Source: a virus. Taken from it: a DNA stretch of 24,200 nt. This document shows positions 1 to 24,200 of this stretch, piece after piece (the first letter of the stretch is position 1; every line of letters begins with the position of its first letter). The stretch is from the IMG/VR virus record IMGVR_UViG_3300022919_000012, positions 1 to 24,200 of that record; one strand, 5' to 3'. Below the pieces are notes generated by a model, which saw only the letters and a program-made list of their open reading frames with translations, did not search any database and was not told the origin of the DNA. The position numbers were made by a program, and so were the translations under genes.

Positions 1-140
1 TGAAGTATAGGCAGTACAACCAAAAGTATTAATATCAGTAATACAAAAAAGGTCGAAAAAGCCAACAAAATCAACACTTTACTATAAAAAAGTCGTTGAA
101 GCAACTTAAAACAAAAAGTATAATTTAGTACCATTATACT
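1..140. repeat. Candidate left-end repeats (possible transposase-binding sites)
   Basis: Three related stretches share AAGTAT followed by AGTA: 3-16, 22-44 and 113-140. The third is also an inverted repeat (AGTATAAT at 117-124, ATTATACT at 133-140), and the second has GTATT/AATAC arms at 26-30 and 40-44. Mu-type transposases bind several spaced sites at the left end, and the window begins with TG, as Mu ends do. Whether base 1 is really the phage end cannot be decided here because no host flank or right end is visible. Confidence 0.3.
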
Positions 141-252
141 ACCTTCCTACACGAGTACTTAAACACTTTAAAGGTTCATACTACTACCAATGCAATCTAA
201 TGCTCAAAAATACAGTTAAATCCCAATTAAACAACGTTTAACCAATATTTTC

Positions 253-286
253 AAACCGTTTAAATTATCATTTAAACGGTTTTTTT
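253..286 (+). terminator. Rho-independent terminator reading rightward
   Basis: A perfect 12-bp inverted repeat (253-264 and 271-282) with a 6-base loop runs directly into a T-tract ending at 286. The T-tract follows only the plus-strand hairpin, so it would stop transcription entering from the left. That suits insulation of a prophage from host read-through. The stem is AT-rich apart from a central CCG/CGG. Confidence 0.6.
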
Positions 287-326
287 GTGTCATATAATAT
301 CGAAGTTCGAATTTGTATATTAAACC

Positions 327-371
327 AACTAACAGTATTGCAGTTAGTTTTGGGGTTAGCGTTGCGGTTAG
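327..371. repeat. Phased GTTAG repeats with an inverted copy
   Basis: Three hexamers (AGTTAG at 342-347, GGTTAG at 354-359, GGTTAG at 366-371) start exactly 12 bases apart. An inverted copy, AACTAAC at 327-333, forms a dyad with GTTAGTT at 343-349. The regular spacing looks like an array of protein-binding sites, for example for a transposition enhancer or a repressor. The binding protein is unknown. Confidence 0.4.
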
Positions 372-429
372 GTTTTCGAAAATAAAAAGAGTGTTGATAA
401 AACAGATAATCCTTAAAACTTACGCAAAA

Positions 430-477
430 TGGATAGAAATTTATCCATAGCATAAGGGATAATACTTTTAATTATCC
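430..477. promoter_or_regulatory. Cluster of TTATCC/GGATAA half-sites, candidate operator
   Basis: Four half-sites alternate in orientation: TGGATA 430-435, TATCCA 442-447, GGGATAA 456-462 and TTATCC 472-477. The first pair is a perfect 6-bp dyad and the last pair a 7-bp dyad (GGATAAT/ATTATCC). A similar order, TATCCATA then GGGATAATA then TTATC, recurs at 1331-1364 on the other side of the repressor gene. This suggests the repressor or a Ner-like protein binds at both ends of its gene. Confidence 0.45.
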
Positions 478-518
478 ACAAACAGGTTGTTTATTAGATT
501 GAAAACTAGTGTATTATA

Positions 519-1337
519 TTAAAACGAGCGTTTGATGACGTGGAATACCTGTATAATGTCGTTAAGTGGGTAGTCAAATGGCTTTGATGAAAGGTTACGA
601 GATGAAAGTGTTAGGGTTCCATTGTCATTCAAACAGGTTATGTCTTTATGCCAAATACCTTTCTTTGAAATTATTACGAAACCATATTTAGTATTATGAA
701 AACCATTGGACCAAAGATGTTTTCCTACTTCTCTACCTAACATATCTGCACCAGAAGGTGTATCATAGCCGCCTCCATTCCACATGCTCTCACCGACTGA
801 TTCAAAACCCACGTAGTTGCCACGTCCGATATGATCAACTTTGAAAGTGATAGTCGAAAACTCTTCCTTTAAAACAACTTCATCATTGTAACACTCTATA
901 TATGAAGCGTGAGCGTTAAAAGGGATTTTCACAACCTCAATTCTAATAGTGCCATCTGGATAGACAAAATATTTATTTCCGTTCGAATTTTGTAAAATCT
1001 CTGGCTCCTGACTGTCATCAAAAAGCCTTGCTTCACTTTGAAGTTCATATACTAAGCCAGAAGAGTCCTTTTCATTTTTATGGCCGTCATCATGGGACAA
1101 ATTACTGATATTTTTTTCCATTTCCCCTTTGCCGGATAATAGCCATTCAATATTAATTTCAGGAAACTTAGATAAAAGACTATCTAAAAAATCAGATTTT
1201 ACTGAACTTAATTTTTGTTTCCCTTTGAAACTACCATAGGTCATGCCTAAATCTTCAATAAATTTAACTGCTCCAACCCCTTTATATTCAGCGTATTGTA
1301 AAATTCTTTCCTTAATAAAGGATATATTTTTATCCAT
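519..1337 (-). CDS. Phage repressor, HTH plus S24/LexA-like peptidase domain
   Basis: Likely the lysogeny repressor controlling the rightward early operon. The N-terminal ~75 residues look like a CI-type helix-turn-helix domain ending in the common 'IEWLLSGKGEM' segment. The C-terminal half resembles the S24 (LexA/CI/UmuD) self-cleavage domain: the GESMW motif carries the probable nucleophile serine (about residue 184 from this start), with candidate lysines about 40 residues later in 'IISKKG'. Such repressors are inactivated by RecA-stimulated autocleavage, unlike the Mu c repressor. An upstream GTG at 1376 is possible, but the ATG at 1337 places the HTH at the usual distance from the N terminus and leaves room for the divergent promoter. 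It is transcribed away from the Ner-like gene. Confidence 0.85.
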   Translation of the reverse strand: MDKNISFIKERILQYAEYKGVGAVKFIEDLGMTYGSFKGKQKLSSVKSDFLDSLLSKFPEINIEWLLSGKGEMEKNISNLSHDDGHKNEKDSSGLVYELQSEARLFDDSQEPEILQNSNGNKYFVYPDGTIRIEVVKIPFNAHASYIECYNDEVVLKEEFSTITFKVDHIGRGNYVGFESVGESMWNGGGYDTPSGADMLGREVGKHLWSNGFHNTKYGFVIISKKGIWHKDITCLNDNGTLTLSSRNLSSKPFDYPLNDIIQVFHVIKRSF

Positions 1338-1364
1338 AATGTATTTTTGGGATAATATTTTATC
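1331..1364. promoter_or_regulatory. Candidate operator between repressor and early genes
   Basis: The half-sites TATCC (1331-1335), GGGATAAT (1349-1356) and TTATC (1360-1364) overlap the repressor start codon and the upstream part of the early promoter. The order matches the cluster at 430-477. A separate dyad, TTGTC-AC-GACAA, lies at 1370-1381 over the end of the promoter. Binding here could repress the early operon and adjust repressor synthesis. Confidence 0.45.
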
Positions 1365-1372
1365 TATATTTG
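1347..1372 (+). promoter_or_regulatory. Early rightward promoter (Bacteroidota type)
   Basis: TATATTTG at 1365-1372 exactly matches the Bacteroidota -7 consensus TAnnTTTG. A TTG at 1347-1349 could serve as the -33 element, although the 15-base spacer is shorter than usual. The start codon of the first early gene follows 21 bases after the -7 box. The segment 1360-1376 is repeated with one mismatch at 11885-11901. Confidence 0.55.
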
Positions 1373-1393
1373 TCACGACAACAATACAAAACT

Positions 1394-1627
1394 ATGGAGA
1401 AAAATATCAATGTCCTAACAATAGGACAAAAAACTGCAAAAGAAATCGAAGCTCTAAGCCAAAGATTACAGTACGGAGATTTCACAACTCTCGGAGAAGC
1501 AATTGATTGCACGCCTGACGCAGCCAAAAAAAGATTTATCCGAGGTAATGTTGATGCGTACAATGCGCTAGATAGAATTATAACCGCTCGCGAAACTGTA
1601 GTGAAAGATTTAAAAGAAAACAATTAA
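1394..1627 (+). CDS. Small DNA-binding protein in the Ner position
   Basis: A 77-residue basic protein, first gene of the early operon, divergent from the repressor and 11 bases ahead of the transposase gene. In Mu this position is held by Ner, a Cro-like regulator of early transcription. The segment around residues 28-55 (GEAIDCTPDAAKKRFIRGN) reads like a helix-turn-helix, with DAAKKRFI as a possible recognition helix. I cannot show homology to Ner itself; the assignment rests on position, size and composition. An in-frame TTG at 1370 lies inside the promoter and is an unlikely start. Confidence 0.65.
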   Translation: MEKNINVLTIGQKTAKEIEALSQRLQYGDFTTLGEAIDCTPDAAKKRFIRGNVDAYNALDRIITARETVVKDLKENN

Positions 1628-1638
1628 TTCAGACTTAT

Positions 1639-3594
1639 ATGTTCGAATATCAACAAAACACTTTATGCGTGGCTAGTACATGGCTTTATTCCACAGGAAT
1701 AATGTCGGAAGCTAATTATAAATATTTGTGCTCAAACGGTAAGATTAAAAAAGTAACGATCGGTGGCAATGGCCGGAAAGCTTTAGTTGCTTACGAATCA
1801 ATTCCCGACCGTTTTAAAAAAACCATCCGTGAAATAGTTGGGGATCCTTATGCAAGTGTAAAAAACATCGTGTTCGGTGACTACATGAACTGGGACCATG
1901 ATGCTGAACAATACTTCAAAGATTATCTCCTGGATAACGGCTCACATTTACCTGAAGAAAAACAGAAAGAATATACACATCAAGCAATAATGTTCAATGC
2001 TGTCAAACATATCGCAACCAACGTTGTTGTTCAGAAGCGTTTTGGCGGTAAAAAGCAAATGTGGGACAGAATGCTGGAAGCAATCGGAAAGTTACCTGAT
2101 ACGTGGATGTACACACGTTACAAAAACGTTGTTTCATTCAAAAGAGCCATTCAAAGATATGAGCTAGATGGCTACGCTTCAATTGTTTCAGGAAAATGGC
2201 TTAATAGTAATCCATCCAAGATTGTTGATGATGTTGCCGATTTTATTATGTCCCAATATTGTCTGCCTGTAAAGTACACGATTACTGAAGTTTTAAAAAT
2301 TTACGAGTCAGTACGTATGGCCAGAGGTTGGAAGTCATTATCAGAGCGTTCTATTGGCGCATGGCTTGATAAGACAGAGCAAAAACGGATTTGGATGTTG
2401 GCACGTGACGGAAAAGATCAATATATGAAACATTTTGGCCACACGGTAACACGTAATCGTACAGAATGGTTTCCAAATGCATGGTGGGCAATTGACGGTA
2501 CTAAATTGGATTTGGTACATTTTGCGAACAATAAACAAAAGATGGCGGCCGAATTAAAAATAAATGTTGTTTTCGACGTCTACAGTGAAAAAATAATTGG
2601 TTGGGACATCGCATATTCGGAAAATCATGCATCACACTTTAGAGCTATTAAAATGGCTGTTAATGAGTCAGGCTGTCGCCCATTTCTTTTCACTTACGAT
2701 AAACAATCAGGTCACACCTCAGGTCGAATGCAAAATTTGTACGATAAACTTCCTGCTAAAGGTGGCGCACACTACAGTCATAAAGTTGGCAGAAAGTCCA
2801 GCCCGGCTGAGCAAATTTTTAACAGATTGCAACAACAGGTTATTTCTAAAATGTGGTTTTCGGATAAACAAAGTATTAAAGTGAGAGATACCACAAATAA
2901 ACCTAATACAGATTTCATTGTGGAATACAAAAACGCCTTACCGACTGTTGACGAATTCAATAAGATATTTTCTTCATTAGTAAATAAGTGGAATGCCGGT
3001 AAACAGGAAGATTGGGCATACAATCGAATCGAAATGTACAATCAAGAAACGGAGCATCGCGAAGAAATCAACATCATGGACCAGCTCTCTATGTTTTGGA
3101 TTGACGAAACAAAAGTTAAGAAGTACTACGCTCATGGAATGCCACTTACTGTTGAGGGTAAAGACTACATCTACGAAGTTTATGACGACACTAATAATGT
3201 TGACTTGAATTTTAGACGAAAGTATGTAGGCGAAAGTCTCATAGTTAGATATGATCCTGAACGACTTGATGAATTTGTCGGACTATACGAATTAACACCG
3301 TCCGGAGAAAAAAGATTTGTTGCCTATGCACAATCTAAGCGAATGCACGAATCAATTCCTATGCTGATGAAAGAAAACTCAAAAGCCTTGCTACTTCAAG
3401 ATGTTTCTGTTCGAGATCAGGAATTAAAACGTGATCAAGAAGCGTACGAAAGATTAATTCAGCGTACGGGCATCACTAGAGAAAGTTTAATTGAAGAACA
3501 GGAACTCATGGTTAAGTTTCAAGGTCATATCCCAAAAGATCAGCAAATGGAAACTGACAGCAGCGCCTTTCATTCAAGATTTTCCAAATATTAA
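1639..3594 (+). CDS. Mu-type DDE transposase (MuA homolog)
   Basis: Catalyses strand transfer during integration and replicative transposition, in a complex with the MuB-like ATPase encoded next. At 651 residues it has the length of MuA (about 660). The N-terminal region reads as a winged-helix DNA-binding part, followed by helical end-binding domains. The catalytic core shows the first Asp in WWAIDGTK (D286), the second in TYDKQSGH (D354) and the Glu in SPAEQIFNRL (E391), the expected D-D-E order. The C-terminal ~100 residues are charged and helical, where MuA contacts MuB and ClpX. No truncation or frameshift is seen, so the element appears transposition-competent at this gene. Confidence 0.95.
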   Translation: MFEYQQNTLCVASTWLYSTGIMSEANYKYLCSNGKIKKVTIGGNGRKALVAYESIPDRFKKTIREIVGDPYASVKNIVFGDYMNWDHDAEQYFKDYLLDNGSHLPEEKQKEYTHQAIMFNAVKHIATNVVVQKRFGGKKQMWDRMLEAIGKLPDTWMYTRYKNVVSFKRAIQRYELDGYASIVSGKWLNSNPSKIVDDVADFIMSQYCLPVKYTITEVLKIYESVRMARGWKSLSERSIGAWLDKTEQKRIWMLARDGKDQYMKHFGHTVTRNRTEWFPNAWWAIDGTKLDLVHFANNKQKMAAELKINVVFDVYSEKIIGWDIAYSENHASHFRAIKMAVNESGCRPFLFTYDKQSGHTSGRMQNLYDKLPAKGGAHYSHKVGRKSSPAEQIFNRLQQQVISKMWFSDKQSIKVRDTTNKPNTDFIVEYKNALPTVDEFNKIFSSLVNKWNAGKQEDWAYNRIEMYNQETEHREEINIMDQLSMFWIDETKVKKYYAHGMPLTVEGKDYIYEVYDDTNNVDLNFRRKYVGESLIVRYDPERLDEFVGLYELTPSGEKRFVAYAQSKRMHESIPMLMKENSKALLLQDVSVRDQELKRDQEAYERLIQRTGITRESLIEEQELMVKFQGHIPKDQQMETDSSAFHSRFSKY

Positions 3595-3626
3595 AAACTG
3601 TTTAAACCCTTATTAAACCTATAAAA

Positions 3627-4472
3627 ATGACACACCAAGACAAAATACAAACTGTAGAGACGTTAGAAAAATTTATTGTACAAAAAGGTTCTCAAAACCA
3701 AGTAGCCGCAGGTATGGCAGGAGTCTCTGCGGCAACGTTATCACAAATGAGAAATCATAAGTGGGAATTAATTGCTGATGATATGTGGCGAAAAGTGGCC
3801 AAGTACGTAGGCGTTGCAGCTACTGGTTGGAATTATGCAGAAACTCGTAATTCTAAAGAATTGGAATTGTTTTTCAATGATAGTCAACAATTCTCATTGG
3901 TGATGGCAATTACCGGTAAGGCTGGTTCTGGTAAATCGGAAACAGCAAAAAAATACGAAGCTGAGAACAAAAACGCTTTCGTGTTGTCCTGCAACGAATA
4001 TTGGGATAAACGTTGGTTTTTAAGAGAACTATTAGCAAAAATGGGTCGTGATCATGCTGGATTAACACTTCCTGAAATGATGCACAAAGCAGTTCTTCTT
4101 CTTAAATCTTTAGAGTCTCCAATTATAATTCTTGATGAGTCTGATAAGTTGGCTGACAATGTACTCCTGTTTTTTATCACCCTTTATAATGCACTTGAAA
4201 ATCACTGTGGTATTGTATTAATGGCTACTCACTTTCTTGAGAAAAGAATCAGACGAGGTGTCGCTATGGAAAAGAAAGGATATAGGGAAATTTACAGCCG
4301 CGTTGGACTTCGTTTCATTGAGCTTGAAAACACTAGTTACACGGATGTAGAAAAAATTTGTATTGCAAATGGTATAGATGACACAGCAATAATCCGAACC
4401 ATATCTAAAGATTGTGACGGTGATGTAAGACGCGTTAGAAGATTAATTTTTTCACATAAACGAGCATCCTAA
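3627..4472 (+). CDS. MuB-like AAA+ ATPase, transposition target selection
   Basis: MuB homologs bind target DNA, deliver it to the transposase and stimulate strand transfer. The N-terminal ~60 residues contain a helix-turn-helix (QVAAGMAGVSAATLSQMRN, residues 25-43), as in MuB. Walker A is GKAGSGKS (97-104, K103) and Walker B is PIIILDESDK (165-174, D170 E171). The C-terminal part (YTDVEKICIAN onward) is a helical AAA+ lid-like region ending in a basic stretch. The length of 281 is typical of the family (MuB is 312). It follows the transposase by 32 bases, and its stop overlaps the next start in a TAATG arrangement, which implies translational coupling. Confidence 0.92.
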   Translation: MTHQDKIQTVETLEKFIVQKGSQNQVAAGMAGVSAATLSQMRNHKWELIADDMWRKVAKYVGVAATGWNYAETRNSKELELFFNDSQQFSLVMAITGKAGSGKSETAKKYEAENKNAFVLSCNEYWDKRWFLRELLAKMGRDHAGLTLPEMMHKAVLLLKSLESPIIILDESDKLADNVLLFFITLYNALENHCGIVLMATHFLEKRIRRGVAMEKKGYREIYSRVGLRFIELENTSYTDVEKICIANGIDDTAIIRTISKDCDGDVRRVRRLIFSHKRAS

Positions 4473-4915
4473 TGGATTTTCGATACCATCCAATCATAGA
4501 GGAACTTCGAATTAACGAAGACGGAACAGAAATTTACTTGAAAAATGTTTTGTTAAGATCATTTGAAAATGATAAGAAACGAGAGACACCAACACTAAAA
4601 GTAAATTTTCACAGCAGAGCTCATTCAGTTACTAAGTTAGTTTGTGAAGCTTGGAACGGACTGAGAGAGCATACAGGACAAAGAGTAAGTAAAGTAGATA
4701 TAATCGCCGGCAATCATTATTCGAATTTAGAATGGAAAGAAGGTGCATCAAATGGAATTGGAAATTTTAAGCAAAAGCTAAATATATCTGATGTTACGGA
4801 GATAGTTGAACTTTTAAAAACTGATAAAACAATGAGTGAAATAGGCCGAATGTATGGTGTAAACAGTGCAACTATTTTAAGAATTAAACAGAAAAATGAT
4901 AAAGAAAATCAATAG
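4472..4915 (+). CDS. Degenerate HNH/NUMOD4-like protein with C-terminal HTH
   Basis: Residues 50-90 follow the pattern of phage HNH endonucleases with a NUMOD4 region: VTKLVCEAWNG matches the usual 'hRLVAeaF', and VDIIAGNHYSNLEW matches the usual 'vnHiDGnk-NN-NLeW'. The histidine and aspartate of the HxDG motif are replaced (DIIAG), so nuclease activity is probably lost. Residues 107-138 (DVTEIVELLKTDKTMSEIGRMYGV...) are a resolvase/homeodomain-like HTH. A DNA-binding or regulatory role is the plausible outcome. It is coupled to the MuB gene by TAATG and overlaps the next gene by 20 bases. The family reading comes from motif recognition alone. Confidence 0.6.
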   Translation: MDFRYHPIIEELRINEDGTEIYLKNVLLRSFENDKKRETPTLKVNFHSRAHSVTKLVCEAWNGLREHTGQRVSKVDIIAGNHYSNLEWKEGASNGIGNFKQKLNISDVTEIVELLKTDKTMSEIGRMYGVNSATILRIKQKNDKENQ

Positions 4916-5534
4916 AGCATATTCAGTATCAAACGTTCTTTCAAAAAAATTTAATCCACTTGGCTTCACAGGCGAATGGGAATCAACACTTGGTAAGCCG
5001 GACAAAGCTTTTTCTGCAATCATCTGGGGCGGCACTACAAACGGCAAAACGGAGGCCGCTATAAAATTTGCGAAGTATTTGACGAATTTCGGTAAGGTCG
5101 CCTATGATTCTTTAGAACAGGGTCTGTCTGCAACAATACAACAGGCGTTGATTAGAAATCACATGGATACATTAGGAAACTCATTTATTCTATTAGATCG
5201 AGAACCTTTTGATGACTTGATTATTAGAATGAGCAAACCTAAATCGCCTGACTTCCTTTTTATCGATTCTGTGCAATATACTCGAATTACCAAAGCACAA
5301 TATTACCAATTAAAAGAATTGATGCTGAAAAAGGGAAAAGGCATTATCTGGATTTCACAAGCAAAAGGAAGCTTACCAAAAGGCGCACTAGCTGATGATA
5401 TAATGTTTGATGTTGATTTAAAATTATGGGTTGAGGGATTTAAGTTATTCCCTGATGGACGGTTAAACGGAGGGGGTGAACCCTTCGTAATATGGGCTCA
5501 AAAGGCCGCTAAATATTGGAAAGAAATTATATAA
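4896..5534 (+). CDS. P-loop ATPase, RecA-like fold, phage replication or recombination
   Basis: Walker A is GGTTNGKT (residues 45-52, K51) and Walker B is DFLFIDSVQY (119-128, D124). The segment GIIWISQAKG (about 149-158) looks like a sensor strand. This order fits compact RecA/DnaB-type ATPases found in Bacteroidota phages, but I cannot name the subfamily. At 212 residues it is an ATPase core with almost no accessory domain. It overlaps the previous gene by 20 bases and sits among transposition and replication genes, so a role in DNA handling during lytic growth is inferred. Confidence 0.72.
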   Translation: MIKKINRAYSVSNVLSKKFNPLGFTGEWESTLGKPDKAFSAIIWGGTTNGKTEAAIKFAKYLTNFGKVAYDSLEQGLSATIQQALIRNHMDTLGNSFILLDREPFDDLIIRMSKPKSPDFLFIDSVQYTRITKAQYYQLKELMLKKGKGIIWISQAKGSLPKGALADDIMFDVDLKLWVEGFKLFPDGRLNGGGEPFVIWAQKAAKYWKEII

Positions 5535-5546
5535 AAAACAACAAGC

Positions 5547-5906
5547 ATGAAAACAACAATTCAAAAATTAGCAATAACTCCAGAACAGCATGAATCATTG
5601 ATATGGAATCTTTACGAAAATTGGTGTGAAAGCGCAAGTATTGGTACAATTGAGTTCCAACAAGTATTGGCCAACTCTGCCATTAATCGTTGGTTTCTTT
5701 TGGAACTACAGAAATGTGAAGCTGAATTTCATAAACTAACAGATAGATACATTGATAGTAACGTTACCGCAAGAGATATGGAGAAATGTTACAAAGATTG
5801 TGCATTTCATCTATTTAGTATTCGCCCTATGGCACTACTAAATCAAATTTCAAAGCCCAAAATAAACAACGGAATTAGAGTATTTAATGCATTAACGCAA
5901 AACTAA
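5547..5906 (+). CDS. Hypothetical early protein, 119 residues
   Basis: Not recognised. Predicted mostly helical, with aromatic-rich helices (LIWNLYENWCE, INRWFLLELQKCE) and four cysteines (residues about 28, 57, 83 and 87) that form no clear zinc motif. It has no signal peptide or membrane segment. It starts 12 bases after the P-loop ATPase gene and ends 3 bases before the next gene, so it belongs to the early operon. The tight packing and clean reading frame support a real gene. Confidence 0.65.
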   Translation: MKTTIQKLAITPEQHESLIWNLYENWCESASIGTIEFQQVLANSAINRWFLLELQKCEAEFHKLTDRYIDSNVTARDMEKCYKDCAFHLFSIRPMALLNQISKPKINNGIRVFNALTQN

Positions 5907-5909
5907 TTT

Positions 5910-6215
5910 ATGACTAAAACAGCAACATTACAAAGACTTGAATTATTGTATCTCGTTTTGCAGTTCTGCACCTACGAGCAGGAAAATGGTCGGCGATACG
6001 TCTTTAATCCTTTCGAACGTATTGCCATTAATCAGGAACGAGGTGCACGATTTGAACACCTTAGCTTTTTAGATGGAAATCCCACATCATTAGAAAACGA
6101 AATTAGGATAATAACAACATCTGATCAGTTAGAAGAAAAAATAGCACACTGCCGCCAACAGATCGTAAAACGGAAATGGTACGGTTACCCACAAAGTTAC
6201 TTTTTAGAATATTAA
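5910..6215 (+). CDS. Hypothetical early protein, 101 residues
   Basis: Not recognised. The N-terminal ~25 residues form a leucine-rich helix (LQRLELLYLVLQFCTY). The middle is mixed, and the C-terminal region carries a charged helix (SDQLEEKIAHCRQQIVKRK) and ends in an aromatic tail (WYGYPQSYFLEY). It looks soluble. It lies between two co-directional early genes with gaps of 3 and 18 bases, so co-transcription is very likely. Confidence 0.62.
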   Translation: MTKTATLQRLELLYLVLQFCTYEQENGRRYVFNPFERIAINQERGARFEHLSFLDGNPTSLENEIRIITTSDQLEEKIAHCRQQIVKRKWYGYPQSYFLEY

Positions 6216-6233
6216 TCACATAATAACATCAAT

Positions 6234-6923
6234 ATGAACGCAGAAACACAAACAGAAACAATCGATTTAACGAAATTTTCACCGAAAGAATTAAAGGCAG
6301 CTATAGCAAAACAAGAAGCTAAGAAAGATGATGACAGGAAAGCGTATAAAGAGCTTGTTGAACAAACAGTACCACAAGCAATATTTCGTCTTTGTAGCGC
6401 ATCAGAAATGCTTACAAGGGCAAAAACTGAAGCTTTTAGATACTTTGAAAATATTCTAAAGTTGAAAGCTGACGTTTACGGCATCAAAGAAAAGCAACAG
6501 TCGCACACTTTTTCATCGGGAAATTCTGAAATAACTATTGGTTACAGGGTTACGGACGGTTGGGATGATACCGCAAACACCGGAATTGCTAAAGTTGAAA
6601 AATACATAAGTTCATTGGCTACCAATGATTCAACAGCTGCTTTAGTTAAAATAATTTTCAATTTACTTAAAAAAGATGCAAAAGGTAATTTGAAAAGCAG
6701 TCGTGTTTTGGAACTACAAAAACTAACAAAAGAAATTGATGATTTAGAATTTACGGATGGAGTAAATATCATATCAGAATCTTATAAACCTGTTAGATCA
6801 GTTTGGTACGTCGAAGCTACAATTATTAATGAAGACGGTTCCAAAAACCCAATTCCACTTTCTATGAGTTCTGTTGATTTTCAAGCGGGTTACAAATTCG
6901 AGTTTTACAATGAACAGATATAG
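6234..6923 (+). CDS. DUF3164 family protein of Mu-like phages
   Basis: DUF3164 proteins are common in the early region of Mu-like phages; their biochemical role is not established. The N-terminal third is a charged helix (residues 10-45). The middle matches the family core 'GNVTLTSYDGRYKV' as SGNSEITIGYRVTDGWD. The C-terminal part (about 145-220) carries the conserved order: Lys-rich helix, 'G-L-SSRVLELQKL', 'F-DGVNIISESYKPVRS' and a final strand ending 'PIPLSMSSVDF'. Length is close to the family's usual ~200. Its end overlaps the start of a small membrane protein by 14 bases. Confidence 0.8.
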   Translation: MNAETQTETIDLTKFSPKELKAAIAKQEAKKDDDRKAYKELVEQTVPQAIFRLCSASEMLTRAKTEAFRYFENILKLKADVYGIKEKQQSHTFSSGNSEITIGYRVTDGWDDTANTGIAKVEKYISSLATNDSTAALVKIIFNLLKKDAKGNLKSSRVLELQKLTKEIDDLEFTDGVNIISESYKPVRSVWYVEATIINEDGSKNPIPLSMSSVDFQAGYKFEFYNEQI

Positions 6924-7086
6924 TAGTACTATTCTATTGTTAGCAATACTGCTGATAACAACGAATTGGAAAGAAATTAGAACCTATTTAGCCTGGCTTC
7001 ATTTTAAGATCAGGTGTCATTATAAACAAAGACAAAATGAACGTAGAAATCAAACCAGTAATCGATCACGAACAATACGAGGTTAA
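6910..7086 (+). CDS. Small membrane protein, overlapping both neighbours
   Basis: A 58-residue frame starting at the ATG inside the last codons of the DUF3164 gene (14-base overlap) and ending 50 bases into the next gene. Residues 5-18 (SSTILLLAILLITT) form one short hydrophobic segment. The rest is strongly basic (KIRCHYKQRQNERRNQ). The long overlap with the next gene weakens the case: the basic tail may be only the out-of-frame reading of that gene. If real, it could be an inner-membrane regulator or exclusion peptide, but nothing here proves function. Confidence 0.42.
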   Translation: MNRYSSTILLLAILLITTNWKEIRTYLAWLHFKIRCHYKQRQNERRNQTSNRSRTIRG

Positions 7087-7246
7087 CGGCCATACAATCG
7101 TATGTATATCTGATTCAACATGGATTGTTCCAAATCCTTTCATTTCACTATCTCAGGCAGAAAAAAAAGCATTTGGCTTGTACAGGGACCTTGTTATAAA
7201 TAATCCCCGATTTAAAAAACATCCGAAATCAACTTATAAGAACTAA
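7037..7246 (+). CDS. Hypothetical small early protein, 69 residues
   Basis: Not recognised. The N-terminal half reads as short strands (EIKPVIDHEQYEVNGHTIVCISDSTWIV). The second half is a helix with ISLSQAEKKAFGLYRDLVINNPRFKK, and the tail is basic. It starts with ATG behind 'caaag-ac-aaa', a typical Flavobacterium leader. It is the last frame before the tRNA-like sequence and a 140-base gene-free gap. Confidence 0.6.
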   Translation: MNVEIKPVIDHEQYEVNGHTIVCISDSTWIVPNPFISLSQAEKKAFGLYRDLVINNPRFKKHPKSTYKN

Positions 7247-7266
7247 TTAGGCTCGTTAATTCGGTT

Positions 7267-7333
7267 TCCTGAGTAACTCAGTTGGTAGAGCGCCTTAAGT
7301 GGCTAGTCGCAGGTTCGAATCCCGCCTCAGGAG
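7267..7333 (+). tRNA. tRNA-like sequence with shortened anticodon arm
   Basis: The acceptor arms pair perfectly (TCCTGAG 7267-7273 with CTCAGGA 7326-7332). The D arm is near canonical (ACTC AGTTGGTA GAGC), and the T arm has the standard TTCGAAT loop with one mismatch in its stem. The segment between D and T arms is only 17 bases, against about 23 in a normal class I tRNA. It offers just a 3-bp stem (GCC/GGC) with a 6-base loop TTAAGT, so the anticodon cannot be assigned with confidence. CCA is not encoded. It is either a degenerate tRNA or a tRNA mimic; a fully functional tRNA is less likely. Confidence 0.55.
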
Positions 7334-7344
7334 CAAAATATTAC

Positions 7345-7372
7345 AATAATCAGTAATAATCAAGATTATTAC
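7345..7372. promoter_or_regulatory. Palindromic site upstream of second early gene group
   Basis: GTAATAATC (7353-7361) and GATTATTAC (7364-7372) form a perfect 9-bp dyad with a 2-base centre. AATAATCA also occurs as direct repeats at 7345 and 7355, one helical turn apart. The centre is too short for a stable hairpin, so a protein-binding operator is more likely than a terminator. It lies between the tRNA-like sequence and the gene at 7387. Confidence 0.4.
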
Positions 7373-7386
7373 ACAATTTAAATATT

Positions 7387-7731
7387 ATGAAACAACCAAA
7401 TTTTATTCAATCAAAGATTGATGTATTTAAACCAGAGTACCACAACTTAAAATTTGAAAATCAGACACACTTTGTGGCATGGCTAGTAGAAACCTCTAAA
7501 ACTGCAATTGTTTTAGAAGATTCAGGTCAAGATTTATTGAAATTATATGTTGCTGAATCCAGTGAAATTATACATACTGAACTTCCTTTTTTAGCAAATA
7601 TTTATAACGGTGCACTTTTATTGGATGACACAGAATTACTGTTGCCGGGAGATACAATTGCAATTTGGATTCCTCAATTTAACGAGGTGTCATCACTAAA
7701 ATATAAAGTAAAAAAAGTTCTAAGAAAATAA
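7387..7731 (+). CDS. Hypothetical early protein, 114 residues
   Basis: Not recognised. It appears soluble and mixed alpha/beta, with an acidic middle (VLEDSGQDLLKLYVAESSEIIHTELPF). The strand-like C-terminal segment (LLLPGDTIAIWIPQF) is followed by a basic end (KYKVKKVLRK). It opens the second stretch of the early region after a palindromic site and is followed after 2 bases by the GemA-like gene. Confidence 0.62.
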   Translation: MKQPNFIQSKIDVFKPEYHNLKFENQTHFVAWLVETSKTAIVLEDSGQDLLKLYVAESSEIIHTELPFLANIYNGALLLDDTELLLPGDTIAIWIPQFNEVSSLKYKVKKVLRK

Positions 7732-7733
7732 TT

Positions 7734-8108
7734 ATGAAAACAGCTAAACTGCCATATCTATTCACAGGCGAAGGTTCAGCGGTAGATAACTACAACAGCC
7801 CCAAAAAACAACTTCAAGACATTGTACAAGGTGGCAGAAGTCACAGCAAAGGTAATTGGGCGCTGTTTGATAAAACGAATCAGCAACATAAATACATAAT
7901 GAGTATTTGCAGACAGGCTCAGTGGGTAGTACCTCACGAAAGATATGGTGAAGTCGCTGATTTGGATAGACTAAGTGATTTTTTAAAGAGCAATAAATCG
8001 CCGGTTAATAAGCCTTTAAAAGACATGACAACTGATGATCTGTCAAAAACAATTATAGCATTAGAAGGAATTGCAAAAACAGTGTACTCAACTAAAAAAA
8101 GGAACTAA
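7734..8108 (+). CDS. GemA/gp16-like protein (tentative)
   Basis: Mu-like phages usually carry a gp16 family (DUF1018, GemA) protein in the late part of the early operon; it modulates host gene expression in Mu. Here residues 45-83 (TNQQHKYIMSICRQAQWV... DLDRLSDFLKS) resemble the family's first part ('kqlk-Ih-la-qlg'). Residues 95-120 (PLKDMTTDDLSKTIIALEGIAKTVYS) resemble its closing 'lt--qa--lI--Le' helix. The 45-residue N-terminal part is not typical. Confidence is moderate, because the match is judged by eye from pattern and context only. Confidence 0.5.
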   Translation: MKTAKLPYLFTGEGSAVDNYNSPKKQLQDIVQGGRSHSKGNWALFDKTNQQHKYIMSICRQAQWVVPHERYGEVADLDRLSDFLKSNKSPVNKPLKDMTTDDLSKTIIALEGIAKTVYSTKKRN

Positions 8109-8252
8109 TTGGAAAGATACAGCATCATCGAAATATGCCCTCACGACATAGCAGTAACCAGAGTATTAGAAAGTGTCGCCACTTGTGAGACAACCGCAAT
8201 CTTTTGTATTGAATGTGGCGAACAATTGTCAGAACCAAAAATTGAATTTTAA
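8109..8252 (+). CDS. Small cysteine-rich protein, TTG start
   Basis: A 47-residue frame that fits exactly between its neighbours: TTG immediately after the previous TAA, and TAA immediately before the next ATG. It contains CPHD (residues 10-13), C26 and C33-x-x-C36-G, a zinc-ribbon-like arrangement. This pattern and the perfect packing argue for a real gene despite the rare start. A role in nucleic-acid or protein contact is typical of such small zinc ribbons, but no function can be named. Confidence 0.6.
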   Translation: MERYSIIEICPHDIAVTRVLESVATCETTAIFCIECGEQLSEPKIEF

Positions 8253-8588
8253 ATGAAAGTAAACCTTAAAATTTCACCACAGCAACTAAATGCTTTGGTG
8301 CATCAATTTCCTAAACCTCCCTACACTCCTGAAAAATCCCGTGAAATAAAAGTAGCACGATCGGTACTGGATAAAGTGATAGTGAAATTCGAGAAAAAAC
8401 AAATTGAGCAAAATCGTCAAACGGCAACACTTTTCACTAAGCAAAAAAAGATGTCGTTTAGCTTAGAATATTTTGAAGCGCACTTTCTGGAAAAGTTTAT
8501 CGAAGCTGTAGAAGGGTTTCCGATGAGTGAATATGATCGAAATGTGCTCAGATATATTAAAGCAACCTTAAGTCAAAAATTAGCATGA
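8253..8588 (+). CDS. Hypothetical early protein, 111 residues
   Basis: Not recognised. Almost entirely helical, with a basic middle (KVIVKFEKKQIEQNRQ) and a C-terminal helical half (LEYFEAHFLEKFIEAVEGFPMSEYDRNVLRYIKATLSQKL). It begins directly after the TTG-started gene's stop codon, and its TGA overlaps the next start (ATGATGA), which suggests translational coupling. Confidence 0.62.
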   Translation: MKVNLKISPQQLNALVHQFPKPPYTPEKSREIKVARSVLDKVIVKFEKKQIEQNRQTATLFTKQKKMSFSLEYFEAHFLEKFIEAVEGFPMSEYDRNVLRYIKATLSQKLA

Positions 8589-8740
8589 TGAGGAAAAAAA
8601 AGTATCCCAAAAGGCCAACTCTTAAAGCCGAAAGCATTTTTGATACAGAAAAGAGATTACGCCAAGAGGCCAAACAAATTTCTGAAAACTTTATTCATAG
8701 CAAGCCGGTAAAATTCCTTTTAAAACGAGGTTATAAATAG
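8585..8740 (+). CDS. Small basic protein, 51 residues
   Basis: Starts at the first of two consecutive ATG codons overlapping the upstream stop. The protein is rich in lysine and arginine (MMRKKKYPKRPTLK at the start, VKFLLKRGYK at the end), with a central charged helix (TEKRLRQEAKQISENF). A nucleic-acid contact is plausible from composition only. It lies in the dense early operon with 12 bases to the next gene. Confidence 0.55.
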   Translation: MMRKKKYPKRPTLKAESIFDTEKRLRQEAKQISENFIHSKPVKFLLKRGYK

Positions 8741-8752
8741 AATCATAAATAT

Positions 8753-9181
8753 ATGGATGGACTAATCACTTACAAAGTAACTTTTAAGGAAACCTCTGAT
8801 GAATGGCTTTTTCAATATAGAGAAAGCGATGGTGTTATTTATAGCTTTTTCAATCTTAAAGGAAAACGAATACTCAAGCTTTTTACAAACGTGCAGTTTC
8901 CTGGTACCAGAACTGAAATGGAAAACTGGACAAAATACAAACAACTTGTTACTATTGAAATGGTTTTAGATGATTATTCTTTTGAAGCCTTTTGGAAAGC
9001 ATATAGTTTAAAGGTTAAAAAAGAACATTCGGAAAAGGCTTTTGAAAAATTGAATTTAGTAGATAAAATTAAATGTTTCAATGGCCTGAAAAAGTATGAT
9101 GAATTTCTTACGAAGACCTCTCAAGCAAAAGCTCATATGGTAACATGGATTAATCAAAAGAGGTTTAATGATGAATACTAA
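8753..9181 (+). CDS. Protein with phage replication (helicase-loader type) C-terminal domain
   Basis: Residues 78-142 follow the recurring C-terminal module of phage replication proteins and helicase loaders: 'F-FWkaYp-Kv-K--A-kaf-kl' appears as FEAFWKAYSLKVKKEHSEKAFEKL. The typical ending '-k-h--tWln-erw-dE' appears as AKAHMVTWINQKRFNDEY. The first ~75 residues are not recognised and look beta-rich. In other phages this module is fused to a DNA-binding N-terminal domain and helps recruit the replicative helicase. Here it closes the early operon, so it could link transposition to host replisome assembly (inference). Confidence 0.6.
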   Translation: MDGLITYKVTFKETSDEWLFQYRESDGVIYSFFNLKGKRILKLFTNVQFPGTRTEMENWTKYKQLVTIEMVLDDYSFEAFWKAYSLKVKKEHSEKAFEKLNLVDKIKCFNGLKKYDEFLTKTSQAKAHMVTWINQKRFNDEY

Positions 9182-9204
9182 TTATTTGGAAGAATTAAAA
9201 GTTT

Positions 9205-10035
9205 CTAATCTTCTTTAAAGTCGTTAATGGTAGCTAAAATTTTTTTAATATTATGCGTAATCACATTTATCCTTGTTCCTATGATGTAACCGCTATTTTG
9301 TAAAGACCAGTCGGTCATTATAGCGGTTAATTTCGGCTCCATGTAGCCTGAAGAAATGTTAGTTGGGTCAATAAACCACATACCACAACCACTAATTCCG
9401 TGTAAGTCGGGTCCATTGGAAATTACCTTAGCCTTTAAGCTGAAAGAATTATGTTTATCGTATGATGTTATAACATTGTAATCCGGATGGCGGTCAAAAT
9501 TAAAATACTGCTCTTGCAGTAGCGGAGTGGTCACATGCATAAAAGGAACGCTTTGAAAATAACTTTTATCATATTTCTCTTTAGAAGTGGTGGAAGGATA
9601 ACCGTAGAAAACATAAGGTTCTTGATTAAAAAACTTATGTTCAATAGCAAGATTGTCTTCCTTTAGAAATGTATAATGTTTTGATATTTCTTCAACGCTT
9701 TCTGTATCTAGCAACAGAAAAGCAATGTCGATAGTATCCTTATCCCTTAAAGCAGTGGTGTTTTTGTATATAGTTCCTCCTGGCTGAAACATGATATTAG
9801 AAAGCTGTTCTAGAGCGATTCTGGGCTGAATATTTTTTTTATGGAAATGATCAATAACATGAGCAGCTGAAAGAAGGAAATAATTATTCTGAAATTGTAT
9901 CAATACACCAGTACCAATTAATTTTAATTCGATTTCTTCTTTCTTATTCCACATAGTATCATCCAAGAGCATGACAGTACAATTCTTAATAATAGTAGTT
10001 ACATTAGAGAGGTGTTGATTCCAAAAATCTTCCAT
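9205..10035 (-). CDS. Trypsin-like serine protease
   Basis: The chymotrypsin-fold triad can be read in order: His in FLLSAAHV (H59), Asp in TIDIAFLLLD (D103) and Ser in HGISGCGMW (S215, equivalent to the GxSGG motif). GTGVLIQF near residue 41 matches the strand that precedes the catalytic His in S1 proteases. There is no signal peptide or membrane helix, so it probably acts in the cytoplasm. It is transcribed against the early operon and divergently from the membrane-protein genes at 10182-11796. This protease is not a standard Mu-like component, so it is probably accessory cargo; substrates are unknown. Involvement in host defence or superinfection exclusion is possible but unproven. Confidence 0.75.
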   Translation of the reverse strand: MEDFWNQHLSNVTTIIKNCTVMLLDDTMWNKKEEIELKLIGTGVLIQFQNNYFLLSAAHVIDHFHKKNIQPRIALEQLSNIMFQPGGTIYKNTTALRDKDTIDIAFLLLDTESVEEISKHYTFLKEDNLAIEHKFFNQEPYVFYGYPSTTSKEKYDKSYFQSVPFMHVTTPLLQEQYFNFDRHPDYNVITSYDKHNSFSLKAKVISNGPDLHGISGCGMWFIDPTNISSGYMEPKLTAIMTDWSLQNSGYIIGTRINVITHNIKKILATINDFKED

Positions 10036-10168
10036 ATTAATATTTTAGCAGGATTATCTGCGATATCACGTAAAATTAAGTAAAAAGCGCTCCCTTTTTG
10101 AAACCTGAAAAAAAAAATATAATAATGAAACATACGGTTTTCCGTAAAATCTAGAAACATTAACTGTA

Positions 10169-10176
10169 TACCTTTG
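10169..10176 (+). promoter_or_regulatory. -7 promoter element for accessory genes
   Basis: TACCTTTG exactly matches TAnnTTTG. No good -33 TTTG is seen at the usual distance. The ATG of the next gene follows only 5 bases later, so a transcript from here would be leaderless or nearly so. Confidence 0.45.
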
Positions 10177-10181
10177 AAAAT

Positions 10182-10340
10182 ATGCCAGATAAATATCAAC
10201 AAATAAGAGATTTCCATGAAATTGAGTTAGCTAAACTCCATACTAAAATTGATGATGATTACAAGCAAAAAATTCGTAATTTGTACATTAGTGTTTTTGT
10301 TAGTGGAGCAGTACTTATTTTTCTTATGTTTGTTACATAA
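10182..10340 (+). CDS. Small membrane protein, 52 residues
   Basis: Residues 1-32 are charged and helical (MPDKYQQIRDFHEIELAKLH...). Residues 33-51 (NLYISVFVSGAVLIFLMFV) form one membrane helix that ends at the C terminus, a tail-anchored layout. It begins 5 bases after a -7 promoter box and ends 9 bases before the larger membrane protein, so the two are probably co-expressed. No family is recognised. Confidence 0.6.
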   Translation: MPDKYQQIRDFHEIELAKLHTKIDDDYKQKIRNLYISVFVSGAVLIFLMFVT

Positions 10341-10349
10341 AACTAAACT

Positions 10350-11300
10350 ATGCAAACCATAACTGATTTATTTCACAGTCTTATTGAAACATCAAAAGAG
10401 CGTATAAAAACTCCTATAACAGGAGCTTTTATATGCTCTTTTTTTGCTTACAATTGGAGACCGTTTTTCATACTTTTATTCTCTGACTCTAAAATTGAGA
10501 ATAAGATTGAAATTATAAGTAGAGATTATTTTAAGGATTATCATTATTATGTTGGTGTGCCGTTTGCAATTGCTCTTGGATATACACTTTTGGTCCCGTT
10601 ATTCATGGTGGGAATAGAAAAATGTCTGACACCAGCTAAAAAAATGAGAATCAAAACTATTTACGATTCAAGAATTTTTACAACTAGACAGAAAGTTACA
10701 TTAGCAACTGAAATTACTAAACTCAGAAATGCAGAATCAGGAAACAAGGAAATTGAAGATTTATTAGCGCAAATAGAATCATTTAGAGAGCAAAGTAATT
10801 TACAACAAGACAGTCTTAAGCAGATTAATGAGTCACACAATGCTACAGTTGAAGGACTCAACAGTAGTTTAAAAACATCCAAAGATTCAATCATCGCAAA
10901 GGATTTGGAAATTAATAGATTAACTAAGTTGCTTAATCTACAAAGAGACAATGCGGCTGATCTTACTGTCGCCGTTGATTTTGAATTTGATAAAATCATT
11001 AAGAACATATTGGATAACAATCCCAAAGTTTCAGCAGAACTAGTACTTAATGCTTCACGTGTTGCTAAAACCCTTTCGGTCAAGGACTTTATGTTTTTAC
11101 AGGCACTCAAACTCAATGGCAAGAATGAAATATTGCTTGATGCATCATACGATTTTATACGGCTAGAAGGTTTAGTGGAGAGTGGAGTAATATCCCGTAG
11201 GCAGGTTAATAATAAAACTTCATACGTGTTTTCTGAACTTGGAAGTTTAATTTATGAGGTACTTCTAAACGAAAAGATAGAACAAAAAAATAAATTTTAA
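10350..11300 (+). CDS. Membrane-anchored coiled-coil protein with C-terminal winged-helix-like region
   Basis: Two membrane helices (about residues 24-44 and 67-89) are followed by a long charged coiled coil (about 115-205) and a folded C-terminal region (about 210-305). There EGLVESGVISRRQVNNKTSYVFSE looks like the wing of a winged helix. The start 'KERIKTPITGAFICSFFAYNWRP' resembles a group of bacterial membrane proteins of unknown function ('ER-K-P--G-Fi--w---NW-P'). It is followed after 1 base by the secreted-protein gene. The design suggests signalling or sensing at the inner membrane, for example exclusion of other phages, but this is inference. Confidence 0.65.
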   Translation: MQTITDLFHSLIETSKERIKTPITGAFICSFFAYNWRPFFILLFSDSKIENKIEIISRDYFKDYHYYVGVPFAIALGYTLLVPLFMVGIEKCLTPAKKMRIKTIYDSRIFTTRQKVTLATEITKLRNAESGNKEIEDLLAQIESFREQSNLQQDSLKQINESHNATVEGLNSSLKTSKDSIIAKDLEINRLTKLLNLQRDNAADLTVAVDFEFDKIIKNILDNNPKVSAELVLNASRVAKTLSVKDFMFLQALKLNGKNEILLDASYDFIRLEGLVESGVISRRQVNNKTSYVFSELGSLIYEVLLNEKIEQKNKF

Positions 11301-11301
11301 T

Positions 11302-11796
11302 ATGAAAACAATAACGATTCTAGTGCTTTTTCTAAGTTTTTCAATTGTGAAAGCTCAAGATTTTGCTACCATAAATAATATGCAAAGCAATTCAATTTCT
11401 AATCTAAAAATCATTGCAAATAGATTAGTAAATCTTACGGATAAAAAATTCGAATTTTATAAAGAGAAGGAAACTCCAGACAATTACATATTGGTTTATC
11501 TACCAATAGGTTTGAGTTTAGCACAAAAGGAAGAGTCAAGAGTAAATCGTTACGAAAATGGAATCATTTTCAAATTAGCAAAAACAAATCAGGGTAGCTA
11601 CAAATTGAAAGAATTTTTTGCAGAGCCGAAAATAATGTTTGCTATCGTAAATTCTGTCTTTTATCCTGGCGCAACTCAAAGTGACTTTCTGGGCACTTCG
11701 AAGTATCGAGACTACACTGATAGTGCTAAAGGGTACAATTTCCATTTTTATTCTGGAGATTCTGAGAAAAGTAACTACAGATTTTACTCGAATTAA
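11302..11796 (+). CDS. Secreted or periplasmic protein, 164 residues
   Basis: Residues 1-18 form a clear Sec signal peptide (MKTITILVLFLSFSIVKA, cleavage before QD). There is no lipobox cysteine, so the mature protein of about 146 residues is probably soluble in the periplasm or exported. The mature part is mixed alpha/beta with many Lys, Asn, Tyr and Phe residues and no family I recognise. It is co-directional with and 1 base from the membrane coiled-coil gene, and a strong terminator follows. It is therefore the last gene of the accessory transcript. Confidence 0.65.
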   Translation: MKTITILVLFLSFSIVKAQDFATINNMQSNSISNLKIIANRLVNLTDKKFEFYKEKETPDNYILVYLPIGLSLAQKEESRVNRYENGIIFKLAKTNQGSYKLKEFFAEPKIMFAIVNSVFYPGATQSDFLGTSKYRDYTDSAKGYNFHFYSGDSEKSNYRFYSN

Positions 11797-11798
11797 AT

Positions 11799-11828
11799 AA
11801 AAAAAAACCGCTAGATTAGCGGTTTTTT
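11799..11828. terminator. Bidirectional terminator after accessory genes
   Basis: CCGCTA-GAT-TAGCGG is a perfect GC-containing hairpin flanked by an A-tract on the left and a T-tract on the right. It could therefore act on both strands. It separates the accessory cassette from the promoter of the next rightward gene. Confidence 0.85.
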
Positions 11829-11865
11829 TTATGTTTATATTTTATTTTGAAAGGAAAAAACTTGA

Positions 11866-11897
11866 TTTGGTTATAAAGTGTAACTTATTTATATTTG
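11866..11897 (+). promoter_or_regulatory. Bacteroidota promoter resembling the early promoter
   Basis: TTTG (11866-11869), a 20-base spacer, then TATATTTG (11890-11897): a full match to the Bacteroidota sigma-A consensus. Bases 11885-11901 match 1360-1376 of the early promoter in 16 of 17 positions, including the TTAT and TTTGTCAC parts. The ATG follows the -7 box by 4 bases. Shared control by the repressor or the Ner-like protein is a natural inference. Confidence 0.7.
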
Positions 11898-11901
11898 TCA
11901 C

Positions 11902-12177
11902 ATGTCAGTAACCTTAAACCGAAGTCTTGGAGTACAGCGTAATAAACTATTGCGTTACAAGCTTATTAAAGAACTGTATCAAAAAAGCGTTCAGGAACAT
12001 CCTTATACTCCGACAACAAAAATATTGGAAATCTACATAGTTCCAATATATCCAATTTCCCGAACTACCTTATATGAAATTCTTTGCACTTCAGTTGCAA
12101 CCGAACTTAAAGAAGTTGAAGCTGCCATTGAAAAGCAGCGTGAATTAAAAGCGTCTCAAATTCGTTTATTCGATTAG
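11902..12177 (+). CDS. Small protein, candidate DNA-binding regulator
   Basis: A 91-residue basic protein. The segment TTKILEIYIVPIYPISRTTLYEILC (residues 33-57) reads like a helix-turn-helix, with SRTTLYEIL as recognition helix. A charged helix closes the protein (VATELKEVEAAIEKQRELKASQIRLF). It stands alone, with its own consensus promoter that copies the early promoter, and its end overlaps the converging tail-terminator gene by 4 bases. In Mu the middle/late regulators Mor and C lie between early and late genes, which is where this gene sits. A late-gene activator role is inferred from position only. No second start codon exists near the N terminus, so the ATG next to the promoter is probably real. 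Confidence 0.6.
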   Translation: MSVTLNRSLGVQRNKLLRYKLIKELYQKSVQEHPYTPTTKILEIYIVPIYPISRTTLYEILCTSVATELKEVEAAIEKQRELKASQIRLFD

Positions 12178-12626
12178 GTATTTGTAAAGCCTATTGTGTA
12201 AGTAATTTGATATTCTTGAATCCCGTCATCACGCCTAATTCTTTTTAAACTGGTTCGCATTAAAGCTCCCGACTTTTCAAGTGGCTTCCATCCATGCACA
12301 ATTTTGTGTAAATCTTCAATTATTGTCCAAATGGTCCACGCGTTGTTTTTTTGCGATTGTGGCGCGCGGTGGCTTGTATTGCTCAATTTCACATCGGCCA
12401 CAATGAAAGTTACTGTGCCTTCTCCTAATTGACGGTTAACGGGACTGCTGCTATTATCTTTTCCGATGTTGCTGTAATTCATTGACGTAATATCAATAAG
12501 GGCACAAGGAAACATTGTTGGCGGATTTGGACTGTAACTGTCCATCTGTCCCCAGTCTTCATCGATATATTTTAAAGCCGGTAAAGTGGCTAATTTTGTT
12601 TGAACAGCTTCTAAAAATGCTTTCAT
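12174..12626 (-). CDS. Tail terminator-like protein
   Basis: Fits the phage tail terminator pattern: 'FPCALIDI' strand near residue 40, then 'GEGTVTFIVADVKLS' (about 68-82), a helix 'IWTIIEDLHKIVHGW', and a final pair of strands 'RTSLKRIRRDDGIQEYQITYTIGF'. These proteins cap the tail tube and join tail to head. At 150 residues it is of usual size. It is the last gene of the leftward late cluster, and its start overlaps the stop of the gpG-like gene by 4 bases (ATGA type). Confidence 0.65.
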   Translation of the reverse strand: MKAFLEAVQTKLATLPALKYIDEDWGQMDSYSPNPPTMFPCALIDITSMNYSNIGKDNSSSPVNRQLGEGTVTFIVADVKLSNTSHRAPQSQKNNAWTIWTIIEDLHKIVHGWKPLEKSGALMRTSLKRIRRDDGIQEYQITYTIGFTNT

Positions 12627-13156
12627 TTTTGTTTGAGTTGATTATAATAATAATTTTCTAATTCTTTCATATTAACGCTGACAATATCTTCAATTCGTTG
12701 TCGTAAGATTGGATGATCACCAATAAACTGGCGTTGTTCGATTTTCATTTTGTGGCCAACTTTCATTAAAGCTAAATTTTTCCATTGTTGGGCTTCTGCG
12801 GACAGTCTTACGCTGCGTTCGCTTTTCCCCTTTCCTGCTGCGCCGGATGCCTTGTAAAACATAGCCCAAAAAAAGCTTTTCATTTTAGCTGTAACTTCAA
12901 TTTCGCCTCCATCATTATTAATACGCGCATAGGGAAGTGAGCTAGACCAGGAAACATTATTGGCAGATTGTTTTGAAAGAATTGAGCGGCGTAATTTACC
13001 CGATCTCATCAACAGGGAACCTCGTTGATTCGGTAAATTTGTTCCACGCCATTTTTTATTGAAAAATGCTTTACGTTCAAAATTTCTGTCAAATTCTTCC
13101 GTTAAGTCTACTCTAACATCAGATATTATGTTTTTTATAAAATCGTTAGGATTCAT
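12623..13156 (-). CDS. gpG-like virion morphogenesis / tail completion protein
   Basis: Belongs by pattern to the 'phage virion morphogenesis' family (Mu gpG, P2 gpS type), needed for stable tails or head-tail joining. Visible marks are 'LMRSGKLRRSI' (residues 49-59), then 'SSSLPYARINNDGGEI' (71-86) and the C-terminal 'RQFIGDHPILRQRIEDIV' matching the family's closing 'R-flG-s------i--i'. Length 177 is typical. It is co-transcribed with the tail terminator gene. A 323-base gap to the MuF gene upstream holds the oppositely oriented 92-residue gene, so it may need read-through across that gene. Confidence 0.78.
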   Translation of the reverse strand: MNPNDFIKNIISDVRVDLTEEFDRNFERKAFFNKKWRGTNLPNQRGSLLMRSGKLRRSILSKQSANNVSWSSSLPYARINNDGGEIEVTAKMKSFFWAMFYKASGAAGKGKSERSVRLSAEAQQWKNLALMKVGHKMKIEQRQFIGDHPILRQRIEDIVSVNMKELENYYYNQLKQK

Positions 13157-13174
13157 GTTTTTAAACTTAATGTG

Positions 13175-13203
13175 TTGTTATTCAAATTAGTTTTGTAATT
13201 TTG
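13175..13203 (+). promoter_or_regulatory. Rightward promoter inside the leftward late cluster
   Basis: TTG (13175-13177), an 18-base spacer, then TAATTTTG (13196-13203), a match to the Bacteroidota consensus. The ATG of the 92-residue gene follows after 5 bases. It carries no TTATCC or TTTGTCAC element, unlike the early and 11902 promoters, so it may be active in the lysogen. Confidence 0.6.
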
Positions 13204-13208
13204 TTTTT

Positions 13209-13487
13209 ATGGAAACAATTTTTGACTATTCACCAACAGACCAGGAACTGATCGGCATTCGCTTCGATGCCTTTTCCTTATGTCTAAAATTTGGTATAGA
13301 CACAGAAAAAGAGCTCACTCCGGAGCTTTACAAAGAACTTGTTTCACAAGAAAATGCTTTCTATGATCTTGCTGTTTTATATGAGATTAGAAACGATCAG
13401 GTTAAAGCAGATCAGTATTGGAAAAAACTGCCTAAAGAACTTCAATCTGATGGCTTAGGTTTTGACTGCATCGACATAGCTATTTAG
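13209..13487 (+). CDS. Small acidic protein convergent with MuF, candidate immunity or lysogenic gene
   Basis: A 92-residue helical protein, strongly acidic (19 Asp/Glu against 9 Lys/Arg by my count), the only rightward gene in a 6.6-kb leftward cluster. Its end overlaps the 3' end of the MuF gene by 8 bases. The part 'FYDLAVLYEIRNDQVKADQYWKKL' (51-74) resembles a single TPR/Sel1 unit. It has its own consensus promoter and no other likely start, so the mRNA would be close to leaderless. Small size, acidity, independent expression and adjacency to a MuF protein with an HExxH domain fit an immunity protein. That function is an inference; no immunity family is recognised. Confidence 0.65.
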   Translation: METIFDYSPTDQELIGIRFDAFSLCLKFGIDTEKELTPELYKELVSQENAFYDLAVLYEIRNDQVKADQYWKKLPKELQSDGLGFDCIDIAI

Positions 13488-14991
13488 TGTTTTCATTAAA
13501 ATACTCTGTTACTTTAGTACCAATCGAGCTGTAATCTTCCATTAAAAACGGCATTAAATCTTTTGCAGCTTTAATTTCATCGATCTTTCTGCTTTTTAGA
13601 TTTGCTCTAAATTCAGTAATCCATCCTTTATATCCATATCCGTTATCGAGAATCTCTTTTTGGTGTGATGCTTGACCTCCTAATTTTTTAATAAATTCAG
13701 GATAAGTATGTCGGGCGCAAAATTGATTTACTGTCTCCATATTTTTGGTTCCGATAGTACTTAAATTTTTAGGTGCTGTTTTCGTTTTTGCATGTAAAAT
13801 TTCATGCCACAAACTTTCAAATGAATATTCCTGGTTAAAGGTCATTTTCTTACCGCTTTTAATAGCTCCTAATCCTGCTCTGAACTCCTCTAATGGAGTA
13901 AATTTAATACTTGAAAACTCATAACTGCTTAATGTAATTTTAGAACCTCCAACCCATTCGCCGGTTCGTGGACTGTATGACATCGAGTGCTGCATCATGT
14001 AAGAAGTAGATTTTAAAAATTTCACATCTTCCAAACCTCTTCTGAAATCTTCTGGAGATAACTCCGCATACTTTGTCAGAACAGTCTTTATTTCTTTGTT
14101 TGTCGGTAAATCTCCTTTTATGTAATCTGATAAATTCAGAGCATTAACAGGTTTAATTGTTTGCTCGACAACGTCTTTTGCTCCTTTTACTTTTCCATAC
14201 GGATGCGCTGGAGGAAACACCACTTTTTGCGCTCCGGGATTAAACCTGAAAATTTCAAGTCTGTTCTTGCCATCTTTTCCAACTTCAGTTGTAGCCTTTT
14301 CACCTGATTTAACTGCAATGTCAGAATCACTTACATTGTATTTGCCTTTGAGAACCTCCACTGCAACGCATCGGCACCGCCATCCATTAGGCGGATAGTA
14401 TAAGCTCCAAAATGGATCTTCTTTTGGCAGGGTTATATCATGCAAAACCTGATGCGAAGCTCTTACACGTTCATCCTGAGCAGTTCTGTATTGTAAATTG
14501 TAGCGGTCACCAAGATTAGACCATTGTGCAGCTGCTTGAGAACTTGCAACTGCAAATTCATACTCTGCCTCGAGGTAATTCTGATTATAATTAATATTCA
14601 GTTTATCGAAATCTTTACTTACTTCAGAAAATGGTTTAAGTCTTCCATCATTATTTAGTAATAATTTTGAAGCTTCGAACAATTGTGCATTTGCTTTGAG
14701 TGAACCAAACAACCGGGCATTGTTTTGCAATTCATTTCTCATAACCTCTGGCATGTCGTTATCTTTGATGGCGAAATCAAAAACATCAAAAGTCGATTGT
14801 ATTAGTTTTTGATATGGCTTTTCTTTTTTTAAGTCTTCAGGCGAATAACTTCCTTTTTTGTGAAGGTGTTTAAATGCCTTTTCACCATCTTTTAAAAGCT
14901 GTTTAAAATTATCAGAAATACCCAAATTTACAACTGTAGAACTACGCTTGCAGTCATCGCATGTGCAGTTGTATAAATTTTCTAATCTCAA
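13480..14991 (-). CDS. MuF-type minor head protein with C-terminal HExxH domain
   Basis: Residues 1-230 form the MuF/SPP1-gp7 head morphogenesis domain. It has the family's core 'YNLQYRTAQDERVRASHQ' (163-180) and 'WSLYYPPNGWRCRC' (195-208), plus an N-terminal CTCDDC cluster. MuF proteins sit at the portal and can be ejected with DNA. After a linker (about 215-300), the C-terminal ~200 residues are extra compared with minimal MuF proteins. They contain SLWHEILHAKTK with H396-E397-I-L-H400, the zinc-metallopeptidase signature; a Glu or His further on (for example in METVNQFCARHTY) could be the third ligand. MuF fusions to toxin domains are known in temperate phages, so this may be an injected effector. 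A hairpin precedes the gene. Confidence 0.85.
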   Translation of the reverse strand: MRLENLYNCTCDDCKRSSTVVNLGISDNFKQLLKDGEKAFKHLHKKGSYSPEDLKKEKPYQKLIQSTFDVFDFAIKDNDMPEVMRNELQNNARLFGSLKANAQLFEASKLLLNNDGRLKPFSEVSKDFDKLNINYNQNYLEAEYEFAVASSQAAAQWSNLGDRYNLQYRTAQDERVRASHQVLHDITLPKEDPFWSLYYPPNGWRCRCVAVEVLKGKYNVSDSDIAVKSGEKATTEVGKDGKNRLEIFRFNPGAQKVVFPPAHPYGKVKGAKDVVEQTIKPVNALNLSDYIKGDLPTNKEIKTVLTKYAELSPEDFRRGLEDVKFLKSTSYMMQHSMSYSPRTGEWVGGSKITLSSYEFSSIKFTPLEEFRAGLGAIKSGKKMTFNQEYSFESLWHEILHAKTKTAPKNLSTIGTKNMETVNQFCARHTYPEFIKKLGGQASHQKEILDNGYGYKGWITEFRANLKSRKIDEIKAAKDLMPFLMEDYSSIGTKVTEYFNENTK

Positions 14992-14996
14992 ATGTA

Positions 14997-15019
14997 AAGC
15001 CCTGAAATAATCAGGGCTT
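14997..15019 (-). terminator. Hairpin between portal and MuF genes
   Basis: AAGCCCTGA (14997-15005) and TCAGGGCTT (15011-15019) form a perfect 9-bp stem with a 5-base loop, overlapping the portal stop codon. On the transcribed strand it is followed only by TTTACATTTG, so full termination is doubtful. Attenuation or mRNA processing between portal and MuF is more likely. Confidence 0.45.
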
Positions 15020-16247
15020 AAACGAAAAAATCTTGACCGAGATTCAAAGATAACTTTGATGCCGGTTCTACCTTTTTAGTCCCTAGAACTTTAATTCCAA
15101 ATTTTGATTCTATCCATTTTGGGTCTATTTCTAAAAAAGCCGCCGCTTCAGTTACCATTTTCCACAATGTTTCTAAATCTTCAGTAGCATCATATTTATA
15201 CATAACACCAGGAGGCAGAATACCTAAAACTTGCAATGCGGGAATAACCGTATCACGCCAGCATTGTTCAATTAAAGAAAGGTCACTATCTACTAAGTCG
15301 TCAAGAATTCCAATAGAGGTTTTTTCTTTACCGTTTGAACCATTTTTGGTGTCCTGACCAACGACGGTTCCGGACACGCCCATCGATATTTCATTGTTAC
15401 AGAACTTTAATAAATTGGCATAAACATCACCGTTAGTGCTGACTCCTTTTGCGAACTCGAAACTTTCAGAGTCATCAATAATAAAATATGCCGCCGAACC
15501 CATGTCAGCCATCATTTGTTTGGCACGGTTCACCATAACCCTGTCCTGTGTATTGGTTTTCATCACACGGGGAGGAATCCCATATATTTCGCAAAGTTCA
15601 CTCCAGCAGCTGCCGCCAAATCTTTTAAATAGAACCATAGGAACACAGCCATCTAACAGGCCTAATGTTGTGTTTTTCTCACCAAACTCAATTAACCAAG
15701 TTCCGTATTCTGCCTGCTCTCGATAGTTAATTTTCTTATCATCGGTATAGTCATAATATAGATAGCCGGTGACAGGGTCAACATTTTGGCGCGGAATACA
15801 GTCAAAGGTCAGTACCGGTTCGTTATTTACCAATTTATATGAGAACTGACCAAGAGAATGGCGCTTGAAAATCGTTTCTAAAATCGCTTTGTTAATCTGA
15901 AATACAAAGCCTTTATCCTGCAGTAATGTAGTTAAATCATCGTTGGTCTTGCCATCCGCATTTTTGATACTGAATGGTCTGCTTAAAGATTTAAGCATTC
16001 GGTTGTTGACCTGTGATTGCAGATGTAAATCTCTTAAAATATTATCATATAGGTTTTGAATAGGAAAAAATTTTGGGTCCTTTTCTAACTGTGCTAAATT
16101 TTGTGCATTTGTCCAAGTCTTAATATCCTGCCTTGTCTGGCTGATTGTTTTAGGTACAATACCGGAAATATAGTTTGTCGAAGGCCCTTTTACTTTCCAG
16201 GCTCCTGTCTTATCCGCTAATTCAAAAATTGTGTTTGGTGCTGACAT
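15018..16247 (-). CDS. Portal protein, Mu gp29-like (DUF935)
   Basis: Forms the dodecameric ring at the capsid vertex through which DNA is packaged and ejected. It matches DUF935: 'FKRHSLGQFSYKLV' in the first third, 'WSELCEIYGIPPRVMKT' (around 216-232), then 'NNEISMGVSGTVVGQD' and 'NGSNG' (around 285-310), where the family has 'lg-tl-t---g-Gs-a'. Length 409 is slightly shorter than many members (430-520). It lies between the gp36-like and MuF genes, in the Mu order terminase, portal, MuF, with the gp36-like gene displaced to a place before the portal. Confidence 0.88.
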   Translation of the reverse strand: MSAPNTIFELADKTGAWKVKGPSTNYISGIVPKTISQTRQDIKTWTNAQNLAQLEKDPKFFPIQNLYDNILRDLHLQSQVNNRMLKSLSRPFSIKNADGKTNDDLTTLLQDKGFVFQINKAILETIFKRHSLGQFSYKLVNNEPVLTFDCIPRQNVDPVTGYLYYDYTDDKKINYREQAEYGTWLIEFGEKNTTLGLLDGCVPMVLFKRFGGSCWSELCEIYGIPPRVMKTNTQDRVMVNRAKQMMADMGSAAYFIIDDSESFEFAKGVSTNGDVYANLLKFCNNEISMGVSGTVVGQDTKNGSNGKEKTSIGILDDLVDSDLSLIEQCWRDTVIPALQVLGILPPGVMYKYDATEDLETLWKMVTEAAAFLEIDPKWIESKFGIKVLGTKKVEPASKLSLNLGQDFFV

Positions 16248-16256
16248 TTTATTATC

Positions 16257-16718
16257 TTAATATTCGTGATTAAATTTTTCTCTAGACCCCATTTCGAAAG
16301 GCTGTTTTTCTCCTGCTGTCATGTCGTCACGCACAAGTTGCGGCAGGGTTGAAACATTTATTTTTCCTTCAGCTACCTTAGTAAACCAAGATACAGCCCT
16401 ATCGTATCTGTCTTTTGCTTTTTCGTAGATAAAATCAGCATTGCAGAGTTCTGCTAAGTACCATTTTGCCATTGTGTTGCATTGTCGTACAACCAACGAA
16501 TGGCGGTCATTTCCGGTTTTGTTAAAAATGTTTTCCACGTCATATAACAATCTCCCATCGAGCCATTTTTTATTGTCAGTATTAGGCGTTAGATAGCTTC
16601 TAGCCTCTTCAATGGCCGCATTACATGCTTGATCTACTTTACCATCATCACCGTCAGTAATTTGGTCTATTTGGTACTCATATATGCTGGTTCCTAAATC
16701 TTCTTTGTCTAAAAACAT
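16257..16718 (-). CDS. gp36-like protein (DUF1320), head-tail connector
   Basis: Fits the DUF1320/gp36 family of Mu-like phages, probably an adaptor on the portal. It starts with 'MFLDKEDLGTSIYEYQIDQIT', the family's usual opening. The helix 'VDQACNAAIEEARSYL' (28-43) follows, then 'RHSLVVRQCNTMAKWYLAELCN' and 'YDRAVSWFTKVAEGKI', the closing helix of the family. Length 153 is typical. It lies 26 bases from TerL and 9 bases from the portal gene in the same transcript. In Mu, gp36 follows the capsid gene, so the position here is a rearrangement. Confidence 0.82.
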   Translation of the reverse strand: MFLDKEDLGTSIYEYQIDQITDGDDGKVDQACNAAIEEARSYLTPNTDNKKWLDGRLLYDVENIFNKTGNDRHSLVVRQCNTMAKWYLAELCNADFIYEKAKDRYDRAVSWFTKVAEGKINVSTLPQLVRDDMTAGEKQPFEMGSREKFNHEY

Positions 16719-16744
16719 ATTAATGTTGTATTATGATTGATTTA

Positions 16745-18271
16745 TTAATATTTACGATTGTTAATGTGGCCGACCACATACTCGGAGTTCTCTTTTGTTG
16801 CAATATTTTGAATAATCCAAACACCTCCTTCTAATCCATCGGGACCGTCCAGCATTTTAGAGTTCGGTGCGACTCCGACAAATTCCTCCTCCATTGTCAG
16901 CATGTTAGGATTTTCCTTTTCATCGATATTGAAATAAAGACAGCCTTGTTTATATATCGGCTCTAAAGTTCCTTCAATCCTATTATATTTATCTCCTTTA
17001 TCTCTTTTGTCAAGCGACATAAACAACGGAATTCTTCTAAGTATTTTTCCAACGGACTTAACCAAAGGTTTTAGTACCTGTTCCCAAAAAGGGTCTTGCA
17101 GTGAATTGTTTTCAATCCAATTTTTGAAAGTATCTATTTTTCTTTCTTTCACCCAGTCATGCGCGTGATAAAGGTTATTGACAAAAGTTCGCTGATTCAT
17201 ATTGTCAAGCCAGACTTTATACAAATAGAAATTACCGCCTTTATATCCAATTACTCCAGTAAATTTTCTAGAGCTGTTTTTATTGTCTTTATTACTTGTT
17301 GCCGGGTCAGAATAAATTAAAACATGCTCACAGCTTTTAAGCGTCGGGCATTTGGCCCAATGTACTTTTTTGAAAAGCTTTCCTATTCTAACCGGATTAT
17401 TATAATACTCCTTTTGAATGGAGCTCGTGGTCATTGTTCTAAAAGCTAGATTAATAAGTTCTTCAGTATTTCTTTGCGGCCACGTAGAAAAACCGTTTTT
17501 GTCCCTGATATTTACAATATCATGCACATTGGCTTTCTTTGCCATTTCCGAAATACAGCAGTACTTTGCTATAATATTACCACAGGCGATAATTAGTAAA
17601 GGCACAGAAATGGAACGAGTTGGAATTAAAGCCTGTTCAATCCACTCGTATTTTTTCTGAATTGTCTCAGGATTGTTACAGTCAATGTCCGTATCAATAT
17701 CATCGATTAAAATCAAGTCCGGGCGCGCTGCATCATTTCTAGTTCCACGAGGGGATTGACCCGCGCCTACGGCTCTAAAAGAAACTCCTTTCCTTGTTGT
17801 AAAGTCTCCTTCTTCCCAACCGCTTAATGCTCTCTGTTCACCGTAATCATTCTTTAAACGATCATTGACTTCAATTATAGTTTTATAAGGCTTTAAAAGC
17901 CTTTCGGCATCATCGTAAGTCGCAGAAACAAGGATAACGGTTTTCTTTTTACCTGTCATTGTCAGATAAAGAACATCCATCATAGTTCGACCCGACTTTG
18001 ATAAGTCACGCGCCCAGGAACGAACTTCGTACCACTCAGGATTAACCAGAACACGTTTGGTTGCTTTTATATGAAAAGGTGCCGGTTCTGAAGTGTAAAA
18101 GTTTGGAAAATAGTATTTATACCACTCCTCTGGATGGTCTTCAAGGTGAGCAATCCTTTTTAATTTTTCAGACGCATTTTCATTCAGATCAACCGGAGTA
18201 GCCCGATATTGATTTACAACAAAATCCTCCCATCCGATTAACTTGTTTTTATCATTTCTACTTAGTGCCAT
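16745..18271 (-). CDS. Large terminase subunit (TerL, Mu gp28-like)
   Basis: ATP-driven DNA packaging motor and nuclease. The ATPase half has a degenerate Walker A (ARDLSKSGRT, 87-96), as is usual in TerL, the coupling strand 'KTVILVSATYDDAERL' (110-125) and Walker B 'PDLILIDDID' (184-193, acidic D190 D191). The nuclease half begins with 'VLIYSDPATS' (first Asp D322), followed by 'KFTGVIGYKGGNFYLYKVWLD'. The ending 'DGPDGLEGGVWII' matches the late acidic residues. At 508 residues it is full length. Its start overlaps the TerS gene by 14 bases. Confidence 0.92.
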   Translation of the reverse strand: MALSRNDKNKLIGWEDFVVNQYRATPVDLNENASEKLKRIAHLEDHPEEWYKYYFPNFYTSEPAPFHIKATKRVLVNPEWYEVRSWARDLSKSGRTMMDVLYLTMTGKKKTVILVSATYDDAERLLKPYKTIIEVNDRLKNDYGEQRALSGWEEGDFTTRKGVSFRAVGAGQSPRGTRNDAARPDLILIDDIDTDIDCNNPETIQKKYEWIEQALIPTRSISVPLLIIACGNIIAKYCCISEMAKKANVHDIVNIRDKNGFSTWPQRNTEELINLAFRTMTTSSIQKEYYNNPVRIGKLFKKVHWAKCPTLKSCEHVLIYSDPATSNKDNKNSSRKFTGVIGYKGGNFYLYKVWLDNMNQRTFVNNLYHAHDWVKERKIDTFKNWIENNSLQDPFWEQVLKPLVKSVGKILRRIPLFMSLDKRDKGDKYNRIEGTLEPIYKQGCLYFNIDEKENPNMLTMEEEFVGVAPNSKMLDGPDGLEGGVWIIQNIATKENSEYVVGHINNRKY

Positions 18272-18821
18272 CCGTCATTTTTTGTTTGATGAATGCATCG
18301 CAGTAACTTGTTAATTGATTGGCAAATTTTGAATCAATGCTTCTTATAAACAAGATTAGATTTTTAACAACAGTAATTGTTTCGCCAATATTGGTTTCAG
18401 TCTCCAGGCGTTTGATTGCGGTGGTAAGTTTTGAAATCATATCCGTATCTTTTGAATTAGGAAAATTTCCTACCAGAATGGGATAGTCTTTCGCGTTATA
18501 CGTTGGATACTCCAGTTTTTCGTCTCCAGAGCTGTCTTTTAACTTAATTGGTTTGAGCATAAAGTTGGGAATATCACGAACAACCGGACGTGTTTTTATC
18601 TCATCTAATGTCGCTTGCAACTGTCCGTACAATCCGGTCAATTGGTTGTCCTTAGTAACTAAAAGAGAAATTTTTAGTTTTTCCCAATCACCTTCCTTAA
18701 CCCATTTACTAACTGTTTTCTCAGTCACTTTTAAACGTTCTGCTATCTCTTTTTGTGAGACATCATCATTTACGAAAAGGATTTTTGCGAGGTCTTTTTC
18801 TACCTGTTTACGAGTTCCCAT
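18258..18821 (-). CDS. Small terminase subunit (TerS)
   Basis: Recognises phage DNA and controls TerL. It has an N-terminal HTH of the kind found in TerS proteins ('DVSQKEIAERLKVTEKTVSKWVKEGDWEKLK', residues 20-50). A helical middle ('NQLTGLYGQLQATLDEI') and a C-terminal helical region ('LTTAIKRLETETNIGETITVV...') probably provide oligomerisation and TerL contact. It is the first gene of the leftward late cluster and overlaps TerL by 14 bases. The identity rests on the HTH plus its place directly before TerL. Confidence 0.82.
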   Translation of the reverse strand: MGTRKQVEKDLAKILFVNDDVSQKEIAERLKVTEKTVSKWVKEGDWEKLKISLLVTKDNQLTGLYGQLQATLDEIKTRPVVRDIPNFMLKPIKLKDSSGDEKLEYPTYNAKDYPILVGNFPNSKDTDMISKLTTAIKRLETETNIGETITVVKNLILFIRSIDSKFANQLTSYCDAFIKQKMTDGTK

Positions 18822-19009
18822 ACTTTAATATTTAGGTCAAAACTCCAAATAAGCCGTCTTTAAAAAAAACACCCGTTTACTTGCTTTACAACTCTGTAGG
18901 TATTGCACACAACGTTGCCCTATTGCTTGGCTTTTAGATTCTTAATAAACCAAACCTTTTAATCTTTGTCATCTCACAAGGCAAAAACTGCCAACCAAAA
19001 ACACTTAAA
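18822..19009. promoter_or_regulatory. Divergent late control region
   Basis: This 188-base gap lies between the leftward terminase cluster and the rightward head cluster, so both late promoters should be here. I find no clean TAnnTTTG pair. The nearest is TAATCTTTG at 18960-18968, one base off in spacing and without a proper -33. CTTTTAGATT (18931) and CTTTTAATCT (18957) are similar repeats, and GGCA-AAAAC-TGCC is a small hairpin. Absence of consensus promoters would fit a need for a phage-encoded activator. Confidence 0.45.
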
Positions 19010-20002
19010 ATGCCAAGACCAGAATACTTTGTTTTTAATGATGAAAATGTGAAAAACTCTTATGGTTTTTACATCAATACATTGGGGATTAAAATGGATC
19101 GTTTCAATGACAATCCTGTCATGTTAAACAATCATATCAATAGCACTGAAAATGTTATTGGCAACTGGTCTGACCCATTGAAGGAAAACGGATTGTTAAA
19201 ACTAAAACCACATTTCGATGAAGAAAGTAATCTAGGAAAAGACGTAGCCGGAAAAGTAGATCGCGGTTTCTTAAAGGGCTGTTCAATGGGCATTATACCG
19301 GACTGGGACAGCGTGCAAAGAATCGGCGATCGCTTAATTATGATGGAATGCGAACTGGCGGAAGGAACTATTATTCCGGTACCATCCAACAAAGGAGCAA
19401 TTGCGATTTATAGTGCTGATGGTACAGAAGTTTTGAAAGCTGACGATATTAAATCCCTTTGTCTTTCAGTCAGCGAAAAGCTGAACGAAACCCCAAAAAA
19501 ATTAAACACAATTATAGATATGAACAAAATTATTTTAAGCGTAGGTGCGCTTGTAGCTTTAGGTTTTACAGACCAGCCAAAAGACGGTATTGAAGTTTCC
19601 GATGTTGAAGCAAAGGTCTTAAGTCTGTCAAAGCAGGTAACGGATTTGACGAATAAAAACAACGGACTGGAATTGGCCGCTAAAACTGCAAAAGAGGCAC
19701 AGGATGCGGCCGTAAAATTATCAGCTAATCAAAAAGTTGATCTAGCGATCACACAAGGAAAAATACCAGCCGACAAAAAGGAAGCTTTCGTACAATTGGG
19801 AATTACTTCCCCAGAAATATTGGAAACTACTTTAGCATCGATTCCTGGTAAAAAGGATTTTAGTGCTGGAATTATGATTCCGGGAGGAAACGGTGTCACT
19901 GAAATCAAAACAATGGATGAGTTTGAAAAGCTTTCCCATTCAGAAAAATTGAGCTTTAAGGACTCTAATCCTGATGCTTACAAGAAATTGTTTAACCAAT
20001 AA
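19010..20002 (+). CDS. Head maturation protease fused to scaffold (Mu gpI-like)
   Basis: Processes the prohead and scaffolds capsid assembly. The N-terminal ~160 residues form an S78/HK97-type prohead protease domain: His in MLNNHIN (H42), Ser in GFLKGCSMGI (S92), then 'MECELAEGTIIPVPSN' (around 122-137), the family's closing strand. After a linker, residues 195-240 form a coiled coil (VLSLSKQVTDLTNKNNGLEL...). The acidic C-terminal part has the look of a scaffold. It is the first gene of the rightward late cluster, 10 bases before the capsid gene. An internal ATG at 19520 may give a scaffold-only product, as gpZ does in Mu. Confidence 0.85.
   Translation: MPRPEYFVFNDENVKNSYGFYINTLGIKMDRFNDNPVMLNNHINSTENVIGNWSDPLKENGLLKLKPHFDEESNLGKDVAGKVDRGFLKGCSMGIIPDWDSVQRIGDRLIMMECELAEGTIIPVPSNKGAIAIYSADGTEVLKADDIKSLCLSVSEKLNETPKKLNTIIDMNKIILSVGALVALGFTDQPKDGIEVSDVEAKVLSLSKQVTDLTNKNNGLELAAKTAKEAQDAAVKLSANQKVDLAITQGKIPADKKEAFVQLGITSPEILETTLASIPGKKDFSAGIMIPGGNGVTEIKTMDEFEKLSHSEKLSFKDSNPDAYKKLFNQ
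19520..20002 (+). CDS. Possible nested scaffold protein (internal start)
   Basis: An in-frame ATG at residue 171 of the protease-scaffold gene follows an A/T-rich leader (attatagat), like the genuine starts in this window. It opens with MNKIILSVGALVALGFT, which reads as an independent N terminus after a low-complexity junction (ETPKKLNTIID). The product would be 160 residues comprising the coiled coil and the acidic tail. Mu makes gpZ scaffold from an internal start in gene I, so the arrangement has a direct precedent. Not proven here. Confidence 0.4.
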   Translation: MNKIILSVGALVALGFTDQPKDGIEVSDVEAKVLSLSKQVTDLTNKNNGLELAAKTAKEAQDAAVKLSANQKVDLAITQGKIPADKKEAFVQLGITSPEILETTLASIPGKKDFSAGIMIPGGNGVTEIKTMDEFEKLSHSEKLSFKDSNPDAYKKLFNQ

Positions 20003-20012
20003 TTATAATAAT

Positions 20013-20927
20013 ATGCCGGCAACATTTCCAGAAATGTGGGAGTCAAGAGTAAGAACTCTGCTCCGAGATGAGCAACTAGCTCCGTGGTTAGATGGTATTC
20101 CTGAAATTGATACTCAAGTTCTTGAGGTTGGTTCTGGAGGAGCATCTGAATCAAATATAATTCATATTCCAATTACGACTTTTAGACCAGGAGTTTTGAT
20201 TAATAATACAACATATCCATTGGCTTTGGTAGCTTATGATGATACAAGTATGACTATTCAATTGGATAAATACCAGACAAATCCAACGTCTTTAACTGAC
20301 GATCAGGCTAATGGCTCTAGTTATCCTCAAATTGACTCTGTAACTAAATCACATCGTGATGACATTACTGATTCAAAATTTGCAAAAGCAATCCATGCGC
20401 TTGCGCCACAAACAACAGTCGCGGGGGCTACGTTCGTAATCCAGTGTACTGGGGATGAAGTTACAGCAGGCGGTCGTAGAAAAATGCTTTGGAAAGATAT
20501 TGTTACAGCCAGAAGAGCAATGGATGCAACAAAATGCAAGAAAAAAGGCAGACGCTTGGTCCTGTGTTCTGATCATGAAAATGATTTATTAGAAGACAAC
20601 TCAAATAAATACGCTGACAAATTAGCTGATTATTTATCAGGAACTATCAAAGGTATGCTTGCAGGATTCGAAATGTACCAAAACATTGACAACCCTATGT
20701 ATACTGCGGCAGGTGCGAAAAAAGCTTGGGGTGCAGTTCCAGCAGGAACTGACAGAAATGCATCTGTAATATTCCATCCAGAGAATGTTGTTAAGAAAAC
20801 AGGATTGACCAAGCAATACTTTTCAGGTTCCGCAGGAGCACCAAGAACCCAGCAAAATGAATATGCCTTACGTCATTATTTCATTGCGGTTCCGGTCATG
20901 GTTAAATATGCGGGAGCAATCATTTAA
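20013..20927 (+). CDS. Major capsid protein
   Basis: Forms the icosahedral shell; the fold is expected to be HK97-like. At 304 residues it has the size of Mu gpT (305). It begins 'MPATFPEMWESRVRTLLRDEQLAPWLD'. The middle contains 'SKFAKAIHALAPQ', 'GGRRKMLWKDIVTARRAMDA' and 'RRLVLCSDHENDLL', corresponding to the P-domain helix and strand of capsid proteins. It ends 'QNEYALRHYFIAVPVMVKYAGAII', a typical closing strand pair. An earlier in-frame ATG at 19974 overlaps the scaffold gene; the start at 20013 has the better leader and spacing. The call uses position after the protease plus size; sequence identity to gpT is not obvious. Confidence 0.82.
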   Translation: MPATFPEMWESRVRTLLRDEQLAPWLDGIPEIDTQVLEVGSGGASESNIIHIPITTFRPGVLINNTTYPLALVAYDDTSMTIQLDKYQTNPTSLTDDQANGSSYPQIDSVTKSHRDDITDSKFAKAIHALAPQTTVAGATFVIQCTGDEVTAGGRRKMLWKDIVTARRAMDATKCKKKGRRLVLCSDHENDLLEDNSNKYADKLADYLSGTIKGMLAGFEMYQNIDNPMYTAAGAKKAWGAVPAGTDRNASVIFHPENVVKKTGLTKQYFSGSAGAPRTQQNEYALRHYFIAVPVMVKYAGAII

Positions 20928-20947
20928 TAACTAGAATATTTATATAC

Positions 20948-20982
20948 AAAAGACTACTGCACAAGTAGTAGTCTTTTTTTTT
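20948..20982 (+). terminator. Strong terminator after the capsid gene
   Basis: An 11-bp perfect stem (AAAAGACTACT 20948-20958 and AGTAGTCTTTT 20967-20977) with an 8-base loop is followed by further T residues to 20982. It separates the highly expressed head genes from the lysis and tail genes. These would receive less message unless read-through or a further promoter is used. Confidence 0.88.
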
Positions 20983-20992
20983 AAAATCAATT

Positions 20993-21277
20993 ATGGAGCA
21001 ATTTGTATACCCAACTCTAACGGCTTTTTTCGCCGCACTGATCACCTATATATTTTCAAAACGAAAAAACTTAGCTGAAGACAGAGCCGCAGAATTAGAT
21101 AATGCAGTAAATGCCGTAAAATATTATCGCGAGTTATTGGACGACATGGCTAATAGATTAACTGCAGCGACTGATACAATTAAAAAAATGGAAGCGCAGC
21201 ATAGAGAATTAATGGGCATCAATCAGCACCTAGTTGAAGAGTTACAAAAATTCAAACAACTTAACGGAAAAGCATAA
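20993..21277 (+). CDS. Holin-like membrane protein
   Basis: A 94-residue protein with one N-terminal membrane helix (residues 4-21, FVYPTLTAFFAALITYIF), then a basic turn (SKRKN) and a long charged coiled coil to the end. Its place directly before the endolysin, overlapping it by 1 base (TAATG), suggests a role in lysis as holin. A single helix with a long cytoplasmic coiled coil is unusual for classical holins, so a lysis regulator or Rz-like role is also possible. Confidence 0.55.
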   Translation: MEQFVYPTLTAFFAALITYIFSKRKNLAEDRAAELDNAVNAVKYYRELLDDMANRLTAATDTIKKMEAQHRELMGINQHLVEELQKFKQLNGKA

Positions 21278-21780
21278 TGAATAAACGAGAATTTATAAAA
21301 ACTCTTTATCCTTTTGCAAAAACAACACAGGAAAAGACAGGTATTCCTGCTTTGGCAATTTTAGCACAAGCGGCAGTGGAAAGCGGCTGGGGAAAAGTGG
21401 CACCAGGAAACATGTTTTTTGGTGTAAAAGATACAGACGGTATCAATGGGAACGAACAATTATTGGCAACAACTGAATATTCTAAAAGTGCTAATGCAAA
21501 ATTCCCCAATATCATATCTGTTAAACCAGTAATCAAAAATGGACAGAAATGGTTTAAATACAGCATTAAAGATTACTTCAGAAAATATAATACACCGGAA
21601 GAATGCTTTACAGATCATGCGAGTTTTTTTCTCAAAAACAAGCGATACGCAGACGCATTAAAGGTTAAAAGCAACCCTTATCAATTTATTGATGAAATCG
21701 CAAAGGCAGGCTATGCCACTGACCCAAATTACGCCATTCTGCTTAAAGGAATAGCAAAAGATTTAGAAAGACTAATTTAA
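21277..21780 (+). CDS. Endolysin, GH73 glucosaminidase family
   Basis: Cleaves peptidoglycan glycan chains at lysis. It matches the FlgJ/GH73 (mannosyl-glycoprotein endo-beta-N-acetylglucosaminidase) fold: 'TGIPALAILAQAAVESGWGK' with the catalytic Glu in VESGWG (E35), then 'NMFFGVKDTDG', then 'YSIKDYFRKYNTPEECFTDHASFFLKNKRY'. The C-terminal 'EIAKAGYATDPNYAILLKGIAKDL' is the standard end of the domain. No signal peptide is present, so export needs the holin. It forms a cassette with the genes on both sides. Confidence 0.93.
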   Translation: MNKREFIKTLYPFAKTTQEKTGIPALAILAQAAVESGWGKVAPGNMFFGVKDTDGINGNEQLLATTEYSKSANAKFPNIISVKPVIKNGQKWFKYSIKDYFRKYNTPEECFTDHASFFLKNKRYADALKVKSNPYQFIDEIAKAGYATDPNYAILLKGIAKDLERLI

Positions 21781-21787
21781 ATACAAT

Positions 21788-22288
21788 ATGAAAAACATAA
21801 AATTAAGTTGTTGTTTGCTTTTTGTTCTCACCATGTTCCTGGTTTCTTGCGCAGGCAAAAAACCAGTTGTGGTGCAGAAAACTACAACAATCGAAAAGGT
21901 GATCACCGAAACAATACACGATACTGTTCTGACAGTGGAAAAAGACAGCTCTTCGTATAATGCACTTTTGGAGTGTATTAATGGAAAGGCAACAATTAAG
22001 AGTGTTACGCAAGCCGAACCAGGGCGCAGCCTAAAAAGCCCAAAGGTTCGGATTGCTGACAACTTGCTAAAGGTAGACTGCGAGGCAAAAGCACAGGAGC
22101 TCTTCTTGAAATGGAAATCGACTTATATCTCAGAACATCAGCAAGAAATTAAGGAAGTTCCAGTAATAGCAAATGAGCTTACCTGGTGGCAGAAAACACA
22201 AATCAAATGTTTTTGGGCGATGGCGGTTTTGCTGTCATTAATAATAGTTTGGACCATAATTAAATACACTTTAAAAAAATCGACATAA
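21788..22288 (+). CDS. u-spanin-like lipoprotein with C-terminal membrane helix
   Basis: The N terminus is a lipoprotein signal (MKNIKLSCCLLFVLTMFLVSC; lipobox LVSC, modified Cys 21). The C terminus holds a membrane helix (about 141-162, FWAMAVLLSLIIVWTII). In between lie ~115 periplasmic residues with beta-like repeats (TTTIEKVITETIHDTVLTVEK). An outer-membrane lipid anchor plus an inner-membrane helix in one chain is the design of unimolecular spanins such as T1 gp11, which fuse the two membranes at the end of lysis. It follows the endolysin by 7 bases, which supports this. No sequence family is recognised. Confidence 0.65.
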   Translation: MKNIKLSCCLLFVLTMFLVSCAGKKPVVVQKTTTIEKVITETIHDTVLTVEKDSSSYNALLECINGKATIKSVTQAEPGRSLKSPKVRIADNLLKVDCEAKAQELFLKWKSTYISEHQQEIKEVPVIANELTWWQKTQIKCFWAMAVLLSLIIVWTIIKYTLKKST

Positions 22289-22725
22289 TGAAAAAACACG
22301 AAATTTACGATTCGAACCCAGATTTAAAAGAGGTTCATATGACTTCTGACGGTGAACCCTTTTATAATGCTAATGATGCTAAAATGCACGCAAAGTCATT
22401 GAAAGATAAATTGGTAGAAATAGTCGTTAACCCTTTACAAATTGAAGTAATCGCTGAAGATACTGACGATGAAGATTTCGACATTATTGATCAGTTTCAA
22501 ACTGGTACCGCAATTGATGGCGAAATGACAGGATTTGAAACCGTAGCTGATGGTTCTGTAAATGTTTTAGATGCTGGGGCGGACGAAGCTGCTTCAATTA
22601 ATAATTTGCTTGACATCTCAGCAGAAAGCGCGGAAAACCTACCTAACTCAGGCGGTGAAACAATTAACGTCGCGGAAGCTCCAAAAGCTGAAGCTCCAAA
22701 AGAAAACGCAAAAAAATCTAAGTAA
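22288..22725 (+). CDS. Acidic virion-associated or tail accessory protein
   Basis: Residues 1-55 are folded: KEVHMTSDGEPFYNANDAKMHAKSLKDK resembles an N-terminal module seen in Bacteroidota phage proteins. The rest is long, acidic and Ala/Ser/Glu-rich, probably disordered. It ends in a low-complexity segment (EAPKAEAPKENAKKSK) with an EAPK repeat. It overlaps the u-spanin stop (TAATG) and the sheath start (TAATG). In Mu-like genomes a small protein often precedes the sheath gene, but I cannot match it to a named family. Confidence 0.6.
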   Translation: MKKHEIYDSNPDLKEVHMTSDGEPFYNANDAKMHAKSLKDKLVEIVVNPLQIEVIAEDTDDEDFDIIDQFQTGTAIDGEMTGFETVADGSVNVLDAGADEAASINNLLDISAESAENLPNSGGETINVAEAPKAEAPKENAKKSK

Positions 22726-23921
22726 TGGGAAAACCAAGTGTAGATATAGCATTTGAGAACGGCAATATCGGAACTGTTGCCACAAGTCCTGACGGAATTT
22801 GTGTCATTGTTTCGTCTGCCGTTGCAAATGGCGGTTTTCTTCTGGATAAACACTTTATAGTTTATTCATTAAAGGAAGCCGAAACGTTGGGAATTATTCC
22901 ATCGATTGCAGGAAATTACGAACTGCATAAAACAATAAAAGAATTTTACGCTGAAGCCGGCGATGGTACTGAACTTTGGATTTACGGCGTTGCGAAAACA
23001 AAAACACTAGACGAATTAATTACGGCCAGTGAAATTGTTCTAACGGCATCAAACAGACGCATCCGATTTGTTACTGTAAAATATGCACCGTCAGTGGCGG
23101 AGGTTGTAGTTACAGCTGGTATCCGAACAGGATTTCCCGCAACACTTGCCGCTGCGCAGGTAATTGCCGACAAATTTACAACTGAAAAGACACAACCTGT
23201 GGTTTTTATTATCGAGGCTTACAATTACACAGGCATTGTCGCTGACTTAGTTGGATTTTCTGCTTCTGCAAACAACAGAGTTGCCGTATTAATTGGAGAT
23301 ACTGAAACAAGAACTGGAGCAACGGCCTCTAAAGGTGCAGCGGTAGGAGTTTTAGCCGGAAGAATTGCTTCTAATCAAGTTCATGTAAATGTTGGACGTG
23401 TTAAAGACGGTGCCTTGAAACCTGATAGTTTTTATATTCTGGATAAACCAGTAGAACAGGTCAATATTGATGCGATCTATGATAAAGGATTCATTACGCT
23501 GACTACCCACACAGGCAAAAGCGGTTATTTTTTTGTAGATGACATGCTGGCTTGCGGAGTAGATGACGACTATCATTTTCTTACCCGCAGACGTGTAATT
23601 GACAAAGCTTACGTTTTGGCAAATCAAGCACTAACCGATTTTATCCTGGACACAGTTCCGATTACGAACGAAGGTAAAATTCAGGCTCCATACGCCAAAG
23701 CTTTAGAAGCTGAAATAATTAGAGTGATTGCAAAGGAAATGACTTCTAAGGGTGAGCTTTCAGCAGATACAACTGTAGCAAATGACACAGGTGTTCAATG
23801 TATAATTGACACCACTAATAACATTGCTCAGGATTCAAAAATTAAAGGAAAGATCAAAGTACGTCCGCATGGATACGGAAGATTTTTAGAGTTTACAATC
23901 GGATTTAATACAGGGCTATAA
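22725..23921 (+). CDS. Contractile tail sheath protein (DUF2586-like)
   Basis: Builds the contractile sheath around the tail tube. It opens 'MGKPSVDIAFENGNIGTVATSPDG', close to the DUF2586 start. 'YELHKTIKEFYAEAGDGTELWIYGVAK' (about 66-92) matches the conserved sheath segment, where an 'F-ag---lyi-rv' pattern is common. The C-terminal part 'GKIKVRPHGYGRFLEFTIGFN' is the usual end strand that joins neighbouring subunits. Length 398 is slightly below Mu gpL (495), as is usual for this group. It is coupled by overlap to the gene before and lies 2 bases before the tube gene. Confidence 0.87.
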   Translation: MGKPSVDIAFENGNIGTVATSPDGICVIVSSAVANGGFLLDKHFIVYSLKEAETLGIIPSIAGNYELHKTIKEFYAEAGDGTELWIYGVAKTKTLDELITASEIVLTASNRRIRFVTVKYAPSVAEVVVTAGIRTGFPATLAAAQVIADKFTTEKTQPVVFIIEAYNYTGIVADLVGFSASANNRVAVLIGDTETRTGATASKGAAVGVLAGRIASNQVHVNVGRVKDGALKPDSFYILDKPVEQVNIDAIYDKGFITLTTHTGKSGYFFVDDMLACGVDDDYHFLTRRRVIDKAYVLANQALTDFILDTVPITNEGKIQAPYAKALEAEIIRVIAKEMTSKGELSADTTVANDTGVQCIIDTTNNIAQDSKIKGKIKVRPHGYGRFLEFTIGFNTGL

Positions 23922-23923
23922 TT

Positions 23924-24200
23924 ATGAGTTTTGATTCAAGACAATACGAGTGGGGCGACATTACAATCGTCTTAGGAGGCAGGGATATTACAGGTATTCG
24001 AGGCATTAAGTACAATGAAAAAGCCGAAAAAGAACCTTTACACGCAAAAGGCAGATTCGCGCAGAGCATACAAACAGGTAATATAACCATAGAAGGTGAA
24101 ATTACTGTTTTGCAGTCGGAGGTTATTGCCTTACAAAAGGCGGGCAATGGTTCTATTTTGGGGCTAAATGTGGACGCAGTCGTATCATATGGTAATCCTG
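23924..24200 (+). CDS. Tail tube protein, partial (cut by window end)
   Basis: The first 92 codons of a tail tube protein. It starts MSFDSRQYEWGDITIVLGGR and continues 'ITGIRGIKYNEKAEKEPLHAKG', the tube family pattern 'G--i-gi--i-y--k---e--yg-G'. 'GNITIEGEITVLQSEVIAL' is the next strand pair. It directly follows the sheath gene, the universal order in contractile-tailed phages. The 3' end lies outside the window. Confidence 0.85.
   Translation, partial: MSFDSRQYEWGDITIVLGGRDITGIRGIKYNEKAEKEPLHAKGRFAQSIQTGNITIEGEITVLQSEVIALQKAGNGSILGLNVDAVVSYGNP

Follow-up and report, generated by a model that had tools for sequence, protein, structure and literature searches.

The end of the early operon in this Mu-like phage carries ordinary phage cargo and not a sensor–protease machine: what looked like a single module resolves into phage backbone plus a protease and a membrane gene that each occur solo. 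The explanation that we favor, and hold to be reasonably probable, is a cargo slot with two unrelated passengers, which entered independently and both act in lysogeny against other phages. The window, meaning the whole stretch of DNA analyzed, is a virus record of 24.2 kb whose gene set includes a repressor, a DDE transposase, a MuB-like ATPase, a DUF3164 protein and a leftward MuF/portal/terminase block. It belongs to a Mu-like phage of Flavobacterium-type bacteria that is distant kin of Flavobacterium phage fF4 (Winoviridae, PMC7761591). Both phages have the gene order repressor, MuA, MuB and leftward terminase/portal/MuF block, and the last early gene, a small putative lipoprotein in fF4, is a secreted protein in the window. 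However, identity between the two is only 22–41%, and fF4 has no protease, no coiled-coil gene and no homologous secreted gene. Matches of the MuB-like protein to Shiga toxin B models lay far under the cut-off and were discarded as spurious. Direct searches of viral contigs with the protease, coiled-coil, secreted and tail-anchored proteins returned nothing, while the terminase and profile routes were productive. The terminase yielded 24 related phages (L002–L025), several of them metagenomic fragments, onto which every window gene was mapped. All four open reading frames of the original prediction were recovered, one of them on the minus strand and the rest on the plus strand (Table 1).

Table 1. 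Features at the end of the early operon (window coordinates)
Feature	Coordinates	Strand	Description
Primosomal/replication-initiation-like early gene	8753–9181	+	Left border of cargo slot
Stand-alone trypsin-like protease	9205–10035	-	276 aa; triad H59-D103-S215; antisense to early operon; solo cargo gene
Perfect palindrome TACGGTTTTCCGTA	10133–10146	+	Divergent intergenic region; possible operator; unique in window
Putative Bacteroidota-type -7 box TACCTTTG	10169–10176	+	5 bases before start codon of tail-anchored peptide
Tail-anchored-type peptide	10182–10340	+	52 aa; one C-terminal hydrophobic segment (ORF, hydropathy)
Coiled-coil protein	10350–11300	+	316 aa; two hydrophobic segments near the N-terminus; long coiled coil; C-terminal part variable; phrog_4780/phrog_13369
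Secreted protein	11302–11796	+	164 aa; signal-like N-terminus; last gene of early operon; backbone
Intrinsic terminator	11800–11830	+	14-pair stem; ends early operon
Bacteroidota-type -7 box TATATTTG	11890–11897	+	Just before Mor-like gene; TANNTTTG conserved there
Mor-like small regulator	11902–12177	+	Right border of cargo slot; analogy to fF4 ORF14 (PMC7761591)

Gene mapping and listing of the ORFs between the two borders in the relatives identified the stretch from the primosomal-like gene to the Mor-like gene as a cargo slot whose contents differ from relative to relative. Both borders were present in L003, L005, L007, L010 and L012, and the Mor side in L009, L016 and L025. In L003 the slot is occupied by a single large secreted gene and in L005 by a reverse transcriptase accompanied by two related genes; L007 carries a two-helix coiled-coil gene different from that of the window, L009 a BRO-type gene, and L010 and L012 small genes. 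Neither tblastn (protease, tail-anchored and coiled-coil proteins) nor profile HMMs (protease and coiled-coil proteins) detected any relative in L002–L025, so that the protease and the tail-anchored/coiled-coil genes have no counterpart at the same place in close relatives, the property by which morons are recognized. GC content was approximately 29–33% in the slot versus mostly 34–41% elsewhere in the window. Because of this dip and the absence from all 24 relatives, we assign the protease and the tail-anchored/coiled-coil pair to accessory cargo, and the true inserts span about 9185 to 11300. Codon usage did not discriminate cargo, and the cargo genes were not clearly foreign by this comparison. 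Being defined by position in a poorly studied phage group, the slot is a place to seek defense, exclusion and diversification genes. Its occupant in L005 (IMGVR_UViG_2609460187_000003, 16527–20084) is a diversity-generating retroelement, with a reverse transcriptase at 18054–19010 (RVT_1, E 1e-20), a template repeat at 19107–19193 and two paralogous target genes carrying variable repeats at 19295–19381 and 19676–19762; of 38 mismatches, 34 fall on template adenines.

The original prediction drew the accessory island more widely, enclosing the secreted gene and closing the module with a terminator. The cargo genes justify the island in part and the 14-pair stem is indeed there; however, the secreted gene, the terminator and the promoter of the Mor-like gene recur in place in relatives without the cargo and are phage backbone, so the island as first drawn mixed backbone with true inserts. 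Homologues of the secreted gene, with 51% identity in L007 and more diverged in L012, L025, L005 and L016, occupy the position directly upstream of the Mor-like gene or close to it. A profile built from these located further homologues at that position in L013, L015, L022 and L024, none of which had gone into the profile, with E-values of 1e-9 to 3e-14. Because these homologues keep their position in relatives that lack the other genes, we do not count the secreted gene as cargo; in this phage group it is retained as the final gene of the early operon and evolves fast. Its structural model was good (pLDDT 83), and Foldseek found no match below E 0.04 in BFVD or 0.24 in PDB; the best fold candidate, a Bacteroides periplasmic protein at VIA Z 4.6, was not trusted. 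Terminator-like sites were overrepresented in the region (7 versus 1.6 expected from shuffles), and in the window as well as seven of its relatives (L003, L005, L007, L009, L010, L012 and L025) the Mor-like gene is preceded by a terminator together with the TANNTTTG box. Across the window, the box occurs as often as expected (35 seen, 35 expected); what carries meaning is solely its conserved position ahead of the Mor-like gene. In these eight phages it ends a few bases ahead of the Mor-like ATG (11890–11904 in the window), which suggests that the Mor-like transcript would be leaderless or nearly so.

The predicted triad of the protease proved complete, with H59, D103 and S215 invariant in nine homologues, which come from plasmids of Bacteroidota and Proteobacteria and from one phage-like contig. 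Hydropathy revealed no membrane segment, and the stand-alone protein is predicted to be cytoplasmic. By itself, the window protein scored 17.6 bits against Trypsin_2 (PF13365), versus a Pfam cut-off of 27.6, while eight of nine family members matched at E<0.01, the best at 5.3e-7; membership in the family rests on 19–24% identity. Residues 29–242 also matched phrog_36721 (E 5.8e-8), a viral protein family without assigned function. Among defense proteins, the protease matched the protease-type LmuA of Lamassu (PADLOC PDLC03855) at E 1.9e-10. All nine family members matched this homologous trypsin-like domain, which has the same triad, and one also matched a reverse-transcriptase-protease model. 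However, the match covers only the protease part and stops at profile position 161 (5–161 of 425), the remainder of LmuA being absent. In Hachiman, AVAST, Lamassu and DRT systems, the protease is fused to a defense enzyme and paired with an upstream MBL-fold nuclease, and the trypsin-type protease activates the neighboring MBL-fold pro-nuclease (PMC12799240); such proteases also work in CARD-NLR-like systems (PMC13236601). The window protease resembles these as a trypsin-like protease of mobile immune systems, whereas it is unfused, no MBL-fold nuclease was found among the neighboring proteins scanned, and no match to the SMC-like LmuB was found in the four genes or the ten early/border genes scanned. 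By the tested features, the protease is thus placed outside Lamassu and the nuclease–protease pairs, with a catalytic domain related to theirs.

Homologues of the protease were found at 12 loci, giving eight independent groups counting the window. Because no neighbor family other than the protease itself was common to these eight groups, we regard it as a solo gene. Two more phage-associated stand-alone proteases of this family were noted (L042:3928–4899 and L043:4734–5732), one beside an HTH/ImmA-like metallopeptidase pair and the other at the end of a tail/lysis region. On the Alteromonas plasmid pAltI4 (L034:1037–4687), a 358-aa MBL-fold protein and an S33 hydrolase are divergent from and adjoin the protease homologue; no other protease locus showed an MBL protein. 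A match in a genome contig (L001) was dismissed as a chance match, as a profile search of that genome found nothing.

Hydropathy also agreed with the other predicted proteins, revealing a single C-terminal segment in the tail-anchored peptide, two N-terminal segments in the membrane protein and a signal-like N-terminus in the secreted protein. No relative of the 52-aa peptide was found. The membrane/coiled-coil part of the 316-aa protein (residues 3–193) matched phrog_4780 at E 8.4e-16, and homologues gathered from phages, plasmids and viral contigs comprised 23 loci, which fall into about 13 groups at 80% identity. Common to these proteins are an N-terminal motif (R18, G25-A26, S30 and N35-W36), two hydrophobic segments and a long coiled coil, while their C-terminal parts differ. 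The homologues are lone phage genes, most on the strand opposite both neighbors: one lies between the terminase and portal genes in Klebsiella phage BUCT711 and Escherichia phage EC.W1-9, and another in the early region of Klebsiella phage KO-TP1. Members of phrog_4780 and phrog_13369, to which no function is assigned, occur in these phages and in the Vibrio inovirus vB_VipaK, all of other types than the window phage. Judged by homology, the 316-aa gene is a member of a widespread solo phage cargo family. The winged-helix-like end proposed for this protein was not borne out, with no Pfam or PDB match for residues 211–316 and a pLDDT of about 45–65 in the AlphaFold model; PDB matches of the coiled coil were generic coiled coils and were set aside. 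A Vibrio homologue behind prophage tail genes (L037:3959–4741) has a C-terminus with weak, sub-threshold matches to Abi_alpha and to winged-helix families such as TrmB. The protein resembles SNIPE, which has an inner-membrane anchor followed by an elongated cytoplasmic part and acts at phage DNA entry (PMC13190303), in arrangement only: SNIPE combines a single membrane helix with DUF4041 and a GIY-YIG nuclease, and no such domain was detected in the window protein.

The original prediction raised the possibility that the genes form one module, which senses infection at the membrane and signals to the protease. In such a module, the coiled-coil protein would be the sensor and either activate the protease or be its substrate, and the secreted protein would be an outer component. 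The divergent layout from one 146-bp intergenic region with a palindrome, the spacing of 1 bp between the coiled-coil and secreted genes, and the fact that bacterial immune trypsin-like proteases cut partner proteins (PMC12799240, PMC13236601) would fit such a module. However, the protease and coiled-coil families were never found together in 35 other loci (0 of 23 coiled-coil loci and 0 of 12 protease loci), an outcome that had been named beforehand as speaking against a link; since, in addition, the protease homologues share no partner, the sensor–protease reading is unsupported. With the secreted gene and the terminator being backbone as well, we consider a single module highly improbable, and the co-occurrence and neighbor evidence favors the other reading offered at the outset, two separate cargoes. 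Equally hard to credit is the view of the protease as a degenerating fragment, now functionless, of a Lamassu-type effector whose partners are gone. The match limited to the N-terminal protease part of LmuA, and the lack of an SMC or nuclease partner among the genes scanned, are what a fragment would show; nevertheless, the frame is open with the full triad, and whole-length stand-alone homologues with the same triad occur on plasmids of distant bacteria, indicating that the stand-alone form is a stable family.

The main rival is a lytic-cycle or counter-defense role, in which the slot genes are made after induction and act on the host, the protease cutting a host defense protein and the membrane protein blocking a host process. 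The slot lies inside the early region with the tail-anchored and coiled-coil genes on the early-operon strand, and the slots of relatives hold other small genes, including the reverse transcriptase with diversified genes, all of which is consistent with this role. However, the protease is antisense to the early operon, and in enterobacterial phages the coiled-coil homologues mostly stand alone and antisense, in many cases among late genes, which is the usual layout of cargo expressed in lysogeny. On balance we judge this role unlikely for the locus, while the protease in particular may serve the lytic cycle or counter-defense instead of defense. Another idea, for which we see a rather small chance, is that stand-alone homologues of Lamassu/DRT-type proteases, scattered singly on phages and plasmids, are a one-gene immune family, in which the protease itself would sense infection and kill or block without known nuclease or SMC partners. 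With this family, a single gene would suffice to test cleanly whether immune proteases of the trypsin-like type need a nuclease partner to work.

Under the favored model of two passengers, the first would be the cytoplasmic stand-alone protease on the strand opposite the early operon, and the second the small tail-anchored gene with the inner-membrane coiled-coil gene on the operon strand. Both would act during lysogeny against other phages, each without the other, and both are probably superinfection exclusion or defense genes. An infection-linked protein would activate the protease or be acted on by it, and upon infection the enzyme would cut a specific host or phage target. By positive-inside reasoning from the basic flanks, the two helices of the coiled-coil protein would anchor it in the inner membrane, leaving the coiled coil and both termini on the cytoplasmic side, and it is expected to hinder a superinfecting phage at entry or in its early steps. 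The protease and coiled-coil genes may be co-regulated, both being transcribed from the shared divergent region. The palindrome there was rejected as an operator shared with the repressor region, since the window holds no other exact copy and near-matches are at chance level; motifs of the TACCTTTG type likewise occur in the window at chance frequency.

Elsewhere in the window, in the stretch 13209–14991, the MuF-like protein has a C-terminal part with a HEILH metalloprotease-like motif. The C-terminal parts of MuF-like proteins vary among the relatives, and in several a small antisense gene follows directly, like 13209–13487 in the window. The arrangement looks like a MuF polymorphic toxin with a candidate immunity gene.

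What the first reader, a model, noticed from the sequence alone, without database searches (positions are those of the whole stretch)
13175..14991. MuF head protein with an HExxH domain and a convergent, separately promoted acidic gene: possible injected toxin and immunity pair
Seen: the MuF protein has ~200 extra C-terminal residues with H396-E-I-L-H400. A 92-residue acidic gene on the opposite strand overlaps its 3' end and has its own consensus promoter. Known: MuF domains fused to polymorphic toxin domains occur in temperate phages, and such toxins need immunity in the producing lysogen. Inferred: the acidic gene is the only rightward gene in the leftward cluster and lacks the repressor-like element, so it could be expressed while late genes are silent. 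A metallopeptidase MuF effector with an antisense-oriented immunity gene would be a new arrangement.
Basis: partly seen in the sequence, partly recalled or inferred. Interest (0 to 1): 0.82.

Follow-up and report, generated by a model that had tools for sequence, protein, structure and literature searches.

The report
Swappable phage-head toxin with convergent immunity
A virus of bacteria seems to carry a protease-like toxin on the end of one of its head proteins, with a small protective gene on the opposite DNA strand under its own switch, and related viruses exchange the two as one block; this would explain how a cell that houses the dormant virus can be protected from the toxin.

Summary
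The MuF protein (13480-14991, -) ends in a ~215-residue domain with a zincin motif (HExxH, Glu 19 residues on). The 92-residue acidic gene (13209-13487, +) overlaps its 3' end by 8 nt. Both are visible together in 38 contigs, convergent in 37. In sister phages the same MuF N-terminus bears other C-termini, known toxin domains among them: of 17 loci with six C-terminal types, 16 have a convergent small gene; 8 loci with three other types show none confirmed, and 4 short MuF proteins none. Block edges are sharp: one phage with a distant MuF matches only 14127-13175; three with other C-termini match outside, not inside, and keep the immunity promoter. A Bacteroidota -7 box lies 12-15 nt before the start in 26 of 40 such genes, predicting leaderless mRNA. 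Likely: a toxin carried in the phage head, with immunity made while late genes are silent. MuF metallopeptidase toxins, and opposite-strand immunity in colicins, are known; what I read of the literature showed neither this arrangement in MuF toxins nor this pair. New variant of a known kind.

The parts
13175..13203 (+). promoter of the small gene: TTG-N18-TAATTTTG (Bacteroidota type); predicted start of transcription about 13208, next to the ATG, i.e. leaderless
   Evidence: conserved at 12-15 nt in 26 of 40 convergent genes; box position relative to the transcription start taken from passages of PMC9723704
13209..13487 (+). 92-aa acidic all-helical small protein, proposed immunity protein (N-terminal motif METIFD)
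   Evidence: (AlphaFold2 mean pLDDT 86)
13480..14127 (-). C-terminal domain of the MuF protein (residues 289-503), proposed zincin toxin: H396, E397, H400, E419
   Evidence: (AlphaFold2 mean pLDDT 96.5)
14128..14991 (-). MuF N-terminal head part, shared with sister phages that carry other C-termini or none
13175..14127 (.). exchangeable block: toxin domain + small gene + promoter
   Evidence: the only stretch of 12000-16300 that matches Flavobacterium hydrophilum locus L003 (76.3% over 954 columns); L058, L059 and L062 match outside about 14161-13214, 14169-13204 and 14171-13211 but not inside; L060 and L061 lack 14170-13168 and 14176-13161
15018..16247 (-). Mu-type portal gene directly upstream of MuF (context)
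   Evidence: PF06074 E 2.1e-66

Best explanation
A phage polymorphic toxin with a convergent immunity gene. The MuF N-terminus places the protein in the phage head (inferred from the family). The C-terminal zincin-like domain is an antibacterial metallopeptidase that goes into the next cell with the DNA (inferred). The 92-aa acidic protein binds and blocks it (inferred from obligate partnership and opposite charges). Because the immunity gene lies on the opposite strand, with its own house-keeping-type promoter and a predicted leaderless mRNA, it can be made while the late operon that makes the toxin is silent, so that a lysogen, and a cell that has just received the genome, are protected (promoter shown as a conserved sequence; expression inferred). 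Toxin domain, immunity gene and, when the recipient has none, the promoter move as one block between MuF genes (shown by sequence).
For: Reciprocal linkage: toxin-profile and immunity-profile scans of viral contigs and a pattern scan meet at the same loci; 38 contigs with both, 37 convergent. Profile searches of bacterial genomes: the toxin profile hit 4 of 397 family genomes and 2 of 395 phylum genomes (five distinct), each with a convergent small ORF next to it (note, L106 = L002); for G735 that ORF is not confirmed by homology. Polymorphism: the same N-terminus with Gln_amidase (48.8 bits, cut-off 24.1), CdiA_C (26.9, cut-off 26.6), LPD3 and others. 16 of 17 loci with six C-terminal types have a convergent small gene. 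Block edges and empty sites. HExxH and Glu419 invariant in 32 sequences; strand and helix order of the model equals the zincin core described in PMC5512222 (passage). Promoter conservation. Toxin domain positive in 25 of 28, immunity negative in 28 of 28. Eight of eight divergent N-termini bearing this domain match phrog_16625, named after Bxa, a prophage MuF toxin whose toxicity and neutralisation by adjacent immunity genes were shown in E. coli (PMC11699363, sections read).
Against: No activity, binding or expression data. No curated family names the domain and no solved structure matches by sequence; Foldseek found nothing at E <= 0.001; the best VIA-align row is DPP III, Z 8.3, rmsd 4.5, 180 aligned, the next 5.6, mostly zincins but also Hsp90 rows. 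TAnnTTTG is absent within 40 nt in 10 of 40 genes (5 of the 10 have TAnnTTTA at 12-15 nt), and 4 have it at 25-30 nt. One locus (L053) has the small gene on the same strand; type C locus L075 too. Eight close relatives with other C-termini (CdiA_C, LPD3, L068/L069) have no confirmed convergent gene, and most of the more distant MuF genes show none, so the arrangement is not general. Distances do not single out the pair: correlation toxin-immunity 0.67, toxin-N-terminus 0.57, immunity-N-terminus 0.64. That MuF is injected is inference from the family.
Confidence: 0.74

Rival explanations
1. The domain is an injected effector of the infecting phage (host take-over or counter-defence) and the small protein protects the productively infected cell from it, rather than the lysogen.
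For: The promoter is of house-keeping type and predicted leaderless, so expression could begin at entry; zincin domains are the commonest domain of injected polyvalent proteins (PMC5512222 passage).
Against: C-termini of unrelated activities at the same place fit competition between cells better than one step of infection; relatives lie in bacterial genome contigs of 0.57-2.05 Mb, i.e. prophages. Not exclusive of the best explanation.
Confidence: 0.2
2. The domain is a maturation protease that trims head proteins or MuF itself, and the small protein is its inhibitor or chaperone.
For: Domain lies on a head protein; head maturation proteases exist; obligate partner.
Against: Short MuF proteins without it in sister phages of the same gene order; unrelated domains take its place; a separate prohead-protease-like gene at 19010-20002 (Peptidase_S78, 20.3 bits, cut-off 21).
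Confidence: 0.05
3. The small gene is an ordinary lysogenic-conversion gene or regulator that happens to sit beside MuF.
For: Own promoter inside a late operon, as for many such genes (recalled).
Against: Never seen without the domain in the records searched; absent with it in short-MuF phages L060 and L061; exchanged together with it.
Confidence: 0.03

Closest known systems
MuF polymorphic toxins of temperate phages (Jamet et al. 2017, PMC5576092; abstract, whole Results section and passages read)
   Same: MuF head domain next to the portal gene, variable C-terminal toxin, small neighbouring ORF; 20% of their 191 toxins had a metallopeptidase domain
   Different: There mostly Firmicutes; no statement on strand of the small ORF found in the text held; this domain and immunity family not named
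Bxa and relatives in Bacteroidales prophages (PMC11699363; abstract and two Results sections read)
   Same: MuF-type N-terminus with exchangeable C-terminal toxins and neighbouring immunity; phages with Bxa-type N-termini carry the same zincin-immunity pair
   Different: The window's own N-terminus does not match phrog_16625; Bxa is an ADP-ribosyltransferase
Pore-forming and M-type colicins (passages of PMC9517006, PMC8469651, PMC6723558)
   Same: Immunity gene on the strand opposite to the toxin gene, with its own promoter
   Different: Plasmid bacteriocins, not phage-head proteins; no sequence relation claimed or tested
Zincin-like MPTase domains of polyvalent proteins (PMC5512222; passages)
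   Same: Core order helix, three strands, HExxH helix, Glu helix; injected with phage DNA
   Different: No Pfam match to any such model; here one swappable domain with a dedicated small partner

Membership tests
MuF polymorphic toxins | MuF domain encoded directly downstream of the portal gene | tested here: met
   PF04233 43.9 bits, cut-off 29.6; portal 15018-16247 is the next gene upstream
MuF polymorphic toxins | different C-terminal toxin domains on the same N-terminus | tested here: met
MuF polymorphic toxins | small neighbouring ORF as candidate immunity gene | tested here: met
   orientation convergent
MuF polymorphic toxins | temperate phage or prophage | tested here: inconclusive
   relatives L002, L003, L005 lie in bacterial genome contigs of 770, 574 and 2048 kb; the window itself is a 24.2-kb virus record with integrase-core and AAA genes
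MuF polymorphic toxins | toxicity and neutralisation | not testable with these tools
   bench assay needed
Zincin metallopeptidase | HExxH plus a downstream Glu ligand in the next helix | tested here: met
   H396, E397, H400, E419 invariant in 32 sequences; both in consecutive helices of the model
Zincin metallopeptidase | zincin fold by structure search | tested here: inconclusive
   Foldseek none at E <= 0.001; VIA-align best DPP III Z 8.3, rmsd 4.5, 180 aligned; other zincins at Z about 4-5.6
Zincin metallopeptidase | peptidase activity | not testable with these tools
   bench assay needed
A metallopeptidase family already in Pfam or NCBIfam | match above the curated cut-off | tested here: not met
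   none for the domain
Bxa-type MuF toxins (phrog_16625) | N-terminal homology to phrog_16625 | tested here: not met
   not among the window's PHROG matches; met in 8 of 8 divergent loci carrying the same C-terminal domain
Type II toxin-antitoxin operon | antitoxin co-directional with and upstream or downstream of the toxin in one operon (recalled) | tested here: not met
   convergent in 37 of 38 contigs

The most novel reading that the evidence does not exclude
The injected protease is a conditional weapon whose antidote is the phage genome itself: the immunity mRNA, leaderless and from a house-keeping promoter, is made as soon as the DNA is intact and read, so cells that accept the genome or already hold it live, while cells that destroy the incoming DNA (restriction, CRISPR) or cannot express it are poisoned. 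The conserved N-terminal Thr-Ile-Phe-Asp stretch of the immunity protein would sit in the active-site cleft, perhaps with its Asp at the zinc.
Probability: 0.12. Interest if true: 0.92.

Novelty: new variant of a known kind. Interest (0 to 1): 0.7.

Why it matters
MuF toxins were proposed from domain architecture, with 'a small ORF that follows' as presumed immunity. How a lysogen is protected while the late operon is off was left open in what I read. Here the answer is written in the DNA: an opposite-strand immunity gene with its own promoter, swapped together with the toxin at sharp edges, as in some colicins. It gives a search rule for immunity genes that same-strand operon rules would miss: the Methods of the 2012 polymorphic-toxin survey (PMC3482391, passage) counted as operons only genes on one strand and looked further only at head-to-head pairs. 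It also yields a new pair (zincin domain and METIFD protein) and several further candidate pairs.

Tried and rejected
Homology between the immunity proteins of type A (METIFD...) and type B (DLRTATVYD...): suggested by eye from a shared T-[IV]-[FY]-D, not supported by hhalign (0.3%; 11%), although the toxins are homologous (99.5%). Orphan immunity genes: the profile hit 8 of 397 family genomes; three are small genes with the toxin next to them; five weak hits (E 1.4e-4 to 7.5e-4) lie in open frames of 332-407 aa and I judged them chance, looking at the context of one (L101). Toxin domain in cultured phages: tblastn of the domain in 50,697 phage records gave nothing at E <= 0.1, although 191 records matched the whole MuF protein. 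A co-evolution test by distance correlation was not discriminating. Weak Pfam hits of the small protein (Mac 15.2 bits, cut-off 22.1; DUF5517) and weak Foldseek hits to TPR-like helices were set aside. Type D and H C-termini looked acetyltransferase-like and papain-like to me by eye; no call supports this, so they stay unassigned. First tally missed the small gene of L080 because of my length filter; found. Two start positions (L016, L073) were 3 nt off and that of L109 was the upstream GTG; recounted.

Literature on the arrangement: searches (a fixed open-access library; figures and supplements not held), passages 59-62, 80, 81, 103, 106, 107, 112. One search for 'METIFD' gave one unrelated paper. 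These cover only part of the literature.

Full report
What is there. The window is a 24,200-base virus record of a Mu-like phage: integrase-core and AAA genes on the left, a leftward late cluster 18821-12174 with terminase large subunit, gp36-like, portal, MuF, tail-completion and terminator-like genes. MuF (13480-14991, -) is 503 aa with PF04233 at 142-210. The 92-aa ORF (13209-13487, +) fills the gap between MuF and the tail-completion gene and overlaps the MuF 3' end by 8 nt.

Reciprocal linkage. A scan of bacterial genome contigs with the last 206 residues gave 5 loci: Flavobacterium hydrocarbonoxydans (L002), F. hydrophilum (L003), a Flavobacterium MAG (L004), Wenyingzhuangia heitensis (L005) and a Bacteroidetes MAG (L006). 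All five have a homologue of the small gene, convergent and overlapping the MuF 3' end. Viral contigs were scanned with the domain (18 loci), independently with the small protein (21 loci), and with a DNA pattern for its first residues (12 stretches). With near-identical contigs removed and two genome hits (L099, L100) and L074 added, I gave 41 loci to profiles of both proteins: 36 show both, 35 convergent and one (L053) on the same strand; three show only the small gene at the edge of the held DNA; two (L109, L110) have type B toxins whose small genes the type A profile does not match. The whole records settle two of the three: L054 and L057 also have the toxin, convergent; L038 ends inside the small gene. 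Sum: 38 contigs with both, 37 convergent. The profiles were built partly from these sequences. In L051 only the last 80 residues of the toxin are encoded in frame.

Genome surveys. The small-protein profile hit 8 of 397 genomes of the family: three real (G001, G315, G006), each convergent with the toxin, five judged chance. The toxin profile hit 4 of 397 (G001, G006, G315, G249) and 2 of 395 of the phylum (G001, G735). G249 has a type B toxin with an 81-aa convergent ORF overlapping by 24 nt; G735 a related toxin with a convergent ORF 29 nt away, not confirmed by homology.

Polymorphism. A scan with the MuF N-terminus gave 37 loci, 29 of them close (L058-L086). After the shared N-terminus the C-termini differ. 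Hand tally: type A (this domain) 3 of 3 convergent; type B (HHExWHN, homologous to A by hhalign) 6 of 6; type C (YHEFGHA) 3 of 4, the fourth (L075) on the same strand; type D 2 of 2; H 1 of 1; I (Gln_amidase) 1 of 1: together 16 of 17. Against this: CdiA_C 0 of 2; LPD3-type 0 of 4 confirmed (three near-identical ones have small ORFs on both strands); L068 and L069 0 of 2; short MuF 0 of 4 (L084 has a 67-aa same-strand ORF). L077 and L086 repeat L002 and L007; L072 and L076 are close. Pfam: Gln_amidase in L081, CdiA_C just above cut-off in L063, LPD3 in L065 and L085. In the more distant MuF genes (9 of 397 genomes, 11 places) I saw no convincing convergent gene in L114-L118 and L120; L113 has an unverified one; L111 and L112 are the loci above; L119 and L121 were not resolved. 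So the arrangement belongs to certain C-terminal types, not to MuF as such.

Block edges. Against L003, whose MuF N-terminus is only 28% identical while toxin and immunity are 78% and 80%, the stretch 12000-16300 matches only from 14127 to 13175, 76.3% over 954 columns: toxin domain, small gene and promoter from the first base of its TTG. Against L058 and L059 (type C) and L062 (type D), the match runs to 14161, 14169 and 14171, stops, and resumes at 13214, 13204 and 13211: everything between is different, while the promoter just outside is shared. Against short-MuF L060 and L061 it stops at 14170 and 14176 and resumes at 13168 and 13161: the block is missing with its promoter. Type B L070 keeps a TAnnTTTG box but no alignable promoter. 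Near-identical phages L063/L064, L065-L067 and L068 (60% or more of 31-mers shared) carry three different C-termini.

Promoter. TAnnTTTG is the Bacteroidota -7 box; in F. psychrophilum it lies at -12 to -5 and 5.5% of the mapped mRNAs are leaderless (PMC9723704, passages). In 40 convergent small genes (29 type A, 11 of types B, C, D, H, I) 30 have it within 40 nt; shuffles 3.3 on average, at most 11 of 40. Recounted to the true start codon: 18 at 13 nt, 26 at 12-15 nt, 4 at 25-30 nt, 10 without; of the 10, 5 have TAnnTTTA at 12-15 nt. Four further genes measured later (L080, L099, L100, L109) all have it at 13 nt. Left out of the 40 although seen: L051 (box at 12 nt), L052, L053, L054 and L056 (none). 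A box 12-15 nt before the ATG puts the transcript start at 0-3 nt before it. In the window only 4 of 33 genes have the box within 25 nt.

The domain. In 32 sequences E100, H108, E109, H112, E131, N134, R139 and Y166 (domain numbering; add 288) are invariant; L056, outside that alignment, has Thr for N134. AlphaFold2: mean pLDDT 96.5; helix 10-23, strands 32-38, 45-52, 57-67, helix 78-91, HExxH helix 97-114, Glu helix 124-148, the order given for zincins in PMC5512222. VIA-align: DPP III Z 8.3, then 5.6 and lower, mostly zincins, with unrelated Hsp90 rows at 4.3-4.5; Foldseek not significant. No family in Pfam, NCBIfam or PADLOC. PHROG 35295 (unknown function) contains it.

The small protein. 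92 aa, seven helices, pLDDT 86 with a disordered tail 85-92. Invariant in 27 sequences: M1, T3, E13, L57, R61; nearly so I4, F5, P9, T10. The toxin domain has positive net charge in 25 of 28, the small protein negative in 28 of 28. pN/pS 0.24 (small protein) and 0.19 (toxin domain).

How it works. Shown: obligate convergent partnership, exchange as a block, conserved promoter, catalytic motif. Inferred: metallopeptidase activity, toxicity, delivery in the head, neutralisation, expression in the lysogen. Support from work on relatives: Bxa, a MuF-type prophage toxin, kills E. coli and is neutralised by adjacent genes (PMC11699363); eight of eight divergent N-termini bearing the present domain match phrog_16625, named after Bxa. 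A MuF toxin was detected in particles of phage StB12, as reported in PMC5576092.

Known and new. Known: MuF polymorphic toxins, 20% of 191 with a metallopeptidase domain (PMC5576092); immunity genes on the opposite strand with their own promoter in colicins. Not found in searches or in the text read: convergent immunity in MuF toxins, this domain with this partner, or a base-level definition of the exchanged block. Hence a new variant of a known kind.

Noticed in passing
window 11902-12177 (+): A second small opposite-strand gene (91 aa) converges on the terminator-like gene 12174-12626; similar genes stand at the same place in L002, L004, L005, L006 and L050. It has TATATTTG 12 nt before its ATG and a 17-nt repeat shared with 1360-1376, upstream of the leftward gene 519-1376: possibly a common operator.
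   Followed up: partly
L063/L064, L065-L067, L068: Near-identical phages with three different MuF C-termini: recent swaps, a natural experiment on toxin exchange.
   Followed up: partly
L052, L053, L056: Relatives of the pair on MuF proteins of quite different phages, L056 and L052 GC-rich; in L053 the immunity gene follows on the same strand.
   Followed up: partly
L062, L073, L078, L081, L058, L059, L079: Other C-terminal domains with their own convergent acidic small genes of 66-87 aa and the same promoter box: further candidate toxin-immunity pairs, types D and H without any Pfam match beyond MuF where scanned (L062, L073).
   Followed up: partly
window MuF residues 9-14 (about 14950-14967, -): CxCxxC near the MuF N-terminus; C11 and C14 invariant in 12 sequences, perhaps a metal site.
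   Followed up: no
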